A DNA stretch of 64,000 bases from assembly GCF_016125515.1 (NCBI RefSeq), contig NZ_WGLO01000009.1, positions 124,001 to 188,000 of the forward strand. The letters run 5' to 3'. Under the pieces are notes generated by a model, which ran no database searches, was not told where the DNA came from, and was given only the letters and a program-made list of their open reading frames with translations. The translations under genes were made by a program, and so were the position numbers. The stretch comes from Hyphomonas sp. Lineage in GTDB: Bacteria > Pseudomonadota > Alphaproteobacteria > Caulobacterales > Hyphomonadaceae. This document shows, piece after piece, positions 1-64,000 of this stretch (position 1 is its first letter; the number at the start of each line of letters is the position of its first letter).

Positions 1-147
1 GGCGTCGTGGTCGAGCCTGCACCGGTCGAGAGTTTTGAAATCGTCGTCAGTTTCGTGGAGCGCGCCGACGTTCCGGACGAGCCGCCAACGGAAGATGCGC
101 TTCCGCCGCCGGATGACGAACAACCTGAAACCGAGGATCCGGTCTGA
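1..147 (+). CDS. C-terminal end of an unidentified protein (partial)
   Basis: Frame 1 is open from the window edge to TGA at 145-147, giving 48 residues. The tail is rich in Pro, Glu and Asp (PPTEDALPPPDDEQPETEDP) and has no recognisable domain. The next gene starts one base after this stop, so the two are probably co-transcribed. The family cannot be named from this fragment. Confidence 0.6.
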   Translation, partial: GVVVEPAPVESFEIVVSFVERADVPDEPPTEDALPPPDDEQPETEDPV

Positions 148-148
148 C

Positions 149-682
149 ATGAATGCCCAAATGCCCAGAATCGACGTCGTGCTCTCCGAAGCCGATCTGA
201 TGGCCTGCGTGGATGCGCTGGCCGACCGACTGGCGCCGCGCCTGACGGGCGACTGGACGGCCGTGTCCATCCTGATCGGCGCGACGCCCTTTACGTCTGA
301 CCTGATGAAAGCGCTGTCGCGGCGCGGCGTCCATCCGATGCTCGATGTGCTCTGGCTGGAAAGCTATCATGACGAGCGCGAAAGCTCGGGCCGCGTGGTC
401 GTGCGCGCGGATGTTTCGCGCAAGGTCGACGGGCGCGGCATCGTGCTGATCGACGACGTGTTCGATACAGGCCGGACGCTCGACTTTGCCAAGCAGCACC
501 TGCTGGCCAAAGGCGCGCGCGAGGTTCTGACGGTCGCGCTGACGCAGAAACCCTGGGCGCCGCGCGGCGAGGCGGGCGTTGATTTCTGCGCCTTTGATGC
601 GCCCGGACGATTCCTGGTCGGCTATGGCATGGACGATGCCGGACTGTATCGCGGCCTGCCCTATATCGGCGCGCTGGACTGA
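149..682 (+). CDS. Phosphoribosyltransferase (hypoxanthine-type)
   Basis: A 177-residue type I phosphoribosyltransferase, probably a purine-salvage enzyme that transfers ribose phosphate from PRPP to hypoxanthine or guanine in the cytoplasm. The PRPP-binding signature VLIDDVFDTGRTL lies near residues 102-114. An early ILIGA segment and a WLESYHDERESSGRV stretch match the hypoxanthine-PRT fold. I chose ATG 149 over an upstream in-frame ATG at 35 because 149 directly follows the upstream stop, and the extra 38 residues look like an out-of-frame shadow of that gene. Length is normal for the family. Base specificity cannot be read from sequence alone. Confidence 0.85.
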   Translation: MNAQMPRIDVVLSEADLMACVDALADRLAPRLTGDWTAVSILIGATPFTSDLMKALSRRGVHPMLDVLWLESYHDERESSGRVVVRADVSRKVDGRGIVLIDDVFDTGRTLDFAKQHLLAKGAREVLTVALTQKPWAPRGEAGVDFCAFDAPGRFLVGYGMDDAGLYRGLPYIGALD

Positions 683-694
683 GCGCCGCCGCGC

Positions 695-1792
695 CTAGTC
701 CTCGATCTTGAGCAGTGCGTCGCCGAGCCCGGACACATAGGCCGGTCCGCCGCCCGGCCTATGGATCACGCCCGTCACAAGACCCGGCATCGGCGACCAC
801 ACATCCGGCCCCAACAACGCGGCGCGCGGTTCACCGGCCTCGCCGCGACGCTTGAACTCGGCAAGCGCTGCGGCGCCGGCTTCGGTCTGTGCCGAGAACG
901 CCACGCGGGTCTCACCTGTGTCGGGATTGATCTCCAGCACCTGGTTCGCCATTGGCGACGCCACCCACAGCATACCGTCTTCAGCCTGCTCGACATTGTC
1001 CGGTGTCGTGACGGGTGCCAGCACGGCGCGGTCGGAGAGCGCGCCGGTCGCCAGGTTGACGGTGAAACTCAACACATGGCCGCCCACCGTCTCTGCAATG
1101 AACAGCTTGCCTCGGCTTTCGTCGATCGCGAAGCCGTTGGCGAACTGGAGTCCCGTCAGGATTTCTTCGGGTGCTCCAGGCAGCGCGCCGTCGGCAGCCG
1201 GGGCGATGCGCAGCAGCTTGCCGTCCGTCAGTGGCATGTCGAGCGCCGCGAACAGGCGGGTCTCCGATCCCGGCGGCGCATTCTCCGTAGACTGAGTGAA
1301 CCAAAGCGCGCCGGTCGAATCGCGGTGCGCATAGTTGATGCCGAAGGGATGCTGGTAGATTTTCGTGGTCGTTTCGGTCTGCGTGTCGGTGCGCCAGAGC
1401 GCGCCGGTGAATACGTCGGCGACCAGTAGGTGGCGCCCGTCCGGTTCGAAGGTCGCGCCATTCGGGCCGGACGGATTATCCGGCGGCAGATGGGTGAAAC
1501 CGGCAGCGGCAAAGTTGCCATAGGGGCGCGTGGTGCCGTCCGGACTGATCGCCGTCAGGCCGTTGACCTGGTCGACCACCACGACGGTTCCGTCCGCGAG
1601 CACGACGCCGGATTCGGGGCGCGTCAGGGAGCGGTCCGCCGGGAAGATTGCGCCGTCATCGAAGGTCCACGCCGCCTCAGCAGCTTCAGCGGGCGCTTCG
1701 GCGGCGGGCGGGGCGGCGGTGTCCTTCACGGCGGCGGGCGCGCAGGCTGCGAGCCCGAGCGCGGCGACAGTCCAGAAAATTGTCCTGTGCAT
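695..1792 (-). CDS. SMP-30/gluconolactonase-like lipoprotein
   Basis: About 365 residues. An N-terminal lipoprotein signal (MHRTIFWTVAALGLAAC, lipobox LAAC) predicts export and lipid anchoring. The rest is a beta-propeller of the SMP-30/gluconolactonase/LRE type, with repeated blades such as GVVLADGTVVVVDQ, LLVADVFTGALWR, NGFAIDESRGKLFIAET and DGMLWVASPMANQ. Family members are lactonases or strictosidine-synthase-like hydrolases; the substrate here is unknown. ATG 1792 is preferred to 1831 because GGGGAGA lies just upstream and the signal peptide begins there. It converges on the phosphoribosyltransferase gene with a 12-nt gap. Confidence 0.8.
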   Translation of the reverse strand: MHRTIFWTVAALGLAACAPAAVKDTAAPPAAEAPAEAAEAAWTFDDGAIFPADRSLTRPESGVVLADGTVVVVDQVNGLTAISPDGTTRPYGNFAAAGFTHLPPDNPSGPNGATFEPDGRHLLVADVFTGALWRTDTQTETTTKIYQHPFGINYAHRDSTGALWFTQSTENAPPGSETRLFAALDMPLTDGKLLRIAPAADGALPGAPEEILTGLQFANGFAIDESRGKLFIAETVGGHVLSFTVNLATGALSDRAVLAPVTTPDNVEQAEDGMLWVASPMANQVLEINPDTGETRVAFSAQTEAGAAALAEFKRRGEAGEPRAALLGPDVWSPMPGLVTGVIHRPGGGPAYVSGLGDALLKIED

Positions 1793-1892
1793 CCTGATGT
1801 CTCCCCGGATGTGTCTGATGCCGCGGCTCATGCGCGGCTGGAGACGACGCTAACACTCAAGTGAAGATCGGAACAGAAGGTTCCGGGCCCGG

Positions 1893-2285
1893 TCAGGTCA
1901 GCGCGAACCAGATGCAGGCGCCGGCGGTGATCAGCATCACGATCAACGTCAGCAGGGTGCCGAACATGCGGCCGGGGCTGCCGCCCGAGGAGCCGCCGAG
2001 GCCGATGGCGTGGAGGATGCGGGCAACGAGGAAGGTTGCGCCCAGTCCGTGGATCAAGACGACGGGCGCGTTCATCAGGCCGAGCGCGAGCAGGCCGACC
2101 AGCACCACCGGCACGTCCTCGACCGCATTGCCCTGAACCCGGATGGCGCGTTGCAGCGCCTCGTTGTTGCCGTCCCCGAACCCGACCTTTTCGGACGTGC
2201 GCACACGGCCGACATTGCCTTTCAACAGGATCATCAGAAGGCCGAACAGGCCGGCATACAGGGTGGCAGCAGCAATCGCGGTCAT
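1893..2285 (-). CDS. MAPEG-family membrane protein
   Basis: A 130-residue integral membrane protein with about four hydrophobic segments (AATLYAGLFGLLMILLKG, VPVVLVGLLALGLM, LIHGLGATFLVARILHAIGL, LLTLIVMLITAGACIWF). The core FGDGNNEALQRAIRVQGNAVED matches the MAPEG family (membrane-associated eicosanoid/glutathione metabolism), whose bacterial members conserve the RxRxHxNxxE-like loop. GGAGGAAA precedes ATG 2285, so I rejected the upstream start at 2354. The likely role is glutathione-linked detoxification at the inner membrane, but the substrate is unknown. Confidence 0.85.
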   Translation of the reverse strand: MTAIAAATLYAGLFGLLMILLKGNVGRVRTSEKVGFGDGNNEALQRAIRVQGNAVEDVPVVLVGLLALGLMNAPVVLIHGLGATFLVARILHAIGLGGSSGGSPGRMFGTLLTLIVMLITAGACIWFALT

Positions 2286-2352
2286 GGGGTTTTCCTCCGG
2301 TTTTGCCGCGACATTAACGGGGTTCGCGAAGCCGTCACGCGGTTTCCGGGGC

Positions 2353-2388
2353 AAAAAAGCGCCCCGCAGCGAGGGGCATTGCGGGGCG
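2353..2388 (-). terminator. Rho-independent terminator after the DUF1344 gene
   Basis: Read on the minus strand, a perfect 9-bp stem (2380-2388 pairing with 2360-2368, 11-nt loop) is followed by six U residues (A run at 2353-2358). It lies 32 nt past the DUF1344 stop. Confidence 0.85.
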
Positions 2389-2419
2389 AACGGAGGAGGG
2401 ACAGGGGTAATTCCGGGGT

Positions 2420-2716
2420 TCAGTAGTCGGACAGCACCTCCTTGGCCAGGCGTAGCTGGCCGCTCCAGACCCAGTGGATGGCAACTTTTTCGCCGGTCTT
2501 CAGCTCGGACGTGCTGCCGGCGGGCAAGGCGAATGTGCGGCCGTCATCCAGCGTGAAGGTCAGGCTGGATCTGCCGATGCTCCGGATAACCCCGTGAGCC
2601 TTCGTGTCGCGCAGGCTGGATTGGGTTGCAGCCGGTGTCTGCGGCGCCGCCGCCGATGCAATCGGGGCAAGCGTCATCATTGCGGCCAGAGCCGCCGGGA
2701 GGATGTAGTTGCGCAT
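2420..2716 (-). CDS. DUF1344-like exported small protein
   Basis: A 98-residue secreted protein. A signal peptide (MRNYILPAALAAMMTLAPIA, then SAAA) is followed by a short beta-rich domain, KAHGVIRSIGRSSLTFTLDD with FALPAGSTSELKTGEKVAIHW, typical of the DUF1344 family (periplasmic, probably OB/SH3-like). Function is unknown in the family. I chose ATG 2716 because it opens the signal peptide and has AAGGA upstream; the longer reading from 2815 adds an Arg-rich non-signal stretch. It has its own terminator, so it is likely a single-gene transcript. Confidence 0.75.
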   Translation of the reverse strand: MRNYILPAALAAMMTLAPIASAAAPQTPAATQSSLRDTKAHGVIRSIGRSSLTFTLDDGRTFALPAGSTSELKTGEKVAIHWVWSGQLRLAKEVLSDY

Positions 2717-2909
2717 GAGTCCTTCAAGCCTTCTTCTGCGCCGGGTCCGACCGGCGCATTGCGAAACCGTCAGGCTTGTCGAGTCGCGGAGACCTGCTTC
2801 GGGGTCCGACGGCACGTCCCGGTTTCGAGGTCATGTATGGCGCAGACGGGCGCCCGCGAAAACTTAAACAGTGATAATATAACTTAACATGTGCGGGCGG
2901 CCGCCGGGC

Positions 2910-3383
2910 TTACCAGACGCCGATGTTCGGGGCGCTTGCCCAAGGCTCCTGGGGGGCCAGGGCCTCGCCCTTCTGGAGGAGTTCGACCGAGATGCCGTCC
3001 GGCGAGCGCACGAAGGTCATGCGGCCATCGCGGGGCGGGCGGCTGATCGGGACGCCGAGATCGACAAAGCGCTGGGTGGCGGCATAGATGTCGTCGACGC
3101 GGTAGGCGAGGTGGCCGAAATTGCGCCCGCCGGCATAGTCCTTCTCGTCCCAGTTGTGGGTGAGCTCGACCATGGGGATGTCCATCTGGGTCGGGCTGAC
3201 GCCTTTCGGGATGCCGCCCATGCGCGCGATGTCAGGCGGGCTGGCCAGAAAGACCAGCGTGAACCGCCCGCCTTCGTTATCGTAGCGACCGATTTCGGTG
3301 AGGCCGAGCCCGTCGCAGAAGAAGCGCAAGGCGGCGCCGAGATCGCCGACGCGTATCATCGTGTGCAGGAATTGTGTGCTCAT
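2910..3383 (-). CDS. gloA: Glyoxalase I-like VOC protein (lactoylglutathione lyase)
   Basis: A 157-residue vicinal-oxygen-chelate protein very like GloA, which isomerises the methylglyoxal-glutathione hemithioacetal to S-lactoylglutathione. All four expected metal ligands are present: His in HTMIRVGDL, Glu in VELTHNW, His in FGHLAYRVDD and Glu in SPDGISVELLQ. The ATG overlaps the stop of the upstream membrane-protein gene (ATGA), so the two are translationally coupled. A 471-residue reading of the same frame from 4325 crosses two other genes and is an artefact. The gene symbol is by similarity. Confidence 0.85.
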   Translation of the reverse strand: MSTQFLHTMIRVGDLGAALRFFCDGLGLTEIGRYDNEGGRFTLVFLASPPDIARMGGIPKGVSPTQMDIPMVELTHNWDEKDYAGGRNFGHLAYRVDDIYAATQRFVDLGVPISRPPRDGRMTFVRSPDGISVELLQKGEALAPQEPWASAPNIGVW

Positions 3384-3838
3384 GAATGGGCCTCGCGCAG
3401 GTTGCGGATCACTTGTTTCAGGTTGGGCGGCATCAGCGTGTAATACCGGTGCATGGCGAGGGCGAGCAGGGCGATGGCGATGCCCATCACGGTCAGGAAG
3501 AAGCTGAACGTGTGGATCAGGGTGCCCTGTTCGAAGACAGGCGAGCGGCCGGACAGGGTCCAGAGCGCATTCCAGACCGTGTTGAAGATAGTCGAGATGG
3601 GCGCCAGCGAGACCGTCATGAAGGCGGCGCAAGCGTAGATGTATGTGCTCGCGCGGGGGCCTTCGGCGCGCAGGTAGAGGTCGGTGAATTCGTCTTCCTT
3701 CACGGCCTCCGGCAGTTCGCCACTTTTCTTGCGGGCCTGCAGCAGCTCGGGCGCGAAGTCTTTCGCCTTCTTCCAGCGCAGGCCGAGCAGGACACCCCAG
3801 GCAACCACGGCAATGACGAGGGCGATGTAGACAGGCAT
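3380..3838 (-). CDS. Unidentified three-helix membrane protein
   Basis: 152 residues. An N-terminal helix (PVYIALVIAVVAWGVLLGL) is followed by a charged cytoplasmic-type stretch (RWKKAKDFAPELLQ) and two more helices (YIYACAAFMTVSLAPIS and FSFFLTVMGIAIALLALAM). I do not recognise the family. It overlaps gloA by ATGA, so the two are co-translated. Both sit downstream of the alkyl-DNA repair gene on the same strand, which would fit a small stress or detoxification operon (inference). No strong Shine-Dalgarno precedes the start. Confidence 0.65.
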   Translation of the reverse strand: MPVYIALVIAVVAWGVLLGLRWKKAKDFAPELLQARKKSGELPEAVKEDEFTDLYLRAEGPRASTYIYACAAFMTVSLAPISTIFNTVWNALWTLSGRSPVFEQGTLIHTFSFFLTVMGIAIALLALAMHRYYTLMPPNLKQVIRNLREAHS

Positions 3839-3888
3839 GGCGGGCGGCTCTGGTTCCGGGTTCGGCGACGGCCGCCCGGGATCCCGGA

Positions 3889-4773
3889 TCAGGCCGTGTG
3901 GGCGCGTTCGTAGACAAGCATGGCGCGTTTGCGTGCCACACCCCAGTGATAGTTATGCAGGCGGCCATCGGCTGCAAGGGCCCGGTGGCAGGGGATGAAC
4001 CAGCTGACCGGGTTGGCGCCGACTGCTGCGCCGACGGCGCGTGCGGCTTTCGGGGCGTCGATGCGGGCCGCCAGGTGGCCATAGGTGCGGGTCTCGCCGG
4101 CCGGGATTTCGAGCAGCGCCCGCCAGACCTGACGGCGGAAGGGCGTGCCATAGAGGCAGACGGGGAGGGGCTCGCCGCTGTCGAACACGCGCGCGGCCAT
4201 GCGCTCGGCTTCGGCATCGTCGCGCCGGATCGAGGCACCGGGATAGCGGGCGGCGAGATCGGCAAAGGCGGCGTCCTGCGCGCGGCCCTGATGCTCGAAC
4301 CCGGTGCGGGCGGGCGCGCCGTCATCGATGAAGCCCAGCGCCACGAGGCCGCGCGGGCCGATCAGCCAGGCCCCGAGGCCAAATGGGGTGGGGGCGCGGC
4401 CGAGTGCAAGGTCTGCGCCCTTGCCGCCCGCCTTGGCTTCACCGGGCGTAAGGCCTTCATGGGCGATGAAAAGGTCGTGCAGGCGACCCGGGCCCGACAG
4501 GCCGGCTTCCAGCGCAGCATCGAGCACGCTGGCGCCGCTGCGCAGCAGGTCGCCCGCCGCACCATGCGCCAGTGCGCCCTGGTACTGTTTCGGGCTGATA
4601 CCGGCCCAGCGGGTGAACTCGCGCTGGAAATGGTGCGGCGAGAGGCCGATGGCGGACGCGGCGGCGTCAAGATCGGGCCAGTCCGGCCAGGTATCGCCGA
4701 GCCAGGTGAGGGCTTTCGCCATCCGGTCATAGGCGCGGGCGCGTTCATCGAGGGGGGCAGGGGCGTCGAACAT
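3889..4773 (-). CDS. AraC-type HTH fused to O6-methylguanine-DNA methyltransferase
   Basis: About 294 residues. The N-terminal third is an AraC-type helix-turn-helix (LDAAASAIGLSPHHFQREFTR, then SPKQYQG). The C-terminal third is the alkyltransferase domain, with the active-site cysteine in WFIPCHRAL and the DNA-reading FRRQVWRALLEIPAGETRTYG. It repairs O6-alkylguanine by suicidal transfer to Cys. Unlike E. coli Ada it lacks the N-terminal zinc domain that senses methylphosphotriesters, so methylation-driven activation through that route is not expected. ATG 4773 is used; a GTG at 4809 would add 12 residues and neither start has a good Shine-Dalgarno. Confidence 0.85.
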   Translation of the reverse strand: MFDAPAPLDERARAYDRMAKALTWLGDTWPDWPDLDAAASAIGLSPHHFQREFTRWAGISPKQYQGALAHGAAGDLLRSGASVLDAALEAGLSGPGRLHDLFIAHEGLTPGEAKAGGKGADLALGRAPTPFGLGAWLIGPRGLVALGFIDDGAPARTGFEHQGRAQDAAFADLAARYPGASIRRDDAEAERMAARVFDSGEPLPVCLYGTPFRRQVWRALLEIPAGETRTYGHLAARIDAPKAARAVGAAVGANPVSWFIPCHRALAADGRLHNYHWGVARKRAMLVYERAHTA

Positions 4774-4912
4774 GGGACCAAAATGGCCCCGGGCGGACCG
4801 CTGCGCCACCCGTTTCTTGCGCTGCGGGGCGGCGGCGATTTTTGCTCTTTACGGCGCCGCGCGATCACGCGCAAAGTGCGGCGCTTGCACACGGGGAGGT
4901 TTGCGAAACCAT

Positions 4913-5860
4913 ATGGCCGACGCACGCAGCATCATTCTGCACGAATACCCGTCTTCGCCTTTTTCCGAGAAGGTCCGCCTGGCCTTGCGGCTGAAGAACC
5001 TCGCCTATGCGCGCGTCGAGATTCCGATGATCATGCCGCGGCCGGACCTGATGCCGCTGACGGGCGGGTATCGCCGCACGCCGGTGATGCAGATCGGCGC
5101 AGACGTGTATTGCGACACGGCGATCATCCTGCGCGAGATCGAGGCGCGCTATCCGCTCTACACGCTGAAACTGCCCGGGCATGAGGGCCTCGCGCAAATG
5201 GTGGCGGGCTGGGCCGATTCGCGTTGGTTCCAGTCGTCGGTCGCGGTGATTTTCGGCCATATGGGCGACAGCGTGCCGGAAGCCTTCATCAAGGACCGCG
5301 AGCAGCTCTCCGGCCGGCCGTTCAACATCGAGGCGATGAAAGCTGCTGCGCCGATGATGAAGGACCAGTGGCGCGCGCGCCTCATGCTGGTGGAGGAGCG
5401 CCTCGCCGGCGGCAAGGGCGCGGGCTCGGGCAATTTCCTGATCGGCGCGAAAGCCGGGCTCGTGGATGTCCACGCCTACATGAACGTCTGGTGGATGAAG
5501 CAGGCCGTGCCGGAATTCGCCGATGCCTGCCTCGAGAATGCGCCGCTGACGGCGGCCTGGTATCGCCGGTTGGCCGAAGTGGAAGGGCAGGAACCGGAGA
5601 CGATCACGTCCGGCGAAGCGCTCGCCATCGCCAAGGATGCCGCGCCGCGCCTGGTGGCGGCGACGACGCGCAACGAGCCGCAGGAATTCTCGCCGGGTGA
5701 AACGGTGGCGGTGGCGCCGGACGATTATGGTCAGGTGTGGGTCGAGGGCGAACTGGTGCATGCCGATTCGCAGCGCATCATCCTGCGCCTGTTCACGCCC
5801 GAGGCCGAGACGATCCACGTACACTTCCCGCGGGCAGGTTTCCTGGTGCGGCGCGCCTGA
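4913..5860 (+). CDS. Glutathione S-transferase family protein with C-terminal extension
   Basis: 315 residues. The N-terminal thioredoxin-like GST domain reads ILHEYPSSPFSEKVRLALRL and continues to GGYRRTPVMQIGADVYCDTAIILREIE, with the cis-Pro of the TPVMQ type. A helical GST C-terminal domain follows. Residues about 235-315 form an additional segment (FSPGETVAVAPDDYGQVWVEG, ending RAGFLVRRA) that usual 200-230-residue GSTs lack. ATG 4913 is chosen after GGGGAGG and because the long 5-prime frame extension from 4772 has no GST homology. It is divergent from the alkyltransferase gene. Substrate unknown. Confidence 0.8.
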   Translation: MADARSIILHEYPSSPFSEKVRLALRLKNLAYARVEIPMIMPRPDLMPLTGGYRRTPVMQIGADVYCDTAIILREIEARYPLYTLKLPGHEGLAQMVAGWADSRWFQSSVAVIFGHMGDSVPEAFIKDREQLSGRPFNIEAMKAAAPMMKDQWRARLMLVEERLAGGKGAGSGNFLIGAKAGLVDVHAYMNVWWMKQAVPEFADACLENAPLTAAWYRRLAEVEGQEPETITSGEALAIAKDAAPRLVAATTRNEPQEFSPGETVAVAPDDYGQVWVEGELVHADSQRIILRLFTPEAETIHVHFPRAGFLVRRA

Positions 5861-5919
5861 AACGCTTGCCAAGCGGCAGTGCGGGGCTAGGCTCTTCCCA
5901 AAACAAATGGGAGGAACAC

Positions 5920-6894
5920 ATGAAACGCATCCTGATCGCGACCAGCGTGCTGCTGGCTGCCTGCAGCAGCCTGTCCAGCGGCGTGGCGGAGCCGCTCGCC
6001 GAAACGGCGAAAACCGAGATCAAGTCCGACGGCTGGTACCCGTCGCGCTATGGCGCCGACGACCGGCTGGGCGCCATGAACAACCTATCGGCAGCGAAAA
6101 CAGCCGAAGCGGCCAAGCTGATCACCACCGGCAAGACCTACGCGCTCGGCCAGGTGACCGGCGCAAAGACGCCGGCCTACGGGCCGCGCAAGTTCAGCAT
6201 GACCATCCTTCAGCTGTCGGATGGTTCGGGCACGCCACTTGGCGAGAACAAGGCCGTTGGCAATGACGACCTTGTGAACACCTATATCGGCATCGGCAGC
6301 CAGATCGACGGTCTCGGCCATATGGGCATCGACCACCGCTATTATAACGGCGTTCCGGTTTCGGAATTCGTCACCACCGGGGGCCTCACCCAGTATGGCA
6401 CGCATACCCTGCCGCCGGTCGCCACCCGAGGCGTGCTGCTGGACATGACCAAGACGTTCGGCGATCCGGTTGCTCCGGGTACGGCGTTCAATCGCGCCGA
6501 GATCGAAGCCGCCGCAAAGGCCGCCGGCGTCAGCATCGGCGAGGGCGATATTGTTCTCTTCCATACGGGCACGATGAAGGCGACCGAGAACGACGCCGAA
6601 CTCGCGCCGGTCGAACCGGGTCTCGGGGTTGAAGGCGCGCAATACCTTGCCGATCTCGGCGTGGTGGCCATCGGTGCCGACACCTGGGCGCTGGAGGTCA
6701 TCCCGTTCGAGAAGGAAGCCCGCCCCTTCGACGTGCACCTGACGCTGCTGGCCAAGAACGGCGTCTATATCCTGGAGAACATGGTGACGACCGAACTCGC
6801 CGCCGACGGCGTGACCGAATTCTTCTTCACGCTCGGCGCGCCCCGCCTTGAAGGCGCGGTCCAGGCCATCATCAATCCGGTGGCCATTCGCTGA
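5920..6894 (+). CDS. Cyclase-family (kynurenine formamidase-like) lipoprotein
   Basis: 324 residues with a lipoprotein signal (MKRILIATSVLLAACSS). The mature part belongs to the cyclase/PF04199 family: DDRLGAMNNLSAAKT, then the metal-site region IDGLGHMGIDHRYYNG, then GVLLDMTK and a C-terminal IGADTWALEVIP. In this family metal-dependent hydrolysis of amides or cyclic substrates is usual; the substrate here is unknown. The HxGTHxDxPxH motif of kynurenine formamidase is altered to a DGLGHMGIDH version, seen in many GloA-like/polyketide-type members. GGGAGG precedes the ATG. It ends 6 nt from the convergent carotenoid oxygenase gene. Confidence 0.8.
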   Translation: MKRILIATSVLLAACSSLSSGVAEPLAETAKTEIKSDGWYPSRYGADDRLGAMNNLSAAKTAEAAKLITTGKTYALGQVTGAKTPAYGPRKFSMTILQLSDGSGTPLGENKAVGNDDLVNTYIGIGSQIDGLGHMGIDHRYYNGVPVSEFVTTGGLTQYGTHTLPPVATRGVLLDMTKTFGDPVAPGTAFNRAEIEAAAKAAGVSIGEGDIVLFHTGTMKATENDAELAPVEPGLGVEGAQYLADLGVVAIGADTWALEVIPFEKEARPFDVHLTLLAKNGVYILENMVTTELAADGVTEFFFTLGAPRLEGAVQAIINPVAIR

Positions 6895-6900
6895 CGCCGG

Positions 6901-8232
6901 TCAGGTCTGCAGCGGCACCCAGCTTCCGTGCGCCCCGTAAGGCACGCGGCCCGGAAGGTGGACCGTTGCAACCGGCGGCGCGCTGAGGTTCTGCGCATCG
7001 AGGATCACGAATTTCGATTTTCCGCTGCCGGTGTCGTGGCAGATCACCATGACCCAGCCCTCATCCTCGCCGGCCCCGCCGGATACGAACACGGGCTCGC
7101 CCCCGCGCACGTTCTCGCCGAGGTCGTGAACGGCCCGCGCTCCGCTGCCGAGATCATACTTCAGCATCTGGGAGCCATAGATCGGTTCCTCCGAATTGCC
7201 TTCGCCCGCCAGCGACATCAGGTATCCGTAGCGCGCCTTGAGGCCGACACGCGCCTCGTTCACGCGGCCGAAATCGCCCGGCTGGTCATCGACCTGCTCT
7301 TCGGCAATCGTGCCCTTGTCGAGATCGATCGTCCACTTCCACAGCCGTGCGACATTCGAATAGTCGTTTGAATCCGCGCCGAAGGCCGACACCATCTTCG
7401 AGACGTGCATGATGATGCGCCGTCCGTCCTCGTACGAATTGACGGTGTGGAACACATAGCAGGGCGGGATTTCTAACCAGCGCATATCGCGCGCCGTGCC
7501 GTTGCGCGGCATCACGCCGACGCGCGCGCCGGCCTTCGCATCAAACTTGAACGGCATGCCGCTCGCCAGCAGGGCAGGGTTGAACACCAGCGGCAGGTCC
7601 AGAAAGATCGCGTAATTCCGGGTGATGCTGAAATCATGCATCATCACCATGTTCGGAATGTCGATGCCCTCAACCTGTTTCAGCTCTCCGTCTGCGCCCA
7701 CCCGGATGTAGTGCAGGTAGGGCGGCCGGAACGAGAAATACGAGAAGGCGAGCAGCTCGCCGGTCTCCGGGCACACTTTTGGATGGGCCGTCATCGAACA
7801 GGGCAGCTTTCCCTGATAGTTTTGGCAACCAACCGTATTCAGGTCCTGGTCGATCATCCAGGGCCAGGCGCTCTCATTGAGGCAGAGGATCTGCTTGCCA
7901 TGCGCCAGCACATGCGTGTTGCCCGTGCCGCGCCGCAGGTCGCCGCGAACCGGCGGTGCCTTCGGCTCGGTAATACTCGGTGTCCGGACAAAGCGGTTGC
8001 GATACCATTCGGCCTTGCCGCCCTTCAGCCGGATGCCATGCACCATGCCGTCGCCTAAGAACCAGTGCGCCGAGCTTCCCGATTTCGGGTTCGGGCCGGT
8101 GCGGATATACGTGCCGTTCAATTCCGGCGGAATGCTGCCCTCAACCTCCAGCGCGCCGTCGGTGCGTTCGTCCTGAAGCGGCGCCCAGTTTCCCCTGAGG
8201 TGCCAGGGTAGTGCCAGACCGGTATCGGCCAT
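6901..8232 (-). CDS. Carotenoid cleavage oxygenase (RPE65 family)
   Basis: 443 residues, normal for the family. This is a non-haem iron dioxygenase that splits carotenoid, apocarotenoid or stilbene double bonds. The fold-typical N-terminus (GTYIRTGPNPKSG, then HWFLGDGMVHGIRL) is present. The four iron-binding histidines appear in AHPKVCPETGE, MMHDFSITRN, YVFHTVNSYED and the C-terminal GAHGSWVPL. There is no signal peptide, so it is cytosolic. It may act on carotenoids or on lignin-derived stilbenes. An alpha/beta hydrolase gene lies upstream on the same strand, with a gap of about 90 nt. Confidence 0.88.
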   Translation of the reverse strand: MADTGLALPWHLRGNWAPLQDERTDGALEVEGSIPPELNGTYIRTGPNPKSGSSAHWFLGDGMVHGIRLKGGKAEWYRNRFVRTPSITEPKAPPVRGDLRRGTGNTHVLAHGKQILCLNESAWPWMIDQDLNTVGCQNYQGKLPCSMTAHPKVCPETGELLAFSYFSFRPPYLHYIRVGADGELKQVEGIDIPNMVMMHDFSITRNYAIFLDLPLVFNPALLASGMPFKFDAKAGARVGVMPRNGTARDMRWLEIPPCYVFHTVNSYEDGRRIIMHVSKMVSAFGADSNDYSNVARLWKWTIDLDKGTIAEEQVDDQPGDFGRVNEARVGLKARYGYLMSLAGEGNSEEPIYGSQMLKYDLGSGARAVHDLGENVRGGEPVFVSGGAGEDEGWVMVICHDTGSGKSKFVILDAQNLSAPPVATVHLPGRVPYGAHGSWVPLQT

Positions 8233-8325
8233 CGCCTTCTATGCCTCCCGTTGCGCAGGGCCTCTGCCGGGCCCTGTCATGCAAGCGGAAACCTAGCGGC
8301 GGCGCCCATTGCTGACAAGGATCGC

Positions 8326-9216
8326 CTAGGCCCTAAGGAACGGCACGATGTCCGAGACCAGCGTGTCGGACATCCTGTCGGCCAGGTCGTGGCCCCATTT
8401 GGGATAGCGCTTGAACACGGCGCCGGGAATGCGCCGGGCGATGTCTTCGCCGGCGGCGGGGCGGACCAGAGGATCGTCCGCACCATGAAGGACCAGCGTC
8501 GGCGCAGTCACCTGGCCGAGCCGTTCATGCCAGCGCTTCTGGGCGACGACCGCGCCGTTCTGGCGCAGGATGCCGAAGGGGCGGTCGGAGCGGTGGAAGT
8601 CCTCGATGGCGCGGGCACGGATGATCTCCGCGCTGTTGCGCAGGTCAGGGTGCGAGCCGATGCCATGCTGGGCGACGACGGCGATCTCGCCGATGGCTTC
8701 AGCGGTGCGCACAGGGGGCAGGGCTGAAAGCGCCGCCATCGCTTCAGGGGTCGGCGGCGGCAGGGCGGGGTTGCCCGACGTCGTCATCATCGCCACGAGC
8801 TTGCGCACCTTGCGGGGATGGTCGAGCGCCATCAGCTGGCCGATCATGCCGCCCATCGACATGCCGATGATGTCAGCCTGTTCGATGCCGATCGCATCCA
8901 GAAGGCCGGCCGTGTCGGTGGCCATGTCGTCGAGTGTGTAGGGCACCAGTTTTGCCGTATCCTTGCCGGCCATCGCCGCCTGGATGATCTCCATCGCGCT
9001 CGGCGGTGTGAAACCGGCGATCTCGGTGGAGAGGCCGACGTCGCGGTTGTCGAACCAGATGACACGGAAGCCGGCATCGGCAATGCCGCGCTTGAGCGCT
9101 TCCGGCCAGCGCGTCATCTGCAGCGCGAAACCCATGATCAAAAGGACTGCGGGATCGTTCGGGCTGCCCATCGTGTCGTATTCGAGCTCGATGCCATTGG
9201 TTTTGGCGCGTGCCAT
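8326..9216 (-). CDS. Alpha/beta hydrolase
   Basis: 296 residues of the alpha/beta-hydrolase fold. The oxyanion-side motif is LLIMGFALQMTRWPEAL; the nucleophile elbow is IIGMSMGGMIGQLMAL (Ser in GMSMGG). The acid is in LVLHGADDPLVRP and the catalytic His in YPKWGHDLADR. FDNRDVGLS is typical of the aclacinomycin methylesterase/RdmC-like subgroup. Likely a cytoplasmic esterase of unknown substrate. ATG 9216 follows AAAGGATC; the longer reading from 9273 runs through the TonB-receptor terminator region and is unlikely. Confidence 0.85.
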   Translation of the reverse strand: MARAKTNGIELEYDTMGSPNDPAVLLIMGFALQMTRWPEALKRGIADAGFRVIWFDNRDVGLSTEIAGFTPPSAMEIIQAAMAGKDTAKLVPYTLDDMATDTAGLLDAIGIEQADIIGMSMGGMIGQLMALDHPRKVRKLVAMMTTSGNPALPPPTPEAMAALSALPPVRTAEAIGEIAVVAQHGIGSHPDLRNSAEIIRARAIEDFHRSDRPFGILRQNGAVVAQKRWHERLGQVTAPTLVLHGADDPLVRPAAGEDIARRIPGAVFKRYPKWGHDLADRMSDTLVSDIVPFLRA

Positions 9217-9281
9217 GGGCGTGATCCTTTGCCGGTTGCGGGCTGACAGTAGGGGCGTGGGGGCCGCGATCAAGCGGCAAC

Positions 9282-9311
9282 AAAAAACGCCGCCTCCCGG
9301 AGGAGGCGGCG
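9282..9311 (-). terminator. Rho-independent terminator after the TonB-dependent receptor
   Basis: On the minus strand a perfect 10-bp GC stem (9302-9311 with 9288-9297, 4-nt loop) is followed by six U residues (A run 9282-9287). It lies 25 nt beyond the receptor stop. Confidence 0.9.
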
Positions 9312-9336
9312 CTGGTTCTGGATCAGGCAGATCCGA

Positions 9337-11820
9337 TCAGAAGGTCACGGACGCTTTCATGTACACGAAGCGGCCCGAGCTGCCGTACGGGATGTAGCCC
9401 GAGAACGGCGTGTTGCCGGTGCCGTTCTGAGCGGCCGGTGCCGGATCGCCATACTCGTCGAACAGGTTGTCCGCGCCGAGCGACAGGGTCACCATGTCGT
9501 TCCAGGTGTAGCGGGCTTCGAGATCGACCAGCGTGTTCGGGCTGATCGTGTAGTCGTTCGCCGGGTTGGAGCTCGGCACGAGCACTTCGCCGTAGCGGAT
9601 TGCACGAACCGTGGCGCCGAAGGGGCCGTGTTCCCAATCCAGCGAGCCGGTGAACTTGTCAGCCGGGGTGCCTTCTTCGAACGTCTTGATGTTGACGCGG
9701 CCGAAGAGTTCCGGTGCCGGCGACAGGGCCGTCAGCGTCGGAATGGCAGGAATGGCGGTGACGTCGGTGCTGTTGAAGTTAGCACCGGCGGTCACGTTGA
9801 ACGTGCCGTAGGCGGTTTCCGGGAAGGCGTAGTTGGTCACGATGTCCACACCGGTGGTTTCGGTATCCACACCGTTCAGGAAGAAGCGGCCGCCGCCCGA
9901 GCCGATGAAGCCCTGACCTTGCAGGTAGGCGCGGACGTTCGCCTGGGTCAGGTTTTCCGACAGCACGACGCGGTCTGTAACGTCGATGCGGTAGGCGTCG
10001 ATCGTCACGTTCAGGCCACCTGCCCGCAGCACGGCGCCGATCGAGTAGTTAACCGAGGTTTCAGCATCAAGCGGTTTGGCGCCGAGGGCGATCGCGACCG
10101 GGTCGGTAACCGGGAAGGTCGTGATGTCGAACGGCACGCCGTTGATGAAGTTGGTCGACGTCGTGGCGAAGTATTGCTGCTGCAGCGACGGAGCGCGGAA
10201 GCCGTTCTGGATCGAACCGCGAAGCGCGAACATGTCGTTGAAGTCATAACGGGCGGCAAGCTTTCCGGTGACCGTTTCGCCGAAGTCGGAATAGGACTCG
10301 CCGCGGATGGCACCCGCCACCAGCAGCTTGTCGGTCAGGTTGGCTTCGAGGTCGAGATAGACGCCGACAGCCGTGCGGTCTTCGTCCACTTCGTTGGCCG
10401 GACGGAAGCCCGGGAAGACCTGTGCGCCGGAAGCCGTTGGGGCGCCGTTCAGCAGAACGCCGCCGTTGCGGTAAGAGTCCGGCTCGCCGGCGAAGATTTC
10501 GTACGTGTCCTGACGGGCTTCAACGCCCCAGGCCACGTTGAGGTCGGAGGCAAGGCCATCGACCGCGAAGCCTTTAGAAGCCGAGAGGTTGGCCGTGAGC
10601 TGACCATTCCGGAAGCCACCGGCATCAAACACCGTTTTAGACGTCGGACCGATCGAACGGTTGAGCGTGTTCTTGATGGTGAATTCCATCTCGTTCGAAC
10701 CGTAAACGAGCGAGGCGTCCATGTCCCAGCCTGCCCAGTCGAAGCGCGCGCCGCCGGCAACTGCATAGTCGGTCGTGGTCGGTGCGATCAGCGGCAGGAA
10801 GCCGTTCGGGTAGATTTCGATGACGTTGCGTGCGTCCAGGGCGCGACGGTAGAAGCCGGCCGATACGGTGTCGCGGTCCTGATAGCTGGCCCAGCCATAA
10901 AGTTCGACGCCGTTGGCGAGGTCATAGCCGGCATTGGCGAAGACCGTGAACTGCTCGAGTTCCGGCTCGCCGGTCCAGGCGTTGAAGCGGTTGATCACGG
11001 CTTCAGCGTCCGGCTGGCTGCCCGGATAGTTCGGGCGGGTGTCGAAACCGGAACGCTCCGAGTGCTGCTGGTCCTTGTACTCTGCCGAAACGGTCAGGAA
11101 GCCGGCGTCGCCGAGGGCGAGGCCTTTCCAGCCGGACAGGGTGAGGACGTGACCATCGGAACGCTCACGCGTCACGGTGGCGCCGGGGTTGGGAACGCCG
11201 GGCGCGGTCGGGGCGTTGACCGGAACGGTGTATTCAGTTTCGCGCCAGCCATAGCTGACGGCTGCGCCGCCGCCCGAGGAGGCTTCTTTCAGGCGCACGT
11301 TGATCACGCCAGCGATGGCGTCCGAACCGTAGAGGGCCGACGCACCGTCGCGCAGGACTTCGATGCCGCCGACGGCATCGGTCGGGATGGTGTTCATGTC
11401 GACCGCCGACGAGCCGCGGCCGATCGAGCCGTTGACGTTGACGAGCGAGGCGGTGTGGCGGCGCTTGCCGTTCACGAGGACCAGCGTCTGGTCAGGCGAC
11501 AGGCCGCGCAGCGTGGCCGGGCGAACCGAGTCGGTGCCGTCGTTGAGGGCAGGGCGCGGGAAGTTGAAGGAAGGCAGGTTGACCGAAAGGGCCTGGTTCA
11601 GTTCACCGATACCGATGTTCTGGATCGCGTCGGCAGAGATGACGTCAACCGGCGCAGCCGTGTCGAGTGCGGTCCGGTTCGCAACGCGCGTACCGATCGT
11701 GACAACCGTGTCGAGGGTCTTGGCTTCTTCCGTGGTGTCTTCCTGTGCCCAGGCGGTTGAGGCCCCGGCCGTGATGGCTATGCTCGCCACGGCGGCGAGA
11801 AGGATTTTCTTGAACTGCAT
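9337..11820 (-). CDS. TonB-dependent outer-membrane receptor
   Basis: 827 residues. A signal peptide (KKILLAAVASIAITAGASTAWA) is followed by a TonB-box/plug region (TLDTVVTIGTRVANRTALDTAAPVDVISADAIQNIG, read in parts), an RGLSPDQTLVLVNGKRRH plug element, and a long beta-barrel ending in the usual aromatic residue (KASVTF). It would import a ligand across the outer membrane using TonB/ExbBD energy. The plug segment (FPRPALNDGTDSVRPATLRG) resembles receptors for organic nutrients more than classic siderophore receptors. ATG 11820 has GGAGCGG upstream. The gene stands alone with its own terminator; the divergent SDR shares its promoter region. Confidence 0.92.
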   Translation of the reverse strand: MQFKKILLAAVASIAITAGASTAWAQEDTTEEAKTLDTVVTIGTRVANRTALDTAAPVDVISADAIQNIGIGELNQALSVNLPSFNFPRPALNDGTDSVRPATLRGLSPDQTLVLVNGKRRHTASLVNVNGSIGRGSSAVDMNTIPTDAVGGIEVLRDGASALYGSDAIAGVINVRLKEASSGGGAAVSYGWRETEYTVPVNAPTAPGVPNPGATVTRERSDGHVLTLSGWKGLALGDAGFLTVSAEYKDQQHSERSGFDTRPNYPGSQPDAEAVINRFNAWTGEPELEQFTVFANAGYDLANGVELYGWASYQDRDTVSAGFYRRALDARNVIEIYPNGFLPLIAPTTTDYAVAGGARFDWAGWDMDASLVYGSNEMEFTIKNTLNRSIGPTSKTVFDAGGFRNGQLTANLSASKGFAVDGLASDLNVAWGVEARQDTYEIFAGEPDSYRNGGVLLNGAPTASGAQVFPGFRPANEVDEDRTAVGVYLDLEANLTDKLLVAGAIRGESYSDFGETVTGKLAARYDFNDMFALRGSIQNGFRAPSLQQQYFATTSTNFINGVPFDITTFPVTDPVAIALGAKPLDAETSVNYSIGAVLRAGGLNVTIDAYRIDVTDRVVLSENLTQANVRAYLQGQGFIGSGGGRFFLNGVDTETTGVDIVTNYAFPETAYGTFNVTAGANFNSTDVTAIPAIPTLTALSPAPELFGRVNIKTFEEGTPADKFTGSLDWEHGPFGATVRAIRYGEVLVPSSNPANDYTISPNTLVDLEARYTWNDMVTLSLGADNLFDEYGDPAPAAQNGTGNTPFSGYIPYGSSGRFVYMKASVTF

Positions 11821-11991
11821 GCTATCCGCTCCGTTGGATTTGAATATGTGGCAACGACGTTGCGTTGTGTTTCCCCTACAGGACCGTAAGGTGTGGATGT
11901 GCGGCGGAGCAACAACCCAGTCACGCTCAAGCCACACTTAAGTTCGGCTTTTGTTGCATTTCGGTCACATTTTCGCACGGGAGGTGAACTT

Positions 11992-12807
11992 TTGGCCCTG
12001 AAACGTCGACTCTGTCTGATCACCGGCGCCTCTGCGGGCATCGGCGCCGAATTCGCCCGGCAGTATGCCGCGCTGGGCTGGAACCTGGTTTTGACGGCCC
12101 GGCGAGCGGACCGGCTGGAAGCGCTCGCGGCGGAACTTCGCGCCGAGCATGGGGTCGAAGTGACGGTGATGGCGGAGGATCTTGCAGATCCCGGCGCGCC
12201 GGCGCGGATCGTGGCTGCGCTTGCGGGTCGGGCCCTGGAGGTCGATGCGCTGGTTAACAATGCCGGATATGGTCTGCCGGGCACGTTCTTTTCGACGAAG
12301 TGGGAAGATCAGGCGGCATTCCTTCAGGTTCTGTACACGGCGCCGGTCGAACTGACCCATCGGTTGTTGCCCGGCATGGCGGCGCGCCGGTTCGGGCGGA
12401 TCATCAATGTGGCGTCGCTGGCCGGCTATGCGCCCGGCAGCGCTGGACATACGTTGTATGCCAGCGTGAAGACCGGAATGATCAAGTTCTCGGAGAGCAT
12501 CAACGCCGAATGCTCCGCCCTCGGACAAACAGACATCCACTGCTGCGCGCTGTGCCCGGGCTTCACCTGGAGTGAATTCCACGACGTGAACGGCACGCGC
12601 AGCGAGACGGACAAAATGCCGAAATGGATGTGGATGGAGGCAGCGCCCGTGGTGAAGGCCGGTATCGACGCGGTCAACCGTGGCCAGCCGGTGATTGTGC
12701 CGGGACTTGCGAACAAGGTCCTTGCCACCCTAACGCGCCTGCTGCCCGAGCCGATGGTCCGCGCGATCGCCGGCAGCCAGTCCTCCCGCTATCGGCGGAT
12801 GGACTAG
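11992..12807 (+). CDS. Short-chain dehydrogenase/reductase
   Basis: 271 residues of a classical SDR. The Rossmann cofactor motif is LITGASAGIG, the structural NNAG is in ALVNNAGYG, the catalytic Ser lies in INVASLAGY, and YASVK supplies Tyr and Lys. An Arg in TARRADRLEAL after strand 2 suggests NADP(H) preference. I chose a TTG start at 11992, preceded by GGGAGGT; upstream in-frame codons back to 11893 read through the divergent promoter. It overlaps the convergent membrane-protein gene by 4 nt (CTAG). Substrate unknown. Confidence 0.85.
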   Translation: MALKRRLCLITGASAGIGAEFARQYAALGWNLVLTARRADRLEALAAELRAEHGVEVTVMAEDLADPGAPARIVAALAGRALEVDALVNNAGYGLPGTFFSTKWEDQAAFLQVLYTAPVELTHRLLPGMAARRFGRIINVASLAGYAPGSAGHTLYASVKTGMIKFSESINAECSALGQTDIHCCALCPGFTWSEFHDVNGTRSETDKMPKWMWMEAAPVVKAGIDAVNRGQPVIVPGLANKVLATLTRLLPEPMVRAIAGSQSSRYRRMD

Positions 12808-15215
12808 GCGTCTTCGCTGTCGCCGCCCTCAACGGCGGAGCCCAGTACTTGAAGCAGGGCATCGCGCGCAGCCGCCGCCCTGACCCTGGACTTGGATGCT
12901 TCCGTCGCCGCGGCTTGTTCGGCGAGATGAAGCGCCAGCCGATAAGTCGACGCGCCGACGCCATAGATCGGATATTTGATGCCGTTGAGTGCCATGGCCT
13001 CGAGAGCGGCGTAGGCGTGCACCCGCATCTCGTCCTGTCCTTGGCGTAGCCGCCGCCATTCAAGACTGAAGACGCCCGGAATCTCCTCTCGCCATACGGC
13101 GTCAGCTTCCACCTGATCAGGCTTCAGCACGCTGGCGGCCAACAACAGCACGGCATTGCGTGTCCTCAGCATACCGATCAGTTTGAACGCCTGCATGTGC
13201 GCATAGGCAAATTCCGGGCGGTTGCAGGTTTCGATCATCAGGCTGGCAAGGCGTCCGAGTTCGAGATTCGAGAAATCGCGAGGCGTGGACTGCGCGGATT
13301 TCACGACATCTTCGAAATTCTGCTTTTCGACGAAGATGACATCATCCTTTGCCGAAGCGATTTTCAGGTGGAGCCAGCGGTCAGCAAGCTGGCCGACCTG
13401 GTTGCGCGGGTTGCCGGCGAGGAGACCGAACTTGCGAATCATCCAGCGCGCCCCGGCTTGCAGGTCGGGGCGGGGGTCGCGAACCAGTTCGTTGAGCCGG
13501 TTGCGGTCATACGGCCAAGGCATGCCCGCCATGCGCTGCTCGGTGACATGGTGCTCGACGCGGGCAAGGAAACTGGGCTTGGCTGTGAAATAGCCGTGTT
13601 TTCCCAGATCGATCACGGGGTTTTTCGCCTGTTCCTTCGGAGGTAACTGCGCCCACTTCTCGAAGTCGGCCTTGCTGGCCTTGATCATGCCGGTTTCGAA
13701 GAAATCTTCCTCCGAGATCGGATCCAGCACATCCAGCTGGCCGGAATCGTAAAGCTTCCGCTGGGTGTGGTTGCGCTGGAAAATGGCGATGGCCTGGAAC
13801 AGGGCGGCCATCACCACGAAATCGACCAGCACGCGCGACCCGAACATCAGGTGTTGGGCGACCTCCCGGTGCTCCGGGTTCTGCATGATGGTCGGCTCGG
13901 CTTTGAGGCCGTAGATCTCGACCCAATCGACGAGCGGAACGGCCTTGAGCAGTTCGAGCCCGAAAAAGCCGATCCAGTCATCGTAGCGACCCTGTTGCCC
14001 ATTCGCGAGGCATCGGGGATTGTCCAGCGTGGACAAATCCTGAAGGCAGAAGGCGCCCGTCATTTCGTTGAGCTGGAACAGGGTAAGCGGCACGAGGACG
14101 AACAGGAAGGCGTAGCTGAGCAGCGCTTCGTCACGCAGGTCGTTCGAGAAGCCGATATGGATGTCCTTGCTTTTGGTTGTTCGCAGGCGAGATGCGGTTT
14201 CCCGGTCGCCCTCGACCCAGCTCCAGCGGCGGCCAACTGAAAGCGCAAACAGGAAGGCCATCGCGATCGGGATCAATCCCCAGGGCTGGGGCAGGGCATA
14301 GCCGAGCAGGGTCAGCGGCGTCATCACGCCGATGATCAGCGCATGGTGCCAGCCGAGACCATGGCGCCCGTCCGGTGCCTGGATCGCGCCGGTCAGGGGC
14401 GAAATGATCCGCACAAGGATGGAATCGATCCAGCTGACCAGGGTCGTCAGGGATGTGGCCGGTCCGAAGGCCGCTGCCTTGGTCGTCATGTCGCGCTCCT
14501 GAAACAGGTTCAGGCCGCGCGTGACCGATGAGAGCACGATGAAGAAGACGAAGGCAAACATGACGAAGAGGGTGGCGATGAGGCCCATGTTGGGCCCCAG
14601 CGCCTCGAAGGCGTCATGCGCGGCGGCCCAGGCAAGTGAAACGATCAGGACCATCGTGAAGGCGCCGAACAGGAGCGATCCGCCCGAGATGGCGTCATTG
14701 CGCAGGATCGACTTTCCGGGGCGCGCTTGGGCCAGCAGGCGTTCAGTGTGGACGATGCCGGCAATCGCTGGTGCAAACGAAGCCCCGAGCAGGGCCATGA
14801 AGATTGCAAGCCGCCCGGGCAACTCGAGCTTCAGCACGCTCAGCGCGCCCGTCTTCGGCTGCAGCAACGCGAACAGGCAAAGCGCGAGCAGCGACACGAA
14901 CATCCAGATCAGCAATTCGGACAGCATCATGCGGCGCCTTTCCGGAGAGGCCTTGCCGGTCTCGCTGCGCTGGTCCGCGCAGATACGGACCAGCCGCGCG
15001 CACTGGAACAGGAACCAGGCAGCCAGTCCGAAGCCGATGGCTGCCCAGGCGTCCGGACCGGCGGCGTCGGCGGGCACACGGATGGGCCAGCCGATCGCCA
15101 GGGCCAGCACCATTAAAAGCCCGGCCTCGAACGTGGCCAGCGCTGTCCAGTTCTTGAGTGTGACGTGCCGCCGCCAGTTTACGGCTTTGCCGCCTGCTTC
15201 CGTCGTCCCTGCCAT
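12804..15215 (-). CDS. Large unidentified multi-pass membrane protein
   Basis: 803 residues, family not recognised. The N-terminal half carries about ten hydrophobic helices (for example FEAGLLMVLALAIGWPI, LLIWMFVSLLALCLFALL, LIATLFVMFAFVFFIVLSS, YAFLFVLVPLTLFQL, LVDFVVMAALFQAIAIF). A large soluble region follows, with an acidic segment (LDPISEEDFFETGMIKASKA) and a long helical C-terminus (about 450-803) that looks like an alpha-solenoid or armadillo-type fold. No transporter signature or catalytic motif is visible. It begins with ATG 15215 and overlaps the SDR gene at its 3-prime end. It may be a membrane-anchored scaffold; this is a guess. Confidence 0.7.
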   Translation of the reverse strand: MAGTTEAGGKAVNWRRHVTLKNWTALATFEAGLLMVLALAIGWPIRVPADAAGPDAWAAIGFGLAAWFLFQCARLVRICADQRSETGKASPERRRMMLSELLIWMFVSLLALCLFALLQPKTGALSVLKLELPGRLAIFMALLGASFAPAIAGIVHTERLLAQARPGKSILRNDAISGGSLLFGAFTMVLIVSLAWAAAHDAFEALGPNMGLIATLFVMFAFVFFIVLSSVTRGLNLFQERDMTTKAAAFGPATSLTTLVSWIDSILVRIISPLTGAIQAPDGRHGLGWHHALIIGVMTPLTLLGYALPQPWGLIPIAMAFLFALSVGRRWSWVEGDRETASRLRTTKSKDIHIGFSNDLRDEALLSYAFLFVLVPLTLFQLNEMTGAFCLQDLSTLDNPRCLANGQQGRYDDWIGFFGLELLKAVPLVDWVEIYGLKAEPTIMQNPEHREVAQHLMFGSRVLVDFVVMAALFQAIAIFQRNHTQRKLYDSGQLDVLDPISEEDFFETGMIKASKADFEKWAQLPPKEQAKNPVIDLGKHGYFTAKPSFLARVEHHVTEQRMAGMPWPYDRNRLNELVRDPRPDLQAGARWMIRKFGLLAGNPRNQVGQLADRWLHLKIASAKDDVIFVEKQNFEDVVKSAQSTPRDFSNLELGRLASLMIETCNRPEFAYAHMQAFKLIGMLRTRNAVLLLAASVLKPDQVEADAVWREEIPGVFSLEWRRLRQGQDEMRVHAYAALEAMALNGIKYPIYGVGASTYRLALHLAEQAAATEASKSRVRAAAARDALLQVLGSAVEGGDSEDA

Positions 15216-15309
15216 GACCCGCCCCGGTTAAACTTTTGTTTACCATAGCGCAGGGTTGAAAAAGTTGAAGCTTAGATTCGTGCTTGGCGAGAACTATCCC
15301 GGCGCAAAC

Positions 15310-15338
15310 AAAAAACGGCCCCTCCGGGGGAGGGGCCG
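15310..15338 (-). terminator. Rho-independent terminator after the acidic-tail membrane protein gene
   Basis: On the minus strand a 10-bp stem (15329-15338 with 15316-15325) and a 3-nt loop are followed by six U residues (A run 15310-15315). Confidence 0.88.
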
Positions 15339-15358
15339 CCTGAAATGGTGGGGGGCGT

Positions 15359-16681
15359 TCAGGCGCGGCGGCGGGCGTAGCGCTGGCGGATGCGGATCGG
15401 CTCGTCGTCCTCGGCCGGGGCGTCGCCGGTGCCGGTTTCGATCTCTTCGGCCTCGTCGGCGTCGGCATCCTCTTCGTCGAAGACGTCATCATCCGCATCG
15501 GCTTCGAATTCGTCTCCTTCGTCCGTGAAGTCGTCATCGACTTCTGCGTCGGCTTCGATGTCGTCTTCCTCATCGAGGAACGCGTCTTCGTCGCCGACTT
15601 CGTCCTCGGGATCCTCCGCGACATCGACCACGTCGTCCTCTTCGTCGACGATGTCGAATTCGGCGTCGTCTTCAAGCGTGTCGACTTCGTCCTCGATCAT
15701 CACATCGTCTTCTTCGATCTCGGCCTCTGCGACATAGACGTCATCGTCTTCCAGCGCCTCTTCGTCGGGGTCTTCTTCGAGGGCAGAAGAGCTTGCAAAG
15801 CGGGCGCGGATCCGGTCAGCGGTCGGCGTGGCGTCTTCCGAGCGCCAGTCGCTGGCCCGGCGGCGGGCAATGACAGGTCCGTCCGTGGGCGGGGCATTGT
15901 CCGGGTGACGGCGTTCGACAAAGGCGGGCTGCGCTGTATCGACGATGACCGGGCGGTGGACTCGTGGCGGTTCGATCTCGTCTTCATCGATGTTCGTCGC
16001 GCCGAAGTAGAGGTTCCAGTATTTTGCAATCACGTCGCCGCGCTGATCCAGCTTGCGCAGACGGCGGCGTTCAGACCAGCGGGTGAGTTTCACGCCCTCG
16101 ATCTGGAACTTGCGGGCAGCGCCCGCGGCCTGGCCGTATCCCGCATAGGTTTTCGGCGCGCCGCGGGCATGCTCGAACATCAGCTCGTTGGCGCCCTGAG
16201 CCTGGCTGCCGGCCCCGTCGGGCATCAGGTTGCGGAAGATATAGCTGAGCACCGGACCGTCGAGCTTGGAATACTCGATCATCCGTGTGCCTTCGATCTC
16301 GCCGTCCTGGTTGAGGCTATAGGCGGACAGGTTGAAGCCGAAGCCGGACGGGCGGATGCGCACGATGGTGAGGCGTTCGCTGCCGGCCGGGCCGCGTTCG
16401 GCTTGCAGCCAGGTGCCTTCTGTGTAGGCGCGGCCAAGCACCATGCGGCGCAAGAGGCCCAACTGGAAGACCAGCGGGAAGACCCATTCGGTCAGCATCA
16501 GCGAGCCGACGACCACAAGGGCGGCAATGCCGGCGACAGCGGCCCAGTAGACCGGGGTCAGGCCGCCGGTGGCGGTGGCGAGCATGTCCGAGGCGACCGG
16601 CCAGGCGCCGCACAGCACGGCGGCCACGAGCGCAGTGGCGGCAGTGTTCGAGATAAGCCTGAAACGTGAATAAGGGTGCAT
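15359..16681 (-). CDS. Membrane protein with extremely acidic C-terminal tail
   Basis: About 440 residues, family not recognised. Two N-terminal helices (TAATALVAAVLCGAWPVA and YWAAVAGIAALVVVGSLML) precede a soluble domain with FPLVFQLGLLRRMVLGRAY, YTEGTWLQAERGPAGSE and a conserved-looking GFNLSAYSLNQDGEIEG stretch. Residues about 300-425 are almost entirely Asp, Glu, Ala and Val, then the chain ends in a basic patch (IRIRQRYARRRA). The start may be ATG 16681 (AAGGAG 11 nt upstream) or ATG 16708. The tail is a plausible cation- or protein-binding disordered region. It has its own terminator. Confidence 0.65.
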   Translation of the reverse strand: MHPYSRFRLISNTAATALVAAVLCGAWPVASDMLATATGGLTPVYWAAVAGIAALVVVGSLMLTEWVFPLVFQLGLLRRMVLGRAYTEGTWLQAERGPAGSERLTIVRIRPSGFGFNLSAYSLNQDGEIEGTRMIEYSKLDGPVLSYIFRNLMPDGAGSQAQGANELMFEHARGAPKTYAGYGQAAGAARKFQIEGVKLTRWSERRRLRKLDQRGDVIAKYWNLYFGATNIDEDEIEPPRVHRPVIVDTAQPAFVERRHPDNAPPTDGPVIARRRASDWRSEDATPTADRIRARFASSSALEEDPDEEALEDDDVYVAEAEIEEDDVMIEDEVDTLEDDAEFDIVDEEDDVVDVAEDPEDEVGDEDAFLDEEDDIEADAEVDDDFTDEGDEFEADADDDVFDEEDADADEAEEIETGTGDAPAEDDEPIRIRQRYARRRA

Positions 16682-16950
16682 CCGTCCGGCGACTCCTTGA
16701 AGCGACATTGCGATGACAGGGGGAATAGGGCTTCTCGCACCAATTTTCTGTTAACTTTCTGATGGTTAATGAGTTCCTAATCAACCCGCAGCTGGTTAAC
16801 GGGGCTTCAGGTTCGATTAACTTTTGCACTGACGCCGCGGCGGCCGGCTCCAGCGTTGTTGCGCCGCACAAATCGAGACTCGCCAGTTGCGGCGCGGGAC
16901 TTATAATCAGTCGGGATCATACCGAACGAAAACACCGGAGGGAGCGGCTC

Positions 16951-18648
16951 ATGGACGCCAGCGCAGTGCAGGACAAAACCGATGTCAGGATGACAGGCCT
17001 TACCGCCGCGATGGCCGATGCCGTCGCCGCCATCGAGACCTATGTCACAGCCGCGTCCCGCGCTGCCCGGGAAAGCCTTTCGCTGCCGAACGGCAAACCG
17101 GACCGCGCCGCGTTCGAACGCCACCAGCACCGGGCGCACGGCCTGTCCTGGGTCGCAACCTATCTGGAAACCCTTCGCCAGACCGCAGGCTGGGCCAAGC
17201 GGCTCGAAGCTGAAGGCCAGTTCGGCGAGGTCGAGGCGCTGCTCTGCCAGGTCCTGTTCGGCGAATATTGCGCCCAGCTGATCGGCGGCATTCCGATGAA
17301 CCAGGGCGAGATGGTGCGCCCGGCGGATCTCGGCTGTTCGCAGGCGGACATGCAGCTCCTGTTCGCGCCCGCGATCCAGCGCTTCATCCTCGAAGGCAAG
17401 ACGCCGGAAGTGATGGCCGCTGCGGCGACGTTCCTGCCGGACGCGCTGTCGCGCAACACGGTGGAGTTCACCGGTCTCGACGAGACGATGGAAATGGTGC
17501 GCGACCAGTTCGCGAAATTTGCAGCGACTCGGATCAAGCCGGTGGCACACAGCTGGCACCTCGCCAACGACTATATCCCGATGGAGGTCGTCAACGAGAT
17601 GGCTGAGCTCGGCGTGTTCGGACTGACCATCCCGGAAGAGTTTGGCGGGCTCGGCATGGGCAAGACGGCGATGTGCGTCGTGTCCGAGGAATTGTCGCGC
17701 GGCTATATCGGCACCGGCTCACTCGGCACGCGCTCGGAGATTGCCGCCGAGCTGATCCTGATCGGCGGGACGCCGGAGCAGAAAGCGAAATGGCTGCCGG
17801 CGATCGCCTCGGGCGAGATCCTTCCGACGGCCGTGTTCACGGAGCCCAATACCGGCTCCGACCTCGGCTCGCTGCGGACACGCGCGGTAAAGTCCGCAGA
17901 CGGAACGGAATATGTGGTGACCGGCAACAAGACCTGGATCACGCACCCGGTGCGGGCCGACCTGATGACGCTGCTGGCGCGGACAGATCCGGCCACGAAA
18001 AATTTCTCCGGTCTGTCGATGCTGCTCGCCGAGAAGCCGCGCGGCACCGATGCAGATCCGTTCCCGGCCGAAGGCATGACCGGCGGCGAGATCGAAGTGC
18101 TCGGCTACCGCGGCATGAAGGAGTACGAGATCGGTTTCGACGGGTTCAAGGTGAAGGCCGAGAACCTGCTGGGCGGCGTGGAAGGGCAGGGCTTCAAGCA
18201 TCTGATGGCGACGTTCGAGAGCGCCCGCATCCAGACCGCCGCGCGGGCTGTCGGTGTGGCGCAGAACGCGTTCGAGATCGGTCTGCGTTACGCGCTCGAC
18301 CGCAATCAGTTCGGCCAGCCGATCTTCAACTTCCCGCGCGTATCGAACAAGCTGGTGATGATGGCCGCCGAACTGATGGGCGTGCGTCAGCTGACCTATT
18401 ATTCCGCGCGCCAGAAGGATGACGGCAAGCGCTGCGACCTCGAAGCCGGTATGGCAAAATTGCTGGCCGCGCGCGTGGCCTGGGCTGCGGCGGACAACAG
18501 CGTTCAGATCCATGGCGGTAACGGCTTTGCACTGGAATACCCCATCAGCCGCGTGCTGCAGGATGCGCGCATCCTCAACATCTTCGAAGGCGCCGGGGAA
18601 GTACAGGCCATGGTGATTGCCCGCCGGTTGATTGAAGGCGGCAACTGA
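16951..18648 (+). CDS. mcd: Acyl-CoA dehydrogenase, probable methylsuccinyl-CoA dehydrogenase
   Basis: 565 residues, about 170 longer than ordinary acyl-CoA dehydrogenases because of an N-terminal helical extension. This architecture is characteristic of methylsuccinyl-CoA dehydrogenase, the ethylmalonyl-CoA pathway enzyme that makes mesaconyl-CoA. The catalytic core starts near residue 170 (MVRDQFAKFAATRIKPVAH), carries the FAD/substrate stretch FTEPNTGSDLGSLRTRAV and ends with NIFEGAGEVQAMVIARRL, where Glu in the FEGAGE segment sits at the usual catalytic region. GGAGGGA precedes ATG 16951. No other pathway genes (ccr, ecm, mcl) are in view, so the specific assignment is an inference. Confidence 0.75.
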   Translation: MDASAVQDKTDVRMTGLTAAMADAVAAIETYVTAASRAARESLSLPNGKPDRAAFERHQHRAHGLSWVATYLETLRQTAGWAKRLEAEGQFGEVEALLCQVLFGEYCAQLIGGIPMNQGEMVRPADLGCSQADMQLLFAPAIQRFILEGKTPEVMAAAATFLPDALSRNTVEFTGLDETMEMVRDQFAKFAATRIKPVAHSWHLANDYIPMEVVNEMAELGVFGLTIPEEFGGLGMGKTAMCVVSEELSRGYIGTGSLGTRSEIAAELILIGGTPEQKAKWLPAIASGEILPTAVFTEPNTGSDLGSLRTRAVKSADGTEYVVTGNKTWITHPVRADLMTLLARTDPATKNFSGLSMLLAEKPRGTDADPFPAEGMTGGEIEVLGYRGMKEYEIGFDGFKVKAENLLGGVEGQGFKHLMATFESARIQTAARAVGVAQNAFEIGLRYALDRNQFGQPIFNFPRVSNKLVMMAAELMGVRQLTYYSARQKDDGKRCDLEAGMAKLLAARVAWAAADNSVQIHGGNGFALEYPISRVLQDARILNIFEGAGEVQAMVIARRLIEGGN

Positions 18649-18739
18649 AGCCAGCTGCCAGAGGATATGGTAAAGGTGCGCCGCGGCGCCGCGCCGGCCT
18701 GCGGGTTCGGCGCATCAACCGGTTTTCAGGAGACGCAAC

Positions 18740-20377
18740 ATGAGTACGACGGAAGAACGCCGCCGCACGCGTCTGCCTGAATGGCGGCGGCGCCTGAAGG
18801 TCGCGCGCTGGCGCGGCATCCGCCAGATCCATCACAATGAAGTGGTCGAGCACGTCCATGAAGAGGGCGCGCTTTCGGGCCGCTACATTTTCATGAACGT
18901 GATGTCATGCGGTATCGCGATCCTGGGCCTGCTATTGTCCTCACCGGCTGTGATCATCGGCGCGATGCTGATTTCGCCGCTGATGGGTCCGATCATGCTC
19001 ATGGGTTTCTCGCTCGCAATTCTTGAACTCGCCGCCTTGCGTCAGGCAGTCGTGTCGCTGGCGGTCGGAACCCTCGTCTCGCTGGCTACAGCCTTCCTGA
19101 TCGTATTCTTTTCTCCGCTCACGGAGATTACGACCGAGATCCTTTCCCGCGCCCGGCCGAATTTCTTCGATCTGATGGTCGCGGTCTTCTCAGGCCTTGC
19201 GGGCGGCTATGCCGTGATCCATCGAAAGGGCGAAACCATCGTCGGCGTGGCGATCGCAACGGCGCTGATGCCGCCCCTGGCGGTGACCGGCTTTGGTCTT
19301 GCCACGGCCCAGTTCCAGATCGCTGGCGGCGCCTTCTTCCTGTTCATGACCAACCTGCTGGCCATCGCGCTGATGGTTACGGTGCTGTCGCGCTTCTATG
19401 GCTTCGGCGAACGCCATAGCCCGCGTCATACGGCCTGGCAGAATGCTCTTATCGTCGGCGTATTCGTCGCGCTGTCGATTCCGCTCGGGCTGTCACTGCG
19501 CGACATTGCCTATGAGGCACGCGTTCGAGACGTGGCGCGCGACATGCTGCTGACGCCGTTCGACAGTTCCGAAGCGCGGGTCACCGACTTCGACGTCACC
19601 TTTCCGCGAAGCGGGCCGGCGCGGATCAATGTGCGGGCGACCGTGCTGACGCCGGTGCGCGTGCCGGACGCTGAACTCGGCCTGGCAGCGCAGTTGTCGG
19701 AGCGCTTCCGCAGGAAGGTGAATGTCGTGGTCGACCAGTTGCTCATCGATGACGACGTCAGTTCGGAAACGGCGCGGTTGGCAGCCGTTGCCGAGTCCTC
19801 CTTCGGAGCACCCATGCGGGCCCAGACGGCCCAGCTTGAAGCGATTGCGGCCGAGCGGCGCACGGAACGGGAGTTGCGCCTTGCGTTCCCGTATGAACTT
19901 GCCGGCGCGGACATCAATCCGCAGACGCGCCGCGCGGTGTTCTCGGCGGCGCCGACCGCCGGCGTGAGCTTGCCAGCCTACAAGCGACTGGAGGAAGGAC
20001 TGGCGCGCAACTTCCCCGACTGGATGATCCGGGTGGATCCGCCGCGAAGCGAGATTCCGCCGATCGAATTTGCGCCCGACTCGGCGGCCCTTGGAGAAAT
20101 CAGAACCCAGCTGGCAGCAGACCTTGCCTGGGGCCTGCAGCGTTGGGGCGTGACGCGCGTCGAGGTCGTCGCGGTCCTGCCGACGCCATCCGCCGCGCAG
20201 GGCTTCAACGAGGCAAGCCTCGGTCATCGCCGCGCGGAGGCCTTGGCCACGGAGCTGGAGAAGGCCGGTCTGGAGACCGGGATCGTCGGGGAATACCGTG
20301 CCAGCGGCAGTACGCCGGCCGACCGCGCCGCGGCCGTCCAGCGTACCAATCAGATATTCATCCGGCCTGCTGGCTAG
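18740..20377 (+). CDS. DUF389 membrane protein with OmpA-like C-terminal domain
   Basis: 545 residues. The N-terminal half is DUF389: a short soluble head, then about seven helices with the hallmark SSPAVIIGAMLISPLMGPIM and VGVAIATALMPPLAVTGFG. The soluble C-terminus (about 275-545) ends in a segment resembling an OmpA-type peptidoglycan-associated domain (FAPDSAALGEI..., LGHRRAEALATEL, with the RxxA spacing). DUF389 function is unknown. The tail suggests contact with peptidoglycan or envelope partners, if the resemblance is real. CAGGAGA precedes the ATG. It overlaps the convergent metallo-hydrolase gene by 4 nt. Confidence 0.75.
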   Translation: MSTTEERRRTRLPEWRRRLKVARWRGIRQIHHNEVVEHVHEEGALSGRYIFMNVMSCGIAILGLLLSSPAVIIGAMLISPLMGPIMLMGFSLAILELAALRQAVVSLAVGTLVSLATAFLIVFFSPLTEITTEILSRARPNFFDLMVAVFSGLAGGYAVIHRKGETIVGVAIATALMPPLAVTGFGLATAQFQIAGGAFFLFMTNLLAIALMVTVLSRFYGFGERHSPRHTAWQNALIVGVFVALSIPLGLSLRDIAYEARVRDVARDMLLTPFDSSEARVTDFDVTFPRSGPARINVRATVLTPVRVPDAELGLAAQLSERFRRKVNVVVDQLLIDDDVSSETARLAAVAESSFGAPMRAQTAQLEAIAAERRTERELRLAFPYELAGADINPQTRRAVFSAAPTAGVSLPAYKRLEEGLARNFPDWMIRVDPPRSEIPPIEFAPDSAALGEIRTQLAADLAWGLQRWGVTRVEVVAVLPTPSAAQGFNEASLGHRRAEALATELEKAGLETGIVGEYRASGSTPADRAAAVQRTNQIFIRPAG

Positions 20378-21255
20378 CGGATCACGCCGCCGAGCGGCGC
20401 AATGTCGGCCGGTTCATGCTGGATGATCACTCTCGCGCCCAGCCTGTTGGCGCGTTCCTCGAAGGCCGCCATGGAGGCGCGCGTTTCCTCTTCGCTGTAA
20501 TTGAAGCGCGGCACGCGCGACAGCGTGCGGCTTTCGCTGCGGTGATAGAGGTCGCCGGTCAAAAGGATCGGACCGGATTCCGGCATCATCAGCTGCAGCG
20601 AAGCGTGGCCGGGTGTGTGGCCGGGCGTCTCGAAGATTACGACCGATCCGTCGCCGAAGACGTCATATTCCTCCGGGATGATCTGGCGCTCCATCGGCTG
20701 GAACAGCGCATAGTTCGCAGCCAGCGACGGATCTCCCGGGGGCGAGCCGTCCGGCGGGAACATGGCGTCGTATTCTTTCTGGTTCACCAGCCAGGTGGCG
20801 CCCTGAACCTGATCGACCTGGCCGATATGGTCGAAGTGGTTGTGCGAGATCGACACGTAGTCGAGCTCCGACGGCACGATGCCGAGGTCAGCCAGCTGGT
20901 CCGTGATCGAGCGCTCCACCGAAACGGTGAAGACCTGCTGGGTGAACGGCGGCTGCCCGATCAGTGCGGTCGGCAGGCCGAGATCCCAGAGAAGGTGGCC
21001 TTTGGGATGGTTGATCAGGTAGCAGGTGTCGGTGAATTCGTCGGCCTGGCCCGCATAGTCCCCGCTGGACGAAAACACGTCGAGATCGGACACGCCGATC
21101 GTGCCGCAATCGAGAACGTTGACGGTAAGCGGCGCGGCCTCGGCAACTTCCGTCACTTCGGGCTCGGCAGCCGGGGCAGGAGTTTCTGTCTTCGGCGCAC
21201 AGGCGGCAAGCAGCGCGGCGCTGGCCGCTGTCGTGAGAAGCAGGGTGAGGCGCAT
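20374..21255 (-). CDS. Metallo-beta-lactamase-fold lipoprotein, N-acyl-homoserine-lactonase-like
   Basis: 293 residues. A lipoprotein signal (MRLTLLLTTAASAALLAACA) precedes a metallo-beta-lactamase domain with zinc motif SHNHFDHIGQ, FETPGHTPGHASLQL, a TGDLYH Asp and a C-terminal His in IIQHEPAD. The order CYLINHPKGHLLWDLGL then HxHxDH is that of the AiiA/AttM-type lactonases that open homoserine-lactone rings. The enzyme would act at the periplasmic face or outer surface, which is unusual for quorum-quenching enzymes. ATG 21255 follows GAAAGGAAACG. HisI lies just upstream on the same strand. Confidence 0.8.
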   Translation of the reverse strand: MRLTLLLTTAASAALLAACAPKTETPAPAAEPEVTEVAEAAPLTVNVLDCGTIGVSDLDVFSSSGDYAGQADEFTDTCYLINHPKGHLLWDLGLPTALIGQPPFTQQVFTVSVERSITDQLADLGIVPSELDYVSISHNHFDHIGQVDQVQGATWLVNQKEYDAMFPPDGSPPGDPSLAANYALFQPMERQIIPEEYDVFGDGSVVIFETPGHTPGHASLQLMMPESGPILLTGDLYHRSESRTLSRVPRFNYSEEETRASMAAFEERANRLGARVIIQHEPADIAPLGGVIR

Positions 21256-21290
21256 GGCGTTTCCTTTCCGTGTCTGGTCTGGCGGGAAGC

Positions 21291-21692
21291 CTAGTCCGCT
21301 TCGCCGTCTGCGGAAAGGGCGCGGCCATCGGCGCCGACGACCCGGTAGAAACAGCTGTCGCGGCCGGTATGGCAGGCGCCGCCCGTCTGGCGCACCTTCA
21401 ACAGCACAGCGTCCTGGTCGCAATCGACGCGGACTTCGGCGACCTCTTGCGTATGGCCGGAGGTCTCACCCTTGACCCAGAGCGCGCCGCGTGAACGCGA
21501 CCAGTAGGTCGCGCGCCCCGTGGCCAACGTTTGGCGCAGGGCCTCATAATTCATCCAGGCGAGCATCAGCACTTCGCCGGTTTCCGCATCCTGCGCGATG
21601 GCTGCGATCAGGCCACTGGCGTCGAATTTCGGACGCAGCTCAAGGGTTTCGTCCTGGGCGGAACCGGAGAGGGGAGGAGCAAAGTCTGTCAT
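21291..21692 (-). CDS. hisI: Phosphoribosyl-AMP cyclohydrolase
   Basis: 133 residues. It catalyses the third step of histidine biosynthesis, opening the purine ring of phosphoribosyl-AMP. The family motif set is clear: [38 protein letters not shown], the metal-binding [14 protein letters not shown] and the zinc cysteines in [14 protein letters not shown]. It lacks the HisE (PRA-PH) domain, as is common in alphaproteobacteria. It lies upstream of the lactonase-like lipoprotein on the same strand with a 35-nt gap. Confidence 0.93.
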
Positions 21693-21803
21693 GCTGTTGA
21701 GGCGTAGGAGCGGCTTCCCGGCGGGTCAAGCGCCGCCGGGAGCGGCTGACAAGAACGGCGAAAGGGCGTTAAGGTCGCAATACAGAAAATCGAGGAGACG
21801 AAG

Positions 21804-22634
21804 ATGGCCGAATACAGGGAAATTCTTGCTGAGACCAAGGACGGTGTCCTGACGATCACGCTGAACCGCCCCGAGCGGCTGAACGCCTGGACCGGCATCA
21901 TGCAGACCGAGGTCGAAACCGCGATCCGCGCGGGCGGCACCGACGACGCGGTACGCTGCATCGTGATCACGGGGGCGGGCCGGGGCTTCTGCGCGGGGGC
22001 GGATATGAACGGCCTGCAGTCGATCCAGGCGAGCGGGGGCGAGCAGTACCAGGCGAAGATTCCCGACTTGAAGCCGAAACCGGTGAGCGAGCTCGAGAAA
22101 ACATTTCCCGGCCGGTTCGGCCACATGTTCGCCTGTCCGAAGCCGATCATCGCGGCGATTAACGGGCCATGCGCCGGGATCGGCCTGATCCTCACCCTGT
22201 TTGCGGACATGCGCTATGCGGCGGCCGATGCGAAGTTCACCACGGCGTTTTCGCAGCGCGGCCTGATTGCCGAGCATGGAATCGCCTGGCAGCTGCCGCG
22301 TCTTGTCGGCGAGGCGAATGCGCTCGATCTGTTGTTCACGGCGCGCAAGTTCACCGGCGCAGAGGCAGAGAAGCTCGGCCTCGTCAATCGCGCACTGGCG
22401 GGGGAGGAGCTGATGCCGTTTGTTTACGATCTTGCCGAGCACCTCGCAACACAAGTCTCGCCGCGCTCGGTGGCGATCATGAAGCGCCAGATCCGCGAGA
22501 GCTATTTCCAGTCCTATGCCGACTCGCTCGCAGTGGCGGATGGGGAAATGGAAAAGAGTTTTGCCACACACGACTTCAAGGAAGGCGTCGCCAGCTTCGT
22601 CGAGCGGCGCGCGCCGGCGTTCACAGGGAAGTAA
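21804..22634 (+). CDS. Enoyl-CoA hydratase/isomerase
   Basis: 276 residues of the crotonase fold. The oxyanion-hole motifs are present: LNRPERLNAWT early, and GRGFCAGADMNGLQS with the second NGPCAGIGLILTLFADMRYAA and FTTAFSQRGLIAEHG. In canonical hydratases two glutamates occupy the FxxPExxLG region; here the stretch is FSQRGLIAEHGIAWQLPRLVG, closer to the 2-ketocyclohexane/1,2-epoxyphenylacetyl type. A CoA-ester hydratase or isomerase in degradation of fatty or aromatic acids. It is 8 nt from the HMG-CoA-lyase-like gene, so the two probably form an operon. Confidence 0.87.
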   Translation: MAEYREILAETKDGVLTITLNRPERLNAWTGIMQTEVETAIRAGGTDDAVRCIVITGAGRGFCAGADMNGLQSIQASGGEQYQAKIPDLKPKPVSELEKTFPGRFGHMFACPKPIIAAINGPCAGIGLILTLFADMRYAAADAKFTTAFSQRGLIAEHGIAWQLPRLVGEANALDLLFTARKFTGAEAEKLGLVNRALAGEELMPFVYDLAEHLATQVSPRSVAIMKRQIRESYFQSYADSLAVADGEMEKSFATHDFKEGVASFVERRAPAFTGK

Positions 22635-22642
22635 GCCTACGG

Positions 22643-23545
22643 ATGAAACGTCAGATACATATTGTTGAGGTTGGTCCTCGCGACGGACTCCAGAATGACC
22701 CGGCCAACCTGACGGTGGACGAGAAGCTGGAATTCATTGCCCGGCTGGAAGCGGCCGGCGTGACGCGGATGGAATCCGGCAGCTTCGTTTCGCCGAAGGC
22801 CGTGCCCAAGATGGCGAACTCGCCGGAAGTGTTCGCCGGACTGAACCGGGGCGGGCAAACAAAGCATATCGCACTGGCGCTGAACGAGACCGGTGTGCGC
22901 CGGGCGATCGAGGCGAAGGCCGACGAGATCAATTTCGTTCTGGTGGCGAGCGAGACCTTCGGACGAAAGAACCAGGGCATGAGCCCGCAGGACAGCGCCG
23001 ACATGCTCGCGAAGTGTGCGCCGCTGGTGCACGAGGCGGGCCTGCCGCTGTCGGCGACGATCTCGGTGGCGTTCGGCGATCCCTATGACGGCGATGTCGA
23101 TCTCGGCGTAGTCGGAAACCTTGCGGCGCAGGCGCAGCGCACCGGCATCGCCGAGCTGGCGCTCGGCGACACGATCGGCGCTGCGACGCCATGGGACGTG
23201 AAGCGCGCGATTGACCGCGTACGGATCGAGGCGCCCGACGTGACATTGCGCATGCATTTCCACGACACGCGCGGGGCAGGGTTAGCGAATGTGTTTGCGG
23301 CCGTCGAGGCGGGCGTCGATGTTATCGATGCCAGCTGCGGCGGCATTGGCGGTTGCCCCTTCGCCCCGGCGGCGACCGGCAATGTGGCGACGGAAGACGT
23401 GATCTGGATGCTGCATCGGGCCGGCTATGAGACAGGCATTGATCTGACCCAGATGATCGATACCGCGCGCTGGCTGGAATCGGTGCTGGGCCACGGTGTC
23501 TCGTCCGCGCTCAGCCGGGCTGGTGCATTTCCGAAAGCTAGGTAG
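22643..23545 (+). CDS. Hydroxymethylglutaryl-CoA lyase
   Basis: 300 residues of the DRE-TIM/HMG-CoA lyase family. EVGPRDGLQND at the N-terminus holds the metal Asp, MESGSFVSPKAVPKM follows, and the active-site Cys region is DASCGGIGGCPFAPAATGNVATEDV. MHFHDTRGAGLANV supplies two metal histidines. The enzyme cleaves 3-hydroxy-3-methylglutaryl-CoA to acetoacetate and acetyl-CoA in leucine catabolism. It follows the enoyl-CoA hydratase gene, consistent with branched-chain degradation. The rest of the leucine pathway is not in view. Confidence 0.92.
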   Translation: MKRQIHIVEVGPRDGLQNDPANLTVDEKLEFIARLEAAGVTRMESGSFVSPKAVPKMANSPEVFAGLNRGGQTKHIALALNETGVRRAIEAKADEINFVLVASETFGRKNQGMSPQDSADMLAKCAPLVHEAGLPLSATISVAFGDPYDGDVDLGVVGNLAAQAQRTGIAELALGDTIGAATPWDVKRAIDRVRIEAPDVTLRMHFHDTRGAGLANVFAAVEAGVDVIDASCGGIGGCPFAPAATGNVATEDVIWMLHRAGYETGIDLTQMIDTARWLESVLGHGVSSALSRAGAFPKAR

Positions 23546-23618
23546 ATTCCGCGATACCGAACGGCGTGGCCATGTCCCAGAAAGACTGGAGAAATCCAAA
23601 TCTGGAAGGTCCTAGCCG

Positions 23619-23861
23619 ATGTCCCATACGCCGCACGAACTCGTCGAGGAATTCCCCGACTCCGTTGATCAGATCCGCGCCCTGAAGGCGTCCGACCCAC
23701 ATTTCGCGCGGCTGGCCGACACCTATCACGAGCTGAACCGGCAGATTCACCGTATGGAAACCGATCTCGAGCCGGCCAGTGACGCGGCGCAGGCCGAGCT
23801 GCGCCTGAAGCGCCTGAAGCTCAAGGATGAGATCTACGCCCGGCTGAAGGCCGAAGGGTAG
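23619..23861 (+). CDS. YdcH-like DUF465 protein
   Basis: 80 residues. DPHFARLADTYHELNRQIHRMETD followed by ELRLKRLKLKDEIYARL is the DUF465/YdcH pattern of a short helical hairpin. Function is unknown. It lies in the same orientation as the leucine-degradation genes and next to a small membrane-peptide ORF. Confidence 0.85.
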   Translation: MSHTPHELVEEFPDSVDQIRALKASDPHFARLADTYHELNRQIHRMETDLEPASDAAQAELRLKRLKLKDEIYARLKAEG

Positions 23862-23879
23862 GATGGGAGAAAATGTGTA

Positions 23880-24017
23880 ATGATGACGATGAACAATCTT
23901 ACCGTTGACCCGCTTGCAGTTGCCGGGGCAGCCGGGTTCGCAGTCCTGATCCTGGTGATGGCCGGAATCACGATCTGGGTTGTCCGCCAGTCCGGCAAAT
24001 CGTCCGGCGAGAAATAG
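23880..24017 (+). CDS. Small single-helix membrane protein
   Basis: 45 residues from ATG 23880 to TAG 24017. One strongly hydrophobic helix (AVAGAAGFAVLILVMAGITI) is followed by WVVRQSGKSSGEK, giving a positive cytoplasmic-side tail. GGGAGA lies upstream. It is preceded by the YdcH-like gene (18-nt gap) and followed by secA on the other strand (gap 23 nt). No family is recognised. Three closely spaced ATG codons (23880, 23883, 23889) make the exact start uncertain. Confidence 0.5.
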   Translation: MMTMNNLTVDPLAVAGAAGFAVLILVMAGITIWVVRQSGKSSGEK

Positions 24018-24040
24018 ACTCCGGCCGCCGCGCGGCGACG

Positions 24041-26788
<2,748 letters not shown>

Positions 26789-26974
26789 GTGAGGCAGCAC
26801 CAACCAGTTTTGGGGATAAAAATTCCAAATCCTGAAGCCCAGCTTACAGGATATCGAGACCCACTCCCACCGCGCTTACCCTGGCTGAAACTACTCGACC
26901 AGCACGCGGGGCAGACTTAAGAACGCCGCCAAAGGGTGTCAATGCGGCGCCCTCAGTCGATGAGGGTGCCTGTC

Positions 26975-27904
26975 ATGACGACCAGACCTTTGATTTCAGC
27001 GGGTCGTTTGCCCGTTCTGGCCGCGCTGGCCCTCGTGGCAGCGCTTGGCGCGTGCGAGCAGGCGCAGCCGGATCAGGCCGAAATCGCCGCCCCGGATCAG
27101 ACTGTCGCAGCCTATGTCAACGGTGATCCGGTCTTCACCGGTGACGTGGAACTGGAGGCTGTGGCCCGGGGACTGATCAATGCCGGTCAGGACTTCGGCC
27201 CGGATGACGACGAGTTCCGGATCGTCCTGGACCAGCTGGTCGACCAGAAGCTGATGGCGCAGGAAGCCCGCCGCCGGGCTCTCGACCGCGATCCAGCCAG
27301 CCAGCGGCGCCTTGAAATGGCGCAGGAGCGCATCCTGGGCAACCTGCTGGTCGAGAGCCTGGTTTCCGAGCAGGTCACCGAAGAGGCGATCGACCGGATG
27401 TATGCCGAGCAGGTCCTCCTGCAGCAGGCCAATGACCAGGTTTCGGTGGCGCATATCCTTGTCGATACCAAGGAGGAGGCGGACGCGCTTTTTCAGCGCG
27501 TCGAGCAGGGCGAGACGTTTGAGAGCCTGGTGTTCAATCATTCCAAAGACACCCGCACGCGGATGGAGAACGGCGATCTCGGCTATGTGGCGCCGAACGA
27601 TCTCGCTGAACCCTTCCCGGTGGTCATTGCCAACACGCCGGTGGGCGAAGTCTCGCCGCCCTTCCAGACCTCGCAAGGCTGGCACATCCTGAAAGTGAAG
27701 GACCGGCGCACCGAGCCGCCCAAGACGCGCGAAGAGATGCGGCCCGAAATCGCGACCTTCCTGACCCTGAACGAGGTGAGCCGCATCCTGCGCCGCCTGC
27801 GGACCGAGGCCACGATCGAGCAAGGTTCCGGCCAGACATACGTTCCGACCACCGAGCCGGGGATCCCCGCGCCGGTCAACCTGCCGCCTGGAGACGATCT
27901 TTGA
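26975..27904 (+). CDS. Parvulin-type peptidyl-prolyl isomerase lipoprotein (PrsA/SurA-like)
   Basis: 309 residues. A signal with lipobox (LPVLAALALVAALGACEQ) anchors the protein on the periplasmic side. The rotamase domain is recognisable at VSVAHILVDTKEEADALFQRV, GDLGYVAPNDLAEPF and SQGWHILKVKDRR. A SurA-like helical N-terminal chaperone segment precedes it. The start at ATG 26975 has GAGGG nearby. It overlaps the argJ start by 4 nt, so it is translationally coupled to it, and it is divergent from secA. Likely helps fold exported proteins. Confidence 0.88.
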   Translation: MTTRPLISAGRLPVLAALALVAALGACEQAQPDQAEIAAPDQTVAAYVNGDPVFTGDVELEAVARGLINAGQDFGPDDDEFRIVLDQLVDQKLMAQEARRRALDRDPASQRRLEMAQERILGNLLVESLVSEQVTEEAIDRMYAEQVLLQQANDQVSVAHILVDTKEEADALFQRVEQGETFESLVFNHSKDTRTRMENGDLGYVAPNDLAEPFPVVIANTPVGEVSPPFQTSQGWHILKVKDRRTEPPKTREEMRPEIATFLTLNEVSRILRRLRTEATIEQGSGQTYVPTTEPGIPAPVNLPPGDDL

Positions 27905-29151
27905 AACTGACACCTTCGCCCTTCGCGCCCGAATCCTTCCCGTCGCTGCCTGAAGTGAAGGGCCTGCGCGGCGCGGCCGGTTCGCGCGGTTTCTATGCCC
28001 GCCGGGGCATCGAGCGGAACGACGTGTTCCTCTTCGCCTTTCCGAAGGGCACGACCTGCGCCGGTGTCTACACCGTCTCCAGAACAGCCTCCGCTGACGT
28101 GCGCTGGTGCCGCGAAGCGCTGAAAGCGGGCGGCGGCAAGGCCCGCGCGCTGGTCGCGCATTCGGGCAATTCGAATGCGTTCACCGGCCCGAAAGGGGTC
28201 GAGAAAAACGAGGCAACGCTGAAGGCGATGACTGAGACCCTCGGGGTCGAGAAGGAGACCTGTTTCCTTGCGGCGACCGGCGTCATCGGCGAGCCGTTGA
28301 AGGATCCGAACTTCATCGGCGCAATCGTGCCGGACCTCGCTGCGAAACTGGCGCTGCCGGACTGGGAGGCGTGTGCGCGCGCCTTCATGACGACGGACAC
28401 CTTTCCGAAAGGGTCGGGCCGCGTCGTGGATCTCGCCGGCGTGCCGACAGCTTTTGCAGGCATCGCCAAGGGCTCGGGCATGATCATGCCGAACATGGCA
28501 ACAATGCTGTCCTATGTATTCACCGATGCCGCTGTGGCGCCGGACCTGTTGCAGGACCTTCTGGAAGACATCGTCGACGAGACCTTCAATTCGATCACGG
28601 TCGACGGCGATACCTCGACCTCAGACACGCTGATGGTGTTCGCCACCGGCGCAACCGGCGAGCCGCCGATCCTCTCGCGCGATGATACGCGCTTCCCGGT
28701 TTTCGCCTCGGCGCTCCATGCCACCTGCCTCGATCTGGCGCTGCAAGTGGTCAAGGACGGGGAAGGGGCGAGCAAGTTCGTCACAGTGCGTGTTGAAGGG
28801 GCCGTCTCGCAGCTTTCGGCCAAGATCGTGGCCTGCCACATCGCCAATTCGCCCTTGATCAAGACCGCCATGGCGGCGGGCGATGCCAATTGGGGCCGCG
28901 TGGTGATGGCGGTCGGCAAGTCGCTGGAGCCGATCGTGATGGAGGAACTCGCCATCTGGTTTGACGATGTCCAGGTGGCCAAGGGCGGCGCCCGCGCGCC
29001 GGACTATGACGAGGCTGCCGCCAGCGCGGTCTTCGCCAAGCCGGAGTTCACGATCCGTGTGAACCTCGGTGTCGACGAGTTCGCGGCGACCGTCTGGACC
29101 TGCGATCTGACGCACGGCTATGTCGACATCAACGGCGCTTACCGGACATGA
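27901..29151 (+). CDS. argJ: Bifunctional glutamate N-acetyltransferase/ornithine acetyltransferase
   Basis: 416 residues. ArgJ moves the acetyl group from N-acetylornithine to glutamate, and in some bacteria also uses acetyl-CoA. The self-cleaving Thr lies in the AKGSGMIMPNMATMLSY region. VDGDTSTSDT and the C-terminal LTHGYVDINGAYRT are typical. Start is TTG 27901, overlapping the upstream stop (TTGA), with GGAGACGAT before it. It overlaps the downstream mutT by ATGA, so the three genes form one operon. Confidence 0.93.
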   Translation: MKLTPSPFAPESFPSLPEVKGLRGAAGSRGFYARRGIERNDVFLFAFPKGTTCAGVYTVSRTASADVRWCREALKAGGGKARALVAHSGNSNAFTGPKGVEKNEATLKAMTETLGVEKETCFLAATGVIGEPLKDPNFIGAIVPDLAAKLALPDWEACARAFMTTDTFPKGSGRVVDLAGVPTAFAGIAKGSGMIMPNMATMLSYVFTDAAVAPDLLQDLLEDIVDETFNSITVDGDTSTSDTLMVFATGATGEPPILSRDDTRFPVFASALHATCLDLALQVVKDGEGASKFVTVRVEGAVSQLSAKIVACHIANSPLIKTAMAAGDANWGRVVMAVGKSLEPIVMEELAIWFDDVQVAKGGARAPDYDEAAASAVFAKPEFTIRVNLGVDEFAATVWTCDLTHGYVDINGAYRT

Positions 29152-29552
29152 CCACGCCGGTCCTGCTGGTGGTGGCGGCGGCCCTGTTCGACGATCAGGG
29201 CCGTATCCTTTTGGCGCAGCGACCGGAGGGCAAAGCGCTTGCCGGCCTCTGGGAATTCCCGGGCGGAAAGCTTGAGCCGGGTGAGACGCCCGAGGCGGCA
29301 CTGGTGCGGGAACTACAGGAAGAGCTGACGCTCAAGGTTAACGATACGTCGCTGACGCCGCTCACTTTCGCCAGCTTCGGCTACCCCCATTTTCATCTTT
29401 TGATGCCATTGTACGGTTGCACAAGCTGGTCCGGACCGATCCGCCCGCGCGAAGGCCAGGCCGTCGCATGGGTCGAACCGTCCAGGCTGAGAGACTATCC
29501 CGCGCCACCGGCAGACCTGCCTCTGTTCGACTGGCTCGCATCAAGGACCTAA
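29148..29552 (+). CDS. mutT: Nudix (d)NTP pyrophosphatase, MutT-like
   Basis: 134 residues. The Nudix box is complete: GGKLEPGETPEAALVRELQEEL. LLAQRPEGKALAGLWEFPG and AVAWVEPSRLRDY fit MutT, which removes 8-oxo-dGTP and prevents A:T to C:G mutations. ATGA overlap with argJ. A short Flp-type pilin-like ORF follows 4 nt after the stop. Confidence 0.92.
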   Translation: MTTPVLLVVAAALFDDQGRILLAQRPEGKALAGLWEFPGGKLEPGETPEAALVRELQEELTLKVNDTSLTPLTFASFGYPHFHLLMPLYGCTSWSGPIRPREGQAVAWVEPSRLRDYPAPPADLPLFDWLASRT

Positions 29553-29556
29553 AGAC

Positions 29557-29736
29557 CTGAACACGGAAACGCACCTTCGAACCTTCAAGTCGCTTTTGGC
29601 GGATGAATCGGGCGCGTCGGCGGTCGAGTACGGCATGATTGCCGCGCTGATGGTCGTCGGCATCCTTGCGGCGATAACCAATTTCGCGATGGCCAACGAC
29701 GGCAACTACAAACTGATCGAAGACAATCTGGTCTGA
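29557..29736 (+). CDS. Flp/Fap-type pilin component (probable CTG start)
   Basis: A 59-residue ORF: residues 12-35 include FKSLLADESGASAVEYGMIA, the conserved Flp prepilin signature in which cleavage occurs after Gly before the E-Y pair, followed by a hydrophobic helix (ALMVVGILAAITNFAMA). Type IVb pilins assemble through the Tad system. The frame from the mutT stop onwards has no ATG, GTG or TTG before the conserved start of the motif; CTG 29557 with AAGGAC upstream is the best candidate. No tad or cpa genes are in the window, so this is an orphan pilin here. It ends 3 nt from a convergent methyltransferase gene. Confidence 0.6.
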   Translation: MNTETHLRTFKSLLADESGASAVEYGMIAALMVVGILAAITNFAMANDGNYKLIEDNLV

Positions 29737-29739
29737 TCC

Positions 29740-30651
29740 TCAGGGGGCGTCCTTTTGCGCCTTGCGCACGGCGTCCGCGAGGCTGATCTTTGCGCTTCCG
29801 GGCTTCAGCGGTTGTGGCTGGCTCGGCGCAGGCGCCCAACCCAGAACATGCAGGATTTCGAACGTGGCCGGTACGCGGCCGTCCGGTTCGCGGAAATGTT
29901 CCGTGTAAAGCTCGAGCGCCCGTGCCAGCACACGGCGCGGCAGCGACCGGGCGGTGCCCCGCGCAAACGCGGCGCGCTCACCCATGCCTTTCAGATCGGC
30001 CAGGAGCCGTGCGGGGTCCGCATAGCGAACCGTAACTGTGTCCCGGTCGGCTACCGGCAAGGCAAAACCGGCGCGCTGCAGGAGGCCTGCCATGTCGCGC
30101 AGGCCGGGCAAGGGTGACAGACGCGGGGCCAACCCGTCCATCAGCTCGGTTTCCGCTTCCGTCAGCACACTGCGCAATTCTGCGAGTGTGCCGGCCCCGA
30201 ACAGGGCGCCGAGGAACAGGCCATCCGGCTTGAGGATGCGGCGGATCTGCGCCAGCGCGCCGGGCAAGTCATTCACCCAGTGCAGGGTGAGCGGCGCGGC
30301 CACCAGATCAAAGCTTGCAGGCGCGAAGGGCAGGGCTTCTTCGTCGGCTTGTGCCGTCTCCAGTCCGCGGGCGGTTGCGGCGGCGGCAAAGTCCGGCGCG
30401 GTATCGGCGGCGATCATCGCGTGCGCCTTACCGCTGGCCACCAGGCGCGCGGAGAGCTCACCGCCGGCCGCGCCCAGTTCCAACCCCCGCGCAAAGCGGC
30501 GCGGTGTGTCGTCCAGCCGGCTTTCAAGGTCCGCGATGACGCGCTGGCGCAGGAAGTCATAGTCTGCGAAAGTTTTCGCCGCACGGTTGCGGCGCGCCGC
30601 AAGGCGTGCGCGGTCGAAGATCTGCGGCGGGGCAGGAGGGGTCGGCGGCAT
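29740..30651 (-). CDS. SAM-dependent methyltransferase (NDUFAF5/BioC-like)
   Basis: 303 residues. The SAM motif is LELGAAGGELSARL, and AADTAPDF, EALPFAPASFDLV and LTLHWVNDLPGALAQIRRIL follow in the class I methyltransferase order. The N-terminus (IFDRARLAARRNRAAKTFADYDFL) resembles the bacterial relatives of the mitochondrial complex I factor NDUFAF5. I chose ATG 30651; the longer reading crosses the comF region. It is divergent from the comF remnant. The substrate is not evident. Confidence 0.82.
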   Translation of the reverse strand: MPPTPPAPPQIFDRARLAARRNRAAKTFADYDFLRQRVIADLESRLDDTPRRFARGLELGAAGGELSARLVASGKAHAMIAADTAPDFAAAATARGLETAQADEEALPFAPASFDLVAAPLTLHWVNDLPGALAQIRRILKPDGLFLGALFGAGTLAELRSVLTEAETELMDGLAPRLSPLPGLRDMAGLLQRAGFALPVADRDTVTVRYADPARLLADLKGMGERAAFARGTARSLPRRVLARALELYTEHFREPDGRVPATFEILHVLGWAPAPSQPQPLKPGSAKISLADAVRKAQKDAP

Positions 30652-30720
30652 GGCAAGGGATATGCCCGGGGGGCAGGCGCGGGCCAAGGCGTTTCTCCGC
30701 GGGGGCGGCCGATTTCTTCT

Positions 30721-31229
30721 GACCGCTGCGGCGTGCCGCTCGACTACCGGACGGGCGACGAGACCTGGTGTGCGGCGTATCTGGTCCGCCCGCCGCGCTG
30801 GGACCGGGCGCGGGTCGCCCTGATCAATGATGAGACCTCCCGGCGACCGATTCTGGACCTGAAACCGGCCGGGCGGTGCGACGGCTTGCCCACGCTGGCC
30901 GGCTGGATGCGCCAAGCCGGCGGGGTGCTGATCGACGAGGTGGACGTTCTTGTACCGGCGCCGCTGCACGACACCCGGCTCGTGATGCGCGGGTTCAACC
31001 AGTCAGGCTGGCCGGCCGGGCCCGCCGGCGCAACGTTTCGGGGGCTTTCAAGGTCCGGTCCGGCCGCGTGGCCGCGATCCCGGGTAAAAGGGGGCTGCTG
31101 GTGGATGACGTCCTGACAACCGGGGCAACGCTTTCGGCGTGCACGCATGCCCTGAAACACGGCGGAGCGCGGCAGGTTGACGTGCTTGTGCGGGCCCGCG
31201 TTGTCCGGGAAACGGACGTTACCATATAA
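30721..31229 (+). pseudogene. comF: comF-like phosphoribosyltransferase, broken by deletion and frameshift
   Basis: Residues of a ComF-like protein run in one frame from about 30721 (DRCGVPLDYRTGDETWCAA..., PPRWDRARVALINDETSRRP, VLVPAPLHDTRLVMRGFNQS) and then stop matching after GFNQS at about 31000. From about 31023 the homology resumes in another frame (RRRNVSGAFKV, GLLVDDVLTTGATL, ending at TAA 31227). Roughly 35 residues normally present between these blocks are absent, so an internal deletion with frameshift is likely. The CxxC zinc pair near the N-terminus is incomplete, because one expected Cys is Tyr. No complete open frame exists. Confidence 0.75.
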
Positions 31230-31278
31230 TAAACCAGTGACGGCAGAATGAAGGTGCCGGACGCGAGAGGATTATAAT

Positions 31279-31539
31279 ATGGCCAAGGTCACGATCTACA
31301 CACGTCAGTTCTGCCCCTATTGTTCGCGCGCTGTGGCGCTGCTGAAGGAGAAAAAGGCCGATTTCAATGAAATCGATGCCGGTATGGATGCGGCCAAGAA
31401 GGAAGAGATGATCCGGCGCTCCGGCGGCGGGCGCACCTTCCCGCAGATCTTCGTGGGCGACACGCATATCGGGGGCTGCGACGACATGATGGCGCTGGAC
31501 CGTGCGGGCAAGCTGGACCCGCTGCTGGCGGGCGCCTGA
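31279..31539 (+). CDS. grxC: Glutaredoxin 3
   Basis: 86 residues, normal for GrxC. CPYC redox centre in QFCPYCSRAVALLK, the TFPQIFVGD cis-Pro/glutathione segment and GGCDDMMALDRAGKL follow. It reduces protein disulfides using glutathione. A Shine-Dalgarno-like GAGAGGAT precedes ATG. DUF1178 gene follows 16 nt later. Confidence 0.95.
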   Translation: MAKVTIYTRQFCPYCSRAVALLKEKKADFNEIDAGMDAAKKEEMIRRSGGGRTFPQIFVGDTHIGGCDDMMALDRAGKLDPLLAGA

Positions 31540-31555
31540 GGGGAGGGGCTCGTTC

Positions 31556-32002
31556 ATGATCCGCTACGCTCTGGCCTGCGGCGACTGTGACCACGCATTC
31601 GAGGCCTGGTTCGCCTCCTCAGATGCCTATGACAAACAGGCCAAACGCCGCCTGATGGTGTGCCCGGAATGCGACGGACGCAAGGTCGAAAAACAGATCA
31701 TGGCCCCCGCGGTGAAAACCACTAAGGGCAAGACACCCGCGCCGGATCCCGAAAAGCTGCTGGCTGAATTTGCGGCCAAGGCGCGCGCCCATGTGGCCGA
31801 GAATTTCGACTATGTCGGCAGCGATTTCGCCGAGGAAGCGCGCGCGATGTTCTATGGCGAGCAGGACGACCGGCCGATCTGGGGCGAAACCACGCCTGAG
31901 GAGCGCGAATCGCTGGCTGAAGAGGGGGTTCCGGCCGTGCCCCTGCCTGCGCCTTTCGCGCCGAAACCGCCGAAACGCAAATCGCGTCAGCCCGTCAACT
32001 GA
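31556..32002 (+). CDS. DUF1178 zinc-ribbon-like protein
   Basis: 148 residues. The N-terminus has paired cysteines (LACGDCDHAFEAWF, later MVCPECDG) that look like a zinc ribbon, followed by DAYDKQAKRRLM and a charged C-terminus (MFYGEQDDRPIWGETTPEERE). This matches DUF1178, whose function is unknown. GGGGAGGGG precedes ATG 31556. It sits directly after grxC and is likely co-transcribed with it. Confidence 0.88.
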   Translation: MIRYALACGDCDHAFEAWFASSDAYDKQAKRRLMVCPECDGRKVEKQIMAPAVKTTKGKTPAPDPEKLLAEFAAKARAHVAENFDYVGSDFAEEARAMFYGEQDDRPIWGETTPEERESLAEEGVPAVPLPAPFAPKPPKRKSRQPVN

Positions 32003-32100
32003 ACCGGCGATCCGGAGGGGCGCTTTGCCGCGCTTGATGGCGCGTGCGGTGCCCGCTAGAAGGCGGCAGAAGCGAACAAACCGGACCGGAGAGGGCAATC

Positions 32101-32403
32101 ATGGCCAGCCAAGAGTATCACCACGGCGATATGGATATCCGGGACCAGCAGGCGACCTGGCACGGCTTCCTGACGGGCAGCGTCTGGGGCGGCCTGATCA
32201 CCGTGCTGATGGTCGGACATGCGGTGCTGTCGCTCGCGATCGGCCTCGACTGGACGATTTCGCTCGGCCTGATGGCGATTGTCGGCTTTGCCGCGGGCCT
32301 CCTGATGAACCTCGGTGGACGCTGGATGGCGACGGTTGTCGTGCTGATCGGCCTCGCACTGGTCGTTCAGGCGTTCATCTGGCTGTTCGGCGCGGTTCTT
32401 TAA
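32101..32403 (+). CDS. aa3-type cytochrome c oxidase subunit IV
   Basis: 100 residues. HHGDMDIRDQQATWHGFL is the signature of the short alphaproteobacterial aa3-type oxidase subunit IV family, followed here by three hydrophobic stretches. It would be a small accessory subunit of the terminal oxidase in the inner membrane. Other oxidase subunits are not nearby. Confidence 0.8.
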   Translation: MASQEYHHGDMDIRDQQATWHGFLTGSVWGGLITVLMVGHAVLSLAIGLDWTISLGLMAIVGFAAGLLMNLGGRWMATVVVLIGLALVVQAFIWLFGAVL

Positions 32404-32526
32404 AGCGTCTCCGCCCGCAATCGAAGACTTGTGCTTAACCGGGTCCTAAGGGCTTCGGCGGCATACCCCTTGAACTTTATCGAGCAGCCCTAAAGTCTCG
32501 ATATCAGCCGTTCAAGGAGGTCGCCC

Positions 32527-33498
32527 ATGGGTGCCGCACCACTGGTCATGTCTGGCGCGACCAAACGCTTCGGCGCGTTCACGGCCGTCAAAGCGCTCTC
32601 CTTCGATGTCCCGCAAGGTCAGATCGTTGGCTTCCTGGGACCCAACGGCGCCGGCAAGTCGACCAGCCTGCGCATGGCGCTGGGTGTGATGCAGCCGGAT
32701 GAAGGGTCGGTCGCCCTGTTCGGCCGGGCGCCGGACATCTCCAACCTGCGCCATGTCGGTTTCCTCCCCGAGGAGCGCGGCCTCTACAAGAAGATGAGCG
32801 CACGCGACACGATCACCTATTTCGCACGCCTCAAAGGCATGAGTGCGGCGGATGCGAAGGCGCGCGCGAACGAACTGCTTGAGGCGACCGGTCTGGGTGC
32901 CTTCAAGGCAACGCGCATCTCGAAACTCTCAAAGGGTATGGCGCAGAAGGTGCAGATCCTGTCCACACTGGCGCACCGGCCGGATTTCCTGATCCTCGAC
33001 GAGCCTTTTTCGGGGCTCGACCCGATGAATCAGCAGACACTGGAAGACCTGATCCGCGCCGAACACAAACGCGGCGCAACGATCCTGTTCTCGACGCACG
33101 TGATGGAACACGCCGAGCGCCTGTGCGACCGGATCGTGATGCTGGCCCGCGGCCGCAAGGTGTTCGATGGTTCGCTGGACGCGGCCTATGCCACGCTGGG
33201 GCAGGGCGCGCGCATGGCGGTGGAGCACGGGTTTGACCTCGCAGCGGTGATGCGCCCGAAAGGGTTCGAGGCGCACCGCGCCGCCGACAAGGGCCCGGGC
33301 GATAGCTGGCGGGTTGAGTTTCCTTCAGGTCTTGGCGCGCAGGACGCGCTGCGCGCGGCGCTGGAAGCCGGTGCACCGATCCTGGGCTTCCAGCCCGAAG
33401 AAGCCCGCCTGCGCGACGTGTTCGTTTCCCTGGTCGGCGAAGCGGAGGCGGCTGCGCTCGATGCGCCTGCGTCCGTGACGGAAGTGGAGGCTGCCTGA
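32527..33498 (+). CDS. ABC transporter ATP-binding protein (NatA-like)
   Basis: 323 residues. Walker A is GPNGAGKSTS, the signature is LSKGMAQKV (in place of LSGGQ), Walker B is FLILDEPFSGLDP and the His switch is STHVME. The C-terminal extension of about 80 residues is usual for NatA-like exporters. AAGGAGGT lies 8 nt upstream of the ATG. It overlaps the permease gene by TGATG. Exporter substrate unknown; NatAB-type systems move Na+ or peptides. Confidence 0.88.
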   Translation: MGAAPLVMSGATKRFGAFTAVKALSFDVPQGQIVGFLGPNGAGKSTSLRMALGVMQPDEGSVALFGRAPDISNLRHVGFLPEERGLYKKMSARDTITYFARLKGMSAADAKARANELLEATGLGAFKATRISKLSKGMAQKVQILSTLAHRPDFLILDEPFSGLDPMNQQTLEDLIRAEHKRGATILFSTHVMEHAERLCDRIVMLARGRKVFDGSLDAAYATLGQGARMAVEHGFDLAAVMRPKGFEAHRAADKGPGDSWRVEFPSGLGAQDALRAALEAGAPILGFQPEEARLRDVFVSLVGEAEAAALDAPASVTEVEAA

Positions 33499-34883
33499 TG
33501 CGCAATATCTACCTGATCTTCCGGCGCGACTTCCTCGGCTATGTCAAAGCCTGGGGCTTCTGGCTCAGCCTGGCGGCGGTGCCGCTGTTCATCATCATCG
33601 GCGGCAGCTTCGGCTATTTCGCGGCCTCTTCGTCGCCGGTGCGCTATTATGCGGTGGTTGAACCGTCGGGCGTCATCTCCGAGGCCATTGATGCAGAGTT
33701 TGCCCGCAGCGAGGCCCGCGCCGCGGAAGAAACGGCCGCCCTGGCGGCAGATATGCAGGTCGATGTCTCGAGCGCGCAGGTCGCCGCAGCCACGCCCCGC
33801 AAATTCATCCAGGTCGCGCCGCCCGCCCGGACGATCGAGGACCTGCGGCCCTATCTGCTCGGCGAGAAAACGGTGGCCGGGCCCGACGGCGACAAGCCAT
33901 TGTTTGCCGTTTTCCTGCTGACCGAAGACGGAGGCGCGCTCCAGTACTGGAGCACCGACGTCAACGTCACCATGTTGCACTATGCCGCCGAGACGGCCAT
34001 GCGCGACCTTGGCCGACGCGATGCCTTGCTGGCAGCGGGTCTGAGCGCCGATTTCCTGAAGAAGGTGGATGAAGCCGCGCTTCCGGTCACAGCATTCCGC
34101 TTGCGCAGTGAGGCCGAGCCCGAAACCGGCGGCTCCGAAGTCACCATGGCCGACCGCGCGCCGGCGATTGTCGCCGGGGCGCTTGCCTATTTCCTCTGGC
34201 TCATGGTGTTCTCGATCATCCAGTACCTGCTGATGGGCACCATTGAGGAGCGGTCGAACAAGATTTTCGACACGCTGCTGACCTCGGTGAAACTGCCGGA
34301 ACTTCTGGCGGGCAAGCTGCTTGCCGTGTTTGCAGTGACTTCAACCATGATGCTGTCCTGGTCGGTCTTTGCGGCCGCTGGTTCGGCCTTCGCGGCGAGC
34401 CAGTCACCCGCGCTGATGGACATGGTGGCGCCCTTCGTTGCGGCAGCGACCAATCCCGGCCTGATCATCCCTGCATTGATCAGCTTCATGCTGGGCTATG
34501 TGCTCTACGGCGCCATCTTCATGGCGCTCGGTTCGCTCTGCGACACGATCCAGGAAGCGCAGACCCTGCTGAGCCCGATGATGATCCTGCTGATGTTGCC
34601 GATGTTTGCGATCTTCATCGCGTTCCAGGATCCGGGCTCGCCGATCATCGACTATGCGAGCTGGTTCCCGCTGTTCACGCCGTTCCTGCTGATCCTGCGC
34701 ATTCCGCAGGATCCGCCGCTCTGGGAGATCCTCGCGCAGATGGGCCTGATGGCGATCACGACCGCGCTCATAGTGTGGGGCGCGACCAAGGTCTACCGCG
34801 CCGGGGCCGTGCATGGCGCAGGCATTGGCGATCTTGGCGGCATGATCAAGGCGGCGATCGGCCTGAAGCCCAAGACAGCCTAG
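33498..34883 (+). CDS. ABC-2 type permease (NatB-like)
   Basis: 461 residues. A membrane segment near the start (FWLSLAAVPLFIIIGGSFGYF), a soluble periplasmic loop of about 170 residues (37-205), and about five C-terminal helices (for example IVAGALAYFLWLMVFSIIQYLL, IIPALISFMLGYVLYGAIFMAL) give the NatB arrangement. MGTIEERSNKIFDTLLTSVK is the typical coupling segment. It shares an operon with the ATP-binding protein and overlaps the convergent peptidase gene by 4 nt. Confidence 0.86.
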   Translation: MRNIYLIFRRDFLGYVKAWGFWLSLAAVPLFIIIGGSFGYFAASSSPVRYYAVVEPSGVISEAIDAEFARSEARAAEETAALAADMQVDVSSAQVAAATPRKFIQVAPPARTIEDLRPYLLGEKTVAGPDGDKPLFAVFLLTEDGGALQYWSTDVNVTMLHYAAETAMRDLGRRDALLAAGLSADFLKKVDEAALPVTAFRLRSEAEPETGGSEVTMADRAPAIVAGALAYFLWLMVFSIIQYLLMGTIEERSNKIFDTLLTSVKLPELLAGKLLAVFAVTSTMMLSWSVFAAAGSAFAASQSPALMDMVAPFVAAATNPGLIIPALISFMLGYVLYGAIFMALGSLCDTIQEAQTLLSPMMILLMLPMFAIFIAFQDPGSPIIDYASWFPLFTPFLLILRIPQDPPLWEILAQMGLMAITTALIVWGATKVYRAGAVHGAGIGDLGGMIKAAIGLKPKTA

Positions 34884-36580
34884 AGCCCCGAGAGCAGCTT
34901 CAGGCAGGCGGCCTCCTGCCCGGCGGACAATCCGTTGGACAATTCGAGCTTGCGCACCTGCCGGACGTCCTGGCCTTCCGGTAGCCACGTGATGAATTTC
35001 ACCCCGTCGCCATGGGTGACACCTGCGGTGGCCTCTTTTGCCGGGTCGCGGTCGTCGGAACTCTCGGACCATTTGCGCAGTTCCATCCCGTTGCGCAGCC
35101 CGGCCTCATAGGCGCGGCTGCCCTCGGTGACGCCCTGGATCTTCCAGCTATTGGCGGCCGTGGCCGAGAAGTCGAAACCTCGCTCCCACATTTTCCGCCC
35201 GGACACTGTGATCTCGCCGCAAGGTTCGAAAAAGTCCGCAGGCAGATCGACGGCCCCGCCCTGCATGGCCATCGCCTCGATCTCTGCTGACGGATCCCAG
35301 CGTGCGACCTTCATGACCGACTTGATCAGAAGATCGTGAGCGGACGCGTCGGGATGTCGTTTTGCGGCGCCTTGCATGGCGAGCAGGACATCATCGAGAT
35401 CGCGCTTGCCTTTGGTCCGCGCGCGCACCTGCCCATCGAGCCAGGACGCGATCAGCAGTCCTTTCTGGTAGGGGAGGCGGCCAATGTCCGGGTTGGACCA
35501 GAATCCATCGGAAATCTCATCGGCGGTGGCCTCCTGGAAGGATGACATGTCAAACGCTTCGGCCGACTTGTTGAAGGCCGCCGCGAAGTCGTCTGCAGAC
35601 CAGATGCCGGCACGCGTCAGCAGCCGGAACGTGGACCATTCGGTGAAGCCCTCCGACAGCCAATACATCCGGGCTTCGTCTTCCTCCGGCATCCGGCCGA
35701 TCTTGTGCGGAATCCAGCTGTGCATCATTTCGTGGGCAATCAGCGGCGCGACGTCGGCGCGCGGCATGTTGGCACCCGCAAAGATCGAGAAGGCGTCTCC
35801 GAGTCCGGTGCCTCCGAACGAAAGGACCTCCGGATCGTAAGGTTCTGAAATCACGGTAACGAGGAAGGGCTGGTCCTTTGATTTCCAATACCGGCGCTCG
35901 GCGGCGGCGATCCGCGTGAACGTGTCCTGCCAGAAAGCGTCGTCTATCTCTTCGAACTGCCCGGTGATCGCGAGGCGCGCGCTGCCGGCGGAGATGACAC
36001 GGACATTGCCGCCGAACATCACGCTCTGGGCGAGGTCGCCAAACGTGGTGCGCCCTGAGGGGGCGGCATGGTCGAGGTCCGAGATCAACGTGATGCCGTC
36101 CGGCCGTTCGAGGACAACGTGTGCGGGCGTCTCGTTGCTGAGGGTCTCGGGCCAGGGCAGGGCCGTATAGCCGATCACCAGCATGTAGTCGGGCGTGAAC
36201 CGCGGCCGGTAATCATTGCCGCCCTGTTTGGCCGGCGGTGTGTCCGGCCCGCCGCCGACTTTCCAGTTGAGGGTCAACTGTGCGCCGGGTTTGTGGCGCA
36301 ACACAAGTTCGCCGGGCATCTCGCTCGCGACAAGCTCGGTGCCCGGGGCTTTGATGTCCCAAAGTCCGCGATAGAGTTCCCGTTCACCGCCCCAGTCATC
36401 GGGCAGACGGAGCATGGTCTCGCCGTCCTGGTCGCCCGGAAAGCTCAGCGACATGTCGAAACCGGTGATAACGCCTTCGGTCACGACCGGCACGACCTGC
36501 CAGTTGACGGGCTCAGGCCGCGATGCGCCGCCGAAGAGAAGCGGCAAGACAGCGAAAGACACGAGGGTTTTCAAACGCAT
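34880..36580 (-). CDS. M61-like zinc metallopeptidase, exported
   Basis: 566 residues with a signal peptide (MRLKTLVSFAVLPLLFGGA). The zinc motif is HEMMHSW with the downstream Glu in YWLSEGFTEW, the gluzincin pattern of M1/M61 enzymes. The N-terminal beta-domain and the C-terminal PDZ-like region (TEGSRAYEAGLRNGMEL) fit the M61 glycyl-aminopeptidase-like group. It would cleave peptides in the periplasm. ATG 36580 is chosen because it opens the signal; the upstream reading from 36718 crosses the rpsU terminator. Confidence 0.82.
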   Translation of the reverse strand: MRLKTLVSFAVLPLLFGGASRPEPVNWQVVPVVTEGVITGFDMSLSFPGDQDGETMLRLPDDWGGERELYRGLWDIKAPGTELVASEMPGELVLRHKPGAQLTLNWKVGGGPDTPPAKQGGNDYRPRFTPDYMLVIGYTALPWPETLSNETPAHVVLERPDGITLISDLDHAAPSGRTTFGDLAQSVMFGGNVRVISAGSARLAITGQFEEIDDAFWQDTFTRIAAAERRYWKSKDQPFLVTVISEPYDPEVLSFGGTGLGDAFSIFAGANMPRADVAPLIAHEMMHSWIPHKIGRMPEEDEARMYWLSEGFTEWSTFRLLTRAGIWSADDFAAAFNKSAEAFDMSSFQEATADEISDGFWSNPDIGRLPYQKGLLIASWLDGQVRARTKGKRDLDDVLLAMQGAAKRHPDASAHDLLIKSVMKVARWDPSAEIEAMAMQGGAVDLPADFFEPCGEITVSGRKMWERGFDFSATAANSWKIQGVTEGSRAYEAGLRNGMELRKWSESSDDRDPAKEATAGVTHGDGVKFITWLPEGQDVRQVRKLELSNGLSAGQEAACLKLLSGL

Positions 36581-36668
36581 GGGAGGCTCCTGATCGGCAC
36601 TCGTTGCAAAGGAATGGCGGCCCGGATCGCAAGTGAAACTCTTGTCAGCTTCGGACTTTCTGCGCGGC

Positions 36669-36707
36669 AAAAAAAACCCCGCCAGCCGGAGCTGACGGGG
36701 TTTTTTT
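36669..36707 (-). terminator. Bidirectional rho-independent terminator downstream of rpsU
   Basis: A long near-perfect hairpin with AAAAAAACCCCG on one side and CGGGGTTTTTTT on the other (one G-U type mismatch in the stem). It is symmetrical, so it can work on either strand, but rpsU (minus) ends 26 nt away and is the obvious user. Confidence 0.9.
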
Positions 36708-36732
36708 GTTCGATCCACAGATCGCCGGTGTC

Positions 36733-36942
36733 TTACACGATGCCTTCGCGCTGGGCGCGCTTGCGCGCCAGCTTGCGGGCGCGGCGCACGGCTTCGGCGC
36801 GCTGACGGGCTTTCTTCTCGGACGGCTTTTCGAACGCCTGACGCGCCTTCATTTCCCGGAACAGACCTTCACGCTGCATCTTCTTCTTCAGCGCGCGCAG
36901 GGCTTGTTCGACGTTATTATCGCGGACGACGATCTGTACTAT
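36733..36942 (-). CDS. rpsU: 30S ribosomal protein S21, apparent AUA start
   Basis: 69 codons. Translation from 36939 downwards gives [20 protein letters not shown], then [20 protein letters not shown] and a basic tail [17 protein letters not shown], which is S21 (bS21). It normally begins M-V-Q, and here the codon before V is ATA (36940-36942), with an in-frame TGA only a few codons farther upstream and GGAG at a suitable distance. No ATG, GTG or TTG is available in frame. So either ATA is the initiation codon, as with rare AUU/AUA starts used for feedback control, or V is the start at a GTA codon. S21 helps 16S anti-SD base-pairing on the small subunit. Confidence 0.85.
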
Positions 36943-37075
36943 AGGACTTCTCCATCAGGTTCGGTTCGGGCAACGGCCCGGGAATTGGGGCAGACAGGGC
37001 CTGACAGCCCGGAAAGCGCGGCCTATATCACGGGCTGTGCCGTTCCGCCAAGCCCTAGCCTGCGGGGAATTTACG

Positions 37076-37687
37076 ATGACTGAAACGCCTTCCGGACTTC
37101 TTCGCCGCCGCTGGCTGGACGAACTGGTCCCGGATGTGCCTTTCGAAGGGTGGACCCAAGCTGCCGCCGATGCCGCAGCGGTGCGTGCCGGGCTTACACA
37201 AGGTGAACGCGCCCTCGCGGCGCCCAACGGTGTCGTCGACCTCATCGACGGGTTTTTTGACGATGCCGAAGCACGGGCCCGCGCCGCGCTGGCGGAGGTC
37301 GACATGGGCGCGCTGCGTGTTCCGGAACGTGTGAAAACCGGTGTCCTGGCCTGGCTGGACGCGCTGGAGCCGAATCGTGAAGCCGTACGCCGCGCCGCCA
37401 GCCGGGGTTTCCTGCCCTGGGGCGCGGGCCCCGCGCTGGAGCGGACCTGGAAAGTCGCGGACTTGATCTGGACTGCGGCGGGCGACCTGTCAGAGGACTA
37501 TAACCGCTATTCCAAGCGCGGCCTTCTGGCTGCGGTTGTGCCGTCCATTGTGCTGCATTGGGCCGACCATCCGGCGCCGGAAGACCTTGACGCCTTCATC
37601 GCCCGCCGGCTCGCAACCGTTTCCGGTATAGGTCAGAAGGCCGGACGGATCGTGAAGCCCGTGCTCGAAAGGTTCGGCAAGCGCTAA
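37076..37687 (+). CDS. COQ9-family ubiquinone biosynthesis protein
   Basis: 203 residues. An all-helical protein with LLRRRWLDELVPDVPFEGWTQAA and WKVADLIWTAAGDLSEDYNRYSKRGLLAAVV, which is the COQ9/TetR-like fold signature. In mitochondria Coq9 binds lipid and assists Coq7 in ubiquinone synthesis. ATG 37076 is chosen after GGGGA; the ORF is open further upstream. It is divergent from rpsU, an arrangement common in this class. Confidence 0.88.
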   Translation: MTETPSGLLRRRWLDELVPDVPFEGWTQAAADAAAVRAGLTQGERALAAPNGVVDLIDGFFDDAEARARAALAEVDMGALRVPERVKTGVLAWLDALEPNREAVRRAASRGFLPWGAGPALERTWKVADLIWTAAGDLSEDYNRYSKRGLLAAVVPSIVLHWADHPAPEDLDAFIARRLATVSGIGQKAGRIVKPVLERFGKR

Positions 37688-37933
37688 ACGCGCACCGGCT
37701 CGTCTTCAATGGGGGGAGGTGTCGGACAGAAGCTGATCAAGCGCCCCAGGGGGCTGGGGGGGCTGATGGGTCTGGAGCACCTGTTAAACGCCTCCGCCCG
37801 ACAATTCAAAGATGGCGGTGTGCTGTGTCGGCGGCAAGTCCGAAAAGCGGCGTTTTCGGGAAAAGCGGATTAATTCGCAGTTAGCTCCTGGAAGGGCTGG
37901 ACGGCGGCGCCAAGCTATGCGGAACTGTCATCG

Positions 37934-38269
37934 ATGTCCGAGTTCCCGTCTCGCAAGCCTGCGTCCGATCCCGTGGTCGCTTTCCAGAAGAGCGAGCTGC
38001 AGCCCATTCTGGATGTGTACGGCCGGCTGGTGATTGCCGGAGAGGCCCGTGACTATTCGATCGGCTTCGGGCGCGACGTGGCCACCTTCGCAATCTTCCG
38101 GCGTCATGCCGAAAGCCCGACCTGGCGGATCGAGAAGGAACCCGCTCTCGCCAACCGGCAGGGCCAGTATGCCGTCTACGGATTGGGCGGTCAGGTGTTG
38201 CGGCGCGGACGTGAGCTCAAGCAGGTGCTGCGCGTCTTCGAGAGCCGCAAGTTCACGATCGTCCGTTAA
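37934..38269 (+). CDS. DUF2794 protein
   Basis: 111 residues. FQKSELQPILDVYGRLVIAG, then RDYSIGFGRDVATFAIFRR and RIEKEPALANRQGQYAVYG are the DUF2794 family pattern common in alphaproteobacteria. Function unknown. It follows COQ9 in the same direction across an intergenic stretch of about 245 nt in which I see no other gene. Confidence 0.85.
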   Translation: MSEFPSRKPASDPVVAFQKSELQPILDVYGRLVIAGEARDYSIGFGRDVATFAIFRRHAESPTWRIEKEPALANRQGQYAVYGLGGQVLRRGRELKQVLRVFESRKFTIVR

Positions 38270-38366
38270 CGGATTCCACGCGGGAATTAACCCCTTGTTT
38301 ACCAAAAACTTCTTGCGAACCAATCTGGAACAGAGTAGGAACAGAACATCGGAACGGAGCAGGAAC

Positions 38367-38702
38367 ATGAGCAACGCAGTGAGCTTTCGCGGTCAATCGG
38401 GCAAGGCATGGTCTTTCCAGCGGGCGGCAGCTGATGCGCCCTGGGCACGGGCGCCGGGTGTTGCCATCTTCGCGGTTCCTGAAGCCTGCGGCTGGCGCAT
38501 TTTCCGGGTGATGGAACTCTCCGGCAAGCCGCATGACATCCAGCCGATCTGGGCCTTCGCCGAGGCGGAACGCTATGGCGCCAGCGCGGTGTTCATCTCC
38601 CTCGAGTTTGAAGGCGATCTGCGCAAGCACATGGTGGCCGACCTCGAAGCCGGCTTCCAGCCGATCCACCGTTCGGACAATGTGGTCCGTCTAGCCGCCT
38701 AG
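38367..38702 (+). CDS. Unidentified small soluble protein
   Basis: 111 residues with no recognised motif. It contains GVAIFAVPEACGWRIFRVMELSG and AFAEAERYGASAVFISLEF, a mixed alpha/beta composition, and a slightly basic C-terminus. GGAGCAGGAAC lies upstream of ATG 38367. It follows DUF2794 and overlaps the convergent DUF885 lipoprotein gene by 4 nt. The region 38270-38366 is a GC-poorer spacer. Confidence 0.6.
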   Translation: MSNAVSFRGQSGKAWSFQRAAADAPWARAPGVAIFAVPEACGWRIFRVMELSGKPHDIQPIWAFAEAERYGASAVFISLEFEGDLRKHMVADLEAGFQPIHRSDNVVRLAA

Positions 38703-40573
38703 CGCCCGGCTTCCGTATACCAGCGGGTCACGTCGGCCTCGACCATGTCGAGCGGGCGTGGCCCCCCTCCCAAGATCGCCGCATGGAATGCCTTCGGCTC
38801 GAACCGGGGCCCGAGGACTCGCTGGGCCCGTTCGCGCAGATCGAGGATCCGCTGGCGCCCGATCCAGTAGGCGGCCGCCTGGCCCGGCCAGACGCTGTAG
38901 CGGTCAACTTCGTCGCCGGCCGCTTCCGGGCTGAGCCCTGTCACCGCGATGATGTAGGCCACGGTGCGTTCGCGCGTCCATTTCTGCTGGTGGATGCCGG
39001 TATCGGCGACCAGCCGCGCGGCGCGCAGCAGCATCGATTGCAGATAGCCGATCCGCCCAAGCGGGTCGTCCGTATAAAGACCACCCTCATCGGCGAGCGT
39101 TTCGGCATAAGATGCCCAGCCCTCGCCATAGCCGACATTCCAGATCAACTGGCGCGCCAGCGGCAGTCCGCCGTTTTCCGTCGTCATCGCGCTTTCAAGA
39201 TGGTGGCCGGGCAGCGTCTCGTGGAACACCAGTGTCGGCAGGCTGTAGTCCGGCCAGTCGCTCATGCGCGTCAGGTTGATCTCGAACCGGGCGGGGTTCC
39301 GGCCGTCGGCGGTGCGCGGTGTATAGGCGGCAGAAGGCGCCGATGCGGCAAAGGCGAGCGGCACCATGCTGACCGTAACGGCCGAGGCCGGCACAGGACC
39401 GATCTGGTCTTCGACAACTGCGCTGGCGCGGGTGGTCAGACTCGACAACCGTTCAATCAGCGCGGCGCGGCCAAGATCGGAATCCTCGTAGAGCTGGCCG
39501 GGCTGCTGGGCGAGAAAGGCCAGGCGCTCGCCGACCGTGCCTTCGACAAGACCCGCTTCGGTGAGAGCCGCGTCCAGTTCCTCCGTCAGGCGGGCCACGT
39601 CCGAGAGGCCACGTGCGTGCAAGGCGTCCGGTGTTTCCGAAGTGCCCGTGTAGGCGGCGAGGACGGCGCGGTAATACCTGTCGCCATCCTTCAATTGCCA
39701 GATGCCCGGCTCTGCCGGCGCAGACTCCATCAGCTTGCCGGCTGCATCGGCAAAACGTCCATAGGCGGGCAGAAGCGAGCCCGTAAAAACGGTACGCATC
39801 TGCTTCGAATAGGAATCGCGCGTCGCCGGTGTCAGGCCGGAGACCCCGTTCAACAGATTGTCAAACGTCTGTACAAGGAAGGATGTGTCCGGCGTCTCCA
39901 GCGCGCCGGCGGCCGCCACGGTCTGCATGCGCAGCAGGATTGGTGCAGGCGGCACCACACCGGCGCGGGCGTCGGCGTCGAGGCGCCGGCGCTCGTCATC
40001 CAGCGCGCCCGGCAGCTGTGCCATACGGGCAAGGAAGGCGTCCAAGTCCTCGGGCGTTTCCATCGGCTGGAAGCGCACCAGCAGTTCCGGCACATCGAGA
40101 TAGGCGCCCCTCATGTGATCGGCCACATAGGGGTAGAAGACCGACAGGTCGCCCGCGCCATGGCCCGATACCAGCACCGCTTCGGCCGCTTCATGCGCCG
40201 CGATCACGGTGTCGAGGTTGCGGGCCAGCGCGCTGCCGGGGGCCGGGCGGGCGGTCCGCACAAGAGCATCGAGGGTTTCGAGCCGTTCAAGACGCGCACG
40301 CTCGAAGGCCGCCTGCGAGCGGTCGGTCAGATAGCGGCCGAAGGGGAATCCGGCCGTTTCCGGCAACAGGCCGAGACGGGTGGCGAGCTCGGGGTCGCGC
40401 ACCAGTTCGTTCTGCGCCACCGTCATGAGCGTCCGGTCCACTTCGCGGGCGATGCGCCTGGGCGTACCTTCCGGATCAGCGCCGCCCGAACATCCAACAA
40501 GCGCAACAGAAGCGAGCAAAACGCCCGCAAAAGCGAGCACTGCAGGACGGCCGGGTAGGGTGTTCAAGCGCAT
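38699..40573 (-). CDS. DUF885-family lipoprotein (putative metallo-hydrolase)
   Basis: 624 residues with a lipobox (AFAGVLLASVALVGCSGG). The C-terminal HETLPGHHLESAMT motif and GYGEGWASYAETLADE are diagnostic of DUF885, a family with HExxxH-like active-site residues thought to act as zinc peptidases or amidases. It is anchored on the periplasmic side or on the outer membrane. Divergent from the SapC gene. Substrate unknown. Confidence 0.85.
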   Translation of the reverse strand: MRLNTLPGRPAVLAFAGVLLASVALVGCSGGADPEGTPRRIAREVDRTLMTVAQNELVRDPELATRLGLLPETAGFPFGRYLTDRSQAAFERARLERLETLDALVRTARPAPGSALARNLDTVIAAHEAAEAVLVSGHGAGDLSVFYPYVADHMRGAYLDVPELLVRFQPMETPEDLDAFLARMAQLPGALDDERRRLDADARAGVVPPAPILLRMQTVAAAGALETPDTSFLVQTFDNLLNGVSGLTPATRDSYSKQMRTVFTGSLLPAYGRFADAAGKLMESAPAEPGIWQLKDGDRYYRAVLAAYTGTSETPDALHARGLSDVARLTEELDAALTEAGLVEGTVGERLAFLAQQPGQLYEDSDLGRAALIERLSSLTTRASAVVEDQIGPVPASAVTVSMVPLAFAASAPSAAYTPRTADGRNPARFEINLTRMSDWPDYSLPTLVFHETLPGHHLESAMTTENGGLPLARQLIWNVGYGEGWASYAETLADEGGLYTDDPLGRIGYLQSMLLRAARLVADTGIHQQKWTRERTVAYIIAVTGLSPEAAGDEVDRYSVWPGQAAAYWIGRQRILDLRERAQRVLGPRFEPKAFHAAILGGGPRPLDMVEADVTRWYTEAGR

Positions 40574-40680
40574 GACGTTTTTTTCACGGTACTCAGACTG
40601 TAATTGAGCCCGGTTCGGGTGTTGTGGCCAGTGTATATTTCCGGTATCGCTCCCGCCAAATTCTCAAGGAGTTCAGCCCC

Positions 40681-41475
40681 GTGACCATGCCCACCGCGAA
40701 TGGCGGACAATCGCCCATCACCGGACAAGTCCTGTTCTACAAGCAGCCGCAGCCCCTTTCGGCTGAAACCCATGGCGGTCTTGGTGTGAAACAGGTTGCG
40801 CAACCTTTTGCCTTCCTGCGCGAAGCGCATGCCGTGCCGGTTACGGTCACCGAGTTTGGTGTCTGCGCCGCCTCCTATCCGATCATTTTCGTCGGTGATG
40901 AGCGCACGCCGGTTGCTGTCATGGGTGTACGTCAGGGCCAGAACCTGTTCGTGGATGCCAATGGCTTGGTCGTCGAAGACCACTACATCCCCGCCTTCGT
41001 GCGCCGCTATCCGTTCGTGTTCGCGGCCGACGAAGCCTCGGACCGCCTGCTGCTCTGCGTCGACCGCGCCGCGCCGATGGTCTCGAACCAGCCGGATGTC
41101 GCCTTCTTCGAGAACGGCCAGCCGAGCAAGTTCACCAATGACGCCATCGAATTCTGCAAGGAATTCGAGCGCCAGCGCCGCGCGACGCTCGATTTCGTCA
41201 AGATGATCTCTTCGATGGATCTGTTCGAACAGAAGACGGTCGTCTTCCAGCCGCGTGATCCGCAGGGCAATGAAGTCGGCCCGCAGCAGAAAGTGGCCGA
41301 TTACTGGGCCATCTCGGAAGAGAAGTTGAACGCGCTCGCCCCCGAAAAGTATCTCGAGCTGCGCAACAATGGCGCGCTGGGTGCCTGCTACGCCCACATG
41401 GTGTCGCTGCTGAACTGGTCGAAAGTGATCCAGCGCGCCGTCCGCACCCCGCCGACGGGCCAGGCTGCCGCCTGA
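40681..41475 (+). CDS. SapC-family protein
   Basis: 264 residues. SPITGQVLFYKQPQPLSAETHGG and the motifs FLREAHAVPVTVTEFGVCAASYPIIF and AFVRRYPFVFA match SapC, a family named for a Campylobacter S-layer associated protein and often found near TonB receptors and tryptophan halogenases. Function is uncertain. Start is GTG 40681 with AAGGAG 9 nt upstream; ATG 40687 is an alternative. A strong hairpin lies after the gene. Confidence 0.8.
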   Translation: MTMPTANGGQSPITGQVLFYKQPQPLSAETHGGLGVKQVAQPFAFLREAHAVPVTVTEFGVCAASYPIIFVGDERTPVAVMGVRQGQNLFVDANGLVVEDHYIPAFVRRYPFVFAADEASDRLLLCVDRAAPMVSNQPDVAFFENGQPSKFTNDAIEFCKEFERQRRATLDFVKMISSMDLFEQKTVVFQPRDPQGNEVGPQQKVADYWAISEEKLNALAPEKYLELRNNGALGACYAHMVSLLNWSKVIQRAVRTPPTGQAAA

Positions 41476-41516
41476 TCTCAGCGGGACAGGGTAAACGCCC
41501 GCCCTCTATGCCTTCG

Positions 41517-41544
41517 AACGGCCCTCCACGGTGGAGGGCCGTTT
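41517..41544 (+). terminator. Hairpin terminator after the SapC gene
   Basis: A perfect 12-bp stem (41517-41528 with 41532-41543, 3-nt loop) followed by a short U run (TTT). It lies 41 nt past the SapC stop. Confidence 0.8.
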
Positions 41545-41655
41545 GTCATTTCAGGCCAGGTGCGTCATCACGAAGAGGCGACCGGGGGTTTGTCCTGTGG
41601 CACGACCGGCGCATATGCTCGGGAAACAACGCATCTGGCAGGGAAGCCGACATTG

Positions 41656-43767
41656 ATGACCCGCTTTTATCGCGCCGCATTGGCCGCCCTCGTAGGCCTC
41701 ATGTTGATCGTGCCGGCCGCTTCGGCCCAGTGGTCGGCGTCCGGCAAGCGGGCCACGGCCGAATTGGTGTCGGATCGGTCCAGCGTGGCACCGGGCGAAA
41801 CCGTCTACATCGCGCTCAAGATGACCATGGAGCCGGGCTGGCACATCTACTGGCGCAATGCCGGCGATGCCGGCCTGCCGCCGCAGCTGATCCTCAAGGA
41901 GGAAACCAACCTGCCGGAGGGTGCCGTGGGCGAGATGCTCTGGCCGCTGCCGAAGCTGCTTCCGGTCGTCGACGGCGAGATCATGGATTACGGCTATGAC
42001 GAAGAGGCTGTCTTCGCCATGCCATTGACGATTCCGGAAACGGCATCGGGTGAAGTGCGGATCGAGGCCGTTGCCGATTATCTGATCTGTGAGTCCGTCT
42101 GCGTTCCCGAGGCGCAGGATGTGTCGTTGGTGCTGCGGGTCGGTGCGCCGGAAGAGAATGTGGCAGGAGGCGATCTGATCGGCGCCTGGATTGCAAAGGT
42201 CCCCGGCCCGTTTCCGGGCGAGGCGCGGATCGACGACGCGGCGTCGCCTTGGACTCTGAGCCTGTCTCTCGAAGGCGGCTTCCCGAAAGGCGCGCGTATC
42301 CGGTTTTTCCCGTCCGGCCATGAGATCCGGCATCCGGCCGACCAGCCCCAGCGCGAAGGCCCGAATGGCGCGAGCCTTTCCCTCACGCCGGATCCCTCTG
42401 GCGCGGTGGATGAGACGCTGGAAGGTATCATTCGGGTCGACATGCCCGGCGCGCAACCGGTGGGTTATGAAATCAGCGCGGCGCGCGGCGGCGTGTTTCC
42501 CGGCACGGCCGACACGGCAGTGGTTTTGGCCGGACCGGCGGGCGACGCGGTGCTGGGCTTTGGCGGCTTGCTGGCGCTGGCCGGCCTCGCCTTCGTCGGC
42601 GGCCTGATCCTGAACCTCATGCCCTGCGTTCTGCCGGTCCTGTCGATGAAGGCGGTCGGCATGGTTTCGGCCGCTTCGAGCGGTCATGCAGGCGAGCTGA
42701 AATCCCATGGCCTTTGGTATACGGGCGGTGTGTTGGTGTCGTTCGCCGCGCTCGCGCTGGCGATCCTGGCCGTGCGCCAGGCGACCGGATTTGCAACGCT
42801 CGGCTTCCAGCTTCAGCACGCGCCCACTGTGGTCGTCCTTGCACTGATCATGTTTGCCGTCGGCCTCTGGCTGATGGGCATGTTCGAGCTGGGTAGTTCC
42901 ATTCAGAACACAGGATCGGGTCTGGCCAGCCGAAGCGGCGCAGCTGGCGCCTTCTTCACCGGCGTCCTGGCCGCGGTCGTCGGCGCGCCCTGCGTCGGCC
43001 CCTTCCTTGGCGTCGCGCTGGGCGCGGTGATGGGCCAGCCTGCACCCGCAGTGATCGCGGTTTTCCTGGCCATGGGATTCGGCATGGCGCTGCCGTTCCT
43101 TGTGCTCAGCTTCATGCCGGGTCTGCACCGTATCCTGCCGAAACCCGGCAAATGGATGGAAACCCTCAAACAGGCTTTTGCATTCCCGATGTTCCTGACC
43201 GCGGCCTGGCTGCTTTCTGTGGTGGCCGGCCTTGCCGGGGCAGGGGCGGTCGGCTGGACGCTGGCTGGCGCGACAACGCTCGTCTTCGCCATCTGGCTGG
43301 CAAAGTCGGGCGGGATGGTCCGTCGTGCGATCGCGCTGGCGGCGCTGGGCGCGGGTTTCGTCGTACCGGCTGTCCTCGCCAATGTGCCGGACGATTTCGT
43401 CGCCGGGGCGCCGGAACTGCCGTCGTATGCTGAAGGCGTCTGGTCGCCGGAGGAAGTCGACAACCTTTTGGCGGAAGGCCGTCCGGTCTTCGTCGACTTC
43501 ACGGCGAGCTGGTGCGCCAGCTGCCAGGTCAACAAGCTCACCACCCTCTCCTCGAAACGGGTCCGAACCGCTTTCGAAGCGGCAAACGTTGCCTTTCTCG
43601 TCGCGGACTTCACACAGAAGGATCCGGTGATCGCCGAGGAACTCCGGCGGCGCGGACGCGCCGGTGTGCCGATGTACCTCTGGTATCCGGCGGCAAGCCG
43701 CGAGCCCGTCGTGCTGCCCGAACTGCTCTCACAGGACCTTGTAATCGGATACGTTGAGGACCGTTAG
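41656..43767 (+). CDS. dsbD: DsbD-like thiol:disulfide interchange protein
   Basis: 703 residues. A signal (RAALAALVGLMLIVPAASA) leads into an N-terminal periplasmic domain with the CESVC pair (about residue 145). Then comes an eight-helix transmembrane core with the redox pair in LMPCVLPV and APCVGPF, and a C-terminal thioredoxin domain with the catalytic SWCASCQ. This is the electron-transfer layout of DsbD/ScsB: cytosolic thioredoxin electrons cross the membrane to reduce periplasmic disulfides. ATG 41656 is used (or TTG 41653). Confidence 0.88.
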   Translation: MTRFYRAALAALVGLMLIVPAASAQWSASGKRATAELVSDRSSVAPGETVYIALKMTMEPGWHIYWRNAGDAGLPPQLILKEETNLPEGAVGEMLWPLPKLLPVVDGEIMDYGYDEEAVFAMPLTIPETASGEVRIEAVADYLICESVCVPEAQDVSLVLRVGAPEENVAGGDLIGAWIAKVPGPFPGEARIDDAASPWTLSLSLEGGFPKGARIRFFPSGHEIRHPADQPQREGPNGASLSLTPDPSGAVDETLEGIIRVDMPGAQPVGYEISAARGGVFPGTADTAVVLAGPAGDAVLGFGGLLALAGLAFVGGLILNLMPCVLPVLSMKAVGMVSAASSGHAGELKSHGLWYTGGVLVSFAALALAILAVRQATGFATLGFQLQHAPTVVVLALIMFAVGLWLMGMFELGSSIQNTGSGLASRSGAAGAFFTGVLAAVVGAPCVGPFLGVALGAVMGQPAPAVIAVFLAMGFGMALPFLVLSFMPGLHRILPKPGKWMETLKQAFAFPMFLTAAWLLSVVAGLAGAGAVGWTLAGATTLVFAIWLAKSGGMVRRAIALAALGAGFVVPAVLANVPDDFVAGAPELPSYAEGVWSPEEVDNLLAEGRPVFVDFTASWCASCQVNKLTTLSSKRVRTAFEAANVAFLVADFTQKDPVIAEELRRRGRAGVPMYLWYPAASREPVVLPELLSQDLVIGYVEDR

Positions 43768-43810
43768 GCCCGGCCGTATTCGTAAACCGCGCTCAGAAAG
43801 GACCCCGCCG

Positions 43811-43966
43811 ATGCAGATCACCCGCCGCCACCTCTCGCTCGCGGCCGGCATGGCCGCCGCTGTTGCTCTGACGGCGGCTGCGCTGATCGCCTCGACCGCG
43901 CGGCCGGTTCCCAGCTCCGTGATGCCGCCCGCGGCGCCGCCTGCGGGCACCGTTCCGCAGCCGTGA
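43811..43966 (+). CDS. Small exported protein, possible Tat-type signal
   Basis: 51 residues. MQITRRHLSLAAGMAAAV resembles a twin-arginine signal (RR then a hydrophobic stretch), continuing to ALIASTARPVPSSVMPPAAPPAG. The rest is a Pro/Ala-rich tail, so the mature peptide would be very short. AAGGA precedes the ATG. No family recognised. It sits between dsbD and an alpha/beta hydrolase gene. Confidence 0.5.
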   Translation: MQITRRHLSLAAGMAAAVALTAAALIASTARPVPSSVMPPAAPPAGTVPQP

Positions 43967-44033
43967 CGTTGCGGACGGGCTTGATCCACACACCGGGTCA
44001 GGGTCAGACTGCCTGCAGAAATGGGAGCGATAC

Positions 44034-45014
44034 ATGAGCCGGGAAAGCGATCCGATCGTACGGGACCAACCGGCCGAGATTCCGTCCGAAGGCGGCCCGC
44101 TCGCCGAGTATCGCGGCGCACTGCCGCCGGCGCCGGACTGGTTTCCAGAAGCTGTTGCCACACCTTACGAAACCAATCGGGTCGATGTGCTGGGCGCCGA
44201 AGTGTCCTATCAGCGCTGGGGCAAGCGCGGCGCGCCGGGGCTTTTGTTCGTGCACGGAAACGGTGCCCACGCCCATTGGTGGGACTTCATCGCGCCATAC
44301 TTTGCCGAGCATTACAATGTCGCGGCCCTGACCTTCTCGGGCATGGGCGAGAGTGCGTGGCGGGAAACCTATGACATGGCGACCTTTTCGGCCGAACAGG
44401 TTGCCGTCGCCGAAGACGCGGGCCTGTTCGACGGGCCGCGCAAACCGGTCATCGTGGCCCATTCCTTCGGCGGCTTCGTGACGCTCGTCACCGGCGCCGA
44501 GCATGGGGACCGGTTCGAGGGCATGGTGATTGTCGACAGCCCGGTGAACCCGCCGGAGCGTCCGCATCAAGGCCCGTCACGGGCGGGCCGTCCGCACAAG
44601 GTCTACGCCGATCTCGCGACGGCGCTGGCGCGCTTCCGGCTCGCGCCGCCCCAGCTTTGCGAGAACCATTATGCCATGGACTATATCGCGCGCTGGAGCC
44701 TCAAGCGCGCTGAAGGTGGCTGGACCTGGAAGTTCGATCCCACGATCTGGACCCGGTTCGAGCCGGGCCGGGATGGCGGCGAGTTGCTGAAGGCTGCCAA
44801 ATGCCGGGTCGCGATCATCCGCGGAGAGGAAAGTGCGCTGATGCCGGACATCGTGCGCGACCATATGCGCGGCCTTCTGGGCCACCAGGTGCCGTTCGTG
44901 TCGATCCCGCATGCCCGCCATCATGTCATGCTCGACCAGCCGATCGCGTTCATCTCCGCCCTGCGCATGCTACTGGCGGAATGGGACCATTCTGACCCGC
45001 ACCGGCGCGTCTGA
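44034..45014 (+). CDS. Alpha/beta hydrolase
   Basis: 326 residues. The nucleophile elbow is VIVAHSFGGFVTLV, the oxyanion hole VHGNGAHAHWW, and the His is likely in IPHARHHVMLDQP. It is soluble and its substrate is unknown. The start at ATG 44034 has GGGAGC upstream. It runs in the same direction as a downstream small lipoprotein. Confidence 0.85.
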   Translation: MSRESDPIVRDQPAEIPSEGGPLAEYRGALPPAPDWFPEAVATPYETNRVDVLGAEVSYQRWGKRGAPGLLFVHGNGAHAHWWDFIAPYFAEHYNVAALTFSGMGESAWRETYDMATFSAEQVAVAEDAGLFDGPRKPVIVAHSFGGFVTLVTGAEHGDRFEGMVIVDSPVNPPERPHQGPSRAGRPHKVYADLATALARFRLAPPQLCENHYAMDYIARWSLKRAEGGWTWKFDPTIWTRFEPGRDGGELLKAAKCRVAIIRGEESALMPDIVRDHMRGLLGHQVPFVSIPHARHHVMLDQPIAFISALRMLLAEWDHSDPHRRV

Positions 45015-45072
45015 CCTTGCGCCGCAACCCGGCTCGGATAGAGTCGGCGCGGTTGTGGCCAGGGAGCCTCGG

Positions 45073-45528
45073 ATGCGGCGTTTTAGCGGACTCGTCTTGA
45101 TCTTTGCCGCAGCTGCGGTTTCAGCCTGCTCGACTTCGCCGAAGCCGCTGCCATTGCCGCCGCCTGCGCCGGATCTCAGCGAGCCCCAGACGCTGCCGGC
45201 ACCCGGCAAGAGCGTTCTCTATACGGATTGTATCGGACAGGCGATTGATCGCAGCGCAGTTACCCGCGTGTCCGGCGAAGGGGTAGAACTCTTGCGGTTC
45301 ACCTGCACCGGCGCGCCTGCCCAGCGCTTCTACGAGGCCCTGGGCGTGCCCGGCGGTGCAGCGGGGTCGACCTGGACCGAGGGCGGCCGCTCGTTCCGGT
45401 CCACATCGGCTATCCGCGAAAGTCTTTTCGGCGCAGACTATTGCTCCACCGGCCCGGGTGGCGCGACCTGCCAGATCCACCTCAACACCGGCCCCTTCCT
45501 GACGGCGGCGCCGCCAGCACGCGGTTAG
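45073..45528 (+). CDS. Small unidentified lipoprotein
   Basis: 151 residues. A lipobox (LIFAAAAVSACST) is followed by a Pro-rich linker (KPLPLPPPAPDLSEPQTLPA). Four cysteines (CIG, CTG, CST, CQI) in the mature part suggest disulfide bonds in the periplasm. No family recognised. It overlaps the convergent ferredoxin-reductase gene by 4 nt. Confidence 0.65.
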   Translation: MRRFSGLVLIFAAAAVSACSTSPKPLPLPPPAPDLSEPQTLPAPGKSVLYTDCIGQAIDRSAVTRVSGEGVELLRFTCTGAPAQRFYEALGVPGGAAGSTWTEGGRSFRSTSAIRESLFGADYCSTGPGGATCQIHLNTGPFLTAAPPARG

Positions 45529-46346
45529 CCGGCGAAGGCCTTCTCGATCACGAATTCTGCTGGCGCGGCATTGGAGCCTTCGGTCAGGCCTGCTTTTAGC
45601 ATCAGGGCTTTCACGTCCTGGATCATTTCCATCGAGCCGCACATCATGGCGCGGTCCGTGGCGGGATTGAGCGGTGGTACGCCAAGATCCTCGAACAGCT
45701 TCCCGCTCTCGATCAGCGCCGTGATGCGGCCCATCCGCTCGGACGGCTGGCGCGTGGTGGAGGCATAAAGCGTCAGCTTGCCTTCAACCATCTCGCCGAC
45801 CAGAGGGTCTTCCTTCAGGCTGGCGACCAGGTTTTTCGAATAGGTCAGTTCGGCCACATCGCGGCAAGTATGGGTCACGATCACCTGCTCGTAACGCTCA
45901 TACGTTTCGGGATCGCGCACCAGGCTGGCGAAGGGTGCAAAGCCGGTGCCGGTGGAGAACATGTAAAGCCGCTTTCCGGGCGTCAGTGCGTCGAGCACCA
46001 GCGTGCCAGTGGGCTTGCGGCCGAGCAGCACCTTGTCGCCCGTCTGGATCGCCTGCAGGCGGGACGTCAGCGGGCCGTCCGGCACCTTGATCGAATAGAA
46101 TTCAAGCTCTTCGTCCCAGGACGGGGAGGCGACCGAATAGGCGCGCAACAGTGGTTTGCCGTCTTCCTTGGGCAGGCCGATCATCACGAATTCGCCGGAC
46201 CGGAAGCGGAAGCTCTTCGGCCTGGTCGTGCGGAAGCGGAACAGGCGGTCGGTATAGTGCTCGACTGCGAGGACGGTCTCCTCGGTCGGTCCATTGGGGT
46301 TCACTTTAGCGGCGGCCGTCTGGCCGGCGGGCGCGTCAGCGCTCAT
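45525..46346 (-). CDS. fpr: Ferredoxin/flavodoxin--NADP+ reductase
   Basis: 273 residues. FAD motif is LLRAYSVASPSWDEELEFYS; the NADP site is MFSTGTGFAPFASLVRDP with MCGSMEMIQDVK near the end. This is the bacterial class I/II ferredoxin-NADP reductase, which passes electrons between NADPH and ferredoxin or flavodoxin in oxidative stress or anabolism. ATG 46346 follows AGGAGGG. Confidence 0.92.
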   Translation of the reverse strand: MSADAPAGQTAAAKVNPNGPTEETVLAVEHYTDRLFRFRTTRPKSFRFRSGEFVMIGLPKEDGKPLLRAYSVASPSWDEELEFYSIKVPDGPLTSRLQAIQTGDKVLLGRKPTGTLVLDALTPGKRLYMFSTGTGFAPFASLVRDPETYERYEQVIVTHTCRDVAELTYSKNLVASLKEDPLVGEMVEGKLTLYASTTRQPSERMGRITALIESGKLFEDLGVPPLNPATDRAMMCGSMEMIQDVKALMLKAGLTEGSNAAPAEFVIEKAFAG

Positions 46347-46428
46347 CCTCAGCCCTCCTGGGAAGTATCTGAGGGCCAATTGACCCCGCGACGCGGCAAA
46401 AGCAATGCGTCAGATGATAGCTTTAGTT

Positions 46429-46983
46429 TTACTGAAGATTCGGCGCGCTGACCCAATGCACTTCGGGGTCTTCGATGCTGTAGGCGCCGTTCAGCTCATA
46501 GATATTCTCATAGCCATAGCCATAGAGATTGATGAAGGTCGGCACGTTGAGCGCCAGTTCGACACGTTTCAGCATCACCGGCGCGACATTGTCGGTGAAG
46601 TTGTTGTTGCAATAGATCAGGATACGCCGGTCCATTGCGCCGATCACTTCGGCCAGCATGCCGTCAGAGAAGTCGGAGAAATTCAGGTTAACGGCGCCAT
46701 TTATGTGGCCCATGAAGTAGGCACCGGCGCTGCGGGAATCGAGCACCAGCGTATTCGGGTCGGCCTTCATTTCGTTGAAGGTCTCAAGATCGATCAACCG
46801 GCCTTCGCGGTAATGGGCGATATCGGAGCCGAGTTCCATGAATCCGGGATAGTCGATCAGGCCCGGTTCGGTCTGCGCCTGGGCAGGCGGCACGGCAAGG
46901 GCGCCGATGGCGATCGAAACAAGGCCGAGCAGGGCCACGAAAGCCACAACTGGCAAGCGGGTGCGGACAGGTTCGGTATTCAT
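46429..46983 (-). CDS. Exported rhodanese-like protein
   Basis: 184 residues. A signal peptide (LPVVAFVALLGLVSIAIGAL...PPAQA) precedes a rhodanese domain with VLDSRSAGAYFMGHINGAVN and the active-site loop RILIYCNNNFTDN, in which Cys is preserved. It could transfer sulfur or handle thiols in the periplasm. ATG 46983 follows GGAGG. The tail ends HWVSAPNLQ. Confidence 0.8.
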   Translation of the reverse strand: MNTEPVRTRLPVVAFVALLGLVSIAIGALAVPPAQAQTEPGLIDYPGFMELGSDIAHYREGRLIDLETFNEMKADPNTLVLDSRSAGAYFMGHINGAVNLNFSDFSDGMLAEVIGAMDRRILIYCNNNFTDNVAPVMLKRVELALNVPTFINLYGYGYENIYELNGAYSIEDPEVHWVSAPNLQ

Positions 46984-47098
46984 GGGCAGCCTCCTTGATG
47001 CGGCCTCGAGCCTGAAGAGTCGCAGGACTCCATGGCCGGATTGTGCGCGCACGGTGGATTTGCTGCGAATTTCATGCCGTTCCGGCATCCAGGCCGGC

Positions 47099-47686
47099 TT
47101 ACGCGGGCGGACAACGCCCCATGCGTTCTTCCCAGTGACGCCGGCAGAGCGAGAGGTAGGTCGTCTTCTCTATTGAGATCTGGTCGCCTTCGGTCAGCGC
47201 TTTTCCGTCCGGCCCAAGGCGCACCACCATTGTGGCCTTGCGACCGCATTCGCAGATCGTGCGCACTTCACGCAGGTTGTCGGCGATGGCGAGCAGCGCG
47301 GCAGAGCCTTCGAACAGTTCGCCCCGGAAATCGGTGCGCAAGCCGTAGGCCAGGACCGGCATGCCGAGATGGTCCGCCACGCGGGCCAGCTGCCAGGCCT
47401 GCGCCTTGGTCAGGAACTGCGCCTCATCTACGAAGACCGCGTCGATCCGGCCGTGCCCCATACGCTCCTGGATCAGGGCGAACAGATCCGTCTCTTGCGT
47501 GTAGAGCGTTGCCTCGGCCGAAATACCGATCCGTGAACTGATATGGCCGTCTTCAGCCTCGCGGTAGAGCGCCGAAGTCAGCAGCAACACCTCCATCCCC
47601 CGTTCGCGGTAGTTGTAGGCCGCTTGCAACAGGATCGTCGATTTGCCGGCATTCATCGCCGCATACGAAAAGTAGAGTTTCGCCAT
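47099..47686 (-). CDS. tdk: Thymidine kinase
   Basis: 195 residues. Phosphate-binding loop MNAGKSTILLQA, the Asp/Glu of VFVDEAQFL, and the zinc-binding CECGRKATMVVRL region are those of bacterial type II thymidine kinase. It salvages thymidine to dTMP. It lies between a gamma-glutamyltransferase gene upstream and a rhodanese-like gene on the same strand. Confidence 0.94.
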   Translation of the reverse strand: MAKLYFSYAAMNAGKSTILLQAAYNYRERGMEVLLLTSALYREAEDGHISSRIGISAEATLYTQETDLFALIQERMGHGRIDAVFVDEAQFLTKAQAWQLARVADHLGMPVLAYGLRTDFRGELFEGSAALLAIADNLREVRTICECGRKATMVVRLGPDGKALTEGDQISIEKTTYLSLCRRHWEERMGRCPPA

Positions 47687-47703
47687 GGCGGCAGGCCTGC
47701 GTG

Positions 47704-49479
47704 TCAGTTGACGGGCAACGCAGCGCCTTCGCGCCGCGGATCAGCGCCGCCCTCGAGGCCGTTGTCGCGCACCACGATCAGGTGCAGGCCTGAATTCTCA
47801 CCCGTGCGCTCCTCGACCGTGTAGCCGAGATCCCGCAACGCCTGGGCCGCTTCCGGTCCGCCATCGACATCCACTTCCACGGCAACGGTATCGCCGCGCG
47901 CGATGACGTTCGGCAGCGCCGCGGCTTCCTGCGCCGTCTTGCCCCATTCGAGCACGCCGACGAGGGTCTTGGCGACATAGGCGACGATCGAGTTTCCACC
48001 AGGCGAGCCGGTGACCATGAACAGGTCGCCGCCTTCGTCGAACACGATGGTCGGCGACATCGAAGAGCGCGGGCGTTTGTTTGGACCGGGAGCATTTGCG
48101 ACCGGCTTTCCGCCTTTGGTCGGTTCGCGGGAAAAGTCGGTCAGTTCATTGTTCAGAAGGAAGCCACCCGCCATGCGCGAAGAGCCGAAGGCGGCTTCCA
48201 CAGTGGCGGTCATCGAAACGGCATTGCCGTCCATGTCGATGATCGAAATATGTGTCGTGCCATGGCCGGGCTCGGTCGGATCCTCGCCCCACATCGGACG
48301 CAGCGGTTCCTTGCCAAGCACGACGCCCGGATCGCCCGGCGTCGCTTTTTCGTTCGGTGCAAAAGCCTGCAACGCGCGCGCCTTGATGTAGACCGGATCG
48401 ATCAGTTCCGCCGTCGGCACCGGCACATGGTCGGCGTCAGCCACATAATGGTCGCGGTCGGCATAGCCGAGGCGCTGCGCGTCCACGAATGCCTTGAGGT
48501 AAAGGCTCTCATCGACATCCTTCGCCTTCGGCTTGAGGTATTCGTAGAGGCCCATGATCAGGTTCTGGGCAATGCCGCCCGAGCTCGGCGGCGGCGCCGA
48601 ACAGATCTTGTAGCCGGTCTGCAATTGCCCGCAGACCGCTTCGCGTACGGCCACTTTGTAGTTCGCGAGGTCTTCCAGCGTCATCGCGCCGCCGTCCGGG
48701 CCTTCAGCGACGGCGGCCACGATGTCGGCTGCTAGCGGGCCCTGATAGAACGCAGTTGGACCATCCTGCGCCACAGCTGCCAGCGTCGCGGCATAGGCCG
48801 GGTTGGTGCGCACGAAGCCGGCCGGCAGGGGTTCGCCGTCCGGATAGAAATAGGCGGCCGTGACCGGATTGTCGTCGAGCCGGATGGCGCCGCGCAGGCG
48901 CGGCTCGGCCAGGGTCTCGGCCAGACGCGGCGAGACTTCAAAGCCATCCTCGGCCAGATTGATCGCAGGCTGGAACAGCGAGGCCCAATCTGCACGGCCC
49001 GCCGCATCATGCGCTGCCTTGTAAAGCGCGATCTGTCCCGGCACGCCGACCGAGCGGCCCGATTGCCAGGCCGGCACGAAATCCATCACCTTGCCGTCCT
49101 TGATGAACAGGTCGGCGGTCGCAGCAGCCGGCGCGAGCTCACGGCCGTCGAACACGGTCAGGGTATCTTTCGCGCGGTTGTAATAGACCATGAATCCGCC
49201 GCCGCCGAGACCGGAGCTTTGCGGCTCAACCAGGCCCAGCACAGCGTGCACGGCAATTGCGGCGTCCACGGCATTGCCGCCTTCGCGCAGCACCTTGAGC
49301 CCGGCTTCGACCGCGCGCGGGTCAGCAGCGGCCACCATGCCGCCCTTGGTCCACGACAGGTCGCCGAGCGCTTCCGGCGCCGTCGCCTGCGCTTCGGTCG
49401 TCGAAGCGGCTGGGGCGACGGTGTGCGGTGCGCAGGCCGAGATCAAAAGTACGAAAGCGAGACTGGTGAGATGGCGCAT
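47704..49479 (-). CDS. ggt: Gamma-glutamyltransferase, lipoprotein type
   Basis: 591 residues with a lipobox (LAFVLLISACAPHTV). GMVAAADPRAVEAGLKVLREGGNAVDAA starts the enzyme. The autoprocessing Thr is in GHGTTHISIIDMDGN, and GSPGGNSIVAYV is the substrate-side motif. It removes gamma-glutamyl groups from glutathione or peptides in the periplasm. The lipobox predicts an anchored enzyme, whereas E. coli GGT is soluble. Confidence 0.93.
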   Translation of the reverse strand: MRHLTSLAFVLLISACAPHTVAPAASTTEAQATAPEALGDLSWTKGGMVAAADPRAVEAGLKVLREGGNAVDAAIAVHAVLGLVEPQSSGLGGGGFMVYYNRAKDTLTVFDGRELAPAAATADLFIKDGKVMDFVPAWQSGRSVGVPGQIALYKAAHDAAGRADWASLFQPAINLAEDGFEVSPRLAETLAEPRLRGAIRLDDNPVTAAYFYPDGEPLPAGFVRTNPAYAATLAAVAQDGPTAFYQGPLAADIVAAVAEGPDGGAMTLEDLANYKVAVREAVCGQLQTGYKICSAPPPSSGGIAQNLIMGLYEYLKPKAKDVDESLYLKAFVDAQRLGYADRDHYVADADHVPVPTAELIDPVYIKARALQAFAPNEKATPGDPGVVLGKEPLRPMWGEDPTEPGHGTTHISIIDMDGNAVSMTATVEAAFGSSRMAGGFLLNNELTDFSREPTKGGKPVANAPGPNKRPRSSMSPTIVFDEGGDLFMVTGSPGGNSIVAYVAKTLVGVLEWGKTAQEAAALPNVIARGDTVAVEVDVDGGPEAAQALRDLGYTVEERTGENSGLHLIVVRDNGLEGGADPRREGAALPVN

Positions 49480-49557
49480 GTGAAAACCCTTTGCTTGGCG
49501 GGGCGCCCGCAGGCCCTTAAGACCGGGGCAGACAAATCAGCTGACAAGGCTCTTAAC

Positions 49558-50553
49558 ATGGCAAAGCCGGGTGCGCGCAACCTTATAACCGATGTTCCTG
49601 GCATCCGCGTCGGCCAGGCGGCGGATGCTGGCGTGCGCAGCGGAGTCACCGTCATCCTGCCGGACGATTTCTGCGTTGGCGCCGTCGCCGTGGCCGGCGG
49701 AGGACCCGGCACGCGCGAAACGGACCTGCTTGGCGGCGGCCGCCTCGTTGGCGGCGCGCACGCCATCTGCCTCGCGGGCGGAAGTGCATTCGGCCTCGCC
49801 GCAGCAGATGGTGTGATGGCCGGTCTCAAGGCCGCCGGTCGCGGCTTCGCGCTCGTGCAGCGCCCCGGGGTGCCGCCAACGCCGATCGTGCCGGCAGCGA
49901 TCCTCTACGATCTCGCCAATGGCGGCGACAAGGATTGGGGCGAGACGTCGCCCTATGCAGCGCTCGGCCGGCGCGCCTTCGAGGCGGCCGGCGACACATT
50001 CCGCCTCGGCCGGGAAGGAGCGGGCACAGGCGCCCGCGCCGGCCTCGCACCGGGCGGCACCGGCTCAGCCAGCATCGTCGCCTCGGACGGCCTGACTGTC
50101 GGCGCGATCACGGCGGTCAATGCCTTCGGCTCGGTCCGCATACCGGGCAGTGACGCCTTCTGGGCCTGGCCCTATGAGATCGGCGGCGAGTTCGGCGGCA
50201 AGCGCCCGGACGCCGCGCACACGTTCGATCCCGAGGACTGGGGCGCCGCCAAGGCCAATCCCGCACCCCGCGAGAACACCACGATAGCCTGTATTGCCGC
50301 CGATGCGGACCTCTCGCGTGATGAGGCCGAGCGGGTCGCGCAGATGGCACTGGCGGGCATGGCCCGCGCCATCCGCCCGGTCTTCGCACCGACGGACGGC
50401 GACGTTGTGTTCGTCCTCGCCACCGGCCGGCGTCCGCTGGGCGAAAACCGCCCGCTGCAGGTCGCCCGGGTCGGCGAACTTGCGGCCTCCACACTGGCGC
50501 GCAGCATCGCGCGCGGCGTATATGAGTCCGAACGGCAGGAGGCTGGCGCATGA
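49558..50553 (+). CDS. P1-family aminopeptidase (DmpA-like)
   Basis: 331 residues. The Ntn-type autoproteolytic peptidase family: N-terminal AKPGARNLITDVPGIRVGQA, GGGPGTRETDLLGGG, LAGGSAFGLAAADGV, and the cleavage-site region RENTTIACIAADADLS in which a Thr becomes the nucleophile. In this family the enzyme splits itself into two chains and removes N-terminal residues, including D-amino acids. No signal peptide is obvious. It overlaps the serine protease gene by ATGA. Confidence 0.86.
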   Translation: MAKPGARNLITDVPGIRVGQAADAGVRSGVTVILPDDFCVGAVAVAGGGPGTRETDLLGGGRLVGGAHAICLAGGSAFGLAAADGVMAGLKAAGRGFALVQRPGVPPTPIVPAAILYDLANGGDKDWGETSPYAALGRRAFEAAGDTFRLGREGAGTGARAGLAPGGTGSASIVASDGLTVGAITAVNAFGSVRIPGSDAFWAWPYEIGGEFGGKRPDAAHTFDPEDWGAAKANPAPRENTTIACIAADADLSRDEAERVAQMALAGMARAIRPVFAPTDGDVVFVLATGRRPLGENRPLQVARVGELAASTLARSIARGVYESERQEAGA

Positions 50554-51593
50554 ACCGTTTTCTGAAGTTTGCCGCCGCGGCGGCGGTGCTCACCGTCACG
50601 CTCGTCGGCTGCATGGTGGCGGGGCGCGATGCGGACCCCGCAGACTGGCCCGGCATGGTGTCGATCCAGACCGTTTCAGGCCGGCAGGTGTTCCATGAAT
50701 GCGGCGGCACGCTCATTGCGCCTGATTGGGTACTCACAGCGGCGCACTGCGCCGAAGACATGCAGATCGACGCGAATGGCCGCGCGGCCCAATATGTGCG
50801 CGGCGCGGACGGACGCTGGACCCGGTCCGGCTCCTTGGCGGTCGCCATCGGCCTCAGCGACTTGCGCACCATTCCGCCCGGCAGCGTCTTTGCCGTCCGG
50901 AAAGTTGTCGTCCATCCCGGCTACAAGGCCGGTGCACCGGAACGCGGCAACGATCTCGCCCTGCTGCAGCTTTCCTCGCGCGCATCCGCGCCGGTGATGC
51001 CGCTCGACGGCCTAGCCGGGGCGCCGGTCGATATCTACCAGCCCTATGCGGACGTGCTGGCCGCCGGATTCGGTCGCAAGGGCGAGGGCGCGCAAGGGGA
51101 GGGCGGTGTCACGCGCACCGGGCGGCAGGTCGCGGCCGGATCGTTGATCCTGCAGGAAGGCAACGTGCCGCCGCTGCAACCACCGGTCTGCGCCCAGAAG
51201 ATCCAGGACGGTCTCGCGGCCGCCAACCTCTCCGGCAGCTTCGCCGGCGTCACGGTCGATGAGGCGACACAGATCTGCGCCGGCATCGGCGGCTCGGATT
51301 CCTGTCAGGGCGACAGCGGCGGTCCGCTGGTGCTGCGCGGGCCGGAGGGACCGGTCCAGGTCGGCGTGGTCAGCTGGGGCCTTGGCTGCGCCCGGGCGGA
51401 AAATCCCGGCATTTATGCGCGCGTGTCGGCCTATGCCGGCTGGATCGCCTCGGTTACGGGCCTTGCTCTCCCTCCCGCTCCGGCGCCGGAACCGATCGCC
51501 GAGGCCTCTGAAGAAGAAGCAGAATCAGAGCCCGCCGGGCCGGCAGATGCACCGGCTTCCACCGAACCCTCCACCCCGGCCCAGCCGGACTGA
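50550..51593 (+). CDS. Trypsin-like serine protease lipoprotein
   Basis: 347 residues. A lipobox (FAAAAAVLTVTLVGCMVAG) precedes an S1 domain with catalytic His in TAAHCAED, Asp in GNDLALLQL and Ser in CQGDSGGPLV; the specificity pocket region is VSWGLGCARAENPGIYARVS. The last 45 residues are a Pro/Glu/Ala-rich spacer (LPPAPAPEPIAEASEEEAE...). It is translationally coupled to the P1-family gene, suggesting joint peptide processing. Confidence 0.88.
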   Translation: MNRFLKFAAAAAVLTVTLVGCMVAGRDADPADWPGMVSIQTVSGRQVFHECGGTLIAPDWVLTAAHCAEDMQIDANGRAAQYVRGADGRWTRSGSLAVAIGLSDLRTIPPGSVFAVRKVVVHPGYKAGAPERGNDLALLQLSSRASAPVMPLDGLAGAPVDIYQPYADVLAAGFGRKGEGAQGEGGVTRTGRQVAAGSLILQEGNVPPLQPPVCAQKIQDGLAAANLSGSFAGVTVDEATQICAGIGGSDSCQGDSGGPLVLRGPEGPVQVGVVSWGLGCARAENPGIYARVSAYAGWIASVTGLALPPAPAPEPIAEASEEEAESEPAGPADAPASTEPSTPAQPD

Positions 51594-51662
51594 ACGAACC
51601 CGTTTTTGTGGCTTGCAAGCCCGGGGGCACGCCTGTATGTGTCCCCTCCTTGCAATGGCCAT

Positions 51663-51739
51663 GCACCCGTAGCTCAGCTGGATAGAGCACCAGACTACGA
51701 ATCTGGGGGTCAGGAGTTCGAATCTCTTCGGGTGCACCA
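51663..51739 (+). tRNA. tRNA-Arg(ACG)
   Basis: A 77-nt cloverleaf with acceptor GCACCCG/CGGGTGC and encoded CCA end. The anticodon stem-loop CCAGACTACGAATCTGG has the loop CTACGAA, giving anticodon ACG (arginine; A34 normally becomes inosine). T-arm GGAGTTCGAATCTC is intact. It marks the left border of a lower-GC accessory region. Confidence 0.97.
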
Positions 51740-51957
51740 TTTTTCTTAGCGATTGCAAGGCGTAGCTGATCGATCGGATCGGTGCTGCGCGGCTCAGGCC
51801 ATCGTCAGGCCATATTTAAGGTCTCGGAATTCAACGCGCTTCAGGGGGACGTCACGTCCGCACCAGAGGCTTAGTGCCACCGAGACATCATCCAAACTTC
51901 ACGGTCCATCAACGGTGTTCAGTCACACCTCCCGATAGAGGGCGGTGAGGTCAGCAG

Positions 51958-52824
51958 TTGAAATTGTTCATAAGCAGATTTTACGGCTTCCGGCCTGAGA
52001 TCGTGCCGGCGATCACTTTTTCGTCGTCAACGCATCGCGACAACCTTCTTACGGATTCTGAGCCGGGTGATCGGATAGTGTTCGTCGCCACCAAGACCAA
52101 GGAAACCAAGGAAGGTGAACGCGGCCGGCTGCTCGGAATGGCTGAAATAGGTCGCCGCGCCGTAGACACACAGTCAATGGTCGTGGTGTGGCCCCTCCCT
52201 CCCGAGATGATGGACGGCGACCGTATCCGATACTCAAGCGCCATTCCGATGACCCGCGCGTGGCGTTTCACCGACACGCCACTGCTGACAGACGTGTTTG
52301 AGCGCCAGCTTCCGAGGTCCGCTACTCAGGGAGCAATCCGGGTGAAGGACGCCGACCAACTTGCGACCTTAGCCCTCTCTACAATCGAAGTTGAGTTGCC
52401 CGACACCCCAGCTCTTGAACGGGAGCGCGAAATACTGGCGAACCAACGTGACCTACTGCCGAGCCGGGGCCCAAAGCCGTCGTCTGGAAAGCGGGAGTTT
52501 GAGGTTGCTCCGCGCAACTTCGGCAACGTTTATGTCCTCAGGTTTGGAAAGCAAGAAGTGTGGAAGGTCGGCAGCTCTCATGATCCGGCGGGCAGGGCGG
52601 CTAGCTTCAATACCAACATTCCCTCCGTGGTCACGGGAGAGTCATGGACGCTGTACATGACGCAGGCAACGGGCTCGCCTGACCAGGCACATGCTCTCGA
52701 GCACAATCTTAAGGGCACACTCACCAAATTTAGCATCGGTGGTGAGATGTTTGCCTGCAGCCTGCGTGATCTACAGCGCGCATGGAACTCAACAGTAGTT
52801 TCGGGGCTGTTTGGCGGCGCGTAG
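51958..52824 (+). CDS. Putative PUA/EVE-like domain plus GIY-YIG-like nuclease
   Basis: 288 residues from TTG 51958 (GAGG upstream). The C-terminal part (190-285) has the GIY-YIG/T5orf172 pattern: NVYVLRF (190-196), KVG (203-205), then catalytic-type Arg213 in DPAGRAASFN and Glu248 in AHALEHNLKG. The N-terminal part (about 30-110) reads TDSEPGDRIVFVATKTKETKE then GRLLGMAEIGRR, which resembles a PUA/EVE-type reader of modified bases; this is a weaker match. Codon use and GC differ from neighbours. It stands upstream of vsr and a C5 methyltransferase, so a DNA cleavage or defence role is likely. Confidence 0.65.
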   Translation: MKLFISRFYGFRPEIVPAITFSSSTHRDNLLTDSEPGDRIVFVATKTKETKEGERGRLLGMAEIGRRAVDTQSMVVVWPLPPEMMDGDRIRYSSAIPMTRAWRFTDTPLLTDVFERQLPRSATQGAIRVKDADQLATLALSTIEVELPDTPALEREREILANQRDLLPSRGPKPSSGKREFEVAPRNFGNVYVLRFGKQEVWKVGSSHDPAGRAASFNTNIPSVVTGESWTLYMTQATGSPDQAHALEHNLKGTLTKFSIGGEMFACSLRDLQRAWNSTVVSGLFGGA

Positions 52825-52923
52825 GCTAGTTCGTCCACAGGTCCACAGGTCTACTGGTGCGCCCATAAAAGCTGGATGCTATTGATGTGTCGAATTTGCG
52901 CAGCGTGAACGGGCCGAAAAGCG

Positions 52924-53331
52924 TTGGCTGACTTTGTCTCCCCTGAAAAGCGCAGCCGCATCATGCGGGGCATCAAACAGAAGAACACTAAGCCTGAGTT
53001 CCACGTCAGAAAGGCGCTGCACCGTGCTGGCTACAGGTTCCGCCTCCACCGCAAGGACCTTCCCGGTCGTCCGGACATCGTCCTGCCTAAGTACGGGATC
53101 GTCATAATGGTGAACGGCTGCTTCTGGCACCAACACGCAGAATGCAAGGAAGGTCGGCTGCCCACGAGCAATCAAGAGTATTGGGTGCCGAAACTGGCGC
53201 GGAATGTCGAGCGCGACCGCGAGAAGTCCGAAGCTTTGGCCGCCTTGGGTTGGAACGTGCTGACAGTCTGGGCCTGCACCGCAAACAATCCCGAAGCGCT
53301 GGAGAGATGGCTTTCAGACCACCTTCCCTGA
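52924..53331 (+). CDS. vsr: Very short patch repair endonuclease
   Basis: 135 residues. Vsr nicks at T:G mismatches that arise by deamination of 5-methylcytosine. The family pattern RSRIMRGIKQKNTKPE (Glu25), PGRPDIVLP (Asp51), NGCFWHQHAEC (Cys66, His69, His71, Cys74), NVERDREKSEALAALGW and TVWACT is present, and the residue numbers fit E. coli Vsr. At position 64, where E. coli has His, this protein has Asn. The start is TTG 52924, supported by the correct spacing of these residues. It precedes the methyltransferase in the usual pairing. Confidence 0.92.
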   Translation: MADFVSPEKRSRIMRGIKQKNTKPEFHVRKALHRAGYRFRLHRKDLPGRPDIVLPKYGIVIMVNGCFWHQHAECKEGRLPTSNQEYWVPKLARNVERDREKSEALAALGWNVLTVWACTANNPEALERWLSDHLP

Positions 53332-53425
53332 ACAAAACGAATCCATCCACAAAATCCTGGGAAAAACGCCTGGTCGAACTCGAAAATCACGTTATGTTCC
53401 GACCAATCGATTCGGAGATGCGAGC

Positions 53426-54886
53426 ATGTCGAGCAAGTTCAAATACGTAGATTTGTTTGCCGGATGCGGAGGTCTGTCGTTGGGGCTAGAGCAGGCCGGT
53501 TTCGAGCTAGCCCTGGCCGTCGAAAAGTCTGACATGGCGGCGGAGACATTCTTCCACAATTTCGTTGAGCGTATCGTTGAGCAAGAGGATTGGGAGAAAT
53601 TTTCATCGCCCGACACGTCCGTCTTGCAGCAAGCGAAAAAGAAGCTCGTCGTCAAAGAGCTTGCGGCCGTTCTGCAGTGCAAAGAACTGCTGTCTCAGCT
53701 AAAGGCTCAAGACATTGATCTCGTTGCTGGCGGCCCGCCATGTCAGGGTTTTTCACTAGCCGGTCGCAGGAATCCCGCCGACGTGCGGAACAAGTTACCT
53801 TGGCAGTTTTTAGAGTTTGTCGAGGCTGTTCACCCAAAGGCAGTTGTCATCGAGAACGTGTCGGGGATGAAGCAAGACTTCCTGAAGCATGGGCAGTCCT
53901 CGCCTTTCGACCAGCTACGGATAGCGCTCTCTGAAACCGGGCCGGGATACAAAGTTCAGCCCGTACTGCTAAACGCCATGCACTTCGGCACCCCGCAGCA
54001 CCGTCCGAGAGTGATGCTGATTGGGCTTAGGGCTGATGTAGCAGAGATTCTCGGCTTTGAAGGTTCAAGCCAGACTTGGAAATCCGAATTCGATCACATC
54101 CAAACTACGCTCTTCAATCGTCGTCCCGTGGTTGCGCCGAAGGCTACGCACTTCGGCGAGGACATCTTGACTGTTGCGGACGCGATCGGTGACCTTTCCG
54201 ACGACGGGTATATCGAGAACATAAACATCTCTGAGTTTGCAAATGAGATGCGCGAGAGCACCGAGTGGATGCCAAAGCGAGTTAGAGCTTCATACAGCAA
54301 GGGCGCATTGCCGAACCACGCTCGTCGTCGTCACGCTCCACACATTGAGACCCGCTTTCGTCTGTACCAGTACATCCGAGATCAAGGCCTAAATGCCAAG
54401 ATATTGAATATTCCAAAAGTCGAGGGAGTGTCCAAGAACGGATTGAGGGTGATGGTCGCAGAAGCGCTGGGAAACACCTCGCTGCCCGCTAAAGCGCCCG
54501 ATGGAGTTACTCTCGCCGAAGACAAGATTGATCTGGTCACGGCGATAATGGAACTTGGCACCAAGAAGCACAGCCAGCGACCTTTGAAATGGAGCGCGCC
54601 CAGCCCCACGGTCGTGAGCTTGCCAGATGACTACGTCCACCCCAGCCTGCCTCGAACACTTACAGTGCGCGAACTTGCTCGGTTCCAATCGTTCCCAGAT
54701 GCATTCGAATTCAGAGCCAAAGAGACCACTGGAAGCCTGAGGCGGCGCTTCGAGGTTCCTCAGTATACGCAAGTCGGAAACGCGGTGCCGCCCAAGATGG
54801 CGAAAGCAGTTGGTCTGTCGGTCAAGAAGGCACTTCGTGAGGCATTGTCAAAAGCCAAAGAATTGCCCGCAAGGAAAATCGCTTAA
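53426..54886 (+). CDS. DNA (cytosine-5-)-methyltransferase
   Basis: 486 residues. Motif I is VDLFAGCGGLSLG (8-20), the catalytic Pro-Cys loop GGPPCQGFS (Cys106), motif VI ENV (143-145), motif VIII QHRPR (191-195) and motif X GNAVPP (451-456). A long variable region (200-400) forms the target-recognition domain. It methylates cytosine at C5. Vsr directly upstream fits protection against deamination hot spots. Its 3-prime end overlaps a minus-strand remnant by 4 nt (TTAA). The target site cannot be read from sequence. Confidence 0.94.
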   Translation: MSSKFKYVDLFAGCGGLSLGLEQAGFELALAVEKSDMAAETFFHNFVERIVEQEDWEKFSSPDTSVLQQAKKKLVVKELAAVLQCKELLSQLKAQDIDLVAGGPPCQGFSLAGRRNPADVRNKLPWQFLEFVEAVHPKAVVIENVSGMKQDFLKHGQSSPFDQLRIALSETGPGYKVQPVLLNAMHFGTPQHRPRVMLIGLRADVAEILGFEGSSQTWKSEFDHIQTTLFNRRPVVAPKATHFGEDILTVADAIGDLSDDGYIENINISEFANEMRESTEWMPKRVRASYSKGALPNHARRRHAPHIETRFRLYQYIRDQGLNAKILNIPKVEGVSKNGLRVMVAEALGNTSLPAKAPDGVTLAEDKIDLVTAIMELGTKKHSQRPLKWSAPSPTVVSLPDDYVHPSLPRTLTVRELARFQSFPDAFEFRAKETTGSLRRRFEVPQYTQVGNAVPPKMAKAVGLSVKKALREALSKAKELPARKIA

Positions 54887-55021
54887 ATCCCTAGTCTCTC
54901 CTTTAGGAGATCGTCACTGTACCAACCTTGTTTATTCGCGACCGCAGACGCGAGGTGGGAGTCTACAGTGCCGGGGAATAGGTCGCTCAAGTTGCGTTTG
55001 AAAAACTCATCCAAGCCGAAG
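54883..55021 (-). pseudogene. C-terminal remnant of a gene truncated by the IS
   Basis: On the minus strand a frame ending in TAA (54883-54885) encodes FGLDEFFKRNLSDLF, then PGTVDSHLASAVANKQGWYS and DDLLKERLGI, about 45 residues, before it meets the IS end at 55022. The sequence beyond the IS on the right (56346 onward) does not continue it. Its convergent 4-nt overlap with the methyltransferase matches intact pairs in this genome, so it was probably a real partner gene, possibly a nuclease. The identity cannot be told. Confidence 0.5.
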
Positions 55022-55047
55022 TGAACCGCGCCGGGTTTGCCGGAGGC
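55022..55047 (+). repeat. IS left terminal inverted repeat
   Basis: TGAACCGCGCCGG then six unlike bases then CGGAGGC; pairs with the right end at 56320-56345. Confidence 0.9.
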
Positions 55048-55071
55048 CATTTTCTTTGAGAGAGTGGACCT

Positions 55072-55404
55072 ATGACAGACAAGAAGCAGAGACCTCCTTA
55101 CTCGCCAGAGGTGCGTGAGCGAGCCGTTCGGATGGTGATTGAACACGGCGGCGAGTACCCGTCGCAATGGGCGGCGATCGTCTCGATTGCCGGCAAGATC
55201 GGGTGCGTGCCGCAGACACTGCATGGCTGGGTCGCGCAGGCCGAGCGGGACGCCGGCAAGCGGTCCGGGCCCAGCACTGAAGAGCGCGAACGGATCAAGG
55301 CGCTTGAGCGCGAGAACCGGGAGCTCCGCCAGGCGAACGAGATCCTCCGGAAGGCGTCCGCATATTTTGCCCAGGCGGAGCTCGACCGCCGACCGAAGAC
55401 ATGA
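55072..55404 (+). CDS. IS3 family transposase OrfA
   Basis: 110 residues. An N-terminal helix-turn-helix ([20 protein letters not shown], then [15 protein letters not shown]) and a C-terminal coiled coil ([20 protein letters not shown]) are typical. It contributes DNA binding and oligomerisation in transposition. Stop overlaps the OrfB ATG. Confidence 0.94.
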
Positions 55405-56306
55405 TCGCGTTCATTGACGATCATCGCGATGTTTATGGGGTCGAGCCGATCTGCAGGGTATTGCCGATCGCCCCATCAACCTATCATGAGGCGGATGCGC
55501 GGCGGCGTCGCCCCGAGCTCAAGCCGCCGCGCGTCCGCCGGGATGAGGCGCTGAAGCCGGAGATCCTTCGGGTCTTCAATGAGAACTTCAGCGTCTATGG
55601 CGCCAACAAGGTCTGGCACCAGATGAAGCGGGAAGGCTTTGACGTGGCCCGCTGCACCGTCAGGCGCCTGATGAAAGCCATGGGATTGCAGGGCATAATC
55701 CGCGGTAAGCCGCACCGCACGACCTACAGCGACAAGGCGGCGCCTTGCCCGCTCGACCATGTGAACCGCAACTTCAAGGCCCCGGCACCGAACAGGCTCT
55801 GGGTCAGCGATTTCACCTACGTCTCGACCTGGGCCGGGTTCGTTTACGTCGCCTTCGTGATCGATGTGTTCGCCCGCCGCATTGTCGGCTGGCGTGTCAG
55901 CCGGACGGCGCATGCGAGCTTTGTGCTCGATGCTCTTGAGCAGGCCTTGCACGACCGAAGGCCCGGCATCGGAAGTGGTCTTGTTCATCACTCTGACCGC
56001 GGCAGCCAGTATGTCAGCATACGGTATACGGAGCGTCTGGCAGAGGCAGGCCTTGAGCCATCCGTCGGCAGCGTCGGTGACAGCTATGACAATGCCCTCG
56101 CCGAGACGATCAATGGACTCTACAAAGCCGAAGTCATCTGGCGGAAAGGCCCCTGGAAATCCATGGACGCCGTCGAGTACGCCACCCTCGAATGGGTCGA
56201 CTGGTTTAATCACCGCCGCCTGCTCGAGCCGATCGGAAACATCCCTCCGGCAGAAGCCGAGGCCAACTACTTTGCAGCGCTGAAGGAAAACGCTATCGCT
56301 GCATGA
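55401..56306 (+). CDS. IS3 family transposase OrfB (DDE integrase)
   Basis: 301 residues. The HTH_21-like segment [16 protein letters not shown] is followed by the rve integrase core: Asp in [20 protein letters not shown], Asp in [11 protein letters not shown] and Glu in [13 protein letters not shown]. The DDE triad is complete, so the element may still be active. Start ATG 55401 overlaps the orfA TGA. I see no classical A6G slippery site, so reinitiation at ATGA may replace a programmed frameshift. Confidence 0.94.
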
Positions 56307-56319
56307 CTCTAACCAAACA

Positions 56320-56345
56320 GCCTCCGGGGTTACCGGCGCGGTTCA
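56320..56345 (-). repeat. IS right terminal inverted repeat
   Basis: GCCTCCGG then five unlike bases then CCGGCGCGGTTCA; the reverse complement of the left end except for the central bases. Confidence 0.9.
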
Positions 56346-56760
56346 GTTGTTTCCCGAGACTTGTCATTGGCTGGTCCGTACGAAAAAGTGTGCTTGAGGC
56401 GACGGGTTAAGTAACCAAAGCCAAGCGCGAACCGGACGGATACAACCATCCTGATTCACCACCTACAGCTTTGATCCCGGGTTCAGCGGTATTTTACGCC
56501 CCTTCGGTCGTGGTCCCCCGAATCGTGGCAGCCCGTTGCAGGCGCCAACGGGCGCCATCCAGAAGGCCTAGGTAGTTCGATCGAAGCGCGGATAAAACAT
56601 CCGGTCGTCCGCCTCTCCGTCAATGACTCGATCGAGTTTGCGAAGCGGGCGGGGGGTGGTCTGCCGACGGAAGCACAATAGGCGTATGCAGCTCGACGCG
56701 GGCTGTCCGGAGCGCTTTACGAATAGACCGGTAAACCTACTGAAGACAACGAGCAGCAGG
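56346..56760. other. Non-coding or decayed DNA right of the IS
   Basis: No open frame with recognisable content. Both strands carry frequent stops. A possible 98-residue minus-strand frame (56568-56864) has no family features and overlaps the FGE-like fragment. Confidence 0.5.
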
Positions 56761-56880
56761 CCAACATTTGGTAATGCGCCCGCCGGATGCTTCCGGTCGA
56801 ACGGGTTTAGCCAGTTCGATATGACCGGCAATGTCTGGGAGCGGACCTGGGGACAGTTCGACAAGGTGGATCCTAATTCT
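56761..56880 (+). pseudogene. Fragment of a formylglycine-generating-enzyme-like (SUMF1) domain
   Basis: In frame 1 (relative to 56623) the residues NAPAGCFRSNGFSQFDMTG then NVWERTWGQFD match the tail region of FGE/sulfatase-modifying-factor domains (NGFGLYDMTGNVWEW consensus). Nothing before or after in frame extends the domain: the upstream part is not homologous and downstream soon differs. This is a leftover of about 30 codons of an otherwise lost gene. FGE-type domains in bacteria commonly activate sulfatases or act as ergothioneine-related oxidases. Confidence 0.5.
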
Positions 56881-57107
56881 GGCGTGATCTGCAGTAGCTG
56901 CTTTCTCTGCGCAGAGAGTTTCTGCCAGCGCGATCGTCCGAACTCATGCTAGCTGCTAGAGCGGGTTTTTTTCTGCTTCACACGTCGGGTGCAGGCTCGT
57001 CTACAGATCGAGGAACACGGGTTTTGAGTGGGGCGACTCGATTGCGCATCAGAGTTCAGGCGCTTGACGATGCGGTCCGTCTGGCACCGACGGGACGCTC
57101 CGCGACA

Positions 57108-58259
57108 CTAGTCGTTGAGAGATTGCGAGATGCGGATCAACTCGTCGAATGCAAGCACGATATGATACGCTGTGCTAGCAGGTATGCTGCAGCCATTGAT
57201 GCAACCATCCATGGTTCGGCAGTCTAGCCATCCCCCATCGGGCGCACCGTCGAAATGATCCAGGCGAATCCGGCCTAAATTTTCGATGGCTCTAGTCAGT
57301 GCCTCCCTGTCGCCGCCGTGTGCCACAATCAGGTTCGCCTTTAAGGCTTCTGTCAGGGACCAGAGCCTCCGGTCAGAGCGCAGGGGGACTTCGTCGAGGG
57401 TGTGTTCCAGAATAATGCATCCGTCAGGTTCGGTGAGCCGGAGCGCGCTGGCAAACAGTTCACCCGCGTGGCGACACACTGCGGTACCCGACAGCTCCGC
57501 ATGTTTCTGCAGTAACCACGTCCACTCATAATGGTGGCCAGCCTCTACGCGGTTCACTGAACTTTCGTCCCCTAAGGGGAAACAAAACTCCCGCAAGGTC
57601 GATGATCCGTTATCGAAAAATACACGCAGGACGAAATCGCGGATCTTGGTACAACGCTCCAGATAATCGATCCTGTCGAACGCGGCAGCTGCCGCGAGAT
57701 AGGCCTCGAATAGGTGCATGTGCGGGTTTTGTGACCGCTGGGGGCTCGCAGGCAGGGTTTCAAAGTATCCGTTTCCATCCGGCTGCCGCTTGCCAGTTGA
57801 TTCAAGCGCGAGGGTCAACCGTTCTGCGGGCAGTACCACTAGTTCCTTCAAACCGGCCGCGGCGACGGCCGAAAATGCAAGCAGGACAAACGCCGAATCG
57901 TATAGGCTCGCGCGATCGTGTGTCAGTCCTTTGCCGAGCTCGATCTCGAAGCCATACAACCCGTCATGACGTTGGCATTGCTCGACCAGAGTAGCGACGC
58001 CCAAGCGCATCATCTGTTCGCTGATCTGGCATTGCCATCCCATCTGATATGCTTTCGCGAACACGTATGTCTGGCGGGCCTGGACGCGCACACGTGTTTT
58101 TGGGTTTGTGATCGGCTGACCAGACCCGTCGAGTTCTTCCCAGAAGCCCAACGAGGGGCACACTCCGGCTGACGACCACAGCGGAAAGGCCTTCTCAAAC
58201 AGCCACGACCGTGCCCAGTCAGCGTTCCCCCGAAGGTGTTGAACGACCTCGGTATGCAT
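57108..58259 (-). CDS. AGE-family sugar epimerase/isomerase
   Basis: 383 residues, normal for N-acylglucosamine 2-epimerase/mannose-6-phosphate-isomerase-like proteins. The (alpha/alpha)6-barrel motifs are present: RVRVQARQTYVFAKAYQMGW, GFEIELGK, DSAFVLLAFSA, NPHMHLFEAYLAAAAAF and AGHHYEWTWLLQKHAEL (catalytic His region). It would interconvert or isomerise sugars in the cytoplasm. ATG 58259 is used, but the ribosome-binding site is poor; a GTG or TTG farther upstream is possible. Base composition is lower than core genes. Confidence 0.82.
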   Translation of the reverse strand: MHTEVVQHLRGNADWARSWLFEKAFPLWSSAGVCPSLGFWEELDGSGQPITNPKTRVRVQARQTYVFAKAYQMGWQCQISEQMMRLGVATLVEQCQRHDGLYGFEIELGKGLTHDRASLYDSAFVLLAFSAVAAAGLKELVVLPAERLTLALESTGKRQPDGNGYFETLPASPQRSQNPHMHLFEAYLAAAAAFDRIDYLERCTKIRDFVLRVFFDNGSSTLREFCFPLGDESSVNRVEAGHHYEWTWLLQKHAELSGTAVCRHAGELFASALRLTEPDGCIILEHTLDEVPLRSDRRLWSLTEALKANLIVAHGGDREALTRAIENLGRIRLDHFDGAPDGGWLDCRTMDGCINGCSIPASTAYHIVLAFDELIRISQSLND

Positions 58260-59018
58260 TGCAATTGTCACAAACACCCCTCGGACATTCAATGTCGTAA
58301 CGTTACGAATACCCTACCGATTGCCGGGCCGCTGTTCAAGTTCTGTTGACGATTTGGTTTGCCTACGATGAAGCGAATGTAGTCTTAGCTAGAGCGCCGC
58401 TGTGCGCAATGTCGGAGACCTGCTTCACGAACGCGGGTTCGCATTTGTCTAACAGCACCTGTCCAGGTATCAGTCATTGCAGCTAACCAGTTTCGGCGGG
58501 ATCATCCTGTTTAAGAGCGGACACCTATTGCGCTGCTCCGGTGCTGAGCGTCTTGGCGACGTTGTCTGGCGCGAGGATGATCGATTGGAAAGCCGGTTGA
58601 AAAATTTCAGGAGACCGCGATTGGGTCGATGCTTCGAAACTTCATTCACGATAATAAAAAAAGAGGAGAAGATCATCCCACAAAATTCCCTACAAATATT
58701 CCTACAAATCAAAAATTTTTTGCGTTTAACGTCCTGTTATAAATAGGTTTTTTATATTCTCCGGAGCGCTTCGCCCGCTCCAGAAGGAAAAACATTCCGG
58801 TTACCGAAAAGTCGTTGCGCTGACCGTGGCCGGGGGCGCGCCCCAGCGCTGGGTTCTTGCGTGTCTGGCCACTCCTCAAACTGTCCACAAAAGGCTCCAC
58901 AAGTCGGGGGTCCCTGGACTGTTTTCGCCTTGGGCGCTTGTTCTCCTTGACCAAATGCCACCGGTGTCATTTAATCGTCGGGAAGGGCTGACACAGATCG
59001 CTCTCCGGGAGGACTGAC
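58260..59018. other. Intergenic region with AT-rich segment
   Basis: About 760 bp with no convincing gene. The middle (about 58640-58760) is markedly AT-rich and includes two copies of CCTACAAAT and several A or T runs, which may hold promoters for either flanking gene. Near 58885 the spacing CTGTCCACAA then CTCCACAAG resembles DnaA-box halves but not convincingly. No structural RNA is recognised. Confidence 0.5.
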
Positions 59019-60200
59019 ATGACGGGTTCGGCGCGTTTTCAGAAAGGCATCCGGCGATGGGCGGCCAGCGCCGCCGCGATGGCGCTCGCGCTCGCCGGGC
59101 CGGCCGGAGCGGACGGACTTTCGGTCATCGGGTTCGACGATGCTGTGCATCACTGGCAGCTGAAGCGGGGCAGCGACTATCCGCGCCACGACGAGTCTGA
59201 TGTCCGGGCCATCGCTGACAACCTGCTTCTCATGCAGCGTAATCATGGAGGGTGGGTGCAGAACCGCGATCCGCTGCAGGTGATGAGCGCCGGGGATGTG
59301 AAACAGTTGCTGGCGGAAAAGGGAGAGACCCAAGGCAGCTTCGACAACCGGAACGTCTTTACACAGATCGAATACCTGATGGGCGCATTCGTGCTGACCG
59401 GCGAACAGCAGTATCGCGAGGCTGCCACGCGCGGGCTGGATTACTTGTTGCGCAACCAGTTCGAAACTTGTGGTGGCTGGCCGCACAGTGTTCCGGCGCA
59501 GGCGGCCTACCAGTCGCGCCTGACTGTTGCGGATGAAGTGTTCTCCGGACCTTTGACGCTGCTTCGGCGGATTTCCGAGGCCCGCGCGCCGTTCGATGCG
59601 TTCGATGCCGAGACGCGCGCCACGGCGAAGGCTGCGCTGGCGCGCGGCGAGGATTGCCTGCTTCGCCTTCAGGTGCGCCAGGGCGATACCCTGACGGGCT
59701 GGGCGGGACAGTATGATCCCATGACCCTGGCGCCAATGGGTGGTCGCACTTTCGAGCTGACGGCCATCGTTTCGCAGGAGACCGTCGCCATCCTCGATTA
59801 CCTGATGTCGATCGAGAGCCCGTCCCCCGAGGTAATCGCCAGCGTTGCGGGCGCGGCCGAATGGTTGCGCGCTGTTCAGATCGAAGGGTGGCGTCTTGAG
59901 ACGGTGCCTTTGCAGTCTGAGCAAGCCTACCGGTACCACAACGCGAAGTTCGACCGGCAGTTGGTTGCCGATCCGGGAGCACGGCCTTTGTGGGCGCGGT
60001 TCTATGACATCGCCGACAATACGCCGGTTCTGGCCAACCGCGACGGAATGCGCGTGGAGCGTTTCGACCAGATCGATCCGGAGCGGCGCACCGGCTACAG
60101 CTGGTATGGCAACTGGGCCTCAACGCTGCTGGACCGTGACTTTCCGGCATGGCGCTGCCGCGTGCTGGGCACGACATCCGAGGGCGCGCCATGCACATGA
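59019..60200 (+). CDS. Pectate lyase, PL10 family
   Basis: 393 residues with a signal peptide (AASAAAMALALAGPAGADG). PL10 pattern: NHGGWVQNRDPLQ, NRNVFTQIEYLMGAF, CGGWPHSVPAQ, GWAGQYDPMTLAP (the substrate-binding stretch), ELTAIVSQETVAILDYLMS and LWARFYDIADNTPVLANRDG. It cuts polygalacturonate by beta-elimination outside the cytoplasm. GGGAGG precedes the ATG. The esterase gene overlaps it (10 nt), forming an operon. Confidence 0.87.
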   Translation: MTGSARFQKGIRRWAASAAAMALALAGPAGADGLSVIGFDDAVHHWQLKRGSDYPRHDESDVRAIADNLLLMQRNHGGWVQNRDPLQVMSAGDVKQLLAEKGETQGSFDNRNVFTQIEYLMGAFVLTGEQQYREAATRGLDYLLRNQFETCGGWPHSVPAQAAYQSRLTVADEVFSGPLTLLRRISEARAPFDAFDAETRATAKAALARGEDCLLRLQVRQGDTLTGWAGQYDPMTLAPMGGRTFELTAIVSQETVAILDYLMSIESPSPEVIASVAGAAEWLRAVQIEGWRLETVPLQSEQAYRYHNAKFDRQLVADPGARPLWARFYDIADNTPVLANRDGMRVERFDQIDPERRTGYSWYGNWASTLLDRDFPAWRCRVLGTTSEGAPCT

Positions 60201-61759
60201 ACCGGCGCCACCTTCTGTTGACGGCGGCGATGGCGCCGATGGCAGGCTTTGCACGCGCCGGAACCGCCGACCCGGTGATTCTCACAACGTCCGGACCGGT
60301 GCGCGGGCTTGTGCAGGACGGCATCAACGTATTTCGCGGCGTGCGCTACGGCGCCGATACCGCCACCACGCGGTTTGCAAAGCCAAAGCGGCCCGATCCG
60401 TGGACGGAAGTTCAGCCGGCGACCGGCTACGGCGCTTCGTCGCCCCAGCGCGGCGGCGACGCCCGACAGTCCGAAGACTGCCTGTTCCTGAACGTCTGGA
60501 CGCCGGGGCTTGGCGATGGCGGGTTGCGGCCGGTGATGGTCTACATCCATGGCGGCGCCTACAATTCGGGTTCCGGTTCCGACGACTTGTATGATGGCAC
60601 GCGGCTGGCGGCCCGGCATGATGTCGTGGTGATCACGGTCAATCACCGGCTCAATGCGTTCGGCTATCTCTACCTTGAACCGCTGATACCGGGCGTGTTC
60701 CCGGATTCCGGGAATGCCGGGCAGTGGGATCTGGTGCTCGCGCTCGAATGGGTGCGCGACAATGCGGCCGCGTTCGGCGGCGATCCCGGTCGCGTGATGG
60801 TGTTCGGCCAATCCGGCGGCGGAGCCAAGATCGCGACGATGATGGCATCGCCGGCTGCGGCGGACCTGTTCCATTCCGCCGCAACGATGAGCGGGCAGCA
60901 GGTGACCGCATCCGGGCCGCTACATGCCGAGCGGCGCGCGCGTACCTTGCTGGAGGCGCTGAAGATCGACGCGAGCAGGCCTGCTGCCATCGCCGAATTG
61001 CCAGCCGCGCGGATCGTCGAGGCGCTCGATGCGCGCGATCCGCTGGACGAGACGCAAGGTCTGTATTTCGGTCCGGTGCTGGACGAACGGATGCTGACGC
61101 GCCACCCGTTCTGGCCGGATGCGCCTGCGCAATCGGCCCGCATTCCGATGATCCTCGGCAACACGCTGGATGAGACGCGCACGCTAATCGGACGCCGGGA
61201 GCCCGAGAAGTTTGATCTCGGCTGGGAGGATCTGCCGGGCGCGCTGGCGCTGCATATGCGGTGCGATATTGATCCGGGTACGGTGGTTGCAGCCTATCGC
61301 GAGGTCTATCCGGAGCGGACGCCGGGTGAGATATTCTTTGCCGCCGCCACGGCCGGGCGATCCTGGCGCGGGCAGGTGGAGGAGGCGGACGCCCGGGCGC
61401 GGCAAGGCGCACCCACATGGGTTTACCGGTTTGATCTGCCCTGGACGCAGGATGGCGGAAAATGGGGTGCTCCGCATGCAGTCGATATCGGCTACGTGTT
61501 CGGCAATCTCGACAAAGCGAACGCCATGCCGGGCGAAGCGGCGGCCGCCAAACGCATCAACGAGGAACTTGGCGGCGCCTTCGTCTCGCTGGCGCGGACG
61601 GGCACGCCGGAGCATGCCGGCCTGACGGGCTGGCCGATGTACCGTGTGCCCTCCCGCGAGACCCTGCTGTTCGGCGCCCAAACGCGTCTCGTGCGCGATC
61701 CGCGTGGGGAGGAACGAAAACTGTTTGCGAAAGTGCCCTTCAACCAATGGGGCAGTTGA
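60191..61759 (+). CDS. Type-B carboxylesterase, exported
   Basis: 522 residues. The start has a Tat-like signal (NRRHLLLTAAMAPMAGFARA). The carboxylesterase signature SEDCLFLNVWTP is followed by VMVYIHGGAYNSGS and the nucleophile GQSGGGAKIATMM. It would hydrolyse ester groups, plausibly methyl or acetyl esters on pectin given its neighbours. ATG 60191 is used, with GAGGG 6 nt upstream; ATG 60197 overlaps the lyase stop as ATGA and is equally credible. Confidence 0.85.
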   Translation: MHMNRRHLLLTAAMAPMAGFARAGTADPVILTTSGPVRGLVQDGINVFRGVRYGADTATTRFAKPKRPDPWTEVQPATGYGASSPQRGGDARQSEDCLFLNVWTPGLGDGGLRPVMVYIHGGAYNSGSGSDDLYDGTRLAARHDVVVITVNHRLNAFGYLYLEPLIPGVFPDSGNAGQWDLVLALEWVRDNAAAFGGDPGRVMVFGQSGGGAKIATMMASPAAADLFHSAATMSGQQVTASGPLHAERRARTLLEALKIDASRPAAIAELPAARIVEALDARDPLDETQGLYFGPVLDERMLTRHPFWPDAPAQSARIPMILGNTLDETRTLIGRREPEKFDLGWEDLPGALALHMRCDIDPGTVVAAYREVYPERTPGEIFFAAATAGRSWRGQVEEADARARQGAPTWVYRFDLPWTQDGGKWGAPHAVDIGYVFGNLDKANAMPGEAAAAKRINEELGGAFVSLARTGTPEHAGLTGWPMYRVPSRETLLFGAQTRLVRDPRGEERKLFAKVPFNQWGS

Positions 61760-61787
61760 TGCCATTTCCACCAAAGGAGTTGAAGCG

Positions 61788-62294
61788 ATGAACAGGAAAT
61801 TTGCGACATTGGCGACCGTGGCGGCGGGCGCGCTTGCCGCTTGTGCAACGCCTCCAACCACCGGAGTCGTCATCACCAATATTGCGGTTGACGAAACACC
61901 CGCTGAGGTACGCGCCCTCGCCGTAGGCGCAGTAAAAGGGTTCGTCATCGCCGAGGTGCAGAAGAAGGTGCGCGACGGGCGAACCTATTATGATGTCGAA
62001 GGGGAATTGCCGGATGGCAGTGAACTGGAGTTCGACATCCTGATGACAGCAGCGGGCCCGCAGATTGTGGAGACGCAGCGCGATCTCGACTGGAGCGCGG
62101 TGCCGGTGGCGGTGCGCGCGGCGGCGGAGGCGGCTGCGCCCGGCCTGTCACCGGTGCGTGTTATCGAAAGTACGCAGACGGACGGAACCGTGATCTTTGA
62201 ATTGTTTGCGCCGGGTGCGCCCTCGGATCCAGCCATCGAAGTTTCATGGGCGGGTAGCGTGGCAGCGATTTTGACTGAACGCTGGCCGCACTAA
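61788..62294 (+). CDS. Small lipoprotein of unknown function
   Basis: 168 residues. A lipobox (LATVAAGALAACATP) leads to a domain with two similar halves of the PepSY-like or DUF-type (IAVDETPAEVRALAVGAVKG with TYYDVEGELPDGSELEFDI; PVAVRAAAEAAAPGLSPVR with DGTVIFELFAPG). This alternation of a helix and a beta-strand pair suggests a PepSY-like fold, a loose match. AAAGGAG precedes ATG 61788. It is the last gene of the pectin operon and overlaps the convergent GH43 gene by 4 nt. Confidence 0.65.
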   Translation: MNRKFATLATVAAGALAACATPPTTGVVITNIAVDETPAEVRALAVGAVKGFVIAEVQKKVRDGRTYYDVEGELPDGSELEFDILMTAAGPQIVETQRDLDWSAVPVAVRAAAEAAAPGLSPVRVIESTQTDGTVIFELFAPGAPSDPAIEVSWAGSVAAILTERWPH

Positions 62295-63913
62295 AGCGCC
62301 CGGTATGTCACGTTCCGGATTCTCGCTTCGCCGCCGCCGCACGCATAAAGAGCGGGACGCAAGCTCAGGAAATCGCCATCAGTGTTATGATGGTAGCCTG
62401 AGACCTCCATCTGGACACCATATTTTTCCCAGGCGGAGCCCTCGCGGCGCGTATACATCGTGACGATGTGGCGGTCGTTGCGGATACGTACGAAAAGGCG
62501 GTTGCCAGGGTTCTCGGGCGCGCGGCCCCGCCGAGAGCGACCGTAGCGGTGCATGACGAGCCCGTTCGCATCGAAGCCGAGCCCAGCATAGAGGCGTTTG
62601 GAGTAGAACAGCAGGAGGCCTGCCTCCGTGCCATTGGCCAGCTCGATATCGGCTTCGACCTCGTACGCGAGATCGCCGCAGACGAAGCAGAGGGGGGAGG
62701 TATTGGCTGGGCCAGTGCCTTTTGCGGCCAAGGCGAGACCATCCTGCGTCAACCTGAAACGTGAGCTTTCATCTGGGCCCGGATTATAGAACGCCCAAAG
62801 TGTTCCGAGGCGGTTTGTGGAAAAGTTGTCGGATAGCGGTTGGCCGTGCGTCTGATGGGTTGAGATTGAGGGTTTGCGCAGCGGCTTGGATAGGTCACCG
62901 CCCCTCGCGATTGGCCAGCCGTCTGCAGACCAGTCGACAGGATCTAGCAGCATCTGACGTCCAAGGGTCCAGAATCCGTTTTCGTAGCCGTGATAAGCCA
63001 TCCACCAATTACCATCGCTCCCCTCAACGAGCGTGGCGTGTCCCCGTGACCACCATTTTTCATCAGCGGACCAGGTGCGCACGATGGGGTTGTGGGGACA
63101 GTCTTCCCACGGACCATGGATGGAGCTGGATCGGGCGACAATAACCATGTGTCCGGTGGGCGGGCCGGCGGTGCCGCCGACTGCGGTTATCATGTAGAAC
63201 CAGTCGCCCCGGCGCGTGATTTTAGGCCCTTCGGGCGAGAAGCCTTCGACGGTCCACTCGTCCGGATAGCGCCAGGGATCGTAGACATGCTCGACCTGGC
63301 CTATTGTCGAGAGCCCGTCTTCCGAAAGGCGCACGCGGTCGCCGCCCGACAGGAACAGGTAGCGATGGCTATCCTCGCCGACGGCGTGCCCCGGGTCGAT
63401 ATGGGCGGGCAGCTTCAAGTCGATGGGGTCGCTCCAGGGGCCTTCGATCCGATCCGCCCAGATGACGTAGTTTGACCGGTAGTTTGGAAAGCGGGCGGGA
63501 ATGTAGAGATAGTAGCGTCCGGCATGCTTGCAAAGCTCCGGCGCCCATACCGAACCGATGGGCGTTGTTAGGGCAGCGGTAATCGAGGACCAGTTCACAA
63601 GGTCAGTTGATTTCCAGATCACGAGGCCTGGGTAGGCGTCGAAGCTTGAGCACGTCATGTAATATGTGTCGCCGTCTCGAAGGACCGAGGGATCGGGATG
63701 ATCGCCGGCGAAGACGGGGTTCAGGAATTTGCCATTGCCGAGATCGGCGCGGCGCTGGCCTTCGAACCCTCGCGCCCATGCGAGACCTGACCAGCGCTCC
63801 CCGGAAGGGGAGAGCAGGCCTTCGCGTGGGTCTGTGGTCATTGACGCGGTCGAACATGCTGTGAGGGGGAGGCCAGCCAGGCCTGCAAGGGTCATGCGGC
63901 GGGTGAACGTCAT
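62291..63913 (-). CDS. Glycoside hydrolase family 43, exported
   Basis: 540 residues. Twin-Arg/lipobox-like start (FTRRMTLAGLAGLPLTACST). GH43 blade motifs are clear: NPVFAGDHPDPSVLRDGDTYYM (general-base Asp), SVWAPELCKHAGRYYLYIPA, and EGFSPEGPKITRRGDWFYMI (acid Glu in SPEG). The second half (about 355-540) is a beta-sandwich like the GH43 C2 domain. Family members remove arabinose or xylose side chains. It lies opposite the lyase and esterase genes and may complete the same pectin/arabinan degradation set. Confidence 0.87.
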   Translation of the reverse strand: MTFTRRMTLAGLAGLPLTACSTASMTTDPREGLLSPSGERWSGLAWARGFEGQRRADLGNGKFLNPVFAGDHPDPSVLRDGDTYYMTCSSFDAYPGLVIWKSTDLVNWSSITAALTTPIGSVWAPELCKHAGRYYLYIPARFPNYRSNYVIWADRIEGPWSDPIDLKLPAHIDPGHAVGEDSHRYLFLSGGDRVRLSEDGLSTIGQVEHVYDPWRYPDEWTVEGFSPEGPKITRRGDWFYMITAVGGTAGPPTGHMVIVARSSSIHGPWEDCPHNPIVRTWSADEKWWSRGHATLVEGSDGNWWMAYHGYENGFWTLGRQMLLDPVDWSADGWPIARGGDLSKPLRKPSISTHQTHGQPLSDNFSTNRLGTLWAFYNPGPDESSRFRLTQDGLALAAKGTGPANTSPLCFVCGDLAYEVEADIELANGTEAGLLLFYSKRLYAGLGFDANGLVMHRYGRSRRGRAPENPGNRLFVRIRNDRHIVTMYTRREGSAWEKYGVQMEVSGYHHNTDGDFLSLRPALYACGGGEARIRNVTYRAL

Positions 63914-63950
63914 AGGGATGCTCTGTCATCGTAGGCTGCTAGATACAAAT

Positions 63951-63978
63951 CCGCCGGCTCGTAGGGGCGAGCCGGCGG
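63951..63978. terminator. GC-rich hairpin at the window end
   Basis: A perfect 11-bp stem (63951-63961 with 63968-63978) and a 6-nt loop. It lacks a U tract, so it is a weak terminator candidate, probably for a gene entering from the right whose stop lies near 63988 on the minus strand (reading H-V-L-N-stop). Confidence 0.4.
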
Positions 63979-64000
63979 CAAAGGTTCAATTGAGGACGTG

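Follow-up and report, generated by a model that had tools for sequence, protein, structure and literature searches.

A predicted EVE-like–GIY-YIG nuclease gene beside the probable remains of a type II restriction–modification module in a tRNA-Arg-linked island of Hyphomonas sp.

In the window (the whole analysed stretch of 64,000 nucleotides), an intact tRNA-Arg is followed by three intact ORFs on the + strand, which encode a predicted nuclease of 288 aa, a Vsr endonuclease and a C5-methyltransferase, and by a truncated convergent gene and an insertion sequence. The features of the locus are as follows.

51663-51739, + strand: intact tRNA-Arg (ACG), called by ARAGORN; left edge of the island
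51740-51813, strand not applicable: short segment; in G020 it recurs, with the 3' half of the tRNA, at a distance of about 5 kb on the downstream side of this tRNA
51958-52824, + strand: EVE-like and GIY-YIG (T5orf172-type) protein of 288 aa that starts with TTG and is predicted to act as a modification-dependent endonuclease (profiles, model, conserved residues)
52924-53331, + strand: Vsr mismatch endonuclease of 135 aa, also with a TTG start (TIGR00632, 156.5 bits, cut-off 97.85)
53426-54886, + strand: C5-cytosine methyltransferase, 486 aa (PF00145, E 5.4e-57)
54883-55021, - strand: 3' end of a truncated convergent gene, about 45-46 codons outside the insertion sequence; by position possibly the former restriction gene, no family or database match
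about 55022-56344, + strand: IS3-family insertion sequence (inverted repeats; NF033516, 309 bits)
55072-55404 and 55401-56306, + strand: two overlapping transposase ORFs within the IS3-family element

A sequence-only reading of this DNA had reported an intact tRNA-Arg followed by three same-strand genes of lower GC, which agrees with the coordinates and with GC contents of 0.578 (288-aa gene), 0.586 (vsr) and 0.541 (methyltransferase) against 0.637 for the whole window. It had placed the genes directly after the tRNA; the order is right, but 218 bp separate the end of the tRNA from the start of the 288-aa gene. The intergenic gaps are 99 bp between this gene and vsr and 94 bp between vsr and the methyltransferase gene. 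The same tRNA-Arg and its upstream gene recur in six genus members. In G020, the repeat of the tRNA 3' half and the adjoining segment (window 51693-51813 against L026:6406-6526, 82.8% match) is an attachment-site-like duplication. A second tRNA-derived attachment repeat was sought in the window and none was found. The search for promoters and terminators at the locus gave a signal near shuffle expectation.

The Vsr and C5-methyltransferase calls of the sequence-only reading are borne out by the profile scores given above. The Vsr also matches a solved Vsr structure (1cw0, E 7.1e-27), and the methyltransferase fits patterns for the C5 motifs I, IV, VI, VIII, IX and X; no other protein of the host genome matched PF00145. 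The closest methyltransferase relative found is that of G551 (L098), which is 66% identical and lies beside a Vsr with 69% identity. Downstream of the G551 methyltransferase there is an intact convergent MvaI_BcnI restriction gene (PF15515, 2.5e-57), the EVE–GIY-YIG gene is absent from that locus, and the DNA homology with the window begins at the vsr start. Because the G551 module contains a Vsr, a methyltransferase and an intact MvaI/BcnI gene without the fusion, the Vsr and the methyltransferase of the window are, judged by this comparison, a standard type II core, of which the restriction gene has been lost or cut short in the window.

Besides the gene order, the 66-69% identity links the window to G551 among type II MvaI/BcnI systems. 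Among more distant methyltransferase relatives, a Vsr lies nearby in only 1 of 10 distinct cases (L042/L051, one record), a point against this reading. The Acinetobacter plasmids L049 and L051, which carry an MvaI/BcnI gene and a C5-methyltransferase, have methyltransferases 34-36% identical to that of the window, and their restriction gene is upstream and divergent, whereas that of L098 is downstream and convergent. Unlike in these three loci, no MvaI/BcnI gene can be recognised in the window, where a 45-aa tail without a match, interrupted by the insertion sequence, is all that is seen. For type II membership, the methyltransferase motifs are intact and an intact cognate restriction gene at the locus is lacking. 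The PF15515 search of the host genome (G000) gave no match, but as the same search was silent in every control genome too, this says little, and a restriction gene may lie elsewhere in the genome.

The listed convergent ORF spans 54883-55224 and continues into the insertion sequence. It ends at 54883 and therefore overlaps the methyltransferase gene by 4 nt, so that the overlap and the interruption described by the sequence-only reading are both confirmed. The bounds of the insertion sequence follow from its IS3-type inverted repeats (55019-55060 and 56307-56348) and from the right edge, at which another, incomplete copy of the element in this genome also ends; a target-site duplication around it was not seen in the sequence. 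The position of the convergent tail corresponds to that of the restriction gene in G551, and the tail possibly belongs to the former restriction gene. Its sequence resembles no restriction enzyme, that of G551 included, and the tail may therefore come from some other gene. When the tail was compared with families and databases, nothing was matched beyond two chance-level hits at E 4. As an MvaI/BcnI C-terminus it was rejected by sequence, with a score of 23 against the G551 gene that was equalled by 403 of 500 shuffles.

For the 288-aa protein, profiles and a structure model suggest that an EVE-like domain (PUA superfamily) forms the N-terminal part and a GIY-YIG nuclease domain of the T5orf172 type the C-terminal part. 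The AlphaFold model was built from an 8-sequence alignment (pLDDT 82), and a single-sequence model (pLDDT 32.7) was discarded. The structure check proposed with the sequence-only reading thus came out in favour of the fusion that it had described. The evidence for the EVE-like domain, from profiles and the model, is remote: the domain is too divergent for a Pfam call, and PF01878 did not match the window protein. Against a standalone-EVE profile, the fusion-family profile scored 27.8 (maximum 18.2 in 100 column shuffles), with an hhalign probability of 25% over 39 columns. In the PDB profile search, 1wmm was matched by two profiles (E 0.061 and 0.5) and was outranked by a glycosyltransferase (E 0.008, through the C-domain). 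The Foldseek matches listed for the model include YTH, EVE, ASCH, THYN1 with 5mC DNA, the McrB N-domain and the restriction endonuclease VcaM4I (6yex, E 0.026); the TM-scores among the matches listed are low (TMt <= about 0.5). PADLOC and NCBIfam gave no match for the EVE–GIY-YIG family.

In the C-domain, the window protein scores 15.6 bits for T5orf172 (Pfam threshold 20) and 14 for GIY-YIG (threshold 22.6), while a 43% identical homologue (L033) exceeds the T5orf172 threshold with 23.4 bits. Foldseek matched this domain to Slx1 (7cq2, E 0.029, prob 1.00), and against BFVD many T5orf172 proteins were among the best 50 of 122 matches at E <= 0.001. Six residues (Y192, K203, G205, R213, E248 and E263) are invariant in 18 of 18 sequences. 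By their positions, Y192, K203/G205 (KxG), R213 and E248, together with E263, are putative active-site residues. The window protein reads Y192-V-L194, in which residue 194 is leucine and the third tyrosine is absent. T5orf172 GIY-YIG domains are carried by many viral proteins among the BFVD matches listed.

At the other loci examined, the fusion gene either has no defence neighbour or adjoins genes of several defence types. These neighbours are type IIG in L071, type III in L072, type I in L074, L053 and L094, Mrr_cat in L037 and AbiE in L009 and L036. At 10 of 20 non-redundant fusion loci, the neighbours include restriction or abortive-infection genes, and at about half of the fusion-family loci no defence gene was seen nearby. 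N6-methyltransferase genes occur within 10 kb of the fusion gene in 2 of 8 genomes (0.08 expected). The gene adjoins an integrase in L070, and plasmid-borne cases also exist. Fusion-family members were found neither in phages nor in viral contigs searched with profiles A1 and A7, while profiles A3/A5 and A4/A8 found one viral contig each. The counts exclude four order genomes and G004, which matched over one domain only, and a partial Thioclava match (H12).

Rather than in defence, the nuclease could also act as an endonuclease of the homing type or of a mobile element, or as a regulator of the antitoxin/toxin kind, as the viral T5orf172 domains, the integrase neighbour, the plasmid occurrence and the loci without a defence neighbour would allow. 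The EVE-like domain, the 10 loci beside restriction or abortive-infection genes and the N6-methyltransferase genes nearby argue against this, and we regard it as unlikely.

The sequence-only reading had cast the fusion as the restriction partner of the methyltransferase, so that the fusion, the adjacent methyltransferase and Vsr would form a new type II system in which the fusion is the restriction subunit. The common strand, the adjacency with short gaps and the absence of an intact standard restriction gene would fit. However, a relative of the window Vsr or methyltransferase was found near the fusion gene at 0 of 24 other loci. Among eight other order genomes with a near-full fusion member, 7 have a C5-methyltransferase (PF00145) somewhere and none has it near the fusion gene, and the G551 module has a standard restriction gene without the fusion. 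This explanation is therefore very improbable. A first gene found without a methyltransferase had been named beforehand as grounds for giving up the idea, and across loci the gene is indeed found without a related one. Equally little credence is given to a nuclease tuned to the site of the neighbouring methyltransferase and cutting foreign DNA with that mark: the N-domain fold resembles THYN1 with 5mC DNA and VcaM4I, which restricts 5hmC and 5mC as summarised in a review (PMC12707154), but such an enzyme would attack its own host, where the methyltransferase looks intact and is the sole PF00145 match, and the nuclease family also lies beside adenine-type and other systems. Modification dependence, which was part of that proposal, remains the likeliest property. 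On the whole, the observations of the sequence-only reading hold and its interpretation mostly fails.

We consider it likely that the tRNA-Arg-linked island holds two side-by-side modules of separate ancestry, a decayed type II remnant and a separate single-protein type IV-like (modification-dependent) enzyme. The segment 52924-54886, together with the lost or truncated convergent gene, would be what is left of an ordinary type II restriction–modification system, in which the methyltransferase would make 5-methylcytosine at a fixed site. Vsr repairs T:G mismatches left when 5-methylcytosine deaminates. With its restriction enzyme lost or cut short, the methyltransferase is probably an orphan now. 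In the product of 51958-52824, the EVE-like domain would recognise a base modification in DNA that enters the cell, and the GIY-YIG domain would cut this DNA. This nuclease would be independent of the neighbouring methyltransferase, whose mark it should ignore for self-compatibility. The analysis shows the domains, the conserved residues, the neighbours and the separate origin of the two modules. On sequence and model, the function that fits the 288-aa protein best is that of a modification-dependent nuclease, for which we infer modified-base sensing, DNA cutting and an anti-phage effect.

The sequence-only reading did not recognise the arrangement as a named system, which is too strong, since a 2020 paper already includes EVE–GIY-YIG fusions among its putative type IV enzymes and describes EVE proteins beside type I systems (Bell et al. 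2020, PMC7641849). As far as the descriptions in that source allow comparison, these fusions share the two domain superfamilies and the kind of neighbour with the window protein, whereas the N-domain of the window family is too divergent for Pfam and its neighbour here is a type II remnant. CMoRE / PD-T4-3, which cuts 5hmC and glucosylated 5hmC DNA in the account of PMC12923530, is likewise a single protein with a GIY-YIG nuclease and a modified-base sensor (predicted here). As described in PMC12923530, CMoRE has an N-terminal GIY-YIG domain and a C-terminal sensor, the reverse of the order in our model; this sensor is not an EVE domain and is without known homologues, whereas our N-domain is EVE-like; and CMoRE has the third tyrosine (GIYxY), which the window protein lacks. 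Given the domain order and the leucine at 194, the 288-aa protein was not taken as a CMoRE member. VcaM4I (EVE-HNH) also joins an EVE(-like) sensor and a nuclease in one chain, but its nuclease is HNH, not GIY-YIG.

In conclusion, the fusion protein and the type II remnant each add a member to a kind already known, and together they do not make up a new restriction system. More tentatively, the EVE–GIY-YIG gene may be a portable type IV module that joins the ends of classical defence loci (type I, II, IIG, III, Mrr-like, AbiE). A single island would then reject both unmodified DNA and escape-modified phage DNA, with the type II half decayed and the type IV half intact here. If true, the finding would add a divergent EVE–GIY-YIG family, overlooked by annotation pipelines, beside several restriction types, and would provide a test case for a modification-dependent nuclease that coexists with the DNA methylation of its own host, as well as a candidate enzyme for modified-base detection.

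Beyond the tRNA-Arg lie three ORFs on its strand, separated by gaps of 99 and 94 bp, and the GC content of the fusion gene, vsr and the methyltransferase gene (0.578, 0.586 and 0.541 respectively) is lower than that of the window (0.637), which bears out the three lower-GC genes of the sequence-only reading. The features are as follows.

51663-51739, + strand, tRNA-Arg(ACG) (ARAGORN)
51958-52824, + strand, fusion gene (ORF)
52924-53331, + strand, Vsr (TIGR00632, 156.5 bits; solved Vsr 1cw0, which we take to be that of E. coli, E 7.1e-27)
53426-54886, + strand, C5-methyltransferase (PF00145, 5.4e-57; C5 motifs present by pattern)
55019-55060 and 56307-56348, inverted repeats of an IS3-family element (NF033516)

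The coordinates, NF033516 and the inverted repeats also agree with the convergent ORF claimed there, which overlaps the methyltransferase end by 4 nt and continues into the IS3-family element that cuts it. Low GC continues to about 58.9 kb, and this stretch also contains an N-acylglucosamine 2-epimerase-like gene at 57108-58292 (PF07221, 1.3e-43).

The fusion protein had no match in NCBIfam or PADLOC, and its residues 190-275 reached only sub-threshold scores in Pfam (T5orf172, 15.6 of 20 bits; GIY-YIG, 14 of 22.6). A homologue with 43% identity (locus L033) passed T5orf172 at 23.4 bits. Among 18 aligned sequences of the family, Y192, K203, G205, R213, E248, G261 and E263 are invariant, and N218 is kept in 15 and replaced by Q in 3. 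Positions 9 and 21 are aromatic in all 18 and W102 is kept in 17 of 18; we infer that these residues may form a base-binding cage. The model from the single sequence was uninformative (pLDDT 32.7), and the model with 8 sequences (pLDDT 82.2) has two domains and a disordered linker (165-184). With the latter, Foldseek found a single PDB match with E no higher than 0.001, and 219 with E up to 10, all with low TM-scores because a single domain aligns. The best 50 are mostly of the PUA superfamily (YTH, ASCH, 2gbs, 2g2x, 1zce, 2eve, 2ar1, THYN1 with 5mC DNA, the McrB N-domain and VcaM4I), where the EVE assignment of entries is in part our assumption, and Slx1, at rank 47, aligns with the nuclease half. 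Among viral structure models, T5orf172/BRO proteins match this half. Compared with standalone EVE proteins from the same order, the N-domain profile scored 27.8 (E 0.00076, residues 26-71, probability only 25%), whereas the highest of 100 column shuffles reached 18.2. In PDB profile searches with two alignments, 1wmm (UPF0310), presumably an EVE, appeared at E 0.061 and 0.5, and in the first a glycosyltransferase stood above it (E 0.0082) through the C-domain. We conclude, on evidence that is remote but agrees throughout, that this is an EVE-like plus GIY-YIG protein, as had been proposed.

The proposal that this protein is the restriction partner of the methyltransferase did not hold. Near-full family members were found at 25 loci, including five plasmid records (L008-L012), eight genome loci (L033-L040), two Rhodobacterales plasmid loci (L053, L054) and two viral contigs (L052, L094). 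Of 299 order genomes, 13 matched, the window's own included; 4 of the other 12 matched over the nuclease domain only, and 8 carry a near-full member. The suggested search for homologues with the same neighbours gave no relative of the window Vsr or methyltransferase at E 0.001 in any of 24 loci by ORF comparison; the 25th (L094) was assessed from its ORF list alone, and some flanks are short, with upstream lengths from 0.4 to 2.3 kb in L034, L035, L039 and L040. As an independent control, PF00145 was sought in the 8 order genomes: 7 have it, in no case close to the fusion gene, but either on another contig or at a distance of 857 kb (G043) or about 1 Mb (G665).

The methyltransferase is rare, with no relative at E 1e-60 in 384 other class genomes and one at 1e-40 among 298 other order genomes. 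This genome, G551, has the same gene order (methyltransferase 66% and Vsr 69% identical), followed by an intact convergent MvaI/BcnI-family restriction gene (PF15515, 2.5e-57), a tyrosine integrase and tRNA-Lys; DNA homology with the window runs from the vsr start to near the methyltransferase end, and a profile search of the G551 ORFs found no fusion gene. Among 10 distinct records of distant methyltransferase relatives (31-36%), two (L049, L051) have an annotated MvaI/BcnI neighbour, six (L043-L048) have upstream a C-terminus of MvaI/BcnI look by eye, no such gene was seen in L041 and L050, and Vsr adjoins one (L051; L042 is the same record). Judged by G551 and these neighbours, the methyltransferase is thus of ordinary type II kind, and its site, by analogy with MvaI/BcnI, is perhaps CCNGG-like. 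The truncated convergent tail (54883-55021, - strand) occupies the place of the G551 restriction gene and is a possible remnant of such a gene. It was unmatched in Pfam, PADLOC, NCBIfam, plasmids (best E 4), 298 order genomes and 384 class genomes, and by sequence it was rejected as a C-terminus like that of the G551 enzyme, since 403 of 500 shuffles score as high.

After near-duplicates were collapsed by eye into 20 groups, restriction or abortive-infection genes adjoin the fusion gene in 10, some of them close kin and so not independent. They comprise a type IIG MmeI-like gene with a 4-nt overlap (L071), a type III system (L072), type I genes (HsdR in L074, HsdS in L053 and L094), Mrr_cat (L037, with a like gene in L008/L010 by eye and annotation), AbiE (L009/L012), AbiEi (L036) and a weak PDC-M34B/HEPN neighbour (L038). 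No defence gene was recognised among the neighbours scanned in the other 10 (e.g. L033 after gatB, L068, L069, L073). The 8 order genomes (25.8 Mb) have 13 N6-methyltransferase loci. Two of these are no more than 10 kb from the fusion gene, where 0.08 would be expected (Poisson P 0.003), and at 15 kb the count rises to three (P 0.0003), both distances being picked post hoc. PMC7641849 describes many EVE–GIY-YIG fusions, which it regards as putative type IV enzymes; it also finds EVE proteins next to type I systems and argues that loci of this kind could restrict unmodified as well as modified DNA. No title on an association of EVE–GIY-YIG with type II, IIG or III systems came up in our literature search, which is weak evidence of absence.

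Several loci show further peculiarities. The type IIG operon of L071 (G599) has downstream a second, unrelated-looking T5orf172/MUG113 protein (7125-8327) and a SIR2 defence gene, so that this defence locus contains two GIY-YIG proteins, and the viral contig L094 has an extra ORF (2197-2757), GIY-YIG-like by eye only, between HsdS and the fusion gene. In Sinorhizobium meliloti M162 (L010, 6001-6858) the middle stretch of the protein differs from L008 as if frameshifted then restored, and copies in L011, L039 and L040 lack the N-terminal part and are merged with a permease-like frame in a copper-gene region.

The tRNA-Arg site is probably an integration hot spot. In G020 the same tRNA bears an insert of 5 kb that includes LysR and Fic genes (L026, 1446-6526) and is ended about 5 kb past the tRNA by a repeat of its 3' half plus 74 bp (window 51693-51813 for the two together), the 74 bp matching the window just after its tRNA, and in G010 (L030) a type I system (HsdR, HsdS, HsdM by Pfam) adjoins it; both support a hot spot of defence-carrying inserts. 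The window holds no second tRNA-derived attachment repeat, and no integrase was seen beside the cassette.

Most likely, the EVE-like domain would dock on a modified base of incoming DNA and the GIY-YIG domain would then cut that DNA, while the type II half would only methylate, with deamination repaired via Vsr. Because the methyltransferase looks intact, its mark should be ignored by the neighbouring sensor, or the two would conflict. Plausible targets of the fusion protein are 5hmC-type or bulkier phage modifications, for which CMoRE (PD-T4-3), a single protein joining GIY-YIG and a modified-base sensor, offers a precedent (PMC12923530).
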